Assembly (NCBI RefSeq): GCF_009734445.1
Contig: NZ_CP046457.1
Coordinates: 2,288,001-2,352,000, forward strand
Origin: Candidatus Syntrophocurvum alkaliphilum
Lineage (GTDB): Bacteria > Bacillota > Syntrophomonadia > Syntrophomonadales > Syntrophomonadaceae
Reading direction: 5' to 3'
DNA length: 64,000 nucleotides
Position numbers and translations under genes: made by a program. Position 1 is the first letter of the stretch. Each line of letters starts with the position of its first letter. Positions 1 to 64,000 of the stretch are shown here, one piece after another. The notes beneath the pieces were generated by a model that saw only the letters and a list, made by a program, of their open reading frames with translations, made no database searches and was not told where the DNA came from.

Positions 1-1227
1 GAAGCTTACTATCAAGAAGCTGGTCGTGCAGGACGTGATGGGCAACCGGCAGAATGCATTCTTTTATACCATCCTTCAGACATACAAATACAAAAATATT
101 TTATAGAAAATGCAAACTTAGCCGAAAAAAGAAAAATATCGGAATACGAAAAACTAAAAAACATAATTGATTACTGTCATAGTCCCCGTTGTCTAAGGGA
201 AAACATATTGAAATATTTCGGTGAATTAAGTACAAGTGATAATTGCGATAATTGTGCTAATTGTAAAGAGCAGGAAATAGTGGATATTACCATAGAAGCA
301 CAAAAGATTTTCTCTTGTATAATTAGAATGAGAGAACAATATGGCAGCAAAATTATTGCTGCTGTTCTAAAAGGTTCCCAACAAAAAAGAGTATTTGAGC
401 TAGGGTTTGAAAAATTGTCGACTTATGGAATTATGAATAACCTCACAATGCCTCAAATTACCGAGTATATTAACATTCTAGCTGCTGAGGATTTTTTAAC
501 CATTACTAATGGGCAATACCCAGTAGTTAAAATGAAATCAAAAGCCTTACCAGTACTTAGAGGACAAGAGAAAATTCTTATTAGACGTCCAAAAGCAACT
601 GAGACTACAGTTTATGAAAACGAACTTTTTGAAGCACTTCGTAATTTGCGTCAGGAAATAGCGCAACAACAAGGTGTTCCACCTTATGTTATATTTGCAG
701 ACAAAACATTGTGGGAAATGTGTGAGTATCTACCCCTCAATGTAGAAGCTATGTTATGTATTAATGGAGTAGGTCAAGTAAAATTTGAAAGATATGGTGA
801 AAAATTTTTAGAAATCATAAAAAATTATACAGAAGCTAACTTACAAGGTTCAATTGAAAATTCTCAAAACAATGACACCTCAATAGAATCAACTAATTCT
901 AAAACCAAAAAGAAAACTAAAGAATCTAAAACTCCAACTCATGTACTATCATGGCAGATGTACCAAGAAGGTAAAAGTTTATCAGATATATCAAAAGTAC
1001 GGGAATTAAAAATTACAACCATAGAAGAGCATATTATAAAAGCTGTTCAAAATGGCTATAGTGTGGAATGGTACGATTTTATTACTCCTGAAACTGAAGC
1101 AAAAGTTTTAGAAAAGGTCAACACCATAGGAGTTGAAAAATTAAAGCCAATTAAAGAGTCTTTACCTGATAAAATAAGTTATTTTGATATTAAGATTGCA
1201 CTCTTAAAAAATGAACTAAAAAAATAA
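1..1227 (+). CDS. recQ: ATP-dependent DNA helicase RecQ, C-terminal part (5' end outside window)
   Basis: The frame is open from base 1, so only the last 408 residues are visible. They begin in helicase motif VI (QEAGRAGRDG, residues 5-14). Next come a zinc cluster (Cys64, Cys82, Cys85, Cys88), a winged-helix RQC region (about 100-180), an HRDC domain (about 200-276) and a C-terminal helix-turn-helix-like segment (about 318-370). A linker rich in Ser, Thr and Lys separates the last two. This order is typical of RecQ, a 3'-5' DNA helicase of recombinational repair. The helicase core lies upstream of the window. A hairpin and a dispersed repeat follow the stop, facing a convergent gene. The identification is secure; the true start cannot be seen. 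Confidence 0.95.
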   Translation, partial: EAYYQEAGRAGRDGQPAECILLYHPSDIQIQKYFIENANLAEKRKISEYEKLKNIIDYCHSPRCLRENILKYFGELSTSDNCDNCANCKEQEIVDITIEAQKIFSCIIRMREQYGSKIIAAVLKGSQQKRVFELGFEKLSTYGIMNNLTMPQITEYINILAAEDFLTITNGQYPVVKMKSKALPVLRGQEKILIRRPKATETTVYENELFEALRNLRQEIAQQQGVPPYVIFADKTLWEMCEYLPLNVEAMLCINGVGQVKFERYGEKFLEIIKNYTEANLQGSIENSQNNDTSIESTNSKTKKKTKESKTPTHVLSWQMYQEGKSLSDISKVRELKITTIEEHIIKAVQNGYSVEWYDFITPETEAKVLEKVNTIGVEKLKPIKESLPDKISYFDIKIALLKNELKK

Positions 1228-1252
1228 GCTGTTAGCTATTTGCTAACAGCTT
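1226..1252 (+). terminator. Hairpin after recQ, probable terminator
   Basis: A perfect 11 bp stem (AAGCTGTTAGC with GCTAACAGCTT, loop TATTT) starts at the recQ stop codon. No run of T follows, so it may act as a weak terminator or only protect the 3' end. Confidence 0.5.
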
Positions 1253-1254
1253 AA

Positions 1255-1283
1255 GGAAGCAAAAGAACCGTCCCCGTGCTTCC
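1255..1283. repeat. 29 bp dispersed GC-rich repeat, single copy
   Basis: The 29 bp unit runs from GGAAGCAAAAG to CCGTGCTTCC. It is identical to each arm of the palindrome at 34923-34989. It is more GC-rich than its surroundings, and its last base lies in the stop codon of the convergent 3D-domain gene. It looks like a REP-type mobile repeat. Confidence 0.85.
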
Positions 1284-1906
1284 TATTGATCGTAGATTTT
1301 TACTTCTACTTCTCTGATACCCCATTCATAGGCTTCTTCTTTGGTCCACATAAATACATCTATTCTATTTCCCTTTATTGCGCCACCTTGGTCAGCAGCA
1401 ATACCTTCTCCATAACCTTCGATGTAAAGTTTTGTTTCCATTGGTATAACATCTGGGTCTACAGCTACAATTCCTCTATCAAGAGGCAGTCCTATATATG
1501 AGGGATAACCACCCCACGGATAATTTTCTTCGTGGCAATCAGTATAAGCAGTTGCTACCATGGTCATTGTTCTATACCCAGGTTCTTCATTGGTTGGTTT
1601 TTCTTTAACTTTTTTAGGTGTATCATCAGCTACTATTTCCTCTGGATTATTTACGGGTTGTTCATTATTTTTATTGTCTGTACTTGTAGGTAAATCTTTT
1701 TTCTCTTTCTCTTCACTAGTTTCTACTTCTTTTTCATCATTTTTGTTGTTATTAATTTCTTCATCCTTATTTGCTAGGATAGTTTCCTCATTGTCTTGTG
1801 GAATATTATCGCCATTCTTAGAAGCAAGGTTTTCATATGCTAATGTTGTTCCTAGTATAAAGATAACCAATAAAATACCAATATAAATATGATTTTTTTT
1901 ATTCAA
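1283..1906 (-). CDS. 3D-domain secreted or membrane-anchored protein (YuiC/Rpf-like)
   Basis: Protein of 207 residues. An N-terminal hydrophobic segment (about 6-24) is a signal anchor. Next comes a long, highly charged linker of Asp, Glu, Lys and Asn, then a C-terminal 3D domain (about 110-207) with the family's aspartates in VDPDVIP, AADQGG and RIDVFM. The domain has a double-psi barrel fold related to lytic transglycosylase MltA, and such proteins act on peptidoglycan. I chose a TTG start at 1906 because AAAGGAG lies 8 bases upstream; a TTG 30 bases earlier has no ribosome site. The stop codon shares one base with a dispersed repeat. Substrate and role are inferred from the family. Confidence 0.85.
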   Translation of the reverse strand: MNKKNHIYIGILLVIFILGTTLAYENLASKNGDNIPQDNEETILANKDEEINNNKNDEKEVETSEEKEKKDLPTSTDNKNNEQPVNNPEEIVADDTPKKVKEKPTNEEPGYRTMTMVATAYTDCHEENYPWGGYPSYIGLPLDRGIVAVDPDVIPMETKLYIEGYGEGIAADQGGAIKGNRIDVFMWTKEEAYEWGIREVEVKIYDQ

Positions 1907-2130
1907 CTTTATCACTCCTTTAAACCTATACAACAAGGTTAATTACCCCTGCATAAGGCATGCCTAAGTTTAAAGGATTAATTGGTCAAGCTCAATGTTT
2001 TAATATTGATACCTATTGGTTTATTTAAGAACTAGCTTTTTATTTTAACTAAGGTGATGTAAATTCATAAAAGAACTTAATGATACTTAAATATTTTATT
2101 TATAACCAATAAAAACCAAGGCAAGCAAGA

Positions 2131-3015
2131 CTACTCTAATTTGGCTTTAACATTTTTGATCAATAGATGCATTGATCCTAACATCATTTCTTTAGGATAA
2201 AGAGCAAGAGCACCTTTTATGTATATGTTATACATCTCTTCTGCTAACTCTTGTTCACTATAACCATCTTTTAATTTATTACTTATTGTATCAAATGCTT
2301 CATAGGCAGCTTTTAGGCTCTCCTGGTAGAAGGAGTTTACTGCATTGCCTGTAGGTATATCTCCATGAGCAACTCCTAGTACTTGGGTTGGATATGATTT
2401 TAGCCTATTTATAGTATTTAAATAAGTATCATAATCTTGGAAAAATACTGGAGAAAACTTTCCATCTTCTGCTTTATAGCCAGTTGCATCAGATACAAAC
2501 ATAACTTTATCATTAGCTAAATAAGCTGATATCGAACAAGGACTGTGACCTGGAGTTTCAAGTATTTCTAGAGTTAATTCATTATCTAGATTAATACAAT
2601 CACCATCTTTTACTATCATATCTACATTAATTTCTTCTATGTCTCTACTAACTGGTTTATTTTCTAATAGTTCATTTTTTATATAAGAATCTGTAGTTAT
2701 ACTGTCACCTTGGAACATAGCTTTAACAATACGCTCTTTTGAAAGGAGTTTTTTACATACCTCACTAGCTACAACTTTAGCATCAGGAAATAGTTCTTTT
2801 AAAGAAGGAATACCACAAACATGGTCAAAATGTGAATGCATTGCAAGAATATATTTAATATTAGGCTTTTCTTGTAGTTGAACCCAGTCTTTTTTAAATA
2901 GTTCAACACCAGCACTAATTCCACATTCAATAATTGCAGCTTCTTTATTACCCACTATGTAATAATTTAAAAAACCATTACCTAGGACAATAACATTATC
3001 TGAAATTCTTTTCAT
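2131..3015 (-). CDS. MBL-fold metallo-hydrolase
   Basis: Protein of 294 residues with the metal-binding signature of the metallo-beta-lactamase fold: HSHFDHVCG (about 60-68), a later PGHSPCS histidine and a VSDATGY aspartate. An alpha-helical C-terminal region follows, as in the glyoxalase II-like branch. The start ATG has AGGAGG upstream. The exact substrate cannot be told; thioester or lactone hydrolysis is common in the group. The gene is divergent from msrA, with about 200 bases between them and no shared operon. No signal peptide is visible, so it is probably cytoplasmic. Confidence 0.85.
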   Translation of the reverse strand: MKRISDNVIVLGNGFLNYYIVGNKEAAIIECGISAGVELFKKDWVQLQEKPNIKYILAMHSHFDHVCGIPSLKELFPDAKVVASEVCKKLLSKERIVKAMFQGDSITTDSYIKNELLENKPVSRDIEEINVDMIVKDGDCINLDNELTLEILETPGHSPCSISAYLANDKVMFVSDATGYKAEDGKFSPVFFQDYDTYLNTINRLKSYPTQVLGVAHGDIPTGNAVNSFYQESLKAAYEAFDTISNKLKDGYSEQELAEEMYNIYIKGALALYPKEMMLGSMHLLIKNVKAKLE

Positions 3016-3218
3016 TTAAAAAACCTCCTAACGTGATTAGTATTCTATTATAGATTATTACCAAGGCTGAAACATTAAACCTACTTAAATGTTATTTAAC
3101 CATAGTTAAACTATTTTGACAATTTTTTACCCCAAGTAAATGTGGTTAGTTTTATGTGCATATTATTAATCACTAAAGCAAAAGAATAAATTGATAACTT
3201 AAATAAGGGGGTAGTTAG

Positions 3219-3848
3219 ATGGCTCATGAAAGCAATGAATACCAAACAGCCACTTTTGCCGGAGGATGTTTTTGGTGTATGGTTGAACCTTTTAAAAAGT
3301 TAGAGGGTGTTATAGATGTAATTAGTGGTTATACAGGGGGGCATGTTAAAAATCCTGATTACGAAGATGTAACAACAGGTTATTCTGGGCACTATGAATC
3401 AGTTCAAGTTATTTATGACCCAGCCAAAATAAACTATTCAGATTTGTTAGATGTTTTTTGGAGACAAATTGACCCAACTGATGAATTTGGCCAGTTTGGT
3501 GATAGAGGGGACCAGTATAGAACAGCAATTTTTTATCACGATGAGGAACAAAGGGAAGTTGCTAAAAAATCGAAAAATAGGTTAGAAGAATTAAATTTAT
3601 TTAATTATCCTATTGCTACAGAAATAATAGCTGCTCAGCCTTTTTATAAGGCAGAAGAACACCACCAAAATTATTATGCAAAAAATTCGGGTCATTATGA
3701 ATTTTACAAAAAAGGATCTGGAAGAGAAGATTTTATTAACAAAGCATGGGGAAACATTGATGAAAAATTAGAGGAATTAAATGAACATCGGTTTTTGGTC
3801 ACACAAAAAAATGAAACTGAAAAACCATATAAATATTGGGATAATTGA
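3219..3848 (+). CDS. msrA: Peptide-methionine (S)-S-oxide reductase
   Basis: Protein of 209 residues. The catalytic motif GGCFWC lies at about 15-20, followed by GYTGGH and the conserved Glu and Asp region YEDVTTGYSGHYESV. The enzyme repairs oxidised methionine in proteins by reducing the S-sulfoxide. The N-terminal Cys is the nucleophile; resolving cysteines are often at the C-terminus, but none is visible there in this protein. The start ATG has AAGGGGG upstream. Transcribed alone, with a bidirectional hairpin after it. MsrB is not fused and not seen nearby. Confidence 0.95.
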   Translation: MAHESNEYQTATFAGGCFWCMVEPFKKLEGVIDVISGYTGGHVKNPDYEDVTTGYSGHYESVQVIYDPAKINYSDLLDVFWRQIDPTDEFGQFGDRGDQYRTAIFYHDEEQREVAKKSKNRLEELNLFNYPIATEIIAAQPFYKAEEHHQNYYAKNSGHYEFYKKGSGREDFINKAWGNIDEKLEELNEHRFLVTQKNETEKPYKYWDN

Positions 3849-3874
3849 TTTTAGTTACTTATTAGATTTTTGCA

Positions 3875-3904
3875 AAAACTGATACATAAAACTGTATCAG
3901 TTTT
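3875..3904. terminator. Hairpin terminator between msrA and the convergent nuclease gene
   Basis: An 11 bp perfect stem (AAAACTGATAC with GTATCAGTTTT, 8-base loop), with A and T runs on its two sides, lies between two convergent genes. It probably works in both directions. Confidence 0.7.
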
Positions 3905-3912
3905 ATACAAAT

Positions 3913-4485
3913 CTAAACATTTGGTAAAGGTTCGTCTGACAATGGAGTTGATAGTTCTTCAGTACGAATTTTCCACTGTAGTTTAATTAATTCATCTCCA
4001 TCTAGTACTTTGATTTGGTATTCAGGTGGTAGCTTATTTATGTACTCTCTAGAGCGATCGGATACTTTGCTGGTTGTCATTATTATTCCTTTTCTTATGC
4101 CATCTCCAACCATAGCCCCAACCAGTTTCTGTATAATATCTCGAGATATTTCGTTATAATAAATACCTTTATAAGCATATCTTTTACATTCTACATATAC
4201 TTTTTCACCATCTTTTTCACAGATAATATCTTTTCCTCCATCATAATGTTCCGTGGTTACTTCCACAGATGAATAATCTAGCTTTTCAAGAAAATTTGCA
4301 CACCAAAGTTCAAACTCATAAGGTTCTAGGTTATATATATCTTTTTTGGACAATAGACCATATTTTAATTTTGTTTGGTTTTCTCGCCTATCAACTTCAG
4401 CCTTTATTAGGGTATAAGCTTTTTCAGCTAAATTTATAAAAATAATAGCTACAAATGATAGAAAGACAGCAGTAAAAACATTCAT
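3913..4485 (-). CDS. Membrane-anchored Mrr-type restriction endonuclease-like protein
   Basis: Protein of 190 residues. An N-terminal transmembrane helix (about 4-24) is followed by a PD-(D/E)xK nuclease domain of the Mrr_cat kind: a helix with ELWCANFLEKLDY, then GGKDIICEKDG and VYVECKRY, which hold the catalytic Asp and Glu-x-Lys. A recombinase-like tail follows (GAMVGDGIRKGIIMTTS). Mrr relatives cleave modified or foreign DNA, but membrane-anchored members of this type are common in Firmicutes and have no settled role. Start ATG with GAGGTGA upstream. No methyltransferase is adjacent, so it is not part of a classical restriction-modification pair. Confidence 0.8.
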   Translation of the reverse strand: MNVFTAVFLSFVAIIFINLAEKAYTLIKAEVDRRENQTKLKYGLLSKKDIYNLEPYEFELWCANFLEKLDYSSVEVTTEHYDGGKDIICEKDGEKVYVECKRYAYKGIYYNEISRDIIQKLVGAMVGDGIRKGIIMTTSKVSDRSREYINKLPPEYQIKVLDGDELIKLQWKIRTEELSTPLSDEPLPNV

Positions 4486-4606
4486 CTAATCACCTCATTA
4501 GTAGCCTTTACAATATTTTCTTATTTTATACAGTACCAACAATGAGATTTCATATGGCATGTTAACTACTAATAAAAAATACTGAGCAAAAGTGTTTAGA
4601 AATAAT

Positions 4607-5437
4607 CTATATGTCCATAACCACATTAGGATCCATAAATAGAATTAAAAGAATTGCTACTGTAAAGCAGTATATTGCAAAATAAATAAGCTTACTGCGT
4701 TTTAAAAAATCAATAAGCCAAACTATTCCAATCCATGAAAAGATAAAAGTAACAACAAATGAGACTATAAGTGGACCTAATCCAATAACAGACCACATTT
4801 CATTAGATAAGTCACCGATTACTAAAACTGATGAACCTAATATAACTGGTATAGCTAGCAAAAAAGAGTACCTTACTGCTGTATCTCTAGATAAACCAAC
4901 CCAAAGTCCAGTTACTAAAGTTGAACCTGATCGAGAGATGCCGGGTAAAACTGCTAATGTTTGTCCCAAACCGACAATAATAGAATCTAGATATGTCATA
5001 TTTTCAATTCTTCTTTCACCATATTGGCGAAATCGTTCAATAATAATAAGAAAAGTACCTGTTATCATTAAGGAAACTCCGATAAATGTAGGTGTTTTCA
5101 TGGCATCTTGAATTACGCCCTTTAATACTATGCCTAGTGTTCCGGTTATAATAGTGGCTATTAAAATATAAATGCCAAACATAAATTGTGTACGATGGTT
5201 AGCTGACTTGTTAATTAAATAAGCAAAAAAACCAGTAACAACATTAATTAAATCCTTTCTGAAATAAATTATTACTGCTAATACTGAGGCTAAATGCAAA
5301 TAAATTTCAAATGTTAAACCAGGAAAATGATAACCTAAAAGGTGTTCTGTAATAATTATATGGGCAGTACTTGATATAGGTAAAAATTCAGTAATACCTT
5401 GTACAATGCCAAAAATAATAGCTTCAATATAAGTCAT
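4607..5437 (-). CDS. uppP: Undecaprenyl-diphosphate phosphatase (BacA/UppP)
   Basis: Polytopic membrane protein of 276 residues with about eight hydrophobic segments. It carries both family signatures: GIVQGITEFLPISSTAH near the N-terminus (Glu, Ser and His of the active site) and LPGISRSGSTL at about 163-173 (catalytic Arg and Ser). It removes one phosphate from undecaprenyl pyrophosphate so the lipid carrier of peptidoglycan precursors can be reused; extra copies give bacitracin resistance. The start ATG has AAAGGAG upstream. It stands alone, next to an amidase gene that is also a cell-wall gene. Confidence 0.96.
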   Translation of the reverse strand: MTYIEAIIFGIVQGITEFLPISSTAHIIITEHLLGYHFPGLTFEIYLHLASVLAVIIYFRKDLINVVTGFFAYLINKSANHRTQFMFGIYILIATIITGTLGIVLKGVIQDAMKTPTFIGVSLMITGTFLIIIERFRQYGERRIENMTYLDSIIVGLGQTLAVLPGISRSGSTLVTGLWVGLSRDTAVRYSFLLAIPVILGSSVLVIGDLSNEMWSVIGLGPLIVSFVVTFIFSWIGIVWLIDFLKRSKLIYFAIYCFTVAILLILFMDPNVVMDI

Positions 5438-5584
5438 TTAAAGTCTCCTTTATAACTATATTTATAAATTATCTCTAAAACAAATAAAAAATACAAGTAA
5501 TATAAAAATTATAAAAACCTCTACATGCGTTGGGTTTAACACATAAGCCTAACATCGCATACCATAGAGTATATATAAAATTCT

Positions 5585-5608
5585 AGTTTAGCTTTTTGAA
5601 GTCAAATC
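5585..5608 (+). repeat. Degenerate right end of the miniature element
   Basis: AGTTTAGCTTTTTG followed by AAGTCAAATC resembles the right end of the element at 5623-5850 (AGTTTAGCTTTTTGCAGTGG). It suggests an older, decayed copy just beside the intact one. Confidence 0.45.
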
Positions 5609-5622
5609 AATTTTATATATTT

Positions 5623-5850
5623 GATTCTGCTGCAAAAAGTAACTGCAACAAACTTAAGGCTGAGCAAACATGTTTATCTAAGTCCTTAAGTAGCAAGGCG
5701 TGGTGCATAGATCACGGCTAAGTATAAATAAAAAATCATTTTAGATAATAAGTGCTAAGCTAAAATGAAGGTAAAGACCGATGAGTGGCGTGATAAACAT
5801 GTTTGCTCAGCCGATTCCATACTCTAAGTTTAGCTTTTTGCAGTGGAATC
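5623..5850 (+). mobile_element. Miniature inverted-repeat element, copy 1 (228 bp)
   Basis: The ends are GATTCTGCTGCAAAAAG and, inverted, GATTCCACTGCAAAAAG. An inner inverted repeat CTGAGCAAACATGTTTATC makes the imperfect terminal repeats about 57 bp long. ATATTT flanks both sides (5617-5622 and 5851-5856), a 6 bp target duplication. There is no transposase gene. Closely similar copies lie at 15999-16236 and 19217-19443, and an inverted, shortened copy at 40806-40970. The family is not one I can name. Confidence 0.9.
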
Positions 5851-5890
5851 ATATTTATATAAATTATTTATGAGCAAAGGAGGTAAAATA

Positions 5891-6595
5891 ATGATAAAGG
5901 TAGGTATTGACCCTGGTCATGGAGGAAGTGATTCAGGGGCAGTAGGGGTACGCGGGTATAGAGAAAAAGATATTGTTCTTTCTATAGCTAAAGAAGTTGA
6001 ATCTCACCTGAAACAGAATTCTATAAAAACTGTAATGACTAGAACTGAAGATAAGTATGTTAGTCTTAATGAAAGAACTCGAATATTAAATGACTCTAAA
6101 GTAGATATCTGTCTTTCTATTCATGCTAATGCATCGACAAACCGAGATGCTGACTATATTTCTACATTTATTTATACAGCTAGAGGTGAAGCGGAATCTC
6201 TAGCTTATTTAATTCAAAAAGAAATGGTGAATGAATTAGGTTGGCAAGATGGTGGGGTTAGAATAAAAAATTTGCATATTTTAAGAGAGACAAACATGCC
6301 AGCTATATTATTAGAATGTGGATTTATAACTAATCTAAAACAAGAAAGAAAACTTATACAACAAGATACTAAAAAAAACTTAGCTAAGGCTATGGTTGCG
6401 GGAATTTTATCGCATTATAATTTGGCTCAAAATACTAAACCCCAAAATAGCGATTTACCTAGTAATAACAAAGATGAAATTAATCAAAAGATTAAAGAGT
6501 TTGAAAACAACTTGCTAAACAAGAAAAGAGAAACTGCTGAAAAAAACGAAACTATAAAACGTATACTAAATTTAGCTGAAAAATCCTTACAATAA
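5891..6595 (+). CDS. N-acetylmuramoyl-L-alanine amidase (Amidase_3)
   Basis: Protein of 234 residues. It has the Amidase_3 zinc motifs: DPGHGGSDSGAVG (first His), a Glu in the next strand, SIHANAS (second His) and ILLECGFITN (catalytic Glu). It cleaves the bond between muramic acid and the stem peptide in peptidoglycan. A charged coiled tail (about 190-234) follows the domain. No signal peptide is visible, so it may act in the mother cell or on lysis, like CwlC-type sporulation amidases; this is inference. I chose ATG 5891 because AAAGGAGG precedes it; an upstream GTG lies inside the miniature element. Confidence 0.92.
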   Translation: MIKVGIDPGHGGSDSGAVGVRGYREKDIVLSIAKEVESHLKQNSIKTVMTRTEDKYVSLNERTRILNDSKVDICLSIHANASTNRDADYISTFIYTARGEAESLAYLIQKEMVNELGWQDGGVRIKNLHILRETNMPAILLECGFITNLKQERKLIQQDTKKNLAKAMVAGILSHYNLAQNTKPQNSDLPSNNKDEINQKIKEFENNLLNKKRETAEKNETIKRILNLAEKSLQ

Positions 6596-6627
6596 AAAAT
6601 GGCTCTTATTTAAATGAGCCATTTTTT
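6594..6627. terminator. Bidirectional intrinsic terminator
   Basis: A 12 bp stem (AAAAAATGGCTC with GAGCCATTTTTT) follows the amidase stop and ends before the convergent small gene at 6647. Confidence 0.85.
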
Positions 6628-6646
6628 ATTAAAAAGGAGGGAGCGG

Positions 6647-6808
6647 CTAATCCATGGGGCCGCCTTCCCAATATTGCCTAATCTTTCGTAAAGCATATCC
6701 ACCGAAATAAAGGCCATTAATAAATGCAATAGGTATTGCTAAAAAACCAAACCAATGAATTTTTTGTTTGTTGTCTTCTTTACCGTCTGTTGTTCTATAT
6801 CTTGTCAT
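6647..6808 (-). CDS. Small membrane protein of unknown function (53 aa)
   Basis: A frame of 53 residues beginning MTRYRTTDGKED, with one hydrophobic segment (about 18-40) that is rich in Gly and aromatics and contains two Gly pairs, and ending in a charged tail. AAAGGAGGG lies 7-8 bases before the ATG, which is the main reason to call it a gene. I do not recognise it. It points away from the 33-residue gene behind it on the same strand, and the two could form a small operon with terminator 6594-6627. Confidence 0.65.
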   Translation of the reverse strand: MTRYRTTDGKEDNKQKIHWFGFLAIPIAFINGLYFGGYALRKIRQYWEGGPMD

Positions 6809-6870
6809 AATAAAGCCCTCCTTTAGTTTAGTTTTAACTAAAAAGAGGGATTTATAATAGGTTTAATATC

Positions 6871-6972
6871 TCATCTTTTACTAATTAAGGAGGGATAGAC
6901 TTTTAAAAACAAAAGATATAAAAGTGTGCCACCTAAAAATAGTATTAATATTACAGAAATGGTTTTTTCCAT
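6871..6972 (-). CDS. Very small membrane peptide (33 aa)
   Basis: A frame of 33 residues beginning MEKTISVILILFLGG. Nearly all of it is one hydrophobic helix (about 4-24), with a short basic C-terminus ending SKR. GGAGG lies 9 bases before the ATG. It looks like a single-pass membrane peptide. I do not know a family. The short intergenic distance to the gene at 6647-6808 on the same strand suggests co-transcription. Confidence 0.5.
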   Translation of the reverse strand: MEKTISVILILFLGGTLLYLLFLKVYPSLISKR

Positions 6973-7084
6973 ATATTAAACTACCTCCAATTAATCTCTT
7001 GTTTTTTATTATTGGCAAGCTTTATTATTATTCATACATATAACAGATTTCACCTGTTTTTCAAATAATGTTTGCAAAAAAATA

Positions 7085-8185
7085 TTAGTCATCTAAGTTT
7101 TTTATTTGGTTTATCTCTTTTTCATTTAAAACACGAGTTATTAATATTCTTGTCATTTTTGATAAATCTACCTCATGTGGATTAGCAATTTTCAAACCAT
7201 CATTTTTATATACAACTCTTATAATTGGTTTACTAGGTGTAGTTTTATTTATATCCACAACAATACCATAATCACCTGTGTTAAGTTGAACGATACTTCC
7301 TAAAGGATAAATTGCAATATTAGAAATTAAAGCATCAACACATTTTTCATCTAAATAAATGCCTTTCATCCTATTTAACACATCGATAGATTGCTTAATA
7401 GAATATGCAGGGCGGTAAGGTCTATCAGAAAGCAAAGCATCATATACATCAGCTACTCCCACAATACGAGCATATTCATGTATTTCTTCTCCTTGGAGTT
7501 TTCGTGGATAGCCATTACCATCCCAACGTTCATGATGTTGATAAGCTATATGAGCTGATAGTAAAGAGATATCATCATAATTTTTGAGTAATTTAAAACC
7601 ATATTCGGCGTGCTTTTTAACTTCTTCAAATTCTTCTGGGGTTAAATCATCATTTTTTGTTAAAATTGATTTATCTACCTGTGTTTTACCAATATCATGA
7701 AGTAGTGCACCCATTCCTAATTCTTTAAGTTTAAGGTTATTATAACCCAAAGTCATAGCTGTCATTACTGAAAGTATACAAACATTAACCGAATGACCAA
7801 ATGTATAATCATCAAATGCTCTTATATCTGTTAAATTAACTAATATATTTAGATTAGATAAAAGTTCGTCAATTATGTTATTAACAGTATTTTGTACTGA
7901 CTTTATATTAATTTTACGTTCTTGTTCTATTAAATTAAAACCATCTTTTACAATTTTGGCTGTCTTTAATCTTGTTTGCTCGGATACTACATCAGGTGCG
8001 TTTTCTACATCACCAAATGCTTCATCAATAATATATACAGAGGCAATGCCCATCTGTTTTAAGCGCTGTATGTATGCCTCAGTTAATTTAATTCCAGCAT
8101 TTATGAGAATACGGCTATCACTACTATAAATTCGTCTTGCTACTTCCATTCCAGGTTTTAAATTATCAATAAAAACTCTTCTCAT
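7085..8185 (-). CDS. HD-GYP domain cyclic-di-GMP phosphodiesterase
   Basis: Protein of 366 residues. The N-terminal part (about 1-110) resembles the DUF3391-like region that often precedes HD-GYP. The HD-GYP domain (about 125-290) has LLHDIGK (HD pair), KKHAEYG, QHHERWDGNGYP (the GYP motif) and DVYDALLSDRPYR. Such enzymes hydrolyse cyclic di-GMP. A C-terminal segment of about 60 residues follows. There is no membrane helix. Start ATG with AAGGTGATA upstream. The GGDEF regulator at 45451 is a candidate opposing enzyme in the same genome. Confidence 0.9.
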   Translation of the reverse strand: MRRVFIDNLKPGMEVARRIYSSDSRILINAGIKLTEAYIQRLKQMGIASVYIIDEAFGDVENAPDVVSEQTRLKTAKIVKDGFNLIEQERKINIKSVQNTVNNIIDELLSNLNILVNLTDIRAFDDYTFGHSVNVCILSVMTAMTLGYNNLKLKELGMGALLHDIGKTQVDKSILTKNDDLTPEEFEEVKKHAEYGFKLLKNYDDISLLSAHIAYQHHERWDGNGYPRKLQGEEIHEYARIVGVADVYDALLSDRPYRPAYSIKQSIDVLNRMKGIYLDEKCVDALISNIAIYPLGSIVQLNTGDYGIVVDINKTTPSKPIIRVVYKNDGLKIANPHEVDLSKMTRILITRVLNEKEINQIKNLDD

Positions 8186-8382
8186 ATAAATATCACCTTA
8201 TTTTGACATACAAAAAAATTATTAATGATGTAATTCTGTATACGATATCTAATTCCTCCCTTATTAATGACAAAAACAACTAATAATAGATATAAAAACC
8301 TTTAAACTAGCTTCAACATAATTTGCCTGTCGTTTGCTAACGTGGTAAATTACAATTAAGAAAAAAATTTATGGAGATCTAA

Positions 8383-10380
8383 ATGGGAAAAAATAAAAAG
8401 AACAAGTTTCCAAGGGTTCTTCTTAAAAACCTAGTGCATGACATAAGAAAACTAATATCAAGTAATGAGGGTCGAATATTTATATTAGAGATTTTTGAAG
8501 AGGTTCCATTTGAACTTAGACCAAGTTTACTTGAAAGCTTATCGGCCTTTTATGAAAAAGAAATGGCCGAGTTTTTTCATCTGCTTATTATAGAGTATGG
8601 AAAAGAATGGAGTGCTATATGCAAACGTGCCTTAGAAAAATATGCTATGGCAGGAATAGAATTTAGTCCTCCAGTGTTTTCAAAAGGACGATTTTATAAA
8701 GCGTATGCAACAAAAACTAGACATACAGGAAAAACAAATGTTGATATAGCATGGAAAACAGATGATGGTTTTATTTATGTAGAAAGTATTTATTTAACGT
8801 ATTCCTCAGATGGGATACACAGTTATTTTATTGATGAGAACTTTTCAATTTCGAAATTTAAAAAGGACAGAGAAGGGCTTAATGATTTAGTGGAAATTAA
8901 CTTTGAAGAAGTGTGTTGCCTAATACAAGAGGCATATGGTTTTAATATGAGATCTATGACGCGTCCGGCTATAGGGAAGTTTTTATATCAAAAATACTTA
9001 GATCAAGAAGTTGGACTTACCCACACCGCAGAAGCTGAACTATTGCGTAAAGTATCAAGTGAATTAAGTCCAAAAGAATTAGTAAATAGCTTATTTTATG
9101 CTTTACGATACCAAGATTATAACTATATTTTTTCCCTTCTATCTAGGGAAAGATCATACCAAGGATTACTTGTTTACCAACTTGATGATGTTATTAACCC
9201 CGGAGCCTTGTTATTAGAGGGGGAAATCGATGGTGTTAATGAGAGTAAAGAAAATATAGAAATATCTGCATATACAATTGTGGCTGAAAACCAAGAGCTA
9301 TTTAAACAAAATTACTTATTTGAGCTAAGAATAGAAAATAGCACGTGGTACGTTTCTAATATAGAAAGATTAAGTTATGACTCAATAGATTCAGATTCTA
9401 AGTTAAATCCACTTTCCTCACAAGTAACTTGTAAAGTTTATCAAATAATTGATCATGAGGATTTATTTAACATTCTAGAAGGTATAGATGATTTAAGAGA
9501 AGTCGAAGAAATTCCTAATGGTATTCATTTGAGAATTACAACAAACAATCACAGCCTTGATGAAGGGGTTTCATTCTTAACTGGTATATTTGCAGATCTA
9601 ATTGTTAATGGAGAAGAATTTGTAATAATTGCTAAAGATAGGGATTCGCTAAATGACTTAGAAAACTTTTTATACTATGAAGATAGGGGATCAGTAGTAT
9701 TTAAAAATGAATACACACTAACTATCCTTAATGCTTATAGTTATGCAGGAGGGCAATATAATAGTTTCGAAGAAGTTTTATTAAGAGAAGAAGTAGATTA
9801 TGACCCTGATGATGGTATGCGTTTTTTATCTATACGTTATCTAATCAAAGATAAAGAAAAAGTAGAACAAAGACTAGAAGAATTAAAAAGTCTTGTTATA
9901 CAATTACCAGGTAAACATAAAGTTTATTATCAACTTAACAAACAAACTAACGATTTCCTAGCGGAATATATTTTAGGTTCAAATTGGTTAACAGTATCTG
10001 CATTTGGTGAATTAGATATAAGCATTGCTAGAAAACAAATTGAAAAAGATATGTATGAAAGCCTAGAGTTTGATGGGATGGAAGTCAGAGAAGATGGTAT
10101 ATTTGGCATATTAACCTTTGATGTAAAAAAACAGTATCCAGAACTAGAATTATCACTTAAAGAAATGTATTTAGATAAATGGTATAGGTCTAGGTTAAAC
10201 ATATTGCAAGGTATGAGTCCTTCTGAAGCGTGCAAAACTGAAGAGGGTACTAGGATGTTATGGGCAATGTTTAAAAACATAAAAAACAAGGAAAAATATT
10301 CTAATCTTGCTAATAATAAATTTATAAATTTAAAAGAATATATGAAAAAAGTTGATTTATATTCCTTGCAAAAACCCTAG
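8383..10380 (+). CDS. Large protein of unknown function (665 aa)
   Basis: I do not recognise this protein as a whole. The N-terminus is basic (MGKNKKNKF), and the first 100 residues look helical. A beta-rich part (about 100-190) is followed by an NTF2-like stretch (about 230-345: helices, then alternating strands with WYVSNIERL). The later part is mixed. Near the C-terminus (about 600-640), WYRSRLNILQGMSPSEA followed by TEEGTRMLW recalls the short helical module at the end of MbcA/ParS-type antitoxins, which also reads L-x-G-x-x-P-x-E-A; the match is short and could be chance. No signal peptide or membrane helix. ATG with GGAG 8 bases upstream. Probably monocistronic. Confidence 0.8.
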   Translation: MGKNKKNKFPRVLLKNLVHDIRKLISSNEGRIFILEIFEEVPFELRPSLLESLSAFYEKEMAEFFHLLIIEYGKEWSAICKRALEKYAMAGIEFSPPVFSKGRFYKAYATKTRHTGKTNVDIAWKTDDGFIYVESIYLTYSSDGIHSYFIDENFSISKFKKDREGLNDLVEINFEEVCCLIQEAYGFNMRSMTRPAIGKFLYQKYLDQEVGLTHTAEAELLRKVSSELSPKELVNSLFYALRYQDYNYIFSLLSRERSYQGLLVYQLDDVINPGALLLEGEIDGVNESKENIEISAYTIVAENQELFKQNYLFELRIENSTWYVSNIERLSYDSIDSDSKLNPLSSQVTCKVYQIIDHEDLFNILEGIDDLREVEEIPNGIHLRITTNNHSLDEGVSFLTGIFADLIVNGEEFVIIAKDRDSLNDLENFLYYEDRGSVVFKNEYTLTILNAYSYAGGQYNSFEEVLLREEVDYDPDDGMRFLSIRYLIKDKEKVEQRLEELKSLVIQLPGKHKVYYQLNKQTNDFLAEYILGSNWLTVSAFGELDISIARKQIEKDMYESLEFDGMEVREDGIFGILTFDVKKQYPELELSLKEMYLDKWYRSRLNILQGMSPSEACKTEEGTRMLWAMFKNIKNKEKYSNLANNKFINLKEYMKKVDLYSLQKP

Positions 10381-10482
10381 ATTTATTAAACTTTGGAAAA
10401 ATTGCGGCAAAAGGCAAAATATGTATATACAATAGACTATAGTATATTGTATAATTTAATAAATAAAATATAAATTTTTATA

Positions 10483-10511
10483 TTGACAGCAATATTACCT
10501 TTAAATATACT
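10483..10511 (+). promoter_or_regulatory. Sigma-A promoter of the ilv-leu operon
   Basis: A perfect -35 TTGACA (10483-10488), a 17-base spacer and a -10 TATACT (10506-10511). Transcription should begin near 10518, just before the T-box leader. Confidence 0.85.
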
Positions 10512-10517
10512 ATATAG

Positions 10518-10808
10518 ATAACAAAATAACATATTCTCAATAGCGATGAAAAGAAATACACATCAGTAAGTTTGATTACAGAGAGTCGGGGGAGCTGGAA
10601 ACCGGTATCTAAACTTGAAATTGTGTTTCATCATCTTGGAGCTGCTATCTGAAAAGTCATAAGACCTAGTAGGTGGTGCCGGACGTACAAGTCTGTTAAA
10701 AAGAGGTACTAAAATAATTTTGAGCGGTCGTATTTATGCTAAATACGACAAGCAGGGTGGTACCGCGGGAATACCCTCTCGTCCCTGATGTGGACGAGAG
10801 GGTTTTTG
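10518..10808 (+). promoter_or_regulatory. T-box leader of the branched-chain amino acid operon
   Basis: The T-box signature AGGGTGGTACCGCGG begins at 10754 and is followed by a strong terminator stem (ACCCTCTCGTCC with GGACGAGAGGGTTTTT, to 10808). Upstream is a long Stem I region (about 10560-10700). The leader binds uncharged tRNA; the T-box then pairs with the acceptor end and prevents the terminator. In the presumed specifier region GAGCTGCTATCTGAA, the codon is either ATC (Ile, 10647-10649) or CTA (Leu, 10645-10647). I favour ATC because TGAA follows it, but a fold is needed to decide. It controls ilvD and the genes behind it. Confidence 0.93.
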
Positions 10809-10886
10809 TATTTAAAAACATAACCAATTTACAAAGTAAATTATTATAACAATGTCTACAGCTTTTTCATAGAAAGGAGTAAAAAA

Positions 10887-12548
10887 ATGAAGAGCAAACA
10901 GGTTAAACACGGAACAGAAAGAGCAGCACAGCGTTCGCTGTTTAAAGCATTAGGCTTAATTGACGAAGAAATGAACAGACCATTTATAGGTATAGTAAAC
11001 TCTCACAATGAAATAGTTCCTGGTCATACCCATCTTGACAAAATTGCTGAAGCTGTAAAATCCGGAGTTCGCATGGCAGGTGGAGTGCCCTTTGAATTTC
11101 ATACCATAGCAGTATGTGATGGGATTGCAATGGGGCACACAGGAATGAAATATTCCCTTGCTAGTCGAGAATTAATAGCTGATTCAATTGAAATTATGGC
11201 TACTGCTCATGGATTTGATGCTTTAGTTTTTATACCTAATTGTGACAAAGTTGTCCCGGGCATGTTAATGGCTGCCGCACGTCTAAACTTACCGTCTATT
11301 TTTATTAGTGGGGGACCAATGCTTTCTGGAGCGACAACTGATCGTAGAGTGAGTCTTAGCCAAGTTTTTGAAGGGGTAGGAGCAATTGCGGCTGGTAAAA
11401 TAAATGAACAACAACTAAAACATTTAGAAGATAATGCTTGTCCAACCTGTGGTTCATGTGCTGGTATGTTTACAGCAAATTCAATGAACTGCTTAACAGA
11501 AGCCTTAGGAATAGGTTTGCCAGGTAATGGAACAATCCCTGCAGTTTATTCTGAAAGAATTAGGCTAGCGAAAACTGCAGGAACAAAGATTATGGAGCTT
11601 TTTGAAAAAGATATTAAACCTAAAGATATCATGACCAAAGCAGCATTTACAAATGCAATACATATAGATATGGCTATTGGATGTTCAACTAACTCGGTTT
11701 TACATCTTATGGCTATTGCTAATGAAGCAAATATAGATATTGACTTAAGTATTTTTAATGAAATAAGTTCTAGTACCCCACATCTTTGTAAGATAAGCCC
11801 TGCTGGTGACCACCATATGGAAGACTTATACCGTGCTGGTGGTGTTCAAGCAATTTACAATGAATTAAGTAAAAAGAATTTAATAAATAAAGAGTGTATA
11901 ACTGTTACAGGTACAACTATTGGTGAAAACATAGCTACTAGACCAGTATTAGATAGTACTGTTATTAGGCCAGTTGACAATCCTTATAGTCTAACAGGTG
12001 GTTTAGCTATCCTATATGGCAACTTAGCTGAGGAAGGTGCAATAGTTAAAAGAAGTGCTGTATCAGAAGAAATGTTAGAACATGAAGGAACAGCACGTGT
12101 ATTCAATTCTGAAGAAGAAGCAGTAGAAGCAATATTAAACAATAAAATAAAATCTAAAGATGTTATAGTTATTCGTTACGAAGGACCTCAAGGGGGACCG
12201 GGAATGAGAGAAATGCTAACCCCAACATCTGCACTTGCTGGCATGGGACTTGACAAAGAAGTCGCACTTATAACTGATGGTCGTTTTTCTGGAGCGACTA
12301 AAGGTGCTGCTATTGGTCATGTGTCTCCTGAAGCAGCAGAAGGTGGAATAATAGGTCTAATTGAAGACGGTGACCTGATACGAATAAACATTCCAGCTCT
12401 AAAGCTGGAGGTCCTAGTGGACGAGGGGATACTGAGTGAGAGAAAAAGCAACTGGCAAGCACCAGAACTCTCAATTAAAACTGGATATGTAAAGCAATAT
12501 GCTAAGATGGTTCAGTCGGCAAGTACTGGAGCTATTTTTAAAAAATAA
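10887..12548 (+). CDS. ilvD: Dihydroxy-acid dehydratase
   Basis: Protein of 553 residues, the usual length. Iron-sulfur cluster cysteines are in NCDKVVPGM and [11 protein letters not shown], and the IlvD/Edd family block [11 protein letters not shown] is near the C-terminus. It dehydrates dihydroxyisovalerate and dihydroxymethylvalerate to the keto acids of valine, leucine and isoleucine. The cluster makes the enzyme oxygen-sensitive. Start ATG with AAAGGAG upstream. It is the first gene behind the T-box. A perfect hairpin follows it before ilvB, so downstream genes may be expressed less or from a second promoter. Confidence 0.97.
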
Positions 12549-12568
12549 ACCTTTTTATATAGATACAT

Positions 12569-12600
12569 AAAATAGCGGGCCATTCATAGCCCGCTATTTT
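12569..12600 (+). terminator. Strong hairpin between ilvD and ilvB
   Basis: A perfect 12 bp stem (AAAATAGCGGGC with GCCCGCTATTTT), with a T-rich end, sits inside the operon. It may be partly read through, giving less ilvB than ilvD, or it may end an ilvD-only transcript. Confidence 0.75.
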
Positions 12601-12650
12601 AATAGCTGAATTTGTTCTTTGAAAACTTAACACATCTAAACCTATCTAAT

Positions 12651-12719
12651 CTTTTGCTTACAACCGATTTGACCTCTAAACTTAAGGGGCTAAGAGGAGA
12701 TTGCCCTTGTAAGCAAAAG
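12651..12719 (+). other. Long inverted repeat upstream of ilvB
   Basis: CTTTTGCTTACAA (12651-12663) pairs perfectly with TTGTAAGCAAAAG (12707-12719). Inside, CCTCT and AGAGG can form a second stem. In RNA this would be one stem-loop ending about 50 bases before the ilvB start. It lacks a T-box signature and a T run. It may be a processing or regulatory structure, or a remnant of a repeat. Confidence 0.55.
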
Positions 12720-12769
12720 CTTAATAAACAATAGTTAAATAATTACAAAAAATTATGGAGGTGAGCCTA

Positions 12770-14452
12770 GTGAAAATTAAAGGAGCAGAAATCCTATTAC
12801 ATTGTCTCAAAAAAGAAGGTGTTGATACCATTTTTGGTTATCCTGGGGGTGTATTATTGCCTGTTTACGATGCTCTCTATGATTCAGATATAAGGCATAT
12901 ACTTGTTCGCCATGAGCAGGGAGCGGCTCATGCAGCAGATGGTTATGCGAGAGCTACAGGTAAAGTTGGCGTTTGTTTGGCAACATCTGGGCCTGGAGCT
13001 ACCAACCTTGTTACTGGTATAGCAACTGCCAACATGGATTCTATTCCAATGGTTGCTTTTACAGGTCAGGTTGTTACTCCCATGATTGGTAAAGATGCTT
13101 TTCAGGAAGCTGATATTACTGGGATAACATTACCAATTACTAAACATAATTATTTAATAGAAAGAACAGAAGATGTTGCAGATATAGTTAAAGAAGCATT
13201 TCATATAGCTAGGACTAATCGTCCGGGGCCAGTTGTCGTTGATTTACCTAGGGATGTAATGGATAAAGCAATTGAATTTGATGATAATGATGAAGAAGTA
13301 AATATTAGAGGATACCGTGTCATGAAGGGTTATAACGCAGGACAAATTTTAGCAGCTATAAATCTTATTCAAGAGTCAAAACGCCCTGTGATTTATGCAG
13401 GTGGTGGTGTAATAGCAGCTGACGCAGCACAAGAATTAACCGAATTAGCTGAAAAGATGAAAATTCCTACTACAACAACTTTAATGGGAATGGGGGCATT
13501 TCCTAGCGATAATTATCTATCTCTAGGTATGTTAGGTATGCACGGTACACGATATGCTAATTATGCAATTAATGAATGTGACTTGTTAATAGCTATAGGA
13601 GTTAGATTTGATGATCGCGTAACAGGCAAGCTAGATGAGTTTGCTAATAGAGCTAAAGTAATTCATATAGATGTGGATGCTGCTGAAATAGGGAAGAACA
13701 AAGGTGTAGATGTTCCAATTGTAGGAAATGTTAAAGAAGTATTAAGTGCTATTATAGATAAAATTGAACCAGTAGAAGACCTTAATAGTTGGCATGATAC
13801 TATTGAAAAGTGGAAAGATGAATATCCGCTTAAATATGGAGAATCAAATGAAGGAAGAATTATGCCTCAATATGTTGTTGAAAAAATATCAGAAATCACT
13901 AATGGTGAGGCAATAATTACTACTGAAGTAGGACAAAACCAAATGTGGGCTGCACAATATTATAAATATAAAAATCCTCGCAGCTTTATAAGCTCAAGTG
14001 GGCTTGGTACTATGGGTTTTGGTTTACCTGCGGCTATAGGTGCAAAGTTAGCTAGACCAGATGTTCCCGTTATAGATATAGCTGGAGATGGCAGTATACA
14101 AATGAATATTCAAGAATTAGGTACAGCCGTTGAGCAAAAACTTCCAGTAATCGTATGTATCCTAAACAACCAATATCTAGGTATGGTAAGACAATGGCAA
14201 CACTTATTTTTTAACAACCGTTATTCATATACGGACATGAGCCATCAACCTGATTTTGTAAAATTAGCAGAGGCATATGGAGCAGTTGGTATTAGGGTTA
14301 CTAAATCAGAGGATGTAGAAAAAGCTTTAAAAGATGCTTTAGCGGTTACAGATAGGCCCGTAATAATTGATTTTTGGGTTGACCGAGAATCAAATGTTTA
14401 TCCAATGGTCCCACCAGGTCAGCCTCTTTTAAATATGCTAGGGGGTGAGTAA
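12770..14452 (+). CDS. ilvB: Acetolactate synthase, large (catalytic) subunit
   Basis: Protein of 560 residues. It has the thiamine diphosphate enzyme layout: an N-terminal pyrimidine domain with GYPGG and the catalytic Glu in RHEQGAAHAADGYA, a central FAD-binding domain, and a C-terminal domain with GDGSIQMNIQELGT (Mg-ThDP motif). It condenses pyruvate into acetolactate, or with 2-oxobutyrate into acetohydroxybutyrate. I chose GTG 12770 because GGAGGTGA lies just upstream; an ATG at 12755 would overlap that site. ilvN starts 3 bases after the stop, as expected for a two-subunit enzyme. Confidence 0.97.
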   Translation: MKIKGAEILLHCLKKEGVDTIFGYPGGVLLPVYDALYDSDIRHILVRHEQGAAHAADGYARATGKVGVCLATSGPGATNLVTGIATANMDSIPMVAFTGQVVTPMIGKDAFQEADITGITLPITKHNYLIERTEDVADIVKEAFHIARTNRPGPVVVDLPRDVMDKAIEFDDNDEEVNIRGYRVMKGYNAGQILAAINLIQESKRPVIYAGGGVIAADAAQELTELAEKMKIPTTTTLMGMGAFPSDNYLSLGMLGMHGTRYANYAINECDLLIAIGVRFDDRVTGKLDEFANRAKVIHIDVDAAEIGKNKGVDVPIVGNVKEVLSAIIDKIEPVEDLNSWHDTIEKWKDEYPLKYGESNEGRIMPQYVVEKISEITNGEAIITTEVGQNQMWAAQYYKYKNPRSFISSSGLGTMGFGLPAAIGAKLARPDVPVIDIAGDGSIQMNIQELGTAVEQKLPVIVCILNNQYLGMVRQWQHLFFNNRYSYTDMSHQPDFVKLAEAYGAVGIRVTKSEDVEKALKDALAVTDRPVIIDFWVDRESNVYPMVPPGQPLLNMLGGE

Positions 14453-14455
14453 GCT

Positions 14456-14938
14456 ATGGCAAAACATACACTTTCAGTAACGGTTGAAAACAAACCTGGT
14501 GTATTAACACGGGTATCAACTCTATTTAGAAGAAGAGGTTATAATATTGACAGTTTAACTGTAGGTGTTACTGAAGATCCAACAGTATCAAGAATGACCA
14601 TAGTAGTCGAAGGTGATAATAAAATTATAGAGCAGGTTACTAAACAGCTTTATAAATTGATTGAAGTTATTAAAATTATAGATATAACAGATGAACAAGC
14701 TGTTGAGAGAGAATTAGCACTTATAAAAGTAAAGGCAGATAATAGTGCAAGACCTGATATAGTTCAGATTGCTGATATATTTAGGGCTAGAATTATAGAT
14801 ATAAGTAAAGACTCATTAATAGTTGAAGTAACGGGTGACTCAAGCAAAATAGCCGCTATGGAGGAATCCTTACAACCATTCGGTATAATAGAATTGGTGA
14901 GAACAGGTAAAATTGCGATGCTTAGAGGAAATAAATAA
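14456..14938 (+). CDS. ilvN: Acetolactate synthase, small (regulatory) subunit
   Basis: Protein of 160 residues. An N-terminal ACT domain (about 3-78) carries the family start HTLSVTVENKPGVLTRV and the RRRGYNIDSL block. A C-terminal domain (about 80-157) has the ALIKVKA strand found in small subunits. It binds the catalytic subunit and gives valine feedback inhibition. Its ribosome site GGGGGTGAG lies inside the end of ilvB, so translation is coupled. Confidence 0.96.
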   Translation: MAKHTLSVTVENKPGVLTRVSTLFRRRGYNIDSLTVGVTEDPTVSRMTIVVEGDNKIIEQVTKQLYKLIEVIKIIDITDEQAVERELALIKVKADNSARPDIVQIADIFRARIIDISKDSLIVEVTGDSSKIAAMEESLQPFGIIELVRTGKIAMLRGNK

Positions 14939-14962
14939 TAAAAATTAAGGAGGAGTTTAATA

Positions 14963-15976
14963 ATGACAAAAATGTATTATGATCAAGATGCTAACTTGGA
15001 GCTTTTAAAAGAGAAAACCATAGCAGTAATAGGTTTTGGATCTCAAGGTCATGCACAAGCACAGAACCTACATGAAAGTGGAATAAAGGTTGTAATTGGT
15101 CTTAGAAAACCTTTTGATGACACTAGTCAATTAGAATGGGATACAGTTAAAGAAGCAGGGTTAACACCAATGACAGTACCGGAAGCAGCAGAAGCTGCCG
15201 ATATAGTACAAATACTTATACCTGATCAAATACATAGACAGGTATACAATGAAGAAATAAAACCTTATTTAAAGGAAGGTAATTCATTAGTATTTTCACA
15301 TGGATTTAACATTCATTATGGGCAGGTTGTACCACCTTCATTTGTAGATGTATTTATGGTTGCTCCAAAGAGTCCTGGACACTTAGTGAGACGTATGTAT
15401 GAAAAAGGTGTGGGTGTGCCTGGCCTTATAGCTATTGAACAAGATTATACTGGCAAAGCAAAAGATTATGCTCTAGCATATGCAGCTGGAATTGGTTGTA
15501 CAAAAGCAGGAGTAATTGAAACATCTTTTGCAGAAGAAACTGAAACTGATTTATTTGGTGAACAGTGTGTATTGTGTGGTGGGGTAACCGAATTAGTTAA
15601 AGCTGGTTTTGAGACATTAGTTGATGCTGGCTATCAACCAGAAGTAGCTTACTTCGAATGCTTACATGAGTTAAAACTAATTGTTGATCTAATGTATGAA
15701 GGTGGAATGAGCTATATGCGTTATTCCATAAGTGATACAGCTGAATGGGGAGACTATATTAAAGGTCCAGAGGTTATTGGGGAAGAAGCAAGATGGGCTA
15801 TGCAGCAAGCACTAAAAGAAATTCAAGAAGGACGATTTGCTAAAGAATGGCTTCTTGAAAACCAATGTGGACGTCCACAATTTGATGCTTTAAGAAGAAT
15901 AAACAAAGAACACATGATAGAAGAAGTAGGTGCAGACCTAAGAGCAATGATGCCATGGCTTAAAGAAACAAAGTAA
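14963..15976 (+). CDS. ilvC: Ketol-acid reductoisomerase
   Basis: Protein of 337 residues, the short class I form. The Rossmann motif is [13 protein letters not shown] (about 22-34). The C-terminal knotted domain has the metal-binding Asp and Glu residues in [10 protein letters not shown] and the later [10 protein letters not shown]. It converts acetolactate to dihydroxyisovalerate and the isoleucine homologue. The loop LRKPFDDTS carries the residues that select the cofactor; NADPH or NADH use cannot be settled by eye. AAGGAGGAG precedes the ATG. A miniature element follows the gene. Confidence 0.97.
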
Positions 15977-15998
15977 AGAATTTTTAATTAACAATTTT

Positions 15999-16236
15999 GA
16001 ATTTGCTGCAAAAAGTAATTATAAAAAAATTAAGGCTGAGCTAACTTGTTTATCTAAGTCCCGAATAGTAAGGCGTGGTGCATAGATCACCGGCTAAGTA
16101 AAAATTGAATTTCTTCTTAAATTTCTTCTTAGATAATAAGTGCTAAGCCAAAATGGAGATAAAGACCGATGAGTGGCGTGATAAACATGTTTACTCAGCC
16201 GATTCCATAGTAACTTTAGATTTTCGCAGCGAAACC
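15999..16236 (+). mobile_element. Miniature inverted-repeat element, copy 2 (about 238 bp)
   Basis: Same architecture as copy 1: left end with TTTGCTGCAAAAAG, conserved core AAGGCGTGGTGCATAGATCA, then AAAGACCGATGAGTGGCGTG, and right end TTTTCGCAGCGAAACC. It lies between ilvC and leuA inside the operon, in the same orientation as the genes. No clean target duplication is visible. Its AT-rich right flank is almost the same as that of copy 3. Confidence 0.88.
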
Positions 16237-16292
16237 AAAATTAAGAATTTAAAATTAATAATTATTCACTATTAGTGAAGTAGGAGGAGCTT

Positions 16293-17822
16293 ATGAGTAA
16301 TCGTATATATTTATTTGATACTACATTAAGAGATGGGGAACAGTCTCCTGGTGTTAGTTTAAATGTAGAGGAAAAACTAGAAATTGCTCAACAACTGGCT
16401 CGTTTAGGTGTAGATATAATAGAAGCTGGTTTTCCAGTTGCATCACAGGGTGATTTCAATGCTGTAAAAACAATAGCTGATAACGTAAAGGGTCCAGTTA
16501 TAACAGGTTTATGTAGAGCTACACGTGGTGATATAGACAGAACATGGGAAGCAGTTAAAAGTGCTGAATCTTCAAGAATTCATACGTTTTTAGCTACTTC
16601 AGATATACATCTTAAACATAAATTAGAAAAATCAAGAGAAGAAGCATTAGTTCAAGCAGTAGAAGCAGTAAAATATGCTAAAAAATATTGCTCTGATGTA
16701 GAGTTTTCAGCTGAAGATGCATCACGTAGTGATATAAATTACTTAGCTCAGGTAGTAGAGGGAGTTATTGATGCTGGAGCTACCGTTGTAAATTTACCTG
16801 ATACAGTTGGGTACGCAGTTCCTGAAGAATTTGGACAATTTATTAAAACTATTATGGAAAAAGTATCAAATATAGATAAAGCCATAATAAGTATACATTG
16901 TCATGATGATTTAGGCATGGCGGTAGCTAACTCTTTAGCAGGAATAATGAATGGAGCTAGACAAGTTGAATGTGCTGTTAATGGAATTGGAGAAAGAGCA
17001 GGGAATGCATCATTAGAAGAAATAATTATGGCTATTTATACTCGAAAAGCATTTTATGATAAAGAAATTAACGTTAGCTATAAAGAACTATACCGTACAA
17101 GTAAAATGGTAAGCACATTAACAGGTATGAGTATACAGCCTAATAAAGCTATTGTAGGTAAAAATGCATTTTCTCATGAATCAGGCATACATCAGGCTGG
17201 TGTACTAAAAGAAAAATCAACCTATGAAATAATGAGTCCAGAACTAATAGGTATTAACCGAAGTAATATAGTTTTAGGAAAGCATTCTGGCAAACATGCT
17301 TTTAACAATAAACTAGAAGAGCTTGGCTTTAAATTAGATGAAGAAGAATTAAGCAAAGCATTTATTAACTTTAAAGAAATTGCAGATAAGAAAAAAGAAA
17401 TCACGGATGAAGATATAGAAGCCCTTATTAAAGAACAGGTCTGGGCTATACCAGAACGATTTACTTTAAACTATTTACACATATCAAGTGGAACAAGCAT
17501 AGTACCAACTGCAACTGTAAAATTAACGGTGGAAAAATTTATTTTTGAGGCTGCTGCAACTGGTGATGGCCCAGTTGATGCAGCGTGTAAAGCAGTAGAT
17601 AAAATTACAGATATATACGGTAAAATGGTTGATTACAAGCTAAATGCAGTTAGTAGTGGTAAAGATGCATTAGGTGAAGTTTTATCACAAATAAAAATAC
17701 ATGGGAAAAACTATAATGGGCGTGGTTTAAGTACAGACATAATTGAAGCAAGTGTGAAGTCTTATATTAATGCTATAAATAAATACTATTATGAGCAACA
17801 AAAGGATAACGGAGAAATTTGA
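16293..17822 (+). CDS. leuA: 2-isopropylmalate synthase
   Basis: Protein of 509 residues. The N-terminal TIM-barrel starts with [13 protein letters not shown], and the metal-binding [15 protein letters not shown] lies at about 203-217. [11 protein letters not shown] follows. The C-terminal LeuA dimerisation and leucine-binding domain (about 375-505) includes [11 protein letters not shown]. It condenses acetyl-CoA with 2-oxoisovalerate, the first leucine-specific step. AGGAGGAG precedes the ATG. It is separated from ilvC by a miniature element. Confidence 0.96.
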
Positions 17823-17858
17823 TTTATTGTTTCAAGACTAGGGAGGAGATTAAAAGCA

Positions 17859-19118
17859 ATGAAAATGACAATCAGCCAAAAGATTCTTGCTGCACATGCA
17901 GGAAAAGATTTTGTAGAACCGGGAGAATTAATTAATTGTAAACTAGATGTAGTTTTAGGGAATGATGTTACTACACCAGTAGCTGTTTCTGAATTTAATA
18001 AACTAGAAAAAGATAGTGTTTTTGATCAAGAAGGAGTAGTATTAGTTCCTGATCACTTTGCACCCAATAAAGATATAAATTCGGCTGAGCAATGTAAAGT
18101 AATGAGAGAATTTGCAAAAAAGTTTGAAATAAAAAATTACTTTGAAATAGGGCAAATGGGCATTGAACATTGCTTGCTCCCAGAGCAAGGACTTGCATTA
18201 CCTGGTGATTTAATAATTGGAGCAGATTCACACACATGCACCTATGGAGCATTAGGTGCATTTGCTACCGGTGTAGGGTCTACTGATATGGCTGCAGGAA
18301 TGGCAACTGGCGAGGCTTGGTTTAAAGTTCCTGAGAGTATAAAATTTGTGTATTACGGAAAAATGCCGGAGTGGCTAAGTGGAAAAGATTTAATACTAAA
18401 TACTATTGGTGATATTGGAGTAGATGGAGCAAGATATATGTCTATGGAATTTACAGGTGAAACAATAAAGAATCTATCTATGGATAATCGTTTCACTATG
18501 GCTAATATGGCTATAGAAGCTGGTGGTAAAAACGGTATTATTGAGCCAGATGAAATTACATTAGCATATGTAGATGAAAGAGCTAAAAGACCATATAAAC
18601 TGTATAAATCCGATGAAGGTGCTAATTATGCTGAAATAAGAGAATATGATGTTTCCAAGCTTGAACCAGTAGTGGCATTTCCGCACCAACCAGAAAATAC
18701 AAAATCAGTGAGTGAATCTTCAGATGTTTTAATAGATCAAGTTGTAATTGGTTCCTGCACAAACGGAAGACTTGAAGATCTAGAAGTGGTAGCTTCTATT
18801 TTAAAAGGAAAAAAAGTCCATCCAGAACTTAGAGTTATTGTATTCCCTGGTACTCAACAAATTTACCTAGAAGCTATGAAAAAAGGATATATTGAAACAT
18901 TTATTGAGGCTGGAGTAGCAGTAAGCACACCAACTTGTGGTCCTTGTCTTGGTGGACACATGGGAATTTTAGCTAAAGGTGAAAGGGCTTTAGCAACAAC
19001 TAATAGAAACTTTGTGGGTAGAATGGGACATCCTGAAAGTGAAGTTTATCTAAGCAGTCCTGCAGTAGCAGCAGCTAGTGCCATAAAAGGCAAAATCACA
19101 CCACCATGGGCGGTATAA
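17859..19118 (+). CDS. leuC: 3-isopropylmalate dehydratase, large subunit
   Basis: Protein of 419 residues, the shorter aconitase-type form found in archaea and clostridia. Iron-sulfur ligands are in IGSCTNGR (about 299-306) and [11 protein letters not shown] (about 360-370). [15 protein letters not shown] marks the active site. With LeuD it isomerises 2-isopropylmalate to 3-isopropylmalate. The short form resembles homoaconitase-type enzymes, but the position between leuA and leuD makes leucine synthesis the natural reading. GGGAGGAG lies upstream. Confidence 0.95.
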
Positions 19119-19216
19119 TTTTTAATTTTTAATTATGAATTCTTAATTAATGAAGGAAAGCTATACTTTCCTTATATAAAAAGAGAAACGAAGTTTCCCA
19201 ACATTAATTAAAAATT

Positions 19217-19443
19217 GATTCTGCTGCAAAAAGTAACTACAACAAACTTAAGGCAAAGCAAACATGTTTATCTAAGTCCCGAATAGCAAGGCGTGGTGCA
19301 TAGATCACGGCTAAGTATAAATGAAAAATCATTTTAGATAATAAGTGCTAAGCTAAAATGAAGGTAAAGACCGATGAGTGGCGTGATAAACATGTTTGCT
19401 CAGCCGATTCCATACTCTAAGTTTAGTTTTTTGCAGTGGAATC
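19217..19443 (+). mobile_element. Miniature inverted-repeat element, copy 3 (227 bp)
   Basis: Nearly identical to copy 1, from GATTCTGCTGCAAAAAG to the inverted GATTCCACTGCAAAAA end. AAAATT flanks both sides (19211-19216 and 19444-19449), a second 6 bp target duplication. It sits between leuC and leuD. The wider surroundings (19118-19210 and 19444-19475) are AT-rich inverted repeats of the ATTAAGAATTAAAAATTCAT type, so this copy seems to have jumped into an older AT-rich repeat. Confidence 0.92.
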
Positions 19444-19493
19444 AAAATTAAGAATTAAAAATTCATAATTACTAGTATGAAGGAGGAAGGTTT

Positions 19494-19979
19494 GTGAAAT
19501 TTACGGGTACAGTTTATAAATTTGGAGCAGATATAGATACAGATGCCATAATACCAGCACGCTATTTAAATACCTCTGACCCTAAAGAACTAGCTAAACA
19601 CTGCATGGAAGATGCAGACCCTGAGTTTCCACAAAAAGTTAAAGAGGGAGATATAATAATTGCTGATAAAAACTTTGGGTGCGGTAGCTCAAGAGAACAC
19701 GCGCCAATTGCAATAAAGGCTGCAGGAGTTTCTTGTGTAATTGCTAAATCCTTTGCACGAATATTTTATCGAAATTCAATAAATATAGGATTGCCGATTT
19801 TAGAATCTATAGAAGCAGTGGATGCAATAAATGAAGGTGATGAAATAGAAGTGATATTAGAAACAGGAAAAATAAAAAATCTAAGAACCAATGAAGAATA
19901 CCAAGCTACTCCCTTTCCTGAGTTTATGCAACAGATTATGGCTAAAGGTGGTCTCATAAATTTTGTTAAAGATAAATAA
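19494..19979 (+). CDS. leuD: 3-isopropylmalate dehydratase, small subunit
   Basis: Protein of 161 residues with the aconitase swivel domain: [12 protein letters not shown] near the N-terminus and [11 protein letters not shown], the family signature, at about 60-70. It is the partner of LeuC. The start is GTG at 19494 with AAGGAGGAAGG upstream. A miniature element separates it from leuC, so coupled expression of the two subunits depends on read-through of that insertion. Confidence 0.95.
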
Positions 19980-20012
19980 CTTATTTAAATAGAAGGAAAG
20001 GATGACAAATAT

Positions 20013-21089
20013 ATGTACAAAATTGCTGTATTACCTGGTGATGGAATTGGAGCAGAGATAACACCAGAAGCTGTAAAGACATTGAAAGCTATAGAAAAAA
20101 GATTTGGAAATAGCTTTGAGTTTACTGAGGCTTTAGTAGGTGGTACTGCCTATGATGCGGTAGGACATCCGCTTCCTGATGAAACCCTAGAACTATGTAA
20201 AAAATCTGATGCCATATTGTTAGGGGCAATAGGTGGACCTAAATGGGATGACTTACCTGTTGAGTTGCGACCTGAAGTTGGTGCACTTTTACCCTTAAGA
20301 AAAGAACTAGATTTATTTGCTAATTTACGTCCTTGTGTGTTATTTCCTGGATTAATAGGGGCTTCTACATTAAAGGAGGAGGTCATTGAAGGTGTAGATA
20401 TACTAGTAGTTAGAGAGCTTACAGGTGGTCTTTACTTTGGAGAAAAATCTAGAGAAAAAACTGCTGATGGTGGCCAAAAAGCTACAGATATACTAAGTTA
20501 CTCTACATATGAAATAGAAAGAATAGTTAGATTTGCATTTAATGCTGCTCGTAAGCGAAACAAAAAACTATGTTCAGTGGATAAAGCAAATGTAATTGAA
20601 ACTTCTCGTTTATGGAGAGAGACAGTAACTGACCTAGCAAAAGAATACCCTGATGTCGAATTAACCCATATGTATGTAGATAACTGTGCAATGCAATTAA
20701 TAAGAAATCCTAAACAATTTGATGTTATTGTAACAGAAAACATGTTTGGTGATATTTTAACTGATGAAGCATCAATGTTAACAGGGTCAATAGGAATGCT
20801 TCCTAGTGCTTCTATTGGAGGTGAAGTTGGTTTATATGAACCATCCCATGGAAGTGCGCCAGATATTGCTGGACAAAGTAAAGCTAATCCATTGGCTACA
20901 ATACTTTCGGCAGCTATGATGTTAAGGTTTTCATTTGACCTAGAAGAGGAAGCCAAGTTAATTGAGGACGTTGTGCGCAATATAATGAAAGAAGGCTATC
21001 GAACTCCAGATTTAATGGAAAAAGGAAAAACTCTTGTTAATACTGTTCAAATGGGCGATCTAATTGCAGAGAGAATATTAAAAAGTTGA
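20013..21089 (+). CDS. leuB: 3-isopropylmalate dehydrogenase
   Basis: Protein of 358 residues. The start [15 protein letters not shown], the substrate loop with [16 protein letters not shown], the metal-binding [11 protein letters not shown] and the NAD-binding [13 protein letters not shown] are all typical. It oxidatively decarboxylates 3-isopropylmalate to 2-oxoisocaproate. In clostridia such enzymes often also act on methylmalate in the citramalate route, which would suit cimA being next; this is inference. AGAAGGAAAGGA lies upstream. The stop overlaps the upstream start candidate of cimA. Confidence 0.96.
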
Positions 21090-22690
21090 TATTTGAAGGA
21101 GGAGAAAATATTGGGGATAAAAAATTAGATGTTTTTATTTATGATACTACACTAAGAGATGGTTCACAGGGAGAGGGTATATCCCTTTCAGTTAATGACA
21201 AATTAAAAATTGCAAAACGATTAGATCTTTTGGGAGTTTCTTATATTGAAGGTGGATGGCCAGGAAGCAATCCTAAAGACCGGGCGTTTTTCTTAGAGGC
21301 TAAGGAAATTGATTTTCAAAATGCTCGTATAGCTGCTTTTGGTTCAACAAGAAAACCAGATACACCAGTTACTCAGGATAGTAATGTCAAATCATTTATG
21401 GACTTAGGTGTATCAGCAGTTACATTAGTTGGAAAGTCATGGGATTTTCACGTATCAAAGGCTTTAGAAACAACCTTAGAAGAAAACTTAAGCATGATTA
21501 AAGATACTGTAATGTATCTAAAAGATAATGATATAGAAGTAATCTTTGATGCAGAACACTTTTTTGATGGTTATAAAAATAATACAGATTACGCTATAGA
21601 GGTTCTTAAAGCAGCAGCTGATACTGGTGCTGATTGGATTGTATTATGCGATACTAATGGTGGCACTATGCCTTGGGAGCTAGAAGAAATAATAGACCAA
21701 GTGCAAAAAACCATATATACACCATTGGGAATACATGTTCATAATGATGCTGGTTGTGCAGTTAGTAATACATTACTAGCAGTAAGAAAAGGTATTACAC
21801 AAGTTCAAGGAACCATGAATGGATATGGAGAAAGATGTGGTAATGCTGACTTATGTGCAGTTATGCCTAACATTGAGTTAAAAATGAACAAAAGCTGTTT
21901 GCCTGAGGGTAATTTAAAATACCTAAGTGAAACTTCTCATTATATCAGTGAAATTGCTAATATGCCCCACCATAACACTCAACCTTTTGTAGGCAAAGGT
22001 GCTTTTGCTCATAAAGGTGGAATTCATGTTAGTGCTATTTTAAAGGACTCCTTAACTTATGAACATATTAATCCTGAAGATGTTGGTAATAATAGACGAG
22101 TTTTAGTCTCTGAACTATCAGGGTTATCTAACCTTTTATATAAAGCCAAAGAATTAAATATAGATGTTAATTCCTATGATAATGAAACTAGAAAAGTAAT
22201 AAAACAAATTAAAGAATTAGAAAATGAAGGGTTTCAGTTTGAAGGTGCAGATGCATCACTAGAGCTTTTTCTCCGTAAAGCATTTAGTCAATATGAAGAA
22301 TTTTTTCAGTTAAAAAACCTTAAAATAATATTAGAGAAAAATGAGGAAGATGGAATCATAGCAGAGGCTATGATAAAAGTTACTGTAGGTGACCAGACGT
22401 TCCACACAGCAGCTGAGGGTGATGGACCAGTTAATGCTTTAGATAATTCACTTAGAAAGGCTTTAACTGAGGTTTATCCGGAAATATCAGAAATGCATCT
22501 AACAGACTACAAAGTACGTGTACTCAATAGCAAAAGTGGTACAGCAGCTAAGGTTAGAGTTTTGATAGAATCAGCAAACCAAAAAGAGAAATGGAGTACT
22601 GTAGGGGTGTCTGAAAACATTATAGAAGCCTCATGGCAAGCTCTAGTAGATAGTATTAACTATTTATTACTAAAAAGACGACAAAACTAA
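21086..22690 (+). CDS. cimA: (R)-citramalate synthase
   Basis: Protein of up to 534 residues. It is a relative of LeuA with [14 protein letters not shown] instead of the LeuA motif, [15 protein letters not shown] as metal site, [12 protein letters not shown], and a C-terminal regulatory domain with [11 protein letters not shown]. Such TIGR00977-type enzymes make citramalate from pyruvate and acetyl-CoA, the first step of threonine-independent isoleucine synthesis. The start is unclear: TTG 21086 overlaps the leuB stop and has no ribosome site, whereas AAGGAGGAG lies 7 bases before an in-frame ATT at 21110. I list the longer frame but think ATT may be used. Last gene of the operon. Confidence 0.93.
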
Positions 22691-22697
22691 ATTGAGT

Positions 22698-22729
22698 CAA
22701 AAGCCGCGGTTTTTAGCCGCGGTTTTTTT
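22698..22729 (+). terminator. Intrinsic terminator of the ilv-leu-cimA operon
   Basis: A GC-rich stem (GCCGCGG, TTTTTA loop, then CCGCGGTTTTTTT) begins soon after the cimA stop. Confidence 0.9.
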
Positions 22730-22982
22730 ATGTCAAAAAATATGGTTGCAAGCCAAGTGGTCTATAGGCTAATTTCATTTCTACCTTAAAATCAACCCCT
22801 GAGTATTATTTAGTTACATTATTAGTTAGTCTATGTTTTTATAACTAGTAATCGTTTATAAGAAGTAAAAACCTACCTAGGTTACGTTTTGCCAAACTTA
22901 TCCAAATGAAGTAAAAGTAGTTAGAATAGCATCAGAGGTCAGGGGAACTGAGCTCAAAGATAAAAAGAAAGGAGGAGGTTTG

Positions 22983-23204
22983 ATGCCTATCAATGCAACA
23001 CCAGTAACCAGTGAAATGATTATTAACCTAGATAATGGGTTAAGTGCAACTGGAAATGTTCTAGTACGAGCTAGAAGATATTCTGGAGTAAAGCCTGATG
23101 CAGCTAATGAAGATATTTATAATATTGCATCAGAAATGGCTGCTTTACAGGAAAGACAAGTTATTAATATTCAACGTCGTGATATTACTGAATTAAGTGA
23201 GTAA
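22983..23204 (+). CDS. DUF1659 family protein
   Basis: Protein of 73 residues. It matches the DUF1659 pattern: a short N-terminal strand with NATPVTSEM, a central YSGVKPDAANEDIYNIA and a C-terminal strand INIQRRDITELSE. These proteins occur in Firmicutes next to DUF2922 and YvrJ genes, as here; no function is established. I chose ATG 22983 because GGAGGAGG lies 4-7 bases upstream; a TTG one codon earlier is possible. The 254 bases before it (22730-22982) hold no gene that I can see. Confidence 0.85.
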   Translation: MPINATPVTSEMIINLDNGLSATGNVLVRARRYSGVKPDAANEDIYNIASEMAALQERQVINIQRRDITELSE

Positions 23205-23242
23205 TAGTCATGCTGAATTAAGATGAAAGGAGGGAAAAATTA

Positions 23243-23467
23243 ATGTCAATAACAACAACACTAGAAATGGACTTTGAAAACCAAGCAGGTAGAAATGTAA
23301 AACTACGAGTTAATGAAGCAAATGAAGATATAGAACAAACTGAAGTTTTATCAGTAATGAACTCAATTTTAAGTAAAGATATATTTACTAGTAATGGAGG
23401 AGACTTAGTATCTAAAAGAGGAGCACAATTAGTACAAAGAGAAGTTACATCCTTTGAAATTGAGTAG
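23243..23467 (+). CDS. DUF2922 family protein
   Basis: Protein of 74 residues. It has the DUF2922 layout: LEMDFENQAGRNVKLRV, then a helix with VMNSILSKDIFTSNGGDL and a closing strand. It is the usual partner of DUF1659. It is soluble, with no signal peptide. AAAGGAGGG lies upstream. Function unknown. Confidence 0.85.
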   Translation: MSITTTLEMDFENQAGRNVKLRVNEANEDIEQTEVLSVMNSILSKDIFTSNGGDLVSKRGAQLVQREVTSFEIE

Positions 23468-23491
23468 AATTAAAAAATAAGGAGGTTTAAA

Positions 23492-23641
23492 ATGGAAGAA
23501 ATGCTAGTAGCAATAGGGAACTTTGGATTTCCCATTGTGGTATCAGCATATCTCCTCATTCGTATTGAAGGAAAATTGAATGATTTATCAAAGGCTATAG
23601 TTGAGTTACGAGAAGCAATTATAATAGTTGGAAACAATTGA
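23492..23641 (+). CDS. YvrJ family protein (49 aa)
   Basis: A frame of 49 residues beginning MEEMLVAIGNFGFPIVV. One hydrophobic helix (about 5-23) with LLIRIEGKL, then an amphipathic tail, is the YvrJ pattern. AAGGAGG lies 7 bases before the ATG. It is the third gene of the DUF1659-DUF2922-YvrJ set, and is probably a single-pass membrane protein. The helix plus tail recalls phage holin-like or SPBc2 BhlA-like peptides, but that is only a resemblance. Confidence 0.85.
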   Translation: MEEMLVAIGNFGFPIVVSAYLLIRIEGKLNDLSKAIVELREAIIIVGNN

Positions 23642-23762
23642 ATAATATATTAAAATATAACTTTATAGAGTGAATTATTTCTAATAGCTACTGTAGAAAC
23701 TTACAGTAGCTATTAATCGTAAATGATATATTAATAAAAAAATAAGATAGGGAGGACAGAAT

Positions 23763-24827
23763 ATGAAAGCAATGATAATGGCAGCTGGGGTTGGTTCTCG
23801 GCTAATGCCTATGACTATTGACATTCCCAAACCGATGGTACCAATGGGAAACAAGCCTTTGATGGAAAATATAGTTAATCTTTTAAAGCACCATGAGTTT
23901 AAAGATATAATTGCCAATCTTCATTACCAATCATCAGTAATAACCAATTACTTTGATAATGGTAGCAAATTCGGAGTTTCTATACAGTACTCTAAAGAAG
24001 ATGAATTAATGGGTACTGCTGGTGGAGTTAAAAAATGTGATTGGTTTTTAGATGAAACCTTTGTAGTTGTTAGTGGCGATGCTTTAACAGATATTAATTT
24101 AACGGATTTAGTAAACGCCCATAAGAGAAAAGGTGCATTAGCTACTATAGCTTTAAAGGAAGTTGAAGATGTAGAGCATTTTGGCATTGTTATAACTGAC
24201 GAAGAAGGAAAGATAGATAAATTTCAAGAAAAGCCTCGCAAGCAAGAAGCACTTAGCAAGACAGCTAATACTGGAATATATATTTTTGAACCAGAGATAT
24301 TTAAATACATACCCAACAAACAATTTTATGATTTTGGAAAACAGGTTTTTCCCCATTTAGTGAAAATAAAAGCTCCATTTTATGGTATTGCTATTGATGA
24401 ATACTGGTGTGATGTTGGGAATATAGATACCTATAGACAAGCTCATAATGATATACTTGAAAACAGAGTAAAAGTACAAACCTCTGGTAAAGTGTTAGAA
24501 AAAGATATTAGTAAAGTACTTATAGATGATTCGGTTGAGATGGGAAAAAATATTAACTTTAGAGGTAATGTAGTAATAGGTGAAAATTGCAAAATTGGAG
24601 ATAACTCAAGTATAAATAACTCAGTTATTTGGGCTAATACTGTTGTAGGTGAAAAATCTGTATTAAATAATTGTGTCATAGGTGATAATTGCAATATAGG
24701 CAAACAAGTAATAATAAATCAAGGTGCTGTTGTAGCAAGTGGATGTTTTTTAAATGATAAGATAACTATAGCAGAAGGAATGAAGGTTTTTAATTCATCA
24801 GGTGACAAACTAAAAGCAGAGAATTAG
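23763..24827 (+). CDS. Sugar-1-phosphate nucleotidyltransferase (NDP-sugar synthase)
   Basis: Protein of 354 residues. The N-terminal nucleotidyltransferase domain has MIMAAGVGSRLMPMTI, with IPKPMVPMGNKP for sugar-phosphate binding and VSGDALTD for metal. Aromatic-rich YWCDVGNIDTYRQAHND closes the domain at about 225. The C-terminal part (about 245-335) is a left-handed beta helix of hexapeptide repeats (IGENCKIGDNSSINNS). It makes an activated sugar, GDP-mannose or a similar compound, for wall or polysaccharide synthesis; the exact sugar is not clear. Preceded by GGGAGGA. No phosphomannomutase domain is fused. Confidence 0.88.
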   Translation: MKAMIMAAGVGSRLMPMTIDIPKPMVPMGNKPLMENIVNLLKHHEFKDIIANLHYQSSVITNYFDNGSKFGVSIQYSKEDELMGTAGGVKKCDWFLDETFVVVSGDALTDINLTDLVNAHKRKGALATIALKEVEDVEHFGIVITDEEGKIDKFQEKPRKQEALSKTANTGIYIFEPEIFKYIPNKQFYDFGKQVFPHLVKIKAPFYGIAIDEYWCDVGNIDTYRQAHNDILENRVKVQTSGKVLEKDISKVLIDDSVEMGKNINFRGNVVIGENCKIGDNSSINNSVIWANTVVGEKSVLNNCVIGDNCNIGKQVIINQGAVVASGCFLNDKITIAEGMKVFNSSGDKLKAEN

Positions 24828-24850
24828 GCATATTTCAAGAAGTGTAGGGG

Positions 24851-24888
24851 AGAATTCATTCGCCTATAGACTACAAAGAATGAATTCT
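24851..24888. terminator. Hairpin between two convergent genes
   Basis: An 11 bp perfect stem (AGAATTCATTC with GAATGAATTCT) sits between convergent stops at 24827 and 24915. There is no clear T run, so it may be a weak bidirectional terminator. Confidence 0.5.
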
Positions 24889-24914
24889 CTACTACGTGGT
24901 TAAGTACTACTATC

Positions 24915-25502
24915 TTATTCATTAACTGAACTGGCTGGATCAAGTAACTCTTCAAAGGTTTCATCTAACTCTTCAAGATCAATTTCCAAAATTTGTTGCA
25001 ATTCATAACTTTGAATTTGAGAAAAGTCAAATATTCTTGGTTGCCCTAATTCTTCGATTAATATAGCTACTTCCATTCCTACTATTGCCCCATCTTCTAA
25101 TATTTCATATACTACTAAAGAGCTATATTCGCTATTTTTAGTATACTCACTTAAAACATCTACACCCAAAGTTGCTGCTAAGTAATTATCTTCTTCAATT
25201 GATGCAATTACATCTGCTGCTTCGGCTACTAATTCTTCGCGATTTGCAATCAGTTCCTCTGGAGTTAAAGTAGCGTATTCAGGTAAAAACCTAGAAATCC
25301 AAAACACGCTAAGATTATTAGCTACTGTTTCATAATCTTTGTTAAAATAAGCACTGTAAAAATCATTAATAGATTGTTCTGACCGAACTTTTTCTACTTG
25401 CTTATTATCAAAATATGTAGCATAGGTAAACATTCCTGCTAAAGTGAGAATAATAATAAGAAATATAAATTTAGGTACTCCATTTGCTTCAGGTATTTGC
25501 AT
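24915..25502 (-). CDS. Membrane-anchored acidic protein of unknown function
   Basis: Protein of 195 residues. One transmembrane helix near the N-terminus (about 11-29) precedes a strongly acidic extracellular or cytoplasmic domain with many Glu and Asp. The part at about 40-160 has an NTF2-like look: a helix with SINDFYSAYFNKDYETVANNL and later strands. The C-terminal tail (about 175-195) is almost all Glu, Leu, Asp and Phe. I do not recognise a family. The preceding GGTGGTG can serve as ribosome site. Confidence 0.75.
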   Translation of the reverse strand: MQIPEANGVPKFIFLIIILTLAGMFTYATYFDNKQVEKVRSEQSINDFYSAYFNKDYETVANNLSVFWISRFLPEYATLTPEELIANREELVAEAADVIASIEEDNYLAATLGVDVLSEYTKNSEYSSLVVYEILEDGAIVGMEVAILIEELGQPRIFDFSQIQSYELQQILEIDLEELDETFEELLDPASSVNE

Positions 25503-25601
25503 TATTTACACCACCAAACAATTTTATAAAATATAATTACCGTGTTTTTCTATTATAAACTATTATGTCCCATTAGCAATGTAAAAATAACGGAGGTTTT
25601 T

Positions 25602-26843
25602 ATGAAAAAAATAATTATAGTTGGAGCTGGACCTGCTGGAATGATGGCTGCTATCAAAGCTGCTAAAACAGGCGCAAATGTTATATTATTAGAAAAAAAA
25701 GAAAAAGTAGGTAGAAAACTTAGAATAACAGGGAAAGGAAGGTGTAATATTACCTCAGCACTTGAACTCCCTGAATTAATTAAAGGCTACCCTGGAAATG
25801 GTCGATTTTTGTATAGTAGTTTAAATGAATTTTCAAATAAAGATTTAATAGAATATTTCAAAGATAGGGGACTAAAAACAAAGGTTGAAAGAGGTGCACG
25901 TGTATTTCCTGAATCAGATAATGCGGATGATGTTGTAAATACATTATTAAAAGATGTTATTAATAGCGGTGTAACTGTATTAACTGCTAAAACTGTTACC
26001 CAAATATTAATTAAAGATGATATTGCAAGAGGTGTAAAGACCAAAGAAGAAGATATTGCTGCTGATGCGGTTATCATAGCTACAGGAGGCAAGTCATATC
26101 CTGGAACAGGGTCTACGGGTGATGGTTATAGATGGGCTGAACAATTAGGACACAACATTATTAATCCACGACCTGGATTAGTACCTTTAGTTACGCAAGA
26201 AAAATGGATAAAGGAACTTCAGGGATTAACATTAAAAAACATTAAAGCTAAATCGTTTGATCAACAAGGTGAAAAAATAAACGAAGATTTTGGAGAAATG
26301 CTATTTACTCATTTTGGAATATCAGGTCCAATTATTTTAAGTATGAGTAGGGAAATTGCTTTATATATAGATAAAAAAAATAAAAACGTTCAGATTATTA
26401 TTGACTTAAAACCGGCATTATCAGAAGAAAAGCTTGATGAAAGAATTCAAAGAGAATTTTTAAAAAATTCTAGAAAACAATTTAAAAACTCTTTAGATGA
26501 CCTATTACCCCAAAAATTAATACCAGTAATTATTAAATTAAGCAAAATAAGTTCGGAGAAGGAATGTAACTCAATTAGTCGTAATGAAAGAAAAAACTTA
26601 GTCTACCTTTTAAAAAACTTAAGCCTAACAGTAATAGGGACAAGGTCTATTGAGGAGGCTATAGTTACAGCAGGGGGGGTTGACGTTAAAGAAATAAACC
26701 CCAAAAATCTACAATCTAAAAAAATAAAAAACTTATATTTTGCTGGTGAGGTTATTGATGTAGATGGTTATACAGGAGGATTTAATTTGCAAGCTGCTTT
26801 TTCTACTGGTTATGTAGCTGGTAAGAATGCAGGACTAATGTAG
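25602..26843 (+). CDS. NAD(P)/FAD-dependent oxidoreductase (HI0933/BaiN-like)
   Basis: Protein of 413 residues. It starts with a dinucleotide-binding KKIIIVGAGPAGMMAA, then KEKVGRKLRITGKGRCNI, a signature of the HI0933 (YhiN) flavoprotein family, and ends with FAGEVIDVDGYTGGFNLQ. The middle holds the inserted substrate domain. Family members related to BaiN act in bile-acid reduction, but most have no known substrate. I chose ATG 25602 because CGGAGG lies 8 bases upstream; the longer frame adds 20 unrelated residues. Confidence 0.9.
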   Translation: MKKIIIVGAGPAGMMAAIKAAKTGANVILLEKKEKVGRKLRITGKGRCNITSALELPELIKGYPGNGRFLYSSLNEFSNKDLIEYFKDRGLKTKVERGARVFPESDNADDVVNTLLKDVINSGVTVLTAKTVTQILIKDDIARGVKTKEEDIAADAVIIATGGKSYPGTGSTGDGYRWAEQLGHNIINPRPGLVPLVTQEKWIKELQGLTLKNIKAKSFDQQGEKINEDFGEMLFTHFGISGPIILSMSREIALYIDKKNKNVQIIIDLKPALSEEKLDERIQREFLKNSRKQFKNSLDDLLPQKLIPVIIKLSKISSEKECNSISRNERKNLVYLLKNLSLTVIGTRSIEEAIVTAGGVDVKEINPKNLQSKKIKNLYFAGEVIDVDGYTGGFNLQAAFSTGYVAGKNAGLM

Positions 26844-26885
26844 CTTCAAATGGCGCCTGACAAAGGATTAAAGCTCTTTAAGTCG

Positions 26886-26914
26886 TTGACTATACTTGTG
26901 CATTCTGTTACTAT
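26886..26914 (+). promoter_or_regulatory. Sigma-A promoter before the MoxR/VWA pair
   Basis: TTGACT (26886-26891), a 17-base spacer and TACTAT (26909-26914). It supports the ATG start at 26963 for the gene that follows. Confidence 0.65.
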
Positions 26915-26962
26915 TTGAGAGAAAATACAAGTATTAAAGGGAGACTGGAGGAATTAAAAAAA

Positions 26963-27826
26963 ATGTCTAATAACGCTTTACAGTACAAAGGTTCATCAAA
27001 TTACATAGTTTCTGATGAATTAAGAAATAGTGTAAATATAGCTATAGCCTTAGGAAAACCACTTTTAATTAAAGGTGAACCAGGTACGGGTAAAACTATG
27101 CTAGCTGAAAGTATTGCTGATTCCTTAAACAAAAAACTATTGATATGGAACATTAAATCAACTACAAAAGCCCAAGAGGGACTATATGTATATGATACGG
27201 TTCAAAGACTCTATGATAGTCAGTTTGGGGATAGTGATGTATCAAATATTGAGCAGTACATAAAACTTGGTAAATTAGGAGAAGCCTTTGATTCAGATGA
27301 ACAAGTAGTATTATTAATAGATGAAATAGATAAGGCAGATTTAGAGTTTCCTAATGATTTACTTTGGGAATTAGATCAAATGAGCTTTTATATTCCCGAA
27401 ACAAAAAGGACTGTAACTGCTAAAACTCGTCCTATAGTTATTATAACTAGTAATGCAGAAAAAGAGTTGCCAGATGCTTTTTTAAGAAGATGTATATTTC
27501 ACTACATTGAATTTCCTGACCCCGAAGCGATGGAGGATATTGTTGAAGTACATCACCCAAGCTTAGATAAGCGTCTGCTACAACATGCTATGGAGACGTT
27601 CTATATGCTAAGAGGCATACCAAATGTTCAGAAAAAACCTTCTACAAGTGAGCTTATTGATTGGCTACAAGCTTTAGTTATAGGTGGAGTAAGCCCTAAA
27701 AAAATTAAGGAATTACCATTTTTGGGTGTACTTCTTAAGAAAAATGAAGACCTTGATTCTATACTTAGTGCTTTATATGGGAAAAATCAGGGTAGAGCAG
27801 GAAATATGGTTAATAGATTTAGATAA
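26963..27826 (+). CDS. MoxR-family AAA+ ATPase
   Basis: Protein of 287 residues. It has Walker A GEPGTGKTM (about 40-48), Walker B LLIDEIDKAD (about 110-119), sensor 1 in IIITSNAEKELP and an arginine-finger region AFLRRCIFHYIEFPD. MoxR ATPases act as chaperones for assembly of metal enzymes or wall complexes and are usually encoded beside a von Willebrand A protein, as here. GGAGG lies 11 bases before the ATG. A TTG at 26915 would sit next to the promoter's -10 box, so I rejected it. Confidence 0.93.
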   Translation: MSNNALQYKGSSNYIVSDELRNSVNIAIALGKPLLIKGEPGTGKTMLAESIADSLNKKLLIWNIKSTTKAQEGLYVYDTVQRLYDSQFGDSDVSNIEQYIKLGKLGEAFDSDEQVVLLIDEIDKADLEFPNDLLWELDQMSFYIPETKRTVTAKTRPIVIITSNAEKELPDAFLRRCIFHYIEFPDPEAMEDIVEVHHPSLDKRLLQHAMETFYMLRGIPNVQKKPSTSELIDWLQALVIGGVSPKKIKELPFLGVLLKKNEDLDSILSALYGKNQGRAGNMVNRFR

Positions 27827-27870
27827 TTATTTATTAAAATAAATTACTCTACTTTTATAGGAGAGATTGT

Positions 27871-29082
27871 ATGTTTACTAAATTTTTTTATACCCTTAAA
27901 CATTATGGGGTCCCAGTTTCATTTAATGAATGGCAAGACTTAATGCAAGCTCTTGATCAGGGAATGGCTAATTCTAGTTTAACAGGGTTTTATCATCTAA
28001 GTAGAGCACTTTTAGTTAAAACAGAGGCCCACTATGACAGGTTTGATTTAGCTTTTGCTATGTTTTTTGGTGATATTGAAACTCCTGAGGGACTTCCAGA
28101 TAAGATATGGGATTGGCTCGATAAGGAACTTCCCGAAATTGGAATAACAGAAGAAATGAAAAAAAATCATCAGCAGCTTGACCTAGAAGAAATGAAGCGA
28201 ATGTTAGCTGAAAGACTTGAACAACAAACAGAAGAACATCACGGTGGTAATAAATGGGTAGGTACAGGAGGAACATCACCTTTTGGACATTCTGGTTACC
28301 ATCCTGGCGGAATTCGTATTGGAGGACAAAGTCGAAATCTATCAGCTGTAAAAGTTGCAGGCATGAGAAAGTTTCAAGAATTTCGAACTGATGAAACATT
28401 AGGTGTAAGGCAGTTTCAGGTAGCATTGAGAAAGCTAAGGCAGTTTACAACTAGGGTAGATGGAGCCAAAACAGAATTAGATATAGATTCAACAATAGAT
28501 AAAACATGCCAAAATGCAGGGCGTTTAGAACTAGTTTGGGATCGCCCAAGAGAAAATGGTTTAAAGGTACTTCTTATTATGGACTCTGGAGGATCAATGA
28601 CTCCTTATAGTAGGCTGTGCAATCAGCTTTTTACTGCTGTTAACAAAGCTAATCACTTTAAAGACTTAAAAGTATTTTATTTTCGCAACTGTATATATGA
28701 TTGGTTATACAATGATTCAACCTGTAGCTTAAGTGATTATATTGATACTGATTATGTTTTAAAAACATATGATCCTGAATATAGAGTTATAATAGTGGGG
28801 GATGCTAGTATGGCCCCATATGAATTAATGCGTACTGGCGGAATTATTGACTGGGATTTATACAATGACAGGCCTGGCATCGATTGGTTAAGAAGACTAC
28901 GTCAGCGTTTTGAATATTCTGTATGGTTAAATCCAATTCCTAAAGACTATTGGTCTTGGACAGACGGAGCTTATACTATCAAACACATAAAGCAAATATT
29001 TCCAATGGAAGAATTAACAGTAGATGGTTTGGAAACGGCAATAAACAAACTAAAAAGTCGTCATAAAGCAGATGTGGGATAA
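27871..29082 (+). CDS. von Willebrand A domain protein, CoxE-like partner of MoxR
   Basis: Protein of 403 residues. The N-terminal part (about 1-130) is helical. A Gly-, His- and Ser-rich linker follows (about 130-175). The C-terminal VWA domain (about 215-390) has a variant MIDAS motif MDSGGSM, as in the CoxE-type branch where Gly replaces the usual Ser or Thr. Metal-dependent binding of the MoxR partner is expected. GGAGAG precedes the ATG. The stop codon TAA falls in a remnant of the miniature element that starts here. Confidence 0.9.
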   Translation: MFTKFFYTLKHYGVPVSFNEWQDLMQALDQGMANSSLTGFYHLSRALLVKTEAHYDRFDLAFAMFFGDIETPEGLPDKIWDWLDKELPEIGITEEMKKNHQQLDLEEMKRMLAERLEQQTEEHHGGNKWVGTGGTSPFGHSGYHPGGIRIGGQSRNLSAVKVAGMRKFQEFRTDETLGVRQFQVALRKLRQFTTRVDGAKTELDIDSTIDKTCQNAGRLELVWDRPRENGLKVLLIMDSGGSMTPYSRLCNQLFTAVNKANHFKDLKVFYFRNCIYDWLYNDSTCSLSDYIDTDYVLKTYDPEYRVIIVGDASMAPYELMRTGGIIDWDLYNDRPGIDWLRRLRQRFEYSVWLNPIPKDYWSWTDGAYTIKHIKQIFPMEELTVDGLETAINKLKSRHKADVG

Positions 29083-29128
29083 ACACGTTTACTTATCTGA
29101 TTCTTGTAGCTTTTTAACTGTATCAATC
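29078..29128 (+). repeat. Solo terminal repeat of the miniature element (degenerate)
   Basis: GGATAAACACGTTTACTTAT, then CTGATTC and TAGCTTTTTAACTG, lines up with the right terminal repeat of the element (GATAAACATGTTTGCTCAG, CCGATTCC, TAGCTTTTTGCAGTG). It supplies the TAA stop of the VWA gene. There is no core or left end. Confidence 0.6.
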
Positions 29129-29139
29129 ATTTGATTATT

Positions 29140-29167
29140 AAAAAGGGAAACTATAGTTTCCCTTTTT
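29140..29167 (+). terminator. Intrinsic terminator after the MoxR/VWA pair
   Basis: An 11 bp stem (AAAAAGGGAAA with TTTCCCTTTTT, loop CTATAG) with a T-rich 3' side. Confidence 0.85.
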
Positions 29168-29327
29168 ATGATATATAGTAAAACATAGAATCTAAATATC
29201 ACATATTAATAGAGGTGAATTTATTCGTATACTTGGTTATTTAGCGGCAGAGAGCGATTTTCTGCTACATTGTTTAGAATAATATTTTTTACTACTAACA
29301 ATTTTAAAAATAAAGGAGGATTTAAAA

Positions 29328-30005
29328 TTGAAACATGTTTATGAAGGAAAGACAAAGAGTGTATATGAGTTAGAAGATGGTAATTACTTATTAAAACTAA
29401 AAGATGATGTAACTGGTGAAGATGGACAAATAGATCCTGGCGCAAACTCGGTTATTGGTGAGCTCGAAGGAATGGGAAAAGCTTCATTAAGAATGTCGCG
29501 TTACTTCTTTGAAAAACTAAACCAAGCAGGAATACCTACACATTATATAGACTCCAACATAGAAGAAAATACTATGACAGTAAAACCAGCCAAATTTTTT
29601 GGGGAAGGGCTAGAAGTTATTTGTAGGTTTAAAGCTTGGGGAAGCTTTGTAAAACGCTATGGTAAATATGTAGAAAAGGGCCAAGACCTTAATGCACTTG
29701 TAGAGATAACATTAAAAGATGATGATCGCGGAGATCCGCTCATAACAGAAGAAGCTCTCGAGCAATTAAACCTTTTATCTATAATTGAGTACAATTATCT
29801 TAAAGAAATTACAAGGAAAATAGCTACTATTATCAAAGAAGATTTGCAAGCAAAAGGACTTGAGCTATATGATATAAAATTTGAATATGGCAAAGTAAAC
29901 AATAATATTACATTAATTGATGACATCTCAGGTGCAAATATGCGGGTATTCAAAGCTGAAGAACAAATTGATCCATTGGATTTGGCCAAAATTGTAGTTA
30001 AATAA
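29328..30005 (+). CDS. purC: SAICAR synthetase, stand-alone
   Basis: Protein of 225 residues, short form. It begins with the typical YEGKTKSVYEL and has FEYGKVNNNITLIDDISG near the C-terminus. It joins aspartate to CAIR in purine synthesis, using ATP. Start TTG at 29328 with AAAGGAGG upstream. It lies alone, far from any other pur gene in the window, and about 160 bases after a terminator, so it should have its own promoter. Confidence 0.95.
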   Translation: MKHVYEGKTKSVYELEDGNYLLKLKDDVTGEDGQIDPGANSVIGELEGMGKASLRMSRYFFEKLNQAGIPTHYIDSNIEENTMTVKPAKFFGEGLEVICRFKAWGSFVKRYGKYVEKGQDLNALVEITLKDDDRGDPLITEEALEQLNLLSIIEYNYLKEITRKIATIIKEDLQAKGLELYDIKFEYGKVNNNITLIDDISGANMRVFKAEEQIDPLDLAKIVVK

Positions 30006-30055
30006 TCATGTAATATTAAAGCAGGAAGCATTCAATTAAATAAACTAAACTAATA

Positions 30056-30100
30056 AGAGGATATTATGTTCAACATATGAGCATATATCCTCTATTTTTA
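30056..30100 (+). terminator. Hairpin terminator after purC
   Basis: A 9 bp stem (AGAGGATAT with ATATCCTCT), inner pairs ATGTT/AACAT and a following ATTTTTA run. It overlaps the approach to the fragment at 30107-30226. Confidence 0.65.
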
Positions 30101-30106
30101 TATATA

Positions 30107-30226
30107 TTATTTGCTAGGCCAAAATAAATATATCTTTCGACAGGCTAAAGTCATAGCTGCTATCACAACTCGGTTTTGCAAGGTTAAATCTCCGGCTTTA
30201 ATCTTACTTAAAAGCATAACCTGCAT
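30107..30226 (-). pseudogene. N-terminal fragment like an NADH:flavin oxidoreductase (old yellow enzyme)
   Basis: A 39-codon frame beginning MQVMLLSKIK and continuing AGDLTLQNRVVIAAMTLACR resembles the N-terminus of old yellow enzyme family proteins (typically KIGNLTLKNRVVMAPMT). After about 30 residues the similarity stops and the frame ends at 30107. The TIM barrel that should follow is missing, so it appears to be a decayed remnant. The weak GGGC before the first ATG is a poor ribosome site. The remaining 193 bases to prkA (30227-30419) hold no feature I can name. Confidence 0.55.
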
Positions 30227-30419
30227 GCCCTTTTTTAGTGTAAAATTCTGTTAAATCATATCACTATTAGAGTATTACAATTGAGTATTTATTAAAAACA
30301 ATATACCATATTATGGTTTTGAAATCATTTTAGCAAAACATAAGTAAAGTGACATATACATATAACATTAATATTAGTTAGTTGTTAAATAAATATCTCT
30401 TGAAAGGGAGGAGATAGAT

Positions 30420-32345
30420 TTGCAAAACCAGTTTAATGAACTGATTAAAAAAGATAGAGAAAGAAGAAAAAAGAATAATGTTGAAATATCTTTTCTAGAT
30501 TATCTTAATATAGTAAAAGAAAATCCAGTAACCACCATGTTAGCACATGAGAGAATGTTTGAAATAATTACTAAACCAGGTACTAAAATAATAAAAACAG
30601 AAGACTATCCTAGATTAAGACGTATTTATGGTAATGATGTAATTAAAAAATATAATTTTTTTGATAATGATTTTTTTGGAATAGATAAGACAATAATGGA
30701 AATTGTTCGTTATTTTCATTCAGCCTCGATGAGGGGTGAAGAATCACGGCAAGTATTATATCTTGTAGGTCCAGTGGGATCAGGTAAATCATCTTTAATG
30801 GAAGCTTTAAAAAAGGCTTTAGAGATTAGTGAACCCATTTATGCATTAAAAGGATGTCCAATGAGAGAGGAGCCCCTTCACCTCATACCAAAGCATTTAC
30901 GTGATGAGTTTGAAGAACTTTTAGGAGTAAAAATAGAAGGGGACTTATGCCCAATTTGCCGCTACCGGTTATTAAATGATTATCAAGCAGAATATGAAAA
31001 TTTTCCAGTAGTAACCGTTGACTTTTCTATTCGTAGTAGAAAAGGGATAGCAGTAGTGCCGCCAGTTGATCCCAATAATCAGGATACATCTGTTCTGATA
31101 GGATCTGTTGACATTTCTAAAATGGATCTTTATCCAGAAGATGATCCTAGAGTTCTATCACTAAATGGAGCTTTTAATACAGGAAACAGGGGGCTTATAG
31201 AATTTATAGAAATCTTCAAAAATGATACAGAATATCTTCATACTATAATTACTGCAACTCAAGAAAAATCTATCCCATCTCCAGGAAAAGGTTCAATGAT
31301 TTACTTTGATGGAATAATACTTGCACATTCTAATGAAGCTGAATGGAATAAATTTAAGTCTGATCATACTAATGAAGCTATCTTAGATAGAATTGTAAAA
31401 ATTGAAGTTCCTTACTGCTTAGAACTAAATCAAGAGACTAAAATATATAATAAAATACTTAAAAAGAGTAATTTTAAGGCACATATAGCACCTCATACTA
31501 TAGAGGTAGCATCAATGTTTGCCATTTTAAGCCGTTTAAATCAATCAAATAAAATAGATATGATTAGTAAAATGCGAATATATAATGGAGAAGAAATTGT
31601 AGAAAAAGATACAACTAAGAAAATTGATATTCAGGAATTGCGCGATGAAGGGCCTAAGGAAGGGTTTAGTGGCATATCAACAAGATTTATTATGAAGTCA
31701 ATAGATAATGCTCTATCCGAATCAGAGCACAATTGTATAAATCCTATCTTAATAATGGAGTCCTTAGTTAAGGCGGTTAAGGCTACTGATATGGGTGAAG
31801 ATGAGAAGAATAAACTTTTAGGTTTCCTTCAGGATACTATTAAAAAAGAGTACAACCGAATTTTAGAAAAAGAAGTAACCAAAGCATTTATATATGGATA
31901 TCGTGAGCAGGCGGAAACTCTTTTTAACAACTATTTAGATCATGCTGAAGCCTACGTAAACAAAGTGAAAATAAAAGATGAAAATACCGGAGAAGAATTA
32001 GATCCTGATGAGAAATTTATGGAATCAATAGAATCACAAATTGGATTAACGGGGTCTGCAGCAACAGGTTTTAGAAATGATGTTACCTCTTACATGTTTT
32101 CCATGTTAAGAAATAATCAAGTAATAGACTATACTAGCTACGAACCTCTTAAAGAAGCTATAGAGAAAAAACTAATATCTTCAGTAAGAGAGTTATCAAG
32201 GGTAATAACTCAAGCTAAAGTAAGAGATAAGAGTCAAAATGAGAAATACAATGCAATGGTAGAGGAAATGAAGCGTGCAGGTTATTGTGATTACTGTTGT
32301 AATGTAGTTTTAAAGTATGCTGCTAACAACTTATGGAAAGATTAG
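30420..32345 (+). CDS. prkA: PrkA family serine protein kinase
   Basis: Protein of 641 residues. The N-terminal AAA+-like PrkA domain has YLVGPVGSGKSSLMEALKKA (Walker A, about 116-135), followed by CPMREEP and the zinc-like CPICRYR. The C-terminal part (about 400-640) is the PrkA kinase-like region. PrkA phosphorylates a protein or acts as an AAA protease-like factor in sporulation and stress; in Bacillus it is expressed in the mother cell. The start is TTG with GGGAGGAG upstream. yhbH follows after 11 bases and spoVR overlaps yhbH, a conserved three-gene set. Confidence 0.93.
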   Translation: MQNQFNELIKKDRERRKKNNVEISFLDYLNIVKENPVTTMLAHERMFEIITKPGTKIIKTEDYPRLRRIYGNDVIKKYNFFDNDFFGIDKTIMEIVRYFHSASMRGEESRQVLYLVGPVGSGKSSLMEALKKALEISEPIYALKGCPMREEPLHLIPKHLRDEFEELLGVKIEGDLCPICRYRLLNDYQAEYENFPVVTVDFSIRSRKGIAVVPPVDPNNQDTSVLIGSVDISKMDLYPEDDPRVLSLNGAFNTGNRGLIEFIEIFKNDTEYLHTIITATQEKSIPSPGKGSMIYFDGIILAHSNEAEWNKFKSDHTNEAILDRIVKIEVPYCLELNQETKIYNKILKKSNFKAHIAPHTIEVASMFAILSRLNQSNKIDMISKMRIYNGEEIVEKDTTKKIDIQELRDEGPKEGFSGISTRFIMKSIDNALSESEHNCINPILIMESLVKAVKATDMGEDEKNKLLGFLQDTIKKEYNRILEKEVTKAFIYGYREQAETLFNNYLDHAEAYVNKVKIKDENTGEELDPDEKFMESIESQIGLTGSAATGFRNDVTSYMFSMLRNNQVIDYTSYEPLKEAIEKKLISSVRELSRVITQAKVRDKSQNEKYNAMVEEMKRAGYCDYCCNVVLKYAANNLWKD

Positions 32346-32356
32346 GGTGATGCCTT

Positions 32357-33526
32357 ATGGCAATTTTCAGAGAAACTTTCAATAATGGTAGTGATAGAAG
32401 TGCAGAAGATCGTCGTAGACATCGTCAGTTAGTCGAAGATTCAATAAAAAGGAATATAGGTAATATTATTGCTGAAGAAAGCATAATTGGTCAGAGTAAA
32501 GATAAGACATTTAAGATACCTATTAGAGGTATAAAAGAATATCAGTTTATTTATGGCGAAAATCGACCAGGAGTAGCTTCAGGAAAAGGTAATGAAAAAC
32601 GCGGTAACAGAATAGGCAGTAAAAAAGGTAAAAAAGGTGACCCATTTGGTGATGGAGCAGGTAATAACGAAGGTGATGATATTTATGAAACAGAAGTTAC
32701 TTTAGAAGAGCTAGTAAGCTACCTATTCGAAGATCTAGAACTTCCATATTTAGATAGAAAAAAATATTCCTATATAGAAACAGAAAAAACTAGCAAAAGG
32801 TGGGGGATACAAAGAAAAGGTATTCCTCCACGTCTTTCTAAAAAACGCTCTATGGTTGAACGTATAAAAAGAAAAAAGTCTTATGAAAGATTATTAAACG
32901 AACTAAACGAAGAGCAAGAGGTAGAAAGATTTCCTTTTAAAGAAGATGACTTGCGCTATCAGCGGGTTAAAGAAGAGCTAAGACCTGAGTCAAATGCAGT
33001 TGTAATATGTATCATGGATAGCTCAGGTTCAATGTATATGAGTAAAAAATACCTAGCAAGAAGCTTTTTCTTCTTACTTTATCAATTTGTACGCTATCGT
33101 TATATAAATGTTGAACTAGTTTTTATAAACCATACCACCAAAGCTAAAGAAGTAAACGAAGAAGATTTCTTTCATCGAGGAGAATCGGGTGGAACAATTG
33201 TTAGCAGTGGCTATGAAAAAGCAATAGATATAATAAATGAACGCTTTAATCCAGCTATATGGAATGTGTATGCTTTTCACTGTAGTGATGGTGATAACTG
33301 GCCTGAAGATATAGAAAAAGCAATTTTAAAAGCTAAAGAATTATGTAGTTTATGCAACCTTTTTGGATACGGAGAAATAGTATCTTCATGGAGACCAAAT
33401 AAAACAATGTCAGATGAGTTTGAAAATGAAATTAATAGTAAAAACTTTGTATCGGTTTTAATTGGTAGCAAAGAAGATGTATGGCCTGCTTTTAAGCAAC
33501 TCTTAGATGTAGCAGAGGGGGAGTGA
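32357..33526 (+). CDS. yhbH: YhbH/YeaH family protein (DUF444)
   Basis: Protein of 389 residues. The first half has a charged, Gly-rich part (GKGNEKRGNRIGSKKGKKG). The second has a von Willebrand A-like domain with MDSSGSMYMSKKYLARSF, followed by SGGTIVSSGYEKA. This is the DUF444 family, partner of PrkA and SpoVR in sporulation. The match to DxSxS MIDAS is complete. The stop overlaps the spoVR start (GTGATAA), so translation is coupled. Preceded by GGGTGAT. Confidence 0.93.
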   Translation: MAIFRETFNNGSDRSAEDRRRHRQLVEDSIKRNIGNIIAEESIIGQSKDKTFKIPIRGIKEYQFIYGENRPGVASGKGNEKRGNRIGSKKGKKGDPFGDGAGNNEGDDIYETEVTLEELVSYLFEDLELPYLDRKKYSYIETEKTSKRWGIQRKGIPPRLSKKRSMVERIKRKKSYERLLNELNEEQEVERFPFKEDDLRYQRVKEELRPESNAVVICIMDSSGSMYMSKKYLARSFFFLLYQFVRYRYINVELVFINHTTKAKEVNEEDFFHRGESGGTIVSSGYEKAIDIINERFNPAIWNVYAFHCSDGDNWPEDIEKAILKAKELCSLCNLFGYGEIVSSWRPNKTMSDEFENEINSKNFVSVLIGSKEDVWPAFKQLLDVAEGE

Positions 33527-34890
33527 TAAATCTGGCTAGCGGATATTCCATGAAAGAGATTAATTATTGGAATGAGAAAATAGAAGATATGGTCAAAAAC
33601 TATGGTCTTGATTGTTACCCCCAGGAGTTTGAAATCTGTAGCTATGAAGAAATGCTAAGTTGGGAAGCATATTTGGGAATGCCGGCAAGATATCCTCATT
33701 GGAGCTTTGGTAAGGCATACGAAAGGAAAAAAACCTTTTATCGTTACAATTTAGCAGGTCTCCCATATGAATTGGTTATAAACTCCAATCCATGCCTAGC
33801 ATATTTAATGAAAGATAATACTCTTTTATTACAAATACTTACAATGGCACATGTATATGGACACAACGATTTTTTCAAAAACAACAGATTATTTAGAGAA
33901 GGTACTAGGGCTGAATTTACAATAGAAATGTTTAAATCAAATGCTAGAAGAATTAGAGAATATGTATCTGATCCTAGTATTGGATATACGAGAGTAGAGC
34001 GAATTCTAGATGTAGCTCACGCTCTAAGACTTCAAATTACTCGTACAGTTGGAGAAAAAATTCTTAGTGAAGAAGAAAAGAGACAAAAACAAATAGATAA
34101 AATTTACCCAGTTAAAGGCACAAATCCCTTACTTGAACCTAAAAAACCAAAACCAGAGATAGATATGAATAAATTGCCTATAGAGCCAGAGGAGGATCTT
34201 TTGCTTTTTTTAATTAACTATGCTGACTTAGATGAGTGGGAAAAAGATATTATAAGGATAGTTAGAGAGGAAAGCTTATACTTTCTTCCTCAAATAGAAA
34301 CAAAAATAATGAATGAGGGCTGGGCAAGTTATTGGCATTATAAAATTCTTAAAAATCTTGATTTACCAGAAAGCTTATATATTGAATTTTTAAAAAGACA
34401 CAATCAAGTAATAAGAACATTTGAAGGTGGTTTAAATCCTTACCATATTGGTTTTAAAATATTTGAATATATTGATAACAATAGCTTAGCTCAAAACGAA
34501 ATATTCAATATTCGAGAAACGGAAAGAGATTCATCATTTATCAGAAGATATCTAAATAGAGAACTATGTGAGGAACTAAAGCTGTTTGAATATAGGAAAA
34601 GAAGTAGAGATTACATTATAACAGAAGTTGCAGACAATGAGGGCTGGAAGGAAATAAGAGATAATCTAGCTACAAATGTTGGTATTCAAGCTGTACCTAA
34701 TATAAAAGTAATAGATGTTAACAAAAAAGATAACATTTTATTATTAGAGCATGAATGGGATGGTAGGGAACTACAACTTGAATTTGCACATGAGACCTTA
34801 AAATACATCGCCCGCCTTTGGGGGGGCAATGTAAGGCTAAAAACAATCGTTAGAGCCTCATACCAAATACTAGAAAGCGATGGAACGTAA
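33523..34890 (+). CDS. spoVR: SpoVR family stage V sporulation protein
   Basis: Protein of 455 residues. SpoVR signatures are visible: YWNEKIEDMVKNYGLDCYPQ near the N-terminus, MAHVYGHNDFF (His-Tyr-Gly-His), and MNEGWASYWHY (about 266-276) with the Glu-x-x-x-x-x-His arrangement of a metal site. It acts in spore cortex formation in Bacillus. Start GTG overlaps the yhbH stop. The gene ends shortly before a large palindrome. Confidence 0.95.
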   Translation: MINLASGYSMKEINYWNEKIEDMVKNYGLDCYPQEFEICSYEEMLSWEAYLGMPARYPHWSFGKAYERKKTFYRYNLAGLPYELVINSNPCLAYLMKDNTLLLQILTMAHVYGHNDFFKNNRLFREGTRAEFTIEMFKSNARRIREYVSDPSIGYTRVERILDVAHALRLQITRTVGEKILSEEEKRQKQIDKIYPVKGTNPLLEPKKPKPEIDMNKLPIEPEEDLLLFLINYADLDEWEKDIIRIVREESLYFLPQIETKIMNEGWASYWHYKILKNLDLPESLYIEFLKRHNQVIRTFEGGLNPYHIGFKIFEYIDNNSLAQNEIFNIRETERDSSFIRRYLNRELCEELKLFEYRKRSRDYIITEVADNEGWKEIRDNLATNVGIQAVPNIKVIDVNKKDNILLLEHEWDGRELQLEFAHETLKYIARLWGGNVRLKTIVRASYQILESDGT

Positions 34891-34922
34891 ATAACTGGAC
34901 GAGAGAATCAAAGGGGGACGAT

Positions 34923-34989
34923 GGAAGCACGGGGACGGTTCTTTTGCTTCCTTTTCAAAAGGAAGCAAAAGAACCGTCCCCGTGCTTCC
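34923..34989. repeat. Perfect 67 bp palindrome made of two 29 bp repeats
   Basis: One arm (34923-34951) runs from GGAAGCACGGGGACGG to CTTTTGCTTCC. The other (34961-34989) is its exact reverse complement. A 9-base loop TTTTCAAAA separates them. Each arm is identical to the repeat at 1255-1283. In RNA it would form a very stable hairpin after spoVR, and may serve as terminator; it is unlikely to be only a terminator, because it recurs elsewhere in the window. Confidence 0.92.
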
Positions 34990-35118
34990 GCCCCGTGATT
35001 ATTTTCCATACATTTTTCTCCATTAAGTCCTTATATCCAAAAAATTTAACAGTAGGATTTTTGAATTTAACATAGAAATTAATTTTGAATAGTAATGGCT
35101 CAGAAAGGAGATAAGGAT

Positions 35119-35760
35119 GTGGAAAATCAGAATAGTGTACAAATAGTAGTAGATGGCGTGACGGGTGTTGGGAAATCTAGCTTAGTTAAAATTATTTCGG
35201 AAGAATTTGGCTTAAAACCTTTTAATGAAATGTTTGATGATGAAAATAGGTTACTACATAAATTTTTTTATGATAGAGAACGCTGGGCATTTCCAATGCA
35301 AACTAATTTTTTAACTAATAGATTTAAACAATATAAGCAAGCCATGAAAATAGGAAGAGCTGTTATGGATCGTTCTATTTATTCAGATAGAATATTTGCT
35401 CGCATGTATTTAGAGCAAGGATATCTTAGCACAGAAGAATATGCAGTATATAAAAACCTATTATATACCTTGTTAGAACAGATATATCCACCTCATCTGT
35501 TGGTATATTTAAAGGTAGATACAGATGAAGCAATAAGAAGAATTCATAAAAGAGGTCGACCTGATGAGATAGCGGTTGAGCGTGAATATTGGGATATGTT
35601 AAATCAATTTTATGAAAATAATTATAAGGATTTTAACTTAGGTAAACTTTTAAAAATAGAAGTTGATCACCTAGATTATGTTCATCTATACGAAGATAAA
35701 GCATTTATTTTAAATCAAATCAAACAAGCCCTAAATAGTAATGAAAAATATATAGTCTAA
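35119..35760 (+). CDS. Deoxynucleoside kinase
   Basis: Protein of 213 residues. The P-loop is GVTGVGKSSL (about 11-20), the DRS motif is in MDRSIYSDRIF, and the lid region RIHKRGRPDE carries the arginines. These mark the dNK (dGK/dCK/dAK) family, which salvages deoxynucleosides using ATP. Substrate choice cannot be told by eye. I chose GTG 35119 because AAAGGAG lies 8 bases upstream; ATG 35095 would add eight residues and includes the ribosome site. A terminator follows. Confidence 0.9.
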   Translation: MENQNSVQIVVDGVTGVGKSSLVKIISEEFGLKPFNEMFDDENRLLHKFFYDRERWAFPMQTNFLTNRFKQYKQAMKIGRAVMDRSIYSDRIFARMYLEQGYLSTEEYAVYKNLLYTLLEQIYPPHLLVYLKVDTDEAIRRIHKRGRPDEIAVEREYWDMLNQFYENNYKDFNLGKLLKIEVDHLDYVHLYEDKAFILNQIKQALNSNEKYIV

Positions 35761-35765
35761 GAAAT

Positions 35766-35800
35766 AAAAAAGAATTAAGCTATTAACTTAATTCTTTTTT
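35766..35800 (+). terminator. Intrinsic terminator after the deoxynucleoside kinase gene
   Basis: A 14 bp stem (AAAAAAGAATTAAG with CTTAATTCTTTTTT) followed by a long T run. Confidence 0.9.
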
Positions 35801-35871
35801 TTTTCATACCGTTTTTTAAATCCTTTTATTATGATATATTGTTAAGAGTTTAAAGAAAGGTTGGTTCACTA

Positions 35872-36309
35872 ATGATTATTACATTAAGCATAATTGCAGT
35901 ATTAATTTTATTAGTTTACTCACCATATTTTTTCCATATTATTAAAGGTAGTCCTGAAAAATTTGAATATGAAATGCTTAAAGCATTAGCGAACTGGATG
36001 ATCACTAAAGGTAAAAGCATTCAATTACAGCTTTGGATTATGCTTATATTATCTATACTTTTAGAAATAATATATTTTGTACTTGTATTTAATGTTATAG
36101 ATAATTATGCACTAATTATCCTAACTGCTATTTTTGCTGGGTTTGAAGTTTATCATATAATTACTTTAACTTTTAGTTTTAATAAGTTTTTTAAAGGCAA
36201 TAAAATTCTTAAAGATTTATTCAATTGGTCTGTCGAAAGATTAAGTGCTAGTTTATTTTTTACTCATGCATTAGTTGTTTTACTATCATTAATCTTTTTT
36301 AATGTATAG
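35872..36309 (+). CDS. Integral membrane protein of unknown function
   Basis: Protein of 145 residues with about four hydrophobic segments (about 2-24, 55-78, 80-103, 122-144). The loop after the first segment is charged (KGSPEKFEYEMLKAL). I do not recognise a family. AAAGG lies about 11 bases before the ATG. Its stop overlaps the stop of the convergent gene by 11 bases. Confidence 0.7.
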   Translation: MIITLSIIAVLILLVYSPYFFHIIKGSPEKFEYEMLKALANWMITKGKSIQLQLWIMLILSILLEIIYFVLVFNVIDNYALIILTAIFAGFEVYHIITLTFSFNKFFKGNKILKDLFNWSVERLSASLFFTHALVVLLSLIFFNV

Positions 36310-36790
36310 TTTCTCTCATACTAATAATTGTGTTAGAAATTACTAATGGGGAAAAACCAGTATCTTTCATAATGCCTAAGGCACAATAGTATGCAGTACC
36401 TGGTGTACAATCAATTTCTTGCCCCCCATAGGTAGCATTAACACTAAAATCAAAAGATTTTACAATGCCTTCAATTTTATAGACACGAAGCAAAATATCA
36501 TCTAATTTAATATCTTTGTTTTCAATTTTATCCCATGTTTTTTGGGTTAAATGCCATTTTACAAAAAGCTTATTAGGTTGCATGCTATATAAGACAATTT
36601 GATTTTTGTTGTAGTCTAGATCTAAGTCTGCTAACCTTACCTCCTCAGGACTTAGTTCTCCTGCAGTTTCAAAATCTAATTTTTCAATAGGCTTACGTTC
36701 TTCTTCTCTTTTATTTAAAGACGTTAATACAACAAAGAGTAATGCGATAAGGGCGAGTGACAATAAAATAATATACGATAGTGGAGTCAA
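36299..36790 (-). CDS. DUF4912-like membrane-anchored protein
   Basis: Protein of 163 residues. A single N-terminal helix (about 5-24) anchors it. The rest is beta-rich, with NKLFVKWHLTQKTWD and LLRVYKIEG, which resemble the DUF4912 domain seen in clostridial proteins near wall and polysaccharide genes. The match is moderate. AGGAGG precedes the ATG. It overlaps its convergent neighbour at the 3' ends. Confidence 0.65.
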   Translation of the reverse strand: MTPLSYIILLSLALIALLFVVLTSLNKREEERKPIEKLDFETAGELSPEEVRLADLDLDYNKNQIVLYSMQPNKLFVKWHLTQKTWDKIENKDIKLDDILLRVYKIEGIVKSFDFSVNATYGGQEIDCTPGTAYYCALGIMKDTGFSPLVISNTIISMRETIH

Positions 36791-36924
36791 TATAAAAACC
36801 TCCTTTTTTGATATAATAAAAATATTTAATATTATTATTGACTAAATATATTTAATTATTTTAATTAATTCAATATATTTATTGTGTAAAAAAAGTCAAA
36901 TTCGGAATGTTTTAAAATGGTGGT

Positions 36925-37638
36925 GTGAACTTGAGAATTAATTTAAAATGGGGATTTAAAGAAATTATATTTATTTATTTAGGGATTATTTTTTTTAGTC
37001 TATTATTTGGATTTTATGGTCATAATGTTTATTACTTTTTTCTAAATATATTTAACTTAGCTGATACTGACATTAATTTCTTTATAACGGCTTTTCTTTT
37101 TCAATTTTTTGTTACTATTTTATTAATTTTCACAGTAGCATACAGAAACAGAATTACACTAAAAGATTTAGGCTTTAAAAAAGCATCTTTTAACTTTTAT
37201 GTAAAATATGGAATTATCGGTGGAATTCTTTTAATGATTGGAATAACACTTATGGGAATTCCATTACAATACTTGAAGCCAGACATTGAACCACAATTTG
37301 TAGAGGAAATGATTCGTTCAGCTACTACAATTCAGTCATTTGGCATTTTATTGGTAGTCGTAGCTGTTTTAGCTCCACTATCTGAAGAACTATTTTATAG
37401 AGGCATGATTTATCCTGTTTTTAGAAATTATATAGGTCCAAAATGGGGAGCAATTATAGCGGGTATAGTTTTTGGATTAGCACATTTTGATCTACTTAGG
37501 GCAATTCCACTTGCTGTAGGAGGAATAGTACTATGCTATATTTATGAGAAAACAGGAAGTATCATTGTTTGCACTATAGCTCATGGTATGTGGAATGCAC
37601 TTATGGCACTAGTAGTTTATGCCACGATATTCATATAG
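36925..37638 (+). CDS. CPBP family intramembrane metalloprotease
   Basis: Protein of 237 residues with six to eight hydrophobic segments. The three family motifs are present: PLSEELFYRGMIY (the EExxxR box, about 153-165), FGLAHFD (second histidine) and AHGMWNALM (third). Such proteins cleave or modify prenyl-linked or membrane peptides (CAAX-protease and bacteriocin-processing family). The start is GTG with a weak GGTGG site. Not next to a known peptide gene, so the substrate is unknown. The agr system at 56085-58882 has its own AgrB protease. Confidence 0.9.
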   Translation: MNLRINLKWGFKEIIFIYLGIIFFSLLFGFYGHNVYYFFLNIFNLADTDINFFITAFLFQFFVTILLIFTVAYRNRITLKDLGFKKASFNFYVKYGIIGGILLMIGITLMGIPLQYLKPDIEPQFVEEMIRSATTIQSFGILLVVVAVLAPLSEELFYRGMIYPVFRNYIGPKWGAIIAGIVFGLAHFDLLRAIPLAVGGIVLCYIYEKTGSIIVCTIAHGMWNALMALVVYATIFI

Positions 37639-37715
37639 GATTAATAAAACAGTTGACAAATAATCGTTTTCAATATAAAAAAGTAAGTAAAGTTGTAAAG
37701 GAGAGATAAATAAAT

Positions 37716-38018
37716 ATGCCGATTTATGATTATAAATGTGAAAAATGTGGTAATTTTGAGAAGCAGCAAAGAATAACTGAAGAAGCACTTAAGGAATGTC
37801 CCAACTGTAATTCAAAGGTTGAAAGAATAATAAGTAAAAATGTTGGTGTTGTTTTCAAAGGCCAAGGATTTTATAAAACTGATACTTCATTGATAAAAGA
37901 TAAAATGAGAAGCCTTAATAAAGAAAGGCAAACTGATAATCAAGCAATCCTAGATGGTGATGTAGCTGGTTTCAATAAACAATCAGAAAAAACGGAGAAA
38001 AAAGTCTTAGAATCATAA
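37716..38018 (+). CDS. FmdB family zinc-ribbon protein
   Basis: Protein of 100 residues. The N-terminus MPIYDYKCEKCGNFEKQQ followed by ECPNCNS is the FmdB-type zinc ribbon, with two CxxC pairs (about 8-11 and 31-34). The C-terminal half is charged. In methylotrophs such proteins were linked to regulation of amidase or formamidase genes; otherwise unknown. AAAGGAG lies upstream. A TTGACA box at 37653-37658 may be its promoter, but the -10 box is poorly spaced. Confidence 0.9.
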   Translation: MPIYDYKCEKCGNFEKQQRITEEALKECPNCNSKVERIISKNVGVVFKGQGFYKTDTSLIKDKMRSLNKERQTDNQAILDGDVAGFNKQSEKTEKKVLES

Positions 38019-38041
38019 TCCCCAGTAATGGGGATTTTTTT
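38017..38041 (+). terminator. Intrinsic terminator after the FmdB-like gene
   Basis: An 8 bp stem (AATCCCCA with TGGGGATT, loop GTAA) followed by a T run. Confidence 0.85.
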
Positions 38042-38154
38042 AATTGCATAGGGAATTGCTTATTTTTATGGTATTTTAATAAAGGAATATTTAGGTTTAA
38101 TAAAGTAATAATAACTTAAGCTTATACAATTTAATCGAAGGAGAAAAAAGAAAA

Positions 38155-38862
38155 ATGATAAAGGCAGTAACATTTGATTTTTGGGATACTCTATATAAAG
38201 CTCCAACTAGTACCGATTTTATAACTAAAAGAGTAAATGATATCAAAACAGCACTTATAAACTGTGATTTTAATAATATAGACGAGAATAATATTAAAGA
38301 TAATTTTAAAAAATGTTGGAAAGCAGCTTATAAAAGACAGCGTGAAGAAGGATTAGACATGACTCCTAATGAACAGGTAGACTTTATTTTAAATAAATTA
38401 AATATAAAAGTTAATAAAGAACAATGGAAAACGATATATCATGCTTATACTGCCTTTCTATTAGAAAAAAGACCAGAGCTTAATACTGATGTTATCAAAA
38501 TTTTGTCTTCATTTTCAGAAAAATACAAGTTAGCTGTTATTTGCAATACTGGTGTTACACCTGGTGTTATATTAAAGGAAGTTATGAAACTAGACGATAT
38601 TTATAAATATTTTGATCTTTTAGTATTTTCTAATGAGATAGGATGGGCTAAACCAAATGTCAAAATCTTTGAATACACCTTACAAAATTTGGAGGTAAAA
38701 AATACTAATGCTATACATATAGGTGATGATACTACTACTGATATAGAAGGGGCTAAAAGAGCTCAAATGAAATCAATTTGGTTAGCGCCAAATGCAAAAG
38801 AGCCTCATGAGGATTGTAATTATCATATACAGAGTTTACGTGAATTAACTAATATTTTATAA
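38155..38862 (+). CDS. HAD superfamily hydrolase
   Basis: Protein of 235 residues. HAD motif I FDFWDTLY (about 8-15; the usual DxD is altered to DFWDT, as in many members), motif II with the small residue in VICNTGVTP, motif III Lys in WAKPNVKIF and motif IV IGDDTTTDIEG are all visible. The helical cap domain lies between I and II. A small-molecule phosphatase is likely; the substrate is not told. AGGAG lies upstream. It heads a run of co-directional genes to 40783. Confidence 0.88.
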   Translation: MIKAVTFDFWDTLYKAPTSTDFITKRVNDIKTALINCDFNNIDENNIKDNFKKCWKAAYKRQREEGLDMTPNEQVDFILNKLNIKVNKEQWKTIYHAYTAFLLEKRPELNTDVIKILSSFSEKYKLAVICNTGVTPGVILKEVMKLDDIYKYFDLLVFSNEIGWAKPNVKIFEYTLQNLEVKNTNAIHIGDDTTTDIEGAKRAQMKSIWLAPNAKEPHEDCNYHIQSLRELTNIL

Positions 38863-38889
38863 TAATACCCTATGAAAGGGGAAATAATT

Positions 38890-39162
38890 TTGGAAGTTAT
38901 AAATGTTGTAGAAAAAATGGTTTGGGCAACAATAGATGATATACTAGAGCAAAAAGATGGAATTTGCAAATGTGAAAAATGTCGTGCTGATATAGTAGCA
39001 CTTACCTTAAACAGTCTAAAACCTTGCTATGTAGTAAGTAATGAAGGATCAGCATTTGTGCGGGCTAATTATTTAGACTTAAATCTTAAACATGAGCTAA
39101 CACTTGCTTTAGTCCATGCTATTGAAATTGTAAGTGAAAATCCTAAACATGATAAGGAGTAG
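38890..39162 (+). CDS. ComFB-domain protein (late competence development family)
   Basis: Protein of 90 residues. The layout matches the ComFB domain: EKMVWATIDDILEQKDGICKC, a CKCEKCRADIVALTLN block with three cysteines, and PCYVVSNEG. In Bacillus ComFB is of unknown function; members in other bacteria may bind cyclic di-nucleotides. I chose TTG 38890 because AAAGGGG lies 7 bases before; an ATG 18 bases earlier overlaps that site. Confidence 0.82.
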   Translation: MEVINVVEKMVWATIDDILEQKDGICKCEKCRADIVALTLNSLKPCYVVSNEGSAFVRANYLDLNLKHELTLALVHAIEIVSENPKHDKE

Positions 39163-39167
39163 CACAT

Positions 39168-39611
39168 ATGAAAGAAGTTACTATTTATACTGACGGAGCT
39201 TGTTCAGGCAACCCTGGCCCAGGAGGGTGGGGTGCTGTTTTAATATATGGTGAAAAAATTAAAGAGATATATGGATATGAAGATAATACAACTAACCAAA
39301 GGATGGAACTTAAGGCAGTAATTGAAGCCTTAAAGATGCTTAAAGTTACGGGGTGGAAGGTGGAAGTATATTCGGATAGTGCATATATTGTAAATGCATT
39401 CAACCAAAAATGGATTGAAAACTGGGAAAGAAATGGTTGGAAAAATAGCAAAAAGGACCCGGTAGCTAACCAAGATCTATGGAAAGAACTAGTAGAGTTA
39501 TCTTCTAGAAACACAGTAATATTAAAAAAAGTAAAAGGGCACTCTGGGGATAAATGGAATGATCGTAGTGATGAATTAGCACGTTTAGGTATTAAGGAGG
39601 GCAATCAGTAA
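39168..39611 (+). CDS. rnhA: Ribonuclease HI
   Basis: Protein of 147 residues. The catalytic set is present: Asp in IYTDGACSGNPGPGGW (about 8), Glu in NQRMELKAVIEAL, Asp in VYSDSAYIV, and the final Asp in SDELARLG. The basic patch with Trp residues (NWERNGWKNSKK) is in place. It removes the RNA strand from RNA-DNA hybrids. Full length. ATG with AAGGAG upstream. The next gene starts immediately after its stop. Confidence 0.96.
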   Translation: MKEVTIYTDGACSGNPGPGGWGAVLIYGEKIKEIYGYEDNTTNQRMELKAVIEALKMLKVTGWKVEVYSDSAYIVNAFNQKWIENWERNGWKNSKKDPVANQDLWKELVELSSRNTVILKKVKGHSGDKWNDRSDELARLGIKEGNQ

Positions 39612-40142
39612 ATGTTTGAACTCCTATATGATGCTATTTCAACTTGGAGAGTAAAACAAAAATTAACCAGCTATGGAGATAATATAAGAGCTCGTAATGC
39701 AGGATGGTTGTGGCTTGGTGAAAATTCAGAAGTACACGTTGGAAACAATGTTTTACTTGAACGCAAAGTAAGAATCTCGACAGGCAAAAATGCGCGTATT
39801 TATATAGATGATAATTCTTACATAGGAGACTATTCAAATATATTAGCAGTAAAGGAAATAACAATAGGCAAGGACTGTGCAATAAGTTGGCACGTATGTT
39901 TTATGGATACTACTTCACACTCAATTGGAGTAAAGGGAGAAAAGCCTCGTACCAAAATTGAGCCCATTAGGGTTGAGGATCATGTGTGGATTGGAATTCG
40001 CGCTGTTATTTTAAAAGGAGTAACTGTTGGACAAGGTGCAATTATTGCAAACAATGCGGTTGTAACCAAGGATGTTCCCCCATTTACTATGGTTGCGGGT
40101 AATCCTGCTAAGGTGATAAAAGAGGATGTTATTTGGGAATGA
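39612..40142 (+). CDS. Hexapeptide-repeat acyltransferase
   Basis: Protein of 176 residues. It is a left-handed beta-helix acyltransferase with repeats such as IGDYSNI and IGKDCAISW, a catalytic His in MDTTSHSIG and the C-terminal [11 protein letters not shown], as in sugar O-acetyltransferases of the LacA/NodL/CysE type. The acceptor is probably a sugar. The ATG follows the rnhA stop directly, and its stop overlaps the next start (ATGA), so the three are coupled. Confidence 0.88.
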
Positions 40143-40783
40143 GTAGTAAAGTTAAAGTATATACTGAAATTGAAAATGATAAGTTGGGTATAGGGATTAA
40201 GGTGATTGATAAAAAAGCCACAGTAGCTGATTTGCTAGAGTCGTGGCAGCCACTTTGTGATGATAACTCTATGTATAAAAAGTATGCAGCTAACAATTAT
40301 GCCATGTGTAAGGGTTGTACAATAAATTGCTGTAGTTCAGCTTATGTAATTCCTGACATAATTTCTTTCAAGAAAATGGCGTCTTTATTTGATAATGATT
40401 ATAATCGTTTCATAAAAGATTACTTTCAAACTGATAAGGTTAAAAACGGATTACTTAGAATGCAGCCAGAGCCATGTATATTTTTAAAAGATAATATTTG
40501 CTCTATATATTTAATACGTTCGCTTATATGTAGGTTTTATATATGTTCAGATTTATTAGGTGAAACAGAACAGCTTATTTATTCAATCACAGTTGCAGGC
40601 ATATCAGCAACGCATCTTTTTGCTGAACAAAATGGACTCCTAAAGCATAATACATCAAGCGGAATGACTAGTATGGATAAAATGTTTAAAGAACTTATAG
40701 AAGAATATAAAAATACCGATCGCACTAAAGCTTTCTTACAAGCTACTGAATATTCCGATATTCCATTAGAGCTTTTTTTGTAG
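40139..40783 (+). CDS. YkgJ-family cysteine cluster protein
   Basis: Protein of 214 residues. The cysteine cluster is CKGCTINCC (about 57-65), then [13 protein letters not shown] and [10 protein letters not shown], matching the zinc- or iron-chelating domain of the YkgJ family (also called UPF0153). Function unknown; an iron-sulfur or zinc role is assumed. ATG 40139 overlaps the stop of the acyltransferase gene. A TTG six bases earlier is less likely. Confidence 0.85.
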
Positions 40784-40805
40784 TCATTATTTTTAATATA
40801 TACTT

Positions 40806-40970
40806 GGTTTCACTGCGAAAAGCAAAACTTAGACTATGGAATCGGCTATCTAAGATGAAATTTTATTTATACTTAGCCGTGATCTATGCACCACGCCTTG
40901 CTATTTGGGACTTAGATAAACAAGTTAGCTCAGCCTTAAGTTTTTTATAGTTACTTTTTGCAGTAGAATG
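40806..40970 (-). mobile_element. Miniature inverted-repeat element, copy 4, inverted and internally deleted
   Basis: GGTTTCACTGCGAAAAGC at the left and CTTTTTGCAGTAGAAT at the right are the two ends in reverse order. The core holds CGTGATCTATGCACCACGCC, the reverse complement of the conserved core. About 65-75 bases, including the inner copy of the AAACATGTTT repeat, are missing. No clear target duplication. Confidence 0.8.
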
Positions 40971-41070
40971 TACTGATTTTTATTCTAATGCAATTAGAAA
41001 CCGCCTTATATTTTGTTAGCAATGTAATAAAAAAATTTCATTGGCAAATTATAAAGGCAGGAGGTATATA

Positions 41071-41205
41071 ATGCAGTTAATTTATATTCATACTAATAAT
41101 CTTTTTGAAGTAGTTAGGAAATATGAAAAAAAACAAGCTCATTTGGTAGCTATTACATGTCCTGAATATGGAAAGAGGTACAAGCTCATATATACTTTAA
41201 AATAA
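41071..41205 (+). CDS. Small protein of unknown function (44 aa)
   Basis: A frame of 44 residues beginning MQLIYIHTNNLFEVVRKYEKK. Basic and beta-like, with a single Cys near the end (ITCPEYGKRYKLIYTLK). GGAGG lies 8 bases before the ATG, and a strong terminator starts at its stop codon, which together support a real gene. I know no family. Confidence 0.6.
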   Translation: MQLIYIHTNNLFEVVRKYEKKQAHLVAITCPEYGKRYKLIYTLK

Positions 41206-41232
41206 AAACGCCCGAATTAATCGGGCGTTTTT
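41204..41232. terminator. Strong bidirectional terminator
   Basis: A perfect 12 bp stem (AAAAACGCCCGA with TCGGGCGTTTTT, loop ATTAA) lies between the 44-residue gene and the convergent SpoIID-like gene. Confidence 0.93.
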
Positions 41233-41242
41233 GCCATTTTAG

Positions 41243-42205
41243 TTACTCCCAAAGATCTGTCCAAGTTGTTCCTGAAAAGTAGTGTTCAACAATTTCTTTA
41301 GCTGTTTTATCATTTTCAGCCATAGTATATGCCCCCCATTGCTCCATTCCTACTCCATGACCCCAGCCTGTTCCTCTAAACACAACGTTATCGTCTTCTA
41401 CCTCAATATCTTCTATGATAGTTGAATATAAAGTGTCAAAACCTATTTCTTGTCTTAGATCAATAGCTTGAATAGTTGCTTCGCCTGCGGAAATTTCTGT
41501 AGCTCTTCCCGAAGGTCCACGTTCACTGACCTCAATGTCTTCTAAATTGCCAGCTTCTTCTCCCATTATTTGCTGTACTTCAGATACAGGTACATTAACT
41601 GTCCAATCAATATATTCCTCAGGAGCATTTTCCATGCCTTTAGTATCTACTGGTTGTAGATATGCATCAGCCTCTTCGGGAATACCGGGAAAACCTTCTT
41701 CACGACTAGCAGTTAAATCATCTGATAAAGAGTGAAACATTGCCCATATAAAATTGCCATCATAGGTTATAACTTGTCCACGGGTTTCTTGTACAGCCCT
41801 TTCTATATCCTCATTAATTTCTTCTTCACTATATGCTTGAAACTCAGTATGATCGTCACTTGCATCAGTACCGTGTAAATCTTGAGTTCCACCATCAAAT
41901 TCAATTAATGCAAGAGTCATGGTACGGGCAATAATGGCTTGAGCCTTCATAGCTTCCATAGGGAATTCTTTACCTATTTCAGCAGCTACTACACCTTTTA
42001 AGTATTCTTCTATAGGAAGGTGTTCAGTTTCCCCTGTATCTTTTCTATATAAGCTTATAGTAGGTTCTTCATCAGTATATTTTTCTACTTCAGGGGCTAA
42101 TTCAGCTTCTTCTTCTGGTCGCTCTGCTGGTGGAGGACATCCTATATTAGCAAGACAAAATGTTAAAAGAAGTATTACTGCAGTTAAATTTTTAAATTTT
42201 ATCAT
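41243..42205 (-). CDS. SpoIID/LytB-domain lipoprotein
   Basis: Protein of 320 residues. A signal peptide with a lipobox-like LANIGC (Cys at about 23) makes a lipoprotein likely. An acidic, Glu-rich segment follows. The SpoIID domain (about 50-315) has YLKGVVAAEIGKEFPMEAMK, AQAIIARTM and RGTGWGHGVGMEQWG near the end. In Bacillus SpoIID is a lytic transglycosylase that removes glycan strands during engulfment. The usual SpoIID catalytic Glu lies in AEIGKE here. No SpoIIQ or spoIIID neighbours, so this could be a paralogue rather than the sporulation enzyme. AAGGAG lies upstream. Confidence 0.9.
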   Translation of the reverse strand: MIKFKNLTAVILLLTFCLANIGCPPPAERPEEEAELAPEVEKYTDEEPTISLYRKDTGETEHLPIEEYLKGVVAAEIGKEFPMEAMKAQAIIARTMTLALIEFDGGTQDLHGTDASDDHTEFQAYSEEEINEDIERAVQETRGQVITYDGNFIWAMFHSLSDDLTASREEGFPGIPEEADAYLQPVDTKGMENAPEEYIDWTVNVPVSEVQQIMGEEAGNLEDIEVSERGPSGRATEISAGEATIQAIDLRQEIGFDTLYSTIIEDIEVEDDNVVFRGTGWGHGVGMEQWGAYTMAENDKTAKEIVEHYFSGTTWTDLWE

Positions 42206-42382
42206 TTTTATCGCTCCTTATGTTTTTTTATAGTCTTTTCCACAAGCAAGCAACTTATGTTTGAAGTAATAAAAATATTAATGGTTAAAAATGGATAAAA
42301 ATACTTTTTGATATAAAAAAAATACATTATACTTAATAGGATATGGCAATTTGTTTTGTTAATTTAGCAAAGAGGTGACAAA

Positions 42383-42841
42383 ATGCATATAGTTTTGATT
42401 TCGCCAGAGATTCCACAAAATACAGGTAATATTGCAAGAACATGTGCACTAACAAATACGTCTCTTCATTTAGTCAAACCATTAGGTTTTTCTATAGAAG
42501 ATCGTTATTTAAAAAGAGCAGGGCTTGATTATTGGGATAAATTAGACATAAAAGTATGGGAAAATTTTGAGGAGATTGCAAAAAAATATACTAAACATAA
42601 CTTTTATTTGGCAACAACTAAAGCCCAAAAAAAATATACGGATATAAGATATAAGAAAAATGATTTATTAGTTTTTGGTTCTGAAACCAGTGGGATAAAA
42701 AAAGAAATATTAAAAACATTGCCTGATAACCAAATACGTATTCCCATGTTAAAGATAGGAAGATCATTAAATCTTGGAAATTCTGTTTCCATTGTCTTAT
42801 ACGAGGCGCTGCGACAGTTAGATTTTCCAGGATTAGAATAG
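42383..42841 (+). CDS. trmL: tRNA (cytidine(34)-2'-O)-methyltransferase
   Basis: Protein of 152 residues. It has the SPOUT fold motifs: ISPEIPQNTGNIARTC at the N-terminus (motif 1), LVFGSETSGI (motif 2, about 94-103) and IPMLKIGRSLNLGNSVSIVL (motif 3). It methylates the wobble base of leucine tRNAs. Compact form with no extension. ATG preceded by AGAGGTGA. Confidence 0.95.
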   Translation: MHIVLISPEIPQNTGNIARTCALTNTSLHLVKPLGFSIEDRYLKRAGLDYWDKLDIKVWENFEEIAKKYTKHNFYLATTKAQKKYTDIRYKKNDLLVFGSETSGIKKEILKTLPDNQIRIPMLKIGRSLNLGNSVSIVLYEALRQLDFPGLE

Positions 42842-42929
42842 TAAAATAATCCAATTTATTGACAAAAGAAGGAAAAACAATAAAATTACAGAATTTTATT
42901 TACTAGGTGCTTTTTAGGGAGGGTTAAAG

Positions 42930-45416
42930 ATGCATGTTATCAATGAATTAAACTGCCAGCTAACAAATTGTGATTGTGATTACAAGAATCATCTAGAAAG
43001 ACAAATTGATTATTTAAACATTCTTCTTGCAAATATGAATCAGCTTTTTTATGTTTATGACATTGATGGAAAGATTGTTTATATTAATAACAAAGCATTT
43101 GAAATACTTGGTTATTCTTCTGATGAGCTAGTAGGGCAACATGTAACAAACTTTGTACCTGATGAACTCAAAGAAAATGTCAAGGAACAATTAAATGATC
43201 GTTTAGAAAAATCTTTAGCTAACAGTTATGAAATACCTGTTATACAAAAGAATGGGAAAGAGAGAATTCTTAGATTAAATTCGGCACCTATTTTAAAGAA
43301 AGAAAAAGTGACAGGTGGTATGGTATTAGCCGACGATATAACTGAGCGTAAAAGAATTGAAAAAGCTCGTGAATTAGCAGAACAAGAGTTGCGTAAAGCA
43401 CAAGAAGAATTAGAGCAAAGAGTAGATGAAAGAACTAAACAGTTAGCACGAGCAAATAGAATATTAAGAGATCAAATATTAGAACGCAAAAGGGTTGAAC
43501 AAGCACTAAAAAATAGTGAAAATGCCCTAAAAAGACAAGTGAGTTATCTAAATACCCTCATTGATAATTTAAATGAACTTTTTTGTACCTACGATACAAG
43601 TGGAGAACTAACTTTTGTTAACAAGAAATTTTTAGAATTATTAGGATATCATCCTGAAGAGGTTATAGGCAAGCATGTTTTATCTTTTGTAGATGATATG
43701 CTAAAACAAAAAGTACAAGAGCAAATAAATTTTAGATTGAATGCTGGAGAACCAAAGGCCTATGAATTGCCTTTATTACATAAAAATGGCGAAGAGCGTA
43801 TTTTTTGGCTTAATTCTTCACCTATAATTGAAGATGAAAAAATAAAAGGTGGAATGATATTAGCTGAGGATATAACTGAAAGTAAACGAGTTCATGAAGA
43901 GCTTGCAAGAGAAAAAGAATTTTTAGGAGTTACTATTAGTAGTATATTAGATGCAGTAATAACAACGGATAAAGAAAATAATATTACATTAATCAATGAA
44001 GCAGCTGAAGATTTACTTGGCTATTCAAAGGAAGAGGTAGAAGGCAAGAAAACAATGGATATTATTAACTTATCACAGCAGACCAAAACAAATGCAAGTA
44101 CAAGCTATATATTAAATGATGAACAACCACAAAATCAATTAATACAAATTAATAATGGTCTTTTAACTAATAGATATCAAAACCAAATTAAAGTTGAAGC
44201 AAGTAGAGCCCCTATACTTAACTCACAAGGAAAACTTTCGGGGACTGTTTGGGTTATCCGTGATATAACAGAAAAACAAAAAATAGAACAGGAAATGTTA
44301 AAGGCGGGTAAAATAGAATCATTAGGTCTTTTAGCAGGAGGAATTGCTCACGATTTTAATAATTTATTAACTGTTATTTTAGGAAATATAGCATTAACTA
44401 AAACAATGATATCAGGAGATGAAATTATAGATTTTCTTGATGAAGTAGAAAAGGCTTCATTACATGCTAAATCATTAACTAATCAACTACTCACATTTTC
44501 ACGTGGTGGTGAACCTGTTAAAAGTACGGTGTCAATACGGGAGTTAGTTAGGAGCACTGTGAATTTTGCTTTAAGCGGTTCTAATATACAATGCACATAT
44601 AATATGGATGAAGACACATCACCTATTGATGTAGATAAAGATCAAATAAGTCAGGTTGTCAATAACCTAATACTTAATGCAGTCCAAGCAATGCCTAATG
44701 GTGGATTAATTACTGTGCAAACCAAAAATATTAATTTAAATAATGAAGAAATACCTACTCTATCTGCTGGAAAATATGTTGAAATAAAAATAAAAGATGA
44801 AGGTGAAGGAATACCATTAGAACATCAACAAAATATATTTGACCCATTTTATACCACGAAAGCTAATGGTAGTGGGTTAGGGCTAGCTATTTGTTTATCT
44901 ATTATCCAAAAACATGATGGACATATAAGAATGTTTTCCAATCTAGGAGAAGGTACAACATTTCAGATTTATTTACCAGCATCAGAACAAAAATATCAAC
45001 AAGATTGCTTTGACACAGGTGGTATAATAAAAGGTAGTGGAAAAATATTAGTTATGGATGATGAAAAGTCGATAAGAGAAACTGCTAGGCAAATGCTTTG
45101 CTCGTTAGGATACGAAGTTGAATTAGCTAGAAATGGTTTGGATGCAATAACTAAATACAAGCATGCTTTAATCCAAGGTGATAGATTTAATGTAGTAATA
45201 ATGGATTTAACTATTCCTGGAGGTATGGGAGGTAAAGAAGCTATAAATATTTTAAGAAAAATAGATTCTAAAGCAAAAGTAATTGTTAACAGTGGTTATT
45301 CTAATGATCCTATTATTGCAAACTATCAAGAATGTGGCTTTGATGCTTTCGTATGCAAACCTTATAATTTAATAGAATTAAGTCAAGTTGTATATAGGGT
45401 GATTAACTATAGCTAA
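42930..45416 (+). CDS. Hybrid sensor histidine kinase with three PAS domains and a receiver
   Basis: Protein of 828 residues without membrane helices. Two PAS domains (about 25-145 and 205-325) are obvious duplicates: both have FYVYD or FCTYD, GYxxxExxGxHV and GGMVLADDIT or GGMILAEDIT. A coiled coil (about 145-200) separates them. A third PAS (about 335-450) follows. HisKA has GGIAHDFNNLLTVIL (about 470-485), the ATPase has NLILNAVQAMP and GSGLGLAI, and a C-terminal receiver (about 700-828) has MDLTIPGGMGG (phospho-Asp). It is a soluble phosphorelay sensor. A GGDEF regulator gene follows after 25-34 bases and is the likely partner. Confidence 0.93.
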   Translation: MHVINELNCQLTNCDCDYKNHLERQIDYLNILLANMNQLFYVYDIDGKIVYINNKAFEILGYSSDELVGQHVTNFVPDELKENVKEQLNDRLEKSLANSYEIPVIQKNGKERILRLNSAPILKKEKVTGGMVLADDITERKRIEKARELAEQELRKAQEELEQRVDERTKQLARANRILRDQILERKRVEQALKNSENALKRQVSYLNTLIDNLNELFCTYDTSGELTFVNKKFLELLGYHPEEVIGKHVLSFVDDMLKQKVQEQINFRLNAGEPKAYELPLLHKNGEERIFWLNSSPIIEDEKIKGGMILAEDITESKRVHEELAREKEFLGVTISSILDAVITTDKENNITLINEAAEDLLGYSKEEVEGKKTMDIINLSQQTKTNASTSYILNDEQPQNQLIQINNGLLTNRYQNQIKVEASRAPILNSQGKLSGTVWVIRDITEKQKIEQEMLKAGKIESLGLLAGGIAHDFNNLLTVILGNIALTKTMISGDEIIDFLDEVEKASLHAKSLTNQLLTFSRGGEPVKSTVSIRELVRSTVNFALSGSNIQCTYNMDEDTSPIDVDKDQISQVVNNLILNAVQAMPNGGLITVQTKNINLNNEEIPTLSAGKYVEIKIKDEGEGIPLEHQQNIFDPFYTTKANGSGLGLAICLSIIQKHDGHIRMFSNLGEGTTFQIYLPASEQKYQQDCFDTGGIIKGSGKILVMDDEKSIRETARQMLCSLGYEVELARNGLDAITKYKHALIQGDRFNVVIMDLTIPGGMGGKEAINILRKIDSKAKVIVNSGYSNDPIIANYQECGFDAFVCKPYNLIELSQVVYRVINYS

Positions 45417-45450
45417 TTTTTTAATTATATAAAGCAGAAGGATGAGGCAT

Positions 45451-46353
45451 GTGAAAATACTTATAGCAGATGATGAACCAATATCACGTAACCTATTACA
45501 AGACACCTTGAATAAATGGGATTATGAAGTAATAGTAGCCAATGATGGTTTAGAAGCATGGCAAGTTTTTGAAACAGAAGACTATCCTAGTTTAGCAATC
45601 CTTGATTGGATGATGCCGAAAATGGATGGTATAGAAATATGTAAAAAAATTCGTGCTCGTAGTGATGATAAATATATATACATTATTATTTTAACTGCTA
45701 GGACTAAACCTGAAGATATTATTATGGGATTAGAAGCTGGGGCTGATGATTATATTACAAAACCATTTAATTCAGACGAATTAAAATACAGATTAAAAAT
45801 AGGTGAGAGAATACTGAATCTTGAGCAAAGGATACTAGCAGTTGCTAGTAAAGATTATTTAACTGGTTTACTAAATCGTAGAGCTTTTATTAATAGATTA
45901 GAAGCCGAAATAAACCGTTCTAAAAGAGCCAATAAGCCACTTGGGTTAATATTTCTTGATTTAGATCACTTTAAAAGAATTAATGATGAATATGGTCATC
46001 GTGCTGGTGACTTTGTAATACAAAATGTAGCTGATTGTCTAAGAGAGTCATGTAGGCCATATGATTTCCTCTGTCGATATGGTGGTGAAGAATTTATCAT
46101 ATGCTTGCCTGAAGCTACTGTTGAACAAAGTATGGGTGTAGCAGAACGAATAAGGACTGCTGTTCAAAACAGAAATATTTTGTTATCTGATGGAACAAAC
46201 CAGCTGAAAGTTACTGCAAGTTTAGGTGTTATGTCAACTGAGGGAAAAATAGGTAGGATAACGGCAGATCAACTAATCGACCAAGTTGATAATGCTCTTT
46301 ATCAAGCAAAGGGAGCCGGTAGAAATAAAACTATCTCATTTTCATGTAATTAA
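45451..46353 (+). CDS. Response regulator with GGDEF domain (diguanylate cyclase)
   Basis: Protein of 300 residues. The receiver (about 1-120) has ADDEP, the phospho-Asp in LDWMMPKMDG and the Lys in DYITKPFN. The GGDEF domain (about 130-300) has the active site GGEEF in YGGEEFIICLPEA. It should make cyclic di-GMP when phosphorylated. I chose GTG 45451 because AAGGATGAGG lies just before; an ATG 9 bases earlier has a worse spacing. Adjacent to the hybrid kinase, so one signalling unit is likely. Confidence 0.92.
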   Translation: MKILIADDEPISRNLLQDTLNKWDYEVIVANDGLEAWQVFETEDYPSLAILDWMMPKMDGIEICKKIRARSDDKYIYIIILTARTKPEDIIMGLEAGADDYITKPFNSDELKYRLKIGERILNLEQRILAVASKDYLTGLLNRRAFINRLEAEINRSKRANKPLGLIFLDLDHFKRINDEYGHRAGDFVIQNVADCLRESCRPYDFLCRYGGEEFIICLPEATVEQSMGVAERIRTAVQNRNILLSDGTNQLKVTASLGVMSTEGKIGRITADQLIDQVDNALYQAKGAGRNKTISFSCN

Positions 46354-46370
46354 AAATAGCAGAAAAATAA

Positions 46371-46393
46371 AAAAACCCTTTAGGGGTTTTTTT
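46371..46393. terminator. Hairpin terminator between the GGDEF gene and the ferredoxin gene
   Basis: AAAAACCC and GGGTTTTTTT form a stem with loop TTTAG, followed by a T run. It is shared by two convergent genes. Confidence 0.7.
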
Positions 46394-46407
46394 ATGTATT
46401 AATCATA

Positions 46408-46602
<195 letters not shown>

Positions 46603-46618
46603 TCAAATAGATATTAGC

Positions 46619-46647
46619 ATTATAATTAACGCAATTTTTTTTGTCAA
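46619..46647 (-). promoter_or_regulatory. Consensus sigma-A promoter of the ferredoxin gene
   Basis: On the minus strand TTGACA (46647-46642), exactly 17 bases, and TATAAT (46624-46619). Both hexamers are perfect. Confidence 0.9.
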
Positions 46648-46763
46648 TTTAAAATACTATTAAGATTTAATGTTGAGGATATTATTTGCTATCAAGGAAT
46701 TTCTATTATATTATGTATTAGAAAACAATTTTAAACATTATTTGTATAGGAGAGGCGCAATAA

Positions 46764-47402
46764 ATGTTATGTGTAGTATTAGCAAATGGTAATTATAATG
46801 GTAATATAGATGATTATAAATCAAAAATTTCAACTGCTGATATAATTATATGTGCAGATGGAGGAGCAAACTTTGCATATGAAACAGCTATTACCCCTAC
46901 CTATATTGTTGGTGATATGGATTCAATTGCTGACCATGTAAAGAGTTATTATAAAGAAAAAGGTGTAAAAGTAAAGAAATATCCTAAAAAGAAAGACTTT
47001 ACAGATACTCAGCTTTCTTTAATGATTGCAGAAGAATTTCATGCTATCAAAGAAGTTGTATTTTTGGGAACAATAGGGGATAGGTTAGATCATACATTAT
47101 CGAGTATTTATAGTGGTATAGAGTTAGTTAATAAAGGAATAAAAGTAAGTCATTTTACTTCTGATTTAACTATTTATATTACAAATAATAAGGTTGAGAT
47201 TGATGGAGAAAAAGGAGATATAGTATCAGTCTTAGCTCTTAGTGATGAGGCTAAAGGAATAACCAAAACAGGCTTTGAGTACCCGTTAGTAAACGAAGAG
47301 CTACAAAAGAGTAATCCCTATGCAATTTCTAATATACTAAGAGAAGAAAGAGGAACTATACAACTCACAGACGGAGTTTTAGCAGTTTTTCATTATAAAT
47401 AA
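46764..47402 (+). CDS. thiN: Thiamine diphosphokinase
   Basis: Protein of 212 residues. The family blocks are DGGANFAYE with IVGDMDSI, the KKDFTDTQLSL loop and GDRLDHTLS. The C-terminal part has the thiamine-binding beta barrel. It phosphorylates thiamine to thiamine diphosphate, the cofactor of IlvB. AGGAGAGG lies upstream of the ATG. Probably the first gene of a run leading into cdaA. Confidence 0.93.
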   Translation: MLCVVLANGNYNGNIDDYKSKISTADIIICADGGANFAYETAITPTYIVGDMDSIADHVKSYYKEKGVKVKKYPKKKDFTDTQLSLMIAEEFHAIKEVVFLGTIGDRLDHTLSSIYSGIELVNKGIKVSHFTSDLTIYITNNKVEIDGEKGDIVSVLALSDEAKGITKTGFEYPLVNEELQKSNPYAISNILREERGTIQLTDGVLAVFHYK

Positions 47403-47473
47403 ATATAATCAAGCATTTTTTACCAATGACCTGGCATAATAATAATAAAGGTTATGCATGGAGGAAAGTTACT

Positions 47474-48337
47474 TTGGACTTGACTATTTTATCTGGTGTC
47501 TTTGCTAGTCCTTGGAACATTATAAGGGCTTTAATAGATATATCAATAGTTTCATATGTGTTATATAGAATACTTCTGTTAATAAAAGGTACACGAGCAG
47601 AACAGCTATTAAAAGGGCTGATAATTTTGCTTGTGTTTTCTGTTGTGGCTAGTTTTTTAAATTTAGATATGGTTAATTGGTTTGTGGAAAAGCTTTGGAT
47701 AGTTTTTGCAATAACTATTCCTATTGTCTTTCAGCCAGAGCTCAGAAGAATTTTAGAACAAATAGGCAGAGGTAAATTTTTTTCAACTCAATCTAAATTT
47801 ATTCAAATTGAAGGTTATCAAAAAATAGTAAATGAAATAACAGATGCAGTTACAGTATTATCAAGAAATAGAGTAGGGGCTTTAATTGTAATTACACGTG
47901 AAGCTGAATTAGATGAATATTTAGATAGTGGATTTGATATTGATGCAACAGTGTCTGCTGGATTATTAGTGAATATTTTTGTGCCAAATACACCACTTCA
48001 TGATGGTGCAGCAGTAATTAATAAAGGCAGGTTAGAAAAGGCTGCCTGTTTTCTACCACTAAGTGATAACCCCTATTTGGATAAAGAACTTGGAACTAGA
48101 CATCGTGCTGGATTAGGTATATCTGAAGTATCTGATGCTATATCAATAATAGTTTCAGAAGAAACCGGAGCGATATCATTAGCTAAAGATGGACAATTAA
48201 ACAGATACTTGGATAAACAAAGTTTAAAGGATATGTTAGGTAAAGACTTAATTATAAGAGAAAAATGGAGTGAGACCTTCCGTAGGAGGTGGTCAAGTGA
48301 CAGAAAAAAACAAGAAAAGAAACACAACGGGTCTTAA
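47474..48337 (+). CDS. cdaA: Diadenylate cyclase CdaA
   Basis: Protein of 287 residues. About three membrane helices (residues 10-90) precede the DisA_N-type cyclase domain (about 110-260) with the DGAAVI and GTRHRAGLG catalytic motifs. It makes cyclic di-AMP from two ATP, which controls potassium uptake and wall homeostasis. The next gene, cdaR, overlaps it by 41 bases. I chose TTG 47474 because GGAGG lies 9 bases upstream; ATG 47426 has no ribosome site. Confidence 0.94.
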   Translation: MDLTILSGVFASPWNIIRALIDISIVSYVLYRILLLIKGTRAEQLLKGLIILLVFSVVASFLNLDMVNWFVEKLWIVFAITIPIVFQPELRRILEQIGRGKFFSTQSKFIQIEGYQKIVNEITDAVTVLSRNRVGALIVITREAELDEYLDSGFDIDATVSAGLLVNIFVPNTPLHDGAAVINKGRLEKAACFLPLSDNPYLDKELGTRHRAGLGISEVSDAISIIVSEETGAISLAKDGQLNRYLDKQSLKDMLGKDLIIREKWSETFRRRWSSDRKKQEKKHNGS

Positions 48338-49286
48338 AGTAATTTCAATAATGATGGCTATACTCTTATGGTTTTATGTTATAAATCAAGGCCAACTAGC
48401 AACACCTGATAATATACGTGATGTCGGACTAGAATACAGAAACCTAGAGGAAAACTTAACTGTTATAGGACCAGAAAGAGTAAATGTTAGATTGTGGGGT
48501 GCTTTTCAAGAAGCAGCTCAAATTGAAGCTTTTGTAGATTTGAGTGGTTTAACTGCAGGAACTTATACTGTGCCTGTTCAGGTTGAACAACAAAGAGGAG
48601 CTATGATTACTACTGTTGAACCCGATATGGTAGAAATAGAAATTCAAGAGGTAGGACAAAATACATTTCCTATAAATTATGAAATTAGGCAAAATCCTCC
48701 TACAGGGTTTGAAATAGCTGATGTTTTGCTTTCAGCAGATAGATGTTTAGTTCAGGGTCAACAAGAAGAAATAAATCGTATATCAATAATAACAGCCCCA
48801 TTAGATTTGAGTAATGTCACTGATATAACAACACTAAGAACTCAGTTAGTAGCTAGAGATGTTCATGGTAATACTATAAGTGACGGTATACAAATAATTC
48901 CCGAAACTATAACTGCATATGTAGCAATTAATGTAGAAAGAGAATCAAAACAAGTTCCAGTTTTAGCTGATTTTGCAGGTGAACTAGTACCCGGCTATCA
49001 AATAGATAGCGTATCACTTGAACCTGACTCAGTATCGATAATTGGTGAGAAAAGAATTATTGATGAGACAGATGAGTTAACAACCCAAACTATAAATCTT
49101 GATAATAGGGATGCAACCTTTAGTAAAACGATAGATTTAGAAACACCAGAGGGCGCTAGAGCCTTTCCTTCAAATGTAGTAATTACAGTCTATATAGAAG
49201 GAGCAGAACTAGATGATGAAGTTGATAACGATGTTAATGATACCAACAATGAAAATGAGGTTGATTTAAATTATGTACCGCGTTAG
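48297..49286 (+). CDS. cdaR: CdaA regulatory protein CdaR (YbbR)
   Basis: Protein of 329 residues. An N-terminal membrane helix (about 15-33) is followed by three or four YbbR repeats facing outwards (for example PINYEIRQNPPTGFEI, PVLADFAGELVPGYQI and VSIIGEKRIID). It binds CdaA at the membrane and tunes its activity. The acidic tail ends in many Asp, Asn and Glu. GTG 48297 has AGGAGGTGG upstream. It overlaps cdaA at its 5' end and the flavoprotein gene at its 3' end. Confidence 0.93.
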   Translation: MTEKNKKRNTTGLKVISIMMAILLWFYVINQGQLATPDNIRDVGLEYRNLEENLTVIGPERVNVRLWGAFQEAAQIEAFVDLSGLTAGTYTVPVQVEQQRGAMITTVEPDMVEIEIQEVGQNTFPINYEIRQNPPTGFEIADVLLSADRCLVQGQQEEINRISIITAPLDLSNVTDITTLRTQLVARDVHGNTISDGIQIIPETITAYVAINVERESKQVPVLADFAGELVPGYQIDSVSLEPDSVSIIGEKRIIDETDELTTQTINLDNRDATFSKTIDLETPEGARAFPSNVVITVYIEGAELDDEVDNDVNDTNNENEVDLNYVPR

Positions 49287-50922
49287 AGGTTTAAAACTAA
49301 AATTAGAACATAAAAAACAAGACATACTTATTGCAGTAGCTAAAAAAATGCGTATAGATAGAAAAGATATAGAAAATATAAAAATTGTAAGAAAAGCTGT
49401 GGATGCCCGCAAAAAAGAAATATACTTTACTTATACAGTAGATGTACAAATTAAAAATAACACTAAAATAAAAGGGAACATCATAGATGGTGTTGAAGTA
49501 TTATCCATAAATTATAAAGAACCCCAAGAAATACTAGAAGGAAATCAAAAACTTCCATACGCACCGGTAATTATAGGCTCGGGACCAGCCGGGCTTTTTT
49601 GTGGTCTTTTTTTAGCGCGCCAAGGCTTTAAGCCAATAGTGTTAGAACAGGGACTAGATGTAGACAACAGAGTTAAAAAAGTAGAGAATTTTTGGCAAAG
49701 AGGTAATCTAGACAAACGTAGCAATACCCAGTTTGGTGAAGGTGGAGCAGGTACATTCTCTGATGGCAAATTAACTACGCGCATTGGAGATGAGCGAGTA
49801 GATTATGTTTTAAAAACATTTATAGAGTATGGTGCTAGCGAAGAAATAGCCTGCTTAAAAAAGCCTCATGTCGGAACTGATATTATTAGGAATTTAGTAA
49901 AAAAAATCAGAAATGAAATAGTTTTCTTAGGTGGACAAGTCTATTTTAATGCTAAAATGACAGATGTAAATATTAACGATAATAACGTTAAAAGCATAAT
50001 AATAAATAGAGAAATAGAAATTCCATGTAATGTATTAGTTTTAGCAATTGGTAATAGTGCACGAGATGTATTTAGACTCCTGTATAATAAGGGAATAAGA
50101 ATTTCACCTAAACCATTTGCTGTAGGAGTTAGAGTAGAGCACTTGCAAGATGAAATAAATAAAAAACAATATGGTGAATATGCTAATCATCCTTCATTGG
50201 AAGCTGCTGATTATCATTTAACCTATAAGGATAAAGAAACAAACAGATCTTTATATACCTTTTGTATGTGCCCAGGTGGCTATGTAATTGGTGCTGCATC
50301 AGATCAAGGTCAGGTAGTAACTAATGGTATGAGCTACTACAAACGTGATTCAGGTATTGCCAATAGTGCTTTAGTTGTTACTGTTAAGCCAGAGGATTGG
50401 GGCAATGAAACCTTAGGAGGTATAAAATATCAGGAAGACTTAGAAGTAAAGGCATATAAAATGGGTGGAGAAAACTATAATGCACCTGCCCAAAAACTTA
50501 TAGATTTTCTTAATAAAACTCCTACTACATCCCTAGAAAACACTATAGCAACATATACACCAGGAATAAAACCATCTAACCTTTGGAATCTATTTCCTGA
50601 GGAAATAAATAGTGTATTACATCGAGGTATAACCTACTGGGGAACTAAAATGGAAACATTCGTTGATGAAAGAGCTGTTTTAACAGGAGTAGAAACTCGT
50701 ACTTCTTCACCTATAAGGATAGAAAGAGATAAAAAAACAAATATATCTATTAATACAGCTGGGTTATATCCGTGTGGGGAAGGAGCAGGTTATGCAGGAG
50801 GTATAGTAAGTGCAGCAGTTGATGGCTTGCGAATTGCTGAAAACATAATAATTACTTATGCAAAACCTTTAGAAACTACAACTTTAAGCCATAAAGATTT
50901 AGTAAATGCAAAAGATATATAA
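49273..50922 (+). CDS. FAD-dependent oxidoreductase (COG2509 type)
   Basis: Protein of 549 residues. An N-terminal domain (about 1-90) with LEHKKQDILIAVAKKMRI is typical of the COG2509 family. The FAD site is APVIIGSGPAGLFCGLFLAR (about 96-115), then FGEGGAGTFSDGKLTTR, and the C-terminal PCGEGAGYAGGIVSAAVDG. Substrate unknown. It starts inside the end of cdaR and stands between cdaR and glmM. The stop codon lies in a solo end of the miniature element, so the native C-terminus may have been altered. Confidence 0.9.
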   Translation: MYRVRGLKLKLEHKKQDILIAVAKKMRIDRKDIENIKIVRKAVDARKKEIYFTYTVDVQIKNNTKIKGNIIDGVEVLSINYKEPQEILEGNQKLPYAPVIIGSGPAGLFCGLFLARQGFKPIVLEQGLDVDNRVKKVENFWQRGNLDKRSNTQFGEGGAGTFSDGKLTTRIGDERVDYVLKTFIEYGASEEIACLKKPHVGTDIIRNLVKKIRNEIVFLGGQVYFNAKMTDVNINDNNVKSIIINREIEIPCNVLVLAIGNSARDVFRLLYNKGIRISPKPFAVGVRVEHLQDEINKKQYGEYANHPSLEAADYHLTYKDKETNRSLYTFCMCPGGYVIGAASDQGQVVTNGMSYYKRDSGIANSALVVTVKPEDWGNETLGGIKYQEDLEVKAYKMGGENYNAPAQKLIDFLNKTPTTSLENTIATYTPGIKPSNLWNLFPEEINSVLHRGITYWGTKMETFVDERAVLTGVETRTSSPIRIERDKKTNISINTAGLYPCGEGAGYAGGIVSAAVDGLRIAENIIITYAKPLETTTLSHKDLVNAKDI

Positions 50923-50972
50923 ACATGTTTGCTAGCCGAGTAGTCTTAGTTTAGCTTTTTGCCAGTAAAACC
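50917..50972 (+). repeat. Solo terminal repeat of the miniature element
   Basis: ATATAAACATGTTTGCTAG, CCGAGTAGTC, then TTAGTTTAGCTTTTTGCCAG matches the right terminal repeat of the intact copies. Only this end is present. The TAA stop of the flavoprotein gene (50920-50922) is within it. Confidence 0.75.
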
Positions 50973-51005
50973 ATAAATGTTTATTACTAGAGGAGGATTA
51001 GAACT

Positions 51006-52355
51006 ATGGGTACTTTATTTGGAACCGATGGAGTAAGAGGTATAGCTAATATAGACTTAACACCAGAGCTTGCTTTTGATTTAGGTAGAGCTGGAAGTCA
51101 TATATTAGCCAATAAAGAATTAAATACTAAGCCTAAAATAATAGTAGGAAAAGACACCAGACTATCATGTGATATGCTTGAAGCAGCACTTATTGCAGGA
51201 ATATGTTCAACTGGTGCCGATGTATTAACTGTTGGGGTACTACCTACTCCAGCAATAGCTTACTTAACTTCAAAATACGAAGCCTCATGTGGCATAGTTA
51301 TATCAGCATCTCATAACCCAGTAGAGGACAATGGTATTAAATTCTTTGGACCTACTGGATTTAAACTTAAAGATGAAATAGAAGATGAAATAGAAAAACT
51401 AGTTAAGCAAGGAACAGCTGATTTAATGCGTCCACAAGGCACAGAAGTAGGAAGAGTATATGAAGTTAATGAAGCACTTAATGACTATTTAGATTATTTA
51501 GTATCAATCTATGACCTTAAAGAAAATCTAAGCAATCTAACTATTGTGTTAGACTGTGCTAATGGTTCTGCATTTGAAGCAGGTCCACAATTATTTGAAC
51601 GATTAGGTGCAAAAGTAATAGCCATCCACAATACACCTACTGGGGTAAATATAAATGAAAAATGTGGTTCTACCCACACAGAAAGTATTAAAAAAGCTGT
51701 TGTAGAGAATAAAGCTGATTTAGGTATAGCATACGATGGAGATGCAGATCGCTGTATAGCAATAGATGAAAAAGGTAATGAAATAGATGGTGACTTTATT
51801 ATGGTTATTTGTTCACTTAATATGCTAAGAGAAGGTAAACTGAATCCATCTAAAATAGTAGCAACAGTCATGAGTAATATAGGCCTTGAAATAGCTCTTA
51901 AAAAAGAAAACATTGCCATTGAAAATTGTAAAGTTGGTGACCGCTATGTGCTTGAAAAAATGCAGGAAACAGGAGCACTTCTAGGTGGGGAGCAATCAGG
52001 TCACATAATATTTTTAGAACACGCAACAACTGGAGATGGACTTTTGACCTCATTAAAAATAGCTGAAGTAATTAAAAACACTGGGTTGTCTCTATCCACC
52101 CTAACACAGGAAATGGAAAAACAACCTCAAATATTAGTAAATATAAAAATTGCTGAAAAAGATAAGATTTTATCCCATCCACTAGTAGTTGAAGCAATAA
52201 ACCAAGCAGAACAAAGATTAGGGGAATGGGGTAAATTAGTAGTTAGACCATCAGGTACTGAACCAAAAGTAAGAATTATGGCTCAAGGTCCTGATAAAGA
52301 TTTACTAACGGAGGTGATTGATGATATTAAAAAAGCAGTAGAAACTGTCCAATAA
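51006..52355 (+). CDS. glmM: Phosphoglucosamine mutase
   Basis: Protein of 449 residues. The phosphoserine loop is ISASHNPVEDNG (about 99-110), the metal loop is YDGDADRC, the sugar-binding loop is GEQSGH, and the phosphate loop is RPSGTEPKVR near the C-terminus. It converts glucosamine-6-phosphate to glucosamine-1-phosphate for UDP-GlcNAc synthesis. AGAGGAGG lies upstream. It belongs with cdaA, cdaR and glmS, a conserved neighbourhood. Confidence 0.97.
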   Translation: MGTLFGTDGVRGIANIDLTPELAFDLGRAGSHILANKELNTKPKIIVGKDTRLSCDMLEAALIAGICSTGADVLTVGVLPTPAIAYLTSKYEASCGIVISASHNPVEDNGIKFFGPTGFKLKDEIEDEIEKLVKQGTADLMRPQGTEVGRVYEVNEALNDYLDYLVSIYDLKENLSNLTIVLDCANGSAFEAGPQLFERLGAKVIAIHNTPTGVNINEKCGSTHTESIKKAVVENKADLGIAYDGDADRCIAIDEKGNEIDGDFIMVICSLNMLREGKLNPSKIVATVMSNIGLEIALKKENIAIENCKVGDRYVLEKMQETGALLGGEQSGHIIFLEHATTGDGLLTSLKIAEVIKNTGLSLSTLTQEMEKQPQILVNIKIAEKDKILSHPLVVEAINQAEQRLGEWGKLVVRPSGTEPKVRIMAQGPDKDLLTEVIDDIKKAVETVQ

Positions 52356-52378
52356 AAATAGCCCTAACTGGGCAAAAA

Positions 52379-52535
52379 AGCGCCTGACCCGGTACTTACT
52401 TAAGTGCTGGATGACGAGGTGAGGGTTAATCGAATAATCGGCGGGTGCCCTCCGGTGAACCACCATCGTAAGTACAGTTACAAAACTGGTTAGCAATAAT
52501 CAGTACAAAAGGCTGTGCAAGTGGGAAAATCTAAA
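52379..52535 (+). promoter_or_regulatory. glmS ribozyme (glucosamine-6-phosphate-dependent)
   Basis: The start AGCGCC (cleavage would be between A52379 and G52380), then GACGAGGTGAGGGTT with ATCGAA, TCGGCGGGTGCCCTCC, and later CACCATCGTAAGTACAG and CAAAAGGCTGTGCAAGTG follow the glmS ribozyme order. With bound GlcN6P it cuts its own mRNA, which is then degraded. The next gene, 120 bases on, is the isomerase-only glmS paralogue, not the full enzyme. Confidence 0.93.
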
Positions 52536-52654
52536 AATAAAAACAGTATAGCCTTATATATAGTCTATACTGTGCGTAACCAAACAAGCGTATATTTTAG
52601 ACTTATAGTTTTAACTTGAAATAATGTAAAACATAGATTTGGGGAGGGTACTAA

Positions 52655-53737
52655 TTGAATAATACAAATGAAAAAAACGGATATGAGCATTTTATGCTTA
52701 AAGAAATATATGAACAACCTGAAACAATTAGAAAAACATTAGATGTTGATTTAAGTGATATGAATATTGATCAAATATTTACAGACGTAGAAAGAATATA
52801 TATGATCGGCTGTGGAACAGCATATCATGCAGGTCTTATAGGTCGCTTAGCAATAGAAAAACTAGCTAAAATACCAGTTGATTCAGAAATAGCATCCGAA
52901 TTCAGATATCGTGATGTATTGTGGGCTCCAAACTCTTTAATAATTGTAGTTAGCCAATCTGGTGAAACTGCAGATACTCTAGATGCTTTAAGAAAAGCAA
53001 AACAAAATGGAGTTAAATCACTTGCAATAACAAATGTAGCTGATAGCACAATAGCAAAAGAAGCTGATAAAGTTATATATACACAAGCAGGACCTGAAAT
53101 AGCAATAGCATCAACAAAAGCATTTACATCACAAATAATAACTATGTATCAATTAGCAATTCATCTAGCCAGCGTTAAAGGAACCTTGCCTAAAGAGGAA
53201 CTAGAGTCATTAAACAATGACTTAATGCAAGTGGATAAAATAGTAGAAAAAGTGTTAACACAACAAGAAAAAATTAAAAAAATTGCTGAAAAATACAAAG
53301 ATGTCCAAAATGCGTTCTTCTTAGGACGAAGCTTTGATCATGTTATAGCAATGGAAGGTCAATTAAAATTAAAAGAAACCTCCTATGTACATGCAGAAGC
53401 ATATCCAACAGGAGAACTAAAACATGGACCATTTGCTCTGCTAGAAGAAGGAATTCTAGTAGTAACACTAAACACTCAAGACCATCTAGCAGAAAAAACC
53501 TTGTCTAACATGAAAGAAGTCAAAGAACGAGGTGCAAATGTAATGGCTATCTGCAAAGAACAATTAGAAGAATCCTGCAAACAATTCGATGATGTTATTA
53601 CATTACCAGAACTAAACTCAGTACTAACCCCATTACTTTCAGTAATACCGTTACAGCTTTTCTCTTACTATATGGCATTATTTAGAGATTGTGATGTTGA
53701 TAAACCTAGAAACCTACAAAAAGCTGTAACAGAATAG
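52655..53737 (+). CDS. Isomerase-only GlmS paralogue (no glutaminase domain)
   Basis: Protein of 360 residues. It aligns with residues from about 245 to the end of the full GlmS next to it, sharing GYEHFMLKEI, GCGTAYHAGL, SQSGETADTL and GELKHGP. Both SIS domains and the isomerase residues remain (Glu in LKETSYVHAEAY, His in KHGP, Lys in RNLQKAV). The N-terminal Cys glutaminase domain is absent; the start TTG has GGGGAGGG upstream, so this is not a fragment of a longer frame. It may make GlcN6P from free ammonia, or act in reverse. A glmS ribozyme lies in its leader. It probably arose by duplication. Confidence 0.9.
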   Translation: MNNTNEKNGYEHFMLKEIYEQPETIRKTLDVDLSDMNIDQIFTDVERIYMIGCGTAYHAGLIGRLAIEKLAKIPVDSEIASEFRYRDVLWAPNSLIIVVSQSGETADTLDALRKAKQNGVKSLAITNVADSTIAKEADKVIYTQAGPEIAIASTKAFTSQIITMYQLAIHLASVKGTLPKEELESLNNDLMQVDKIVEKVLTQQEKIKKIAEKYKDVQNAFFLGRSFDHVIAMEGQLKLKETSYVHAEAYPTGELKHGPFALLEEGILVVTLNTQDHLAEKTLSNMKEVKERGANVMAICKEQLEESCKQFDDVITLPELNSVLTPLLSVIPLQLFSYYMALFRDCDVDKPRNLQKAVTE

Positions 53738-53753
53738 AGCAATGCGAGCTAAT

Positions 53754-53795
53754 AGCGAGTCAATGGAGACTGTTTCCTTTTGACTCGCTTTTTCA
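53754..53795 (+). terminator. Intrinsic terminator after the isomerase-only gene
   Basis: AGCGAGTCAA pairs with TTGACTCGCT over a 16-base loop, followed by TTTTTC. It separates transcription of the two glmS genes. Confidence 0.85.
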
Positions 53796-53802
53796 ACTAT
53801 AG

Positions 53803-53830
53803 TAGGACGTGGGGACGTTTCACTGTCCTA
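53803..53830. repeat. Short palindromic GC-rich repeat of REP type
   Basis: TAGGAC and GTCCTA flank a GTGGGGACGTTTCACT core. The GGGGACG part is shared with the 29 bp repeat family. Similar short palindromes are widespread in Firmicute genomes. Confidence 0.55.
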
Positions 53831-53942
53831 AAAAAATCAATTTCTGACTAAAAAAGCACCAATATAGACATTATAAAAAAAATAGTATTCTTAAATATTT
53901 TAAAGAGATGCGATAAATCTTATAAACCGGAGGTTTAATTAT

Positions 53943-55763
53943 ATGTGTGGAATTATGGGTTATATCGGCAAAGGCAATGCTGTGCCGGTAATTATAGATG
54001 GTCTTTCTAAATTAGAATATAGAGGATATGATTCCTCGGGTATAGCTTTATATAATAATAACCAAATAGAAACTGTAAAGAAAAAGGGTCGCCTTTCAAC
54101 TATGGTCGAAAAACTCGAAGAAAAGGCAGGAATAGACATAGGGATAGGTCATACACGTTGGGCAACTCATGGTGTACCAAGTGATGTAAATGCTCATCCT
54201 CATGCAGATTGCACTGGTCAAATAGTAGTAGTGCATAATGGAATAATAGAAAACTATGCTAAACTTCGCAAAGACTTAATGTTAGAAGGGCATGATTTCA
54301 TTTCAGATACAGATACCGAAGCAATAGTACATCTTATAGAAAAATATTATAAAAACACATCACTTGAAAAAGCTGTACGTAAAGTATTAAAAGAAGTTCA
54401 GGGTTCATTTGCCATAGCAGTAATGTGTGTAAACGAACCTGATAAAATAATAGCTGCTAAAAAAGATAGCCCTTTAATAGTAGGCTTAGGAGAAAATGAA
54501 AACTATATAGCTTCAGATATTCCAGCTATATTGGGTAAAACCAAACAAATATATATACTTGAAGATAAAGAATTAGTAATTTTGACAAAAGACTCAGTTG
54601 AAATAACTGATTTTGATGGCAATAAAGTTCATAAAGAAATATTTGAAGTTACTTGGGACGCTATTGCTGCTGAAAAAGCTGGATATGAACACTTCATGTT
54701 AAAAGAAATACATGAACAACCAGTAGCTATAAAAGAAACACTACGAGAAAAAATAAAAGATGGTCTAGTTGATATGTCAGATCTAAACATTGATGAAATA
54801 TTTGAAGATACAGAAAAAATATATATCGTTGCATGTGGAACAGCCTATCATGCTGGATTAGTAGGTAAATTGGCGATTGAAAAACTCGCTAAAATACCTG
54901 TTGAAACAGATATAGCATCAGAATTTAGATACAGAGATGTGTTGTGGACTCCAAAATCAGTAATGATAGTAGTAAGTCAATCTGGTGAAACTGCAGACAC
55001 ACTAGCAGCACTCAGAGAAGCAAAAAGAAATGGCATAAAAGTATTAGCAGTAACAAACGTAGTTGGAAGCTCAGTATCACGTGAAGCTGATAAAGTTATA
55101 TATACTCATGCAGGACCTGAAATAGCAGTAGCATCAACAAAAGCTTATACTACCCAACTAGTTATCATGTATCTATTAGCATTACATCTAGCAAATGTTA
55201 AAAGTACAATAAGTAAAGAAGAGATAACCAAACTAAATAATGACCTTCTCAAAATGGATACCCTAGTAGAAAAAGTACTAACTCAACAAAATAAAATCAA
55301 AGCACTAGCAGAAAAATACAAAGATATTCAAAGTACCTTCTTCCTTGGCAGAAGTTTTGATTATGCAGTAGCTATGGAAGGAGCACTAAAACTAAAAGAA
55401 ATCTCCTATATCCATGCCGAAGCCTATGCAGCCGGAGAACTAAAACATGGTCCACTAGCACTAATATATGATGGTGTACCAGTACTAGCACTTATTACCC
55501 AAGATCACCTAGTAGATAAAACAATGTCAAATATAAAAGAAGTAAAAGCTAGAGGTGCAGTAGTAGTAGCAATATGTAAAGAAAACCTACAAGAAACCTG
55601 TCAAGAATGTGACGAACAAATACTACTACCAGACCTAAACCCAATCCTAGCACCAATAGTATCAGTAGTACCCCTACAAATCTTTTCCTACTACATGGCA
55701 GTGTTTAGAGACTGTGATGTTGATAAACCAAGAAACCTAGCCAAATCGGTGACAGTGGAGTAG
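53943..55763 (+). CDS. glmS: Glutamine-fructose-6-phosphate aminotransferase
   Basis: Protein of 606 residues, full length. The nucleophile Cys2 is in MCGIMGYIG, the glutaminase has GHTRWATHGVPSDVNAHPH, and the isomerase has two SIS domains with ISYIHAEAYAAGELKHGP and a C-terminal Lys in RNLAKSVTVE. It uses glutamine to make GlcN6P for wall synthesis. CGGAGG precedes the ATG. The 200 bases upstream hold no ribozyme, unlike most Firmicute glmS genes. It shares about two thirds of its isomerase residues with the paralogue before it. Confidence 0.96.
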   Translation: MCGIMGYIGKGNAVPVIIDGLSKLEYRGYDSSGIALYNNNQIETVKKKGRLSTMVEKLEEKAGIDIGIGHTRWATHGVPSDVNAHPHADCTGQIVVVHNGIIENYAKLRKDLMLEGHDFISDTDTEAIVHLIEKYYKNTSLEKAVRKVLKEVQGSFAIAVMCVNEPDKIIAAKKDSPLIVGLGENENYIASDIPAILGKTKQIYILEDKELVILTKDSVEITDFDGNKVHKEIFEVTWDAIAAEKAGYEHFMLKEIHEQPVAIKETLREKIKDGLVDMSDLNIDEIFEDTEKIYIVACGTAYHAGLVGKLAIEKLAKIPVETDIASEFRYRDVLWTPKSVMIVVSQSGETADTLAALREAKRNGIKVLAVTNVVGSSVSREADKVIYTHAGPEIAVASTKAYTTQLVIMYLLALHLANVKSTISKEEITKLNNDLLKMDTLVEKVLTQQNKIKALAEKYKDIQSTFFLGRSFDYAVAMEGALKLKEISYIHAEAYAAGELKHGPLALIYDGVPVLALITQDHLVDKTMSNIKEVKARGAVVVAICKENLQETCQECDEQILLPDLNPILAPIVSVVPLQIFSYYMAVFRDCDVDKPRNLAKSVTVE

Positions 55764-55802
55764 AGCTGGGACGTGTAGAAAAATGTGTTGTTGAAAAATA
55801 AA

Positions 55803-55854
55803 AAAGTTGTACAATATATAATAAAGTCGTACAAAAGATAAAAAAGTTGTACAA
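55803..55854. repeat. Three 12 bp iterons with an exact 20 bp period
   Basis: AAAGTTGTACAA at 55803-55814, AAAGTCGTACAA at 55823-55834 and AAAGTTGTACAA at 55843-55854. The exact 20 bp period puts them on one face of the DNA helix. They lie in the glmS 3' region, right before a terminator, and about 230 bases before the agr operon. Confidence 0.8.
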
Positions 55855-55892
55855 AAACCACCTTTTGTTTCTTGTGAAAAAGGTGGTTTTTT
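55853..55892 (+). terminator. Intrinsic terminator after glmS
   Basis: A 13 bp stem (AAAACCACCTTTT with AAAAGGTGGTTTT) and a T run. The rest of the gap to 56085 is AT-rich, and I see nothing definite in it beyond a possible agr promoter region. Confidence 0.9.
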
Positions 55893-56084
55893 ATTGGGAT
55901 ATTAAAATAGATATGGATTGAAAAATATAGATCTTAAAATTAAATATAATAAACAATTCTAATATGGCACTTTAGTGTTTCATATGTACCTTTCACATAC
56001 AAATAGTGGCTATTCACTATATTTAACAGGAAAAGCAATCTTTGCTAGAGAAGTATTGGTAAAAAGCAAAAGGAAGAAAAGTAA

Positions 56085-56561
56085 ATGCATACAATTCCGT
56101 GGTATATAGTGTTAGTTCAGAGTATTCCAGAAGCAATGTTGCTTATGATGATAGGATTTCATTTATTTAGATTAGATATAAACATAAGAACTATATTAAT
56201 AATAGCAACAATAAACTCAGTACTAGTTTATTATTTTCGTTACTTAGAATACTTTTTTATTCATACAGTACTAGGTTTATTAACACTAATTATTCTTACT
56301 GTCATACTTACAAAAAAGAATCCATGGAAAATATTTATCTCAATTCTAACTGGGATTACAATTATAGCTGTTTTACAAAGTATAACCTTACCTATTTGTT
56401 TTAATATGACAGAAACTACACCTGAGGATTTAACAACAAATCCTTGGCTAAATTTCTTTTTTACAATACCACAGATGCTAATTATGATTATACTTTATGC
56501 TTATCTAAGATATAGCAATTATAACTTTGAATATATAACTAAAGAGGAGTATGATGGCTAG
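56085..56561 (+). CDS. Polytopic membrane protein, candidate sensor half of a split AgrC
   Basis: Protein of 158 residues with about five hydrophobic segments. The N-terminus PWYIVLVQSIPEAMLLMMIG, with its PE motif, is a pattern I know from membrane partners of clostridial Agr-like kinases. Together with the kinase that follows (283 residues) it sums to about 440, the size of a one-piece AgrC. Peptide sensing is inferred from that. AGGAAG precedes the ATG. The stop overlaps the next start by 11 bases in another frame. Confidence 0.78.
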   Translation: MHTIPWYIVLVQSIPEAMLLMMIGFHLFRLDINIRTILIIATINSVLVYYFRYLEYFFIHTVLGLLTLIILTVILTKKNPWKIFISILTGITIIAVLQSITLPICFNMTETTPEDLTTNPWLNFFFTIPQMLIMIILYAYLRYSNYNFEYITKEEYDG

Positions 56562-57402
56562 ATTTCCTTTTTTAATAATTACCACTATATTAAGTCAAAC
56601 ATTACTAATAGCTGTGATAAGCCTTCTAATTTATTTTAGTAATGACATAGAAACTGTAAAATCCTATGTACCAGTTTTTATTATTGTGATTGTTTTACTT
56701 TCGGGGTTTGTAATTATATCTCTTAATCAATTATTAGTTAGTGTAAGGGTTATAACTGAAAGAAACTATTTGAAAAGTTTCCTGCAAAATACCGAATCTT
56801 TAATAAAAATACTTAATACAGAAAGACATGAGACAAGTAAGCATATCCAAACAATACAAGCTATGCTTCACTTAGAAGAGTATGATACGGCAAGAGAATA
56901 TACTGATGATATAGCACGCAACTATAGGAAACTACAAAATATAGTTAACGTGGGTGAACCAGCTCTAACAGCATTACTAAATAGTAAAAAAAGTGTGGCT
57001 GATTTTCAAGGCATAGAATTTGATTTTGCAGTTAAATGTGATATTAACAATATCCACCTAAAAAAATGGGAGTTATGTAGTATTATAGGTAACTTGATTG
57101 ATAATGCTTTTGAAGCAACAACTGCTAATGTAAATAAAAAAAGAGTTACACTAGAAATAAAAAAAGAAGATAATAATTATTTAATTTACATACATAACAC
57201 AGGTGAAAAAATAAATAACAAACAAATTAATGAGATATTTAATCCAGGTTTTACAACAAAAGAATCAGATAATCTTGGCTATGGGTTATATATAGTTAAA
57301 AACATAGTTGAAAAATATAATGGAAGCATAAAAGTACATACCCATCCAAAAACGACTTTTCAAGTATCTATACCGGTAAAGGAGAGTCATAGCATTGCTT
57401 AG
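56551..57402 (+). CDS. AgrC-like sensor histidine kinase (two membrane helices)
   Basis: Protein of 283 residues. Two membrane helices (about 5-29 and 40-63) are followed by a Spo0B/AgrC-type dimerisation helix with ERHETSKHIQTIQ (candidate phospho-His at about 93) and a GHKL ATPase with GNLIDNAFEA and GYGLYIVKNI. AgrC normally has six or seven helices, so the sensor part seems to be in the gene before. ATG 56551 is followed by a second ATG that has a better spacing to GAGGAG. The stop overlaps the agrB start. Confidence 0.9.
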   Translation: MMARFPFLIITTILSQTLLIAVISLLIYFSNDIETVKSYVPVFIIVIVLLSGFVIISLNQLLVSVRVITERNYLKSFLQNTESLIKILNTERHETSKHIQTIQAMLHLEEYDTAREYTDDIARNYRKLQNIVNVGEPALTALLNSKKSVADFQGIEFDFAVKCDINNIHLKKWELCSIIGNLIDNAFEATTANVNKKRVTLEIKKEDNNYLIYIHNTGEKINNKQINEIFNPGFTTKESDNLGYGLYIVKNIVEKYNGSIKVHTHPKTTFQVSIPVKESHSIA

Positions 57403-58018
57403 CAAAATTTCTCATAAAATTGCTAACCAGATAAGTCATGAATTAAACGAAAATGATGAGAAAATAGAAATATATGCCTATGGGTTAGAATTATTGATTG
57501 GTTCTATACTGCAGTTAATTATACTTTTTTTATTGGCATGGATTTTTTCTTTATTTCATCAAACATTAGTAGCTATAATAGCTTTTGCTAGTATAAGAAT
57601 ACTTTGTGGTGGTATTCATATGAGTTCATACTTACGATGTTTAAGTTGCGGACTTCTGATAATACTTTTTTTTGCGAAAATATCAACAATGCAGTATTCG
57701 GTGTATACATTTGTATTACTGATTTTAATAACGTTTGTTTTAGGAATTGTAAGTATAATTAAATGGATTCCTAGCTATACAGAACAAAAACAACATATTA
57801 ATAATTCTAATGCTAAAAAAATTAAATCAATTTCACTTTTTATGTTATTAGTATGGATGGGATTAAGTATTATTTTTTATCATAAAGGTATTTATGATTA
57901 TTCTTTAGCCATAATATTGGGTGTGTTAGGTGGTGTATTCTTAGCTACGCCACTTGGACATACAATTTTTGGTAAACTTGATGACAGTTTAGTTGCTTTA
58001 TCGAAAAGGAGGTGTTAA
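57395..58018 (+). CDS. agrB: AgrB-type peptide-processing membrane protease
   Basis: Protein of 207 residues with about five or six membrane segments. The catalytic pair is present: GGIHMSSYLRC, with His75 and Cys82 six residues apart, as in Staphylococcus AgrB (H77, C84). It cuts the AgrD precursor and helps close its ring. TTG 57395 with AAAGGAGAG upstream. The next gene is agrD, which starts 3 bases after the stop and has its ribosome site inside agrB. Confidence 0.94.
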   Translation: MLSKISHKIANQISHELNENDEKIEIYAYGLELLIGSILQLIILFLLAWIFSLFHQTLVAIIAFASIRILCGGIHMSSYLRCLSCGLLIILFFAKISTMQYSVYTFVLLILITFVLGIVSIIKWIPSYTEQKQHINNSNAKKIKSISLFMLLVWMGLSIIFYHKGIYDYSLAIILGVLGGVFLATPLGHTIFGKLDDSLVALSKRRC

Positions 58019-58020
58019 TT

Positions 58021-58164
58021 ATGTTTAATAAAATAAAGACGTATATTGTGACAAGTTTTGCTTCAATTTTAGCTCTGGTTGCATCATTTGGAGCTAATAG
58101 TCCGTATAGCTTATTAATGATATATGAACCTGAGGTACCTGAATCTTTAAAAAAGGACCGATAG
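58021..58164 (+). CDS. agrD: AgrD-like cyclic lactone autoinducer precursor, serine type
   Basis: Peptide of 47 residues. An amphipathic N-terminal helix (about 1-22) is followed by the signal region SPYSLLMI and the YEPEVPESLKKDR tail. Known precursors such as Listeria (CFMFV before YEP) have a Cys five residues before YEP; here it is Ser30, and the whole peptide has no Cys. The likely product is a ring closed between Ser30 and Ile34 with an N-terminal tail. AAAAGGAGG precedes the ATG. It sits between agrB and the response regulator, as expected. Confidence 0.92.
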   Translation: MFNKIKTYIVTSFASILALVASFGANSPYSLLMIYEPEVPESLKKDR

Positions 58165-58168
58165 TAAA

Positions 58169-58882
58169 ATGTATAAAGTACTAATATTAGAAGATGAGAG
58201 TTATACTTTAAGATTCATACAAAAAATCATAGCTGATCATCCTCTTGTCTCAAAGATTATACCGACTTCTAATAGTAAAGATGCAATAGACATGTGTATC
58301 AAGCATTTACCAGAAATAATATTATTAGATATAGAACTTGAACAAGAAGATGATTTGAATGGTATAGAGGTAGCAAAGAGAATTAAAAAAATTAATAATA
58401 ACGGAAAGTTTGTTTTCATTACTGGTTACTCTAATTATGCCTTGGATTCATTTGTAGTACATCCATTTGATTACATACTAAAACCAATTGTTAAAGAAAG
58501 ACTATATGAACTAATTACAGAACTATCTAAAGAAATAAAAACGCAACAAGAAGCTATCGTGAAGATAAGAGTAAAAAATAGTATATGCTTTCTAAAATGC
58601 GATGATATTTTTTACATAGAAAAACATGAAAATAATCTCAATATAATTACAGATAAAGAAATAATACAAGCGAATTGCAAATTAAAAGATATTCAAGAAA
58701 ACTTACCCAATACATTTGTTAGAGTGCATAAATCATTTATTGTAAACACAACAAAGATTAAGAAAATTAACTATTTAGGTAATAGAACATATGAAATAGA
58801 ATTTAATAATATTGAGCAGAAAGCCTTAATGAGTCGAAATAAATTTAAGGAATTAGAACATTTATTTTCCCCTATGTTTTAA
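58169..58882 (+). CDS. AgrA-like response regulator, LytTR DNA-binding domain
   Basis: Protein of 237 residues. The receiver (about 1-120) has LEDES, the phospho-Asp54 in LLDIELE and the Lys in DYILKPI. The LytTR domain (about 135-237) has CDDIFYIEKHENN and VRVHKSFIVNTTKI. Such regulators bind paired direct repeats in promoters. It is the last gene of the agr operon, 4 bases after agrD. A strong terminator follows. Confidence 0.95.
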   Translation: MYKVLILEDESYTLRFIQKIIADHPLVSKIIPTSNSKDAIDMCIKHLPEIILLDIELEQEDDLNGIEVAKRIKKINNNGKFVFITGYSNYALDSFVVHPFDYILKPIVKERLYELITELSKEIKTQQEAIVKIRVKNSICFLKCDDIFYIEKHENNLNIITDKEIIQANCKLKDIQENLPNTFVRVHKSFIVNTTKIKKINYLGNRTYEIEFNNIEQKALMSRNKFKELEHLFSPMF

Positions 58883-58893
58883 TAAAATGATTA

Positions 58894-58930
58894 AAAAGTG
58901 TTGTTGATAATAGAGTTCAACAACACTTTT
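58894..58930 (+). terminator. Intrinsic terminator of the agr operon
   Basis: A 14 bp stem (AAAAGTGTTGTTGA with TCAACAACACTTTT) begins 12 bases after the stop. Confidence 0.9.
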
Positions 58931-59013
58931 ATTAGAACTAATTAGTACAGCACTATAATCTTTGTAAACAACGTCATAAATCCGTTATTTATCTAATCTG
59001 AAAGGATGTTAAA

Positions 59014-59583
59014 ATGCGAAATTCTATAATCATAAAAGCATTAATAGCTATGTTAGTTATTCAAAGTATGGCCTTTTATTATTATTATAGCAATACTAGT
59101 AAAATTATAGATTCATTTGAAACAGATTTAAAAAGTGAAACAGCAAGAAACCTTTATCAGTTTGGTACAGCTTTAATTAACACAGCTGAAACACTAGCTA
59201 TGTATGAAGATAATATGGAAAATAGAGAAAAAGAGTTATTTAACAGAGCAAATGGAAATGCACAGATATCATTGTTTCTAAATGCATCAAGGTTTGCTCG
59301 TTTACCAAGTGGACCAAATTCAGCATGGGATTCAAATAGTAAAACAGATTTATTTAATAAAACTTTTCCTCTTGCAGAAACTCTTTCCCTAGTATCAGAT
59401 GGAAAGATAACAGATTATAATCAAGTAGATGAATTAGCATATATTTTACATTTACATGGAAAAAAATATCATGAATTAATTGCAAAAAATGAATATAAAA
59501 TTTATTACGATTCAAAATTGGTAGAGGAGATCTTAAATTTAAATGAATCACTTGAAAATGATTTAAACAATTTATTACATTAA
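59014..59583 (+). CDS. Membrane-anchored or secreted protein beside agr, function unknown
   Basis: Protein of 189 residues. One N-terminal hydrophobic segment (about 6-25, with a run of four Tyr) acts as signal or anchor. The rest is helical and charged, with FETDLKSETARNLYQFGTAL and ENREKELFNRANG, and ends DLNNLLH. I know no family. GAAAGGATG lies upstream. It is separated from agr by a terminator, so it is not in the operon, but could be its target. Confidence 0.75.
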   Translation: MRNSIIIKALIAMLVIQSMAFYYYYSNTSKIIDSFETDLKSETARNLYQFGTALINTAETLAMYEDNMENREKELFNRANGNAQISLFLNASRFARLPSGPNSAWDSNSKTDLFNKTFPLAETLSLVSDGKITDYNQVDELAYILHLHGKKYHELIAKNEYKIYYDSKLVEEILNLNESLENDLNNLLH

Positions 59584-59797
59584 AAACTGATTTAAGTAAG
59601 CCAATTTGATTATATCCAGTATTTGTGAATGTCAATGAATTTCTTTACCACGTGATACTGAATATTTACACCAATGCAGACAATAATATATATACAAAGC
59701 TAGAATTACAGTTATTGCAAAAAAAAAAATAATGCGCTAAAATTATAGTTAATAATAACTCTGTCGATCCGAAGTCTTAAGTGCCTACTTGAGATAC

Positions 59798-60643
59798 TTA
59801 TGTAGGAAAGATGGGGTTTTTATTTTTTTTAGTCTTAGTATAATCAATTGTGTGATTGCTTGGTATAAATAGCCAATGTCTATAAGGGTAAAGCCATTTA
59901 TTTTTGTAATCATTATGAATTCCAGTAGAAATACCTATATTAAACTTAAAATTTGGGTATAAATCTTTAATCCTATTATAAATATGGTTATATAATTTTT
60001 CCTTAGCTATAGTCTTTTTCCCTCTTCTTTTTTGACCTTCTGGTATTTTTCTATGCTCATTGTTAAGTCTAAATTGAATAGAACCTAAAATAATATCCAT
60101 GCCTTGTAATATAACATGTTTATGTGAATTTACTTCAACAATGTTTTCGCTAATTAAATATATGTCTTTACCATAATAAATTTTTAATAAATATGTTTTA
60201 AATCTATTATTTTTTTCCTGTGTATCTGGTAATTTATCAAAAAATAATTTTAAATTAACTCTATTATTATTATGATTACTATACTCGAGACCAAAAGCAT
60301 TTTTAATAAATTGATAATATAATAAAAAAAACTCATTTTCTTTTTGATCTTTTGTTAGATTTTCTGCAATATGTATATTTTGAGTAAACATAATACGAAT
60401 CTTTATTTTATCTGCTTTTATGTAATCAAAATACAAATCAATAAAGTCAATATATTTATCCAAATATGGATGTGAAACTTTGGTCCACTTTAATTCACTA
60501 AAGAGATTTAATTGTTGTTTTTTTTCTTCTAATGACTTACTTACCTTTTCAAAATCTATTGATTTTACTAAAGCACCGCCGTAAAAATTCCCGAAATAAT
60601 CACCTTTTTTTACAGATTCATCACAATATATTATATATTCCAT
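59798..60643 (-). CDS. DUF3800 domain protein
   Basis: Protein of 281 residues. The N-terminus MEYIIYCDESVKKGDYFGN, followed by FYGGALV, is the DUF3800 start; the Asp at about 8 is the family's putative metal residue in an RNase H-like fold. The later part is charged (about 200-280) and has HNDYKNKWLYPYRHW, with conserved His and Asp. DUF3800 genes are often found near phage and defence genes; here a type I restriction locus is divergent from it. I chose ATG 60643 because GGAGG lies upstream; 16 more residues before it are unlikely. Confidence 0.8.
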   Translation of the reverse strand: MEYIIYCDESVKKGDYFGNFYGGALVKSIDFEKVSKSLEEKKQQLNLFSELKWTKVSHPYLDKYIDFIDLYFDYIKADKIKIRIMFTQNIHIAENLTKDQKENEFFLLYYQFIKNAFGLEYSNHNNNRVNLKLFFDKLPDTQEKNNRFKTYLLKIYYGKDIYLISENIVEVNSHKHVILQGMDIILGSIQFRLNNEHRKIPEGQKRRGKKTIAKEKLYNHIYNRIKDLYPNFKFNIGISTGIHNDYKNKWLYPYRHWLFIPSNHTIDYTKTKKNKNPIFPT

Positions 60644-60776
60644 ATAATTCCTCCAAAAATTACTATTACTAATAATAAATCTTAAATACAAAAAGGTGAA
60701 TAGCTAAAATTGATTTTAATTTATTAAATTGTAGTATAAACAAATGTGAAAATAACAAATTTATAAGTCTTACTTA

Positions 60777-60813
60777 ATAGTCACTAGTATAATTTTCTAG
60801 TGGCTATTTTTTG
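60777..60813 (+). terminator. Hairpin with T run, orphan
   Basis: A 12 bp stem with one mismatch or wobble (AATAGTCACTAG with CTAGTGGCTATT) followed by TTTTTT. No plus-strand gene precedes it, so it may end a small RNA or be left from a lost gene. The rest of 60644-60977 is AT-rich and shows no other feature. Confidence 0.6.
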
Positions 60814-60977
60814 GCTTTAAAACAAGTAAATGAAAGAAATAAAAAAAGACAACGAAACAGTTAAGTGGTTTTAATATATTTAATCCACGTTTAGACCATA
60901 TATTGCTAAAATCTACATAGAGGATTAAAATAGAAAATGTAAATGATTAACAACATCAATTGTCAAAAGGAGATATT

Positions 60978-62453
60978 ATGCTAACAGGAGAATTACGCAA
61001 TAAAATTGATAAGATATGGGAGATTTTTTGGACAGGGGGTATAACTAATCCCTTATCTGTTATAGAACAGATTACATATTTATTATTTATTAGAGGTCTT
61101 GATGATTTAGAAACTAAGCAGGAAAAGGATGCTGAAGTTTTAGGTTTAGATTTTAAAAGGATATTTCCTGAGGATAAACAGCATTTAAGATGGAGTAAAT
61201 TTAGACACTTTGAAGCAGCTAGAATGTACAATGTTATGGCAGAAGAAGTTTTTCCTTTTATAAAAGAGCTAAATGGAGATAATGAATCGTCATTTGCTAA
61301 ATATATGTCAGATGCGGTATTTATAATACCAACTCCACAACTTTTAGAAAAGGTAGTTACATCTTTATCGACTATTCCTATGGATAATACTGATGTTAAA
61401 GGTGATTTGTACGAGTATCTTTTATCTAAAATATCGCAGTCAGGTACAAATGGACAGTTTAGAACTCCTAAACAAATTAGAGACATGATGGTAAGCCTAA
61501 TGAAGCCTACGCCAAAAGATATAATTGCTGATCCAGCCGCAGGAACAGCAGGCTTTTTAGTATCTGCAGTAGAGTATATGAGGGAAAATCATGAGGATTT
61601 GTTTTTTACTAAAGAGCTAAAAGAACATTTTAATAATACTATGTTTTTTGGTTATGATTTTGACAGAACTATGCTAAGAATTGCCGCTATGAATATGGTT
61701 TTACATGGAGTAGAAAATCCTAATATTATCTATCGTGATTCACTAACTGAGCAAAATACTGATACTAATAAATACACCATGGTTTTAGCTAACCCACCAT
61801 TTAAAGGTTCACTTGATTATGAATCAGTATCTAATGATTTATTAAAGGTGGTTAAAACCAAGAAAACAGAATTATTATTTTTAGCATTGTTTTTAAGAAT
61901 GTTAAAGCCAGGTGGCAGATGTGCAGTTATAGTCCCTGATGGAGTTTTATTTGGGGGCTCAAATGCCCATAAAGCTATGCGTAAGGAGATTATTGAAAGT
62001 CATAAATTAGATGCAGTTATTTCTATGCCTAGTGGTATCTTTAAACCCTATGCAGGGGTATCAACAGCTATATTAATATTCACCAAAACTGGTGCAGGTG
62101 GAACAGATAAAGTTTGGTTTTATGATATGAAAGCCGATGGACATTCACTAGATGACAAGAGAACACCAATTGAGCAAAATGATATACCAGATATCATAGC
62201 TAGATTTAATAACTTAAAAGATGAAGAACAAAGAAAGAGAACAGATCAATCTTTCTTTGTAGAAAAAGATGAAATAGTTAATGGTGGTTATGATTTGTCT
62301 ATAAATAGGTATAAGGAAATAGAGTATGATGAAGTGGAGTATGAGAGACCGGAGGTAATATTAGATTTTATTAGAAGATTAGAAAATGATATAGAGCAGG
62401 GAATAAATGAATTAGAAGAGATGATTACAGCTAAGGAGAAAAGTAATGAATGA
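60978..62453 (+). CDS. hsdM: Type I restriction-modification system, methyltransferase subunit
   Basis: Protein of 491 residues. The N-terminal HsdM helical domain (about 1-130) has WEIFWTGGITNP. The methyltransferase domain has the AdoMet motif ADPAAGTAGFLVSA (about 184-197) and the catalytic NPPF in LANPPFKGS (about 271). This makes it an N6-adenine methylase. The tail is a coiled coil. I chose ATG 60978 because AAAAGGAGA lies before. It overlaps hsdS by 8 bases. No hsdR is seen before it; it should be further on. Confidence 0.96.
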   Translation: MLTGELRNKIDKIWEIFWTGGITNPLSVIEQITYLLFIRGLDDLETKQEKDAEVLGLDFKRIFPEDKQHLRWSKFRHFEAARMYNVMAEEVFPFIKELNGDNESSFAKYMSDAVFIIPTPQLLEKVVTSLSTIPMDNTDVKGDLYEYLLSKISQSGTNGQFRTPKQIRDMMVSLMKPTPKDIIADPAAGTAGFLVSAVEYMRENHEDLFFTKELKEHFNNTMFFGYDFDRTMLRIAAMNMVLHGVENPNIIYRDSLTEQNTDTNKYTMVLANPPFKGSLDYESVSNDLLKVVKTKKTELLFLALFLRMLKPGGRCAVIVPDGVLFGGSNAHKAMRKEIIESHKLDAVISMPSGIFKPYAGVSTAILIFTKTGAGGTDKVWFYDMKADGHSLDDKRTPIEQNDIPDIIARFNNLKDEEQRKRTDQSFFVEKDEIVNGGYDLSINRYKEIEYDEVEYERPEVILDFIRRLENDIEQGINELEEMITAKEKSNE

Positions 62454-63636
62454 GGTAAAAACTCTTAAAGATATTATTGTAAAAATTGAGAGTGGTGGAC
62501 GACCTAAAGGTGGAAGTACTAAAGAGGGAATTCCAAGCCTTGGTGGAGAACACTTAAACTATTATGGTGGTTTTAATTTTAAAAATTTAAAGTTTATTCC
62601 AATAGATTATTACCAAAAACTTAAAAAAGGAAAAATAAGCTTTAATGATATATTAATAGTTAAAGACGGTGCAACAACTGGTAAAGTTAGCTTTGTAAGT
62701 AGCGACTTTCCTTATGAACAAGCGGCTATAAATGAACATTTGTTTAGATTAGCAGTTGATGAAAAAATTGTGTATCCGAAATATCTTTTTTACTACTTAT
62801 CTTCGTCAAAAGGCCAAAGTGAAATTTTAAAGGATTTTAGAGGGGCGACAATAGGAGGAATAACTTTAAAGGTTGCTGATATAGTAAAAGTACCTATACT
62901 GTCTTTAGACATTCAACACCAAATAGTCTTAGCACTAGACCAAGCCCAAGAACTAATAGACAAAAGAAAAGAGCAAATTGAAAAACTAGATGAGTTTTTG
63001 CAAAGTGTGTTTTTAAATATGTTTGGTGTTCTTAGTAGCAACAATATGAATTGGAGCACTTCAACATTAGGAGAAGCGTGTTACTTTATTAAAGATGGAC
63101 CTCATAAATCTCTGAATTATGTTGAAAGCGGTATACCTTTTATTTCAGTAAATAATATTATAAATGGAAAATGGGATTTAAAAAATGTAAGATACATTTC
63201 TCATGAGGACTATGAGTTATACTCTAAAAGATGTAAACCCGAAAAGGGTGATATTTTATATACAAAAGGCGGAACTACCGGATATGCAAAATTAGTAGAC
63301 GTTGATTTTGATTTTTTGAATTGGGTACATATAGCTGTATTGAAGTATAGTAATAATCTTTTAAACGGTCGGTATCTTGAGTTTCTACTTAACACGGATT
63401 ACTGTTATCGTCAATCTCAACAGTATACTAGAGGCGTTGCAAATAGAGATTTAGTTTTAAGTCAAATAAAGAAAATAAAAATTCTAATTCCCCCCCTCTC
63501 CCTCCAAAACAAGTTCGCCCAAATAGTAGAAGAAACCGAAAAACAGAGGGAGCAGATGGAAAAGAGTTTGGTGGAGATGGAAAATTTGTTTAATAGTATT
63601 ATGCAAAAGGCATTTAAGGGTGAGCTATTTCAGTAG
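62446..63636 (+). CDS. hsdS: Type I restriction-modification system, specificity subunit
   Basis: Protein of 396 residues. Two target-recognition domains (about 5-150 and 205-345) are each followed by a conserved helical spacer: LDEFLQSVFLNMFG after the first, and EKQREQMEKSLVEMENLF at the end. This two-fold layout defines HsdS, which sets the split DNA target of the complex. A run of seven C (63490-63496) lies in the second half and could slip. AAGGAG in the end of hsdM serves as ribosome site. Confidence 0.93.
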   Translation: MNEVKTLKDIIVKIESGGRPKGGSTKEGIPSLGGEHLNYYGGFNFKNLKFIPIDYYQKLKKGKISFNDILIVKDGATTGKVSFVSSDFPYEQAAINEHLFRLAVDEKIVYPKYLFYYLSSSKGQSEILKDFRGATIGGITLKVADIVKVPILSLDIQHQIVLALDQAQELIDKRKEQIEKLDEFLQSVFLNMFGVLSSNNMNWSTSTLGEACYFIKDGPHKSLNYVESGIPFISVNNIINGKWDLKNVRYISHEDYELYSKRCKPEKGDILYTKGGTTGYAKLVDVDFDFLNWVHIAVLKYSNNLLNGRYLEFLLNTDYCYRQSQQYTRGVANRDLVLSQIKKIKILIPPLSLQNKFAQIVEETEKQREQMEKSLVEMENLFNSIMQKAFKGELFQ

Positions 63637-63746
63637 CAGTAGTTTAGTAAATTATTGGAAATAGAATATGGTATAATAAGCAAAAAGCCATTTACCTGTT
63701 ATAAATTAAACAAATGGGAATTGGAAGAATACGGTGGTGAATCTTT

Positions 63747-64000
63747 ATGCCAAGTATTGAACAAATAAAAGAGTCGGTTAGAGATATAGCCGAAAAGTAT
63801 CCGATTAAGAGAATATCTCTATTTGGTTCTTATGCTAAGGGATGTGCAAATGAAGAGAGCGATATTGATATTTTAATAGAATTTTCATATTCAAATGTGT
63901 CTCTTTTCTTATTATCTGAAATTAGGGATGAGATAAAAACTAGATTAAATAAGGAAGTAGATTTAATACATTACCCTATTGAGGAAAACTCTTTAATTGA
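63747..64000 (+). CDS. Minimal nucleotidyltransferase (MntA-like), 3' end outside window
   Basis: 84 codons are visible. The motif LFGSYAKGCANEESDIDILI (Gly27, Ser28, Asp39, Asp41) is the nucleotidyltransferase signature of MntA-type antitoxins, followed by a helix with LSEIRDEIKTRLNKEVDLI. In known pairs the next gene is a HEPN toxin, and the MNT protein AMPylates it; this would lie beyond the window. GGTGGTGA precedes the ATG. It lies inside the restriction locus, after hsdS. Confidence 0.88.
   Translation, partial: MPSIEQIKESVRDIAEKYPIKRISLFGSYAKGCANEESDIDILIEFSYSNVSLFLLSEIRDEIKTRLNKEVDLIHYPIEENSLI

Follow-up and report, generated by a model that had tools for sequence, protein, structure and literature searches.

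What kind of ring can an AgrD precursor form when it contains no Cys? The question is raised by a short open reading frame in the 64,000-nucleotide stretch of Candidatus Syntrophocurvum alkaliphilum DNA that we analysed (hereafter, the window). The mechanism described for AgrB involves a thioester on an AgrB Cys, which is attacked by a Cys of AgrD (PMC4979651); Ser lactones have been proven in Staphylococcus pseudintermedius and Enterococcus faecalis (PMC3673130, PMC12312760). As judged from sequence, we consider it very probable that the window holds an ordinary agr-type quorum-sensing operon in which Ser, instead of Cys, is the ring nucleophile of the precursor.

The operon and its cysteine-free precursor

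Five co-directional genes, separated by small gaps or overlaps, occupy positions 56085–58882 (Table 1): they encode a protein with five transmembrane (TM) segments, a 2-TM histidine kinase, AgrB, AgrD and a LytTR regulator, and this order is conserved in relatives. The initial annotation had described AgrD as a 47-residue, Cys-free protein with Ser30 five residues before YEP, and the reading frame agrees with this in every respect. It scores 34.3 bits against the AgrD family TIGR04223 (cut-off 19), although Pfam returned no match to it; residue 30, five before Y35-E-P, is Ser, encoded by AGC; and Cys is absent from all 47 residues, which places the protein outside the Cys (thiolactone) subclass. 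Hydropathy and sequence together delineate a hydrophobic leader at approximately residues 5–23, a ring segment, and an acidic C-terminal tail, YEPEVPESLKKDR, that contains the Y/H-Q/E-P motif. A ribosome-binding site, AAGGAGG, precedes the agrD start codon and lies within the 3′ end of agrB. Genome-wide, there is a single match to AgrB and a single match to AgrD.

The adjoining AgrB was also correctly annotated as retaining its His-x6-Cys site: H75 and C82 are both present. The AlphaFold model of this protein is all-helical and confident (mean pLDDT 86.4), which we take solely as a sign that the fold is intact; solved structures that were compared with AgrB gave weak, unrelated matches only.

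The two features that together define AgrC, a polytopic membrane sensor and a HATPase_c kinase, are both found here, divided between two genes (5 TM in one; 2 TM plus kinase in the other). The kinase part aligns with positions 141–396 of the 414-position staphylococcal AgrC model, and so it lacks the first 140 AgrC positions. The 158-residue membrane part has no family match; it is matched by the N-terminal half of the one-piece AgrC of relatives (402–496 residues), the C-terminal half of which matches the kinase. AgrC is likewise in one piece in S. intermedius and S. pseudintermedius. Over 20 further Clostridia-type genomes share the split form (others have the fused form), so it is not the result of a frameshift. 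A narrow literature search found no paper on a split AgrC.

Three direct repeats sit between glmS and the agr operon; no other such pairs occur in the genome (2.36 Mb). They resemble LytTR/VirR-type boxes (AGTTnTnCA) and are candidate regulator sites through which the operon might induce itself; the triple repeat was not found in relatives. The repeats precede a hairpin (55853–55891) that may be the glmS terminator. At the other end, a perfect inverted repeat probably marks the end of the agr operon; it was missed by our terminator scan because the latter considered loops of 3–8 nt, and the loop here is 9 nt. Directly downstream of the operon, positions 59014–59583 encode a 189-residue protein with an N-terminal TM segment, which matched no family above cut-off and had no relative among the fetched loci; it is a possible target of the agr system. 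Further on are a gene for a DUF3800 protein (59798–60691, minus strand) and, next to it, type I restriction-modification-like genes (60960–63636, plus strand) for a methyltransferase (N-6 type by sequence) and a specificity subunit.

Table 1. Positions of the agr genes and associated elements in the window, and loci of the Lys-type precursors in related genomes.
Feature	Position or locus	Strand	Description
Three direct repeats	55803..55854	+	AAAGTYGTACAA, period 20 nt; candidate LytTR response-regulator sites
Split AgrC, membrane part	56085..56561	+	158 aa, ~5 TM segments (hydropathy); N-terminal half of relatives' one-piece AgrC
Split AgrC, kinase part	56551..57402	+	283 aa, 2 TM segments, SPOB_a + HATPase_c; 11-nt overlap with preceding gene
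agrB, membrane peptidase/cyclase	57395..58018	+	PF04647, 118.8 bits; H75-x6-C82 (numbered from TTG 57395)
agrD	58021..58164	+	47 aa, ATG to TAG, MFNKIKTYIVTSFASILALVASFGANSPYSLLMIYEPEVPESLKKDR; TIGR04223, codons, hydropathy, −5 survey
Predicted lactone ring codons	58108..58122	+	Ser-Leu-Leu-Met-Ile = AGC TTA TTA ATG ATA
agrA-like response regulator (receiver + LytTR)	58169..58882	+	PF00072 + PF04397; adjoins AgrD in relatives too
Perfect 14-bp inverted repeat, then ATT	58894..58930	+	Probable agr operon end
Lys-type AgrD	L083/L209		Genome G001
Lys-type AgrD	L059/L210		Genome G012
Lys-type AgrD	L029/L211		Genome G022
Lys-type AgrD	L093/L212		Genome G024, MNAFKLFLL-YEP
Lys-type AgrD	L025/L213		Genome G030
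Lys-type AgrD	L075/L215		Genome G035
Lys-type AgrDs, two	L084/L216, L090/L218		Genome G067

The residue at the ring-nucleophile position

Evidence on the function of Ser30 was derived from a survey of AgrD precursors, identified with TIGR04223 in 54 genomes of the family, 63 of the order, and an even sample of 398 from the phylum, from which only the better-scoring matches were taken. The precursors were sorted with a profile built here, the seed of which held Cys, Ser and Lys types, and with its anchor set by pattern. Among the resulting 179 distinct precursors (the phylum being represented by its better-scoring matches), only four residues occupy the site five before Y/H-Q/E-P (position −5): Cys (129 precursors), Ser (41), Lys (8) and Thr (1). 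The family contributes 42 Cys, 7 Ser and 8 Lys; the order, 5 Cys and 2 Ser; the better-scoring matches of the phylum sample, 82 Cys, 32 Ser and 1 Thr. Elsewhere between −9 and −1, these four residues together account for just 3–45% of the 179 at any one position, which identifies −5 as the nucleophile position.

The initial annotation had treated Ser as a rarity outside one staphylococcal group. That view has to be abandoned: a Ser-type precursor is present in 34 of the 141 sampled AgrD-bearing genomes, about a quarter (better-scoring matches only for the phylum), and the GBAP peptide of E. faecalis is also a Ser lactone (PMC12312760). By sequence, Ser is a common second state at −5, a normal minority state. 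AgrB, for its part, does not vary at its active site: the His and Cys of H-x6-C are invariant in all 72 AgrD-paired AgrBs that could be aligned, their partners being of the Cys (33), Ser (30), Lys (8) and Thr (1) types, as they also are in 15 of 15 AgrBs from operons of the window's type. The sole precursor with Thr at the nucleophile position (ATGFWS-YQPEVP, locus L017 of genome G047) lies beside an AgrB with an intact active site; in Anaerosalibacter bizertensis (L287), a Cys immediately precedes the Ser.

Relatives of the operon were sought with an alignment of the kinase, since that of the 15 AgrBs was too variable for scanning, and a scan of contigs with the window's AgrB alone found no relative. 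When run against named genomes, the kinase alignment mostly matched Syntrophomonas and Syntrophomonadaceae metagenome-assembled genomes. We then built a tree from 22 concatenated sets of AgrB, kinase and regulator (a quick search, with SH-aLRT support only). It places the window in a five-row clade (SH-aLRT 97) with two Ser-type operons (G005, G018) and two Cys-type operons (G002, G024); since this clade mixes both types, the Ser and Cys states interchange at one orthologous locus. The Cys-type operons of Syntrophomonadaceae (G002, G024 copy 1, G003) have the same gene order as the window and fall in one orthologous clade, but differ in having Cys at −5. The window's exact place in the tree is less sure, because its branch is long (0.91) and its amino-acid composition is odd. 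All six Lys-type operons in the tree group together in a single clade (97), with two Ser-type operons as its neighbouring pair (88).

Proposed ring closure and its alternatives

The five-residue Ser lactone S30-L-L-M-I34 that was initially proposed gains support from these comparisons: the −5 position is invariant as a nucleophile across the 179 precursors, the AgrBs are intact, and Listeria, the closest solved case, forms its ring from CFMFV, which has the same placement relative to YEP. It is from this invariant position and the Listeria autoinducing peptide (AIP; PMC4916163) that we infer the ring limits S30–I34. We propose that Cys82 of AgrB would cleave AgrD after I34 and keep the peptide as a thioester, which the hydroxyl of Ser30 would attack to yield the lactone S-L-L-M-I; the leader would then be taken off by signal peptidase or a similar enzyme. 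The short tail that the initial annotation attached to the ring is a guess, the N-terminal cut being open to several placements. The mature peptide would be sensed by the two-part AgrC (the 5-TM protein together with the 2-TM histidine kinase), which would in turn phosphorylate the LytTR regulator.

The scheme can be compared with several known systems. The AgrD of S. intermedius and S. pseudintermedius also uses a Ser nucleophile and an adjoining AgrB to make a lactone (PMC3673130, PMC12312760); its sequence and lineage differ, and the peptide has been isolated there whereas here it is predicted. FsrD of E. faecalis likewise gives rise to a Ser lactone, GBAP, made by the AgrB homologue FsrB, but the ring has nine residues, fsrD lies inside the fsrB sequence, and the Ser is not five before YEP. 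Listeria monocytogenes also has a five-residue ring (CFMFV) directly before YEP, in an operon with AgrC and a LytTR AgrA, but its AIP is a Cys thiolactone without an exocyclic tail (PMC4916163). Further parallels are the Ser-type AgrDs of other Clostridia, which also have Ser at −5 before YEP, beside a related kinase or an intact AgrB. Their ring sequences differ: NSIFYL-YEP in Anaerovirgula multivorans (L272) and NSIWYF-YEP in Petroclostridium sp. X23 (L275), two of the cultured Ser-type hosts, and SIFII-YEP in genome G038. We found no characterisation of these three in the literature.

Could the ring be closed through a different residue, or be of another size? Ring sizes of 6–9 are known for other AIPs (PMC4916163), those of 6 and 9 residues among them, and Ser27, at −8, is a second possible nucleophile that would give an eight-residue ring. 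However, only −5 is nucleophilic in all 179 precursors, the residue at −8 being Cys, Ser, Thr or Lys in 37%, and we regard such a ring as unlikely. Ser is also a weaker nucleophile than Cys, and other Gram-positive systems use linear signals, so it might be imagined that AgrB cleaves AgrD without closing a ring and that the linear peptide is the signal. Less probability still attaches to this proposal, bearing in mind that every precursor has a possible nucleophile at −5 and that Ser lactones are already proven in two genera.

A system that has lost its Cys might alternatively be degenerate and make no signal at all. We rejected a pseudogene on the grounds that none of the five genes is disrupted and each overlaps or adjoins the next, that kinase and regulator retain their domains, and that related Ser-type operons are intact too; the chance of decay is accordingly very small. 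An even more mundane explanation, a sequencing error, would need just one base to be wrong (AGC for the Cys codon TGC), and Cys does occur in two of the nearest operons. Indeed, Cys-bearing relatives combined with such an error were one ground that the initial annotation had put forward for giving up the Ser lactone. Same-clade Cys operons were found, yet others in the clade have Ser; a total of 41 precursors, spread over 34 genomes, carry Ser at the same place, and these include those two further members of the five-row clade. The coexistence of Cys and Ser operons in one clade thus reflects turnover, and we rejected the error as next to inconceivable. The Ser lactone is the preferred reading, and the window's AgrD likely has the chemistry of this already known class.

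Lysine-type precursors and the possible range of agr ring chemistry

Another key observation to emerge from the survey is a group of eight precursors, from seven genomes of the family, in which −5 is Lys (K-x-F-[ILV]-L-YEP) and which are each accompanied by an AgrB that retains both His and Cys (Table 1). In the one from G024, there is no Ser, Thr or Cys from −9 to −1, so that Lys is the sole side-chain nucleophile. Strong matches of a Lys-type profile to the phylum sample were confined to the window's family, and viral contigs yielded no confirmed Lys-type AgrD. We found no description of a natural Lys-type or lactam AgrD in the open-licence literature. All three types of AgrD, with Cys, Ser and Lys, coexist in genome G001 (L050, L076, L083).

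The simplest reading of the Lys-type sequences predicts a lactam autoinducer; a linear signal instead is possible. That the −5 residue varies under AgrB, and that AgrB-type enzymes make lactam (amide) autoinducers besides thiolactones and lactones, is a generalisation that we offer tentatively, at somewhat less than an even chance. More surprising than the window's Ser is that Lys should occupy this position throughout a related clade.

So far, descriptions of Ser-lactone signals come from Enterococcus and a small number of staphylococci. Our survey portrays Ser-type precursors as a normal minority that alternates with Cys types at a single orthologous locus, and methods that trap thiolactones are expected to overlook their products. 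The Lys-type relatives would probe the latitude of the AgrB active site towards different nucleophiles: if they do make lactams, a single orthologous system would employ three ring chemistries, and a lactam signal would have much greater stability than a thiolactone.
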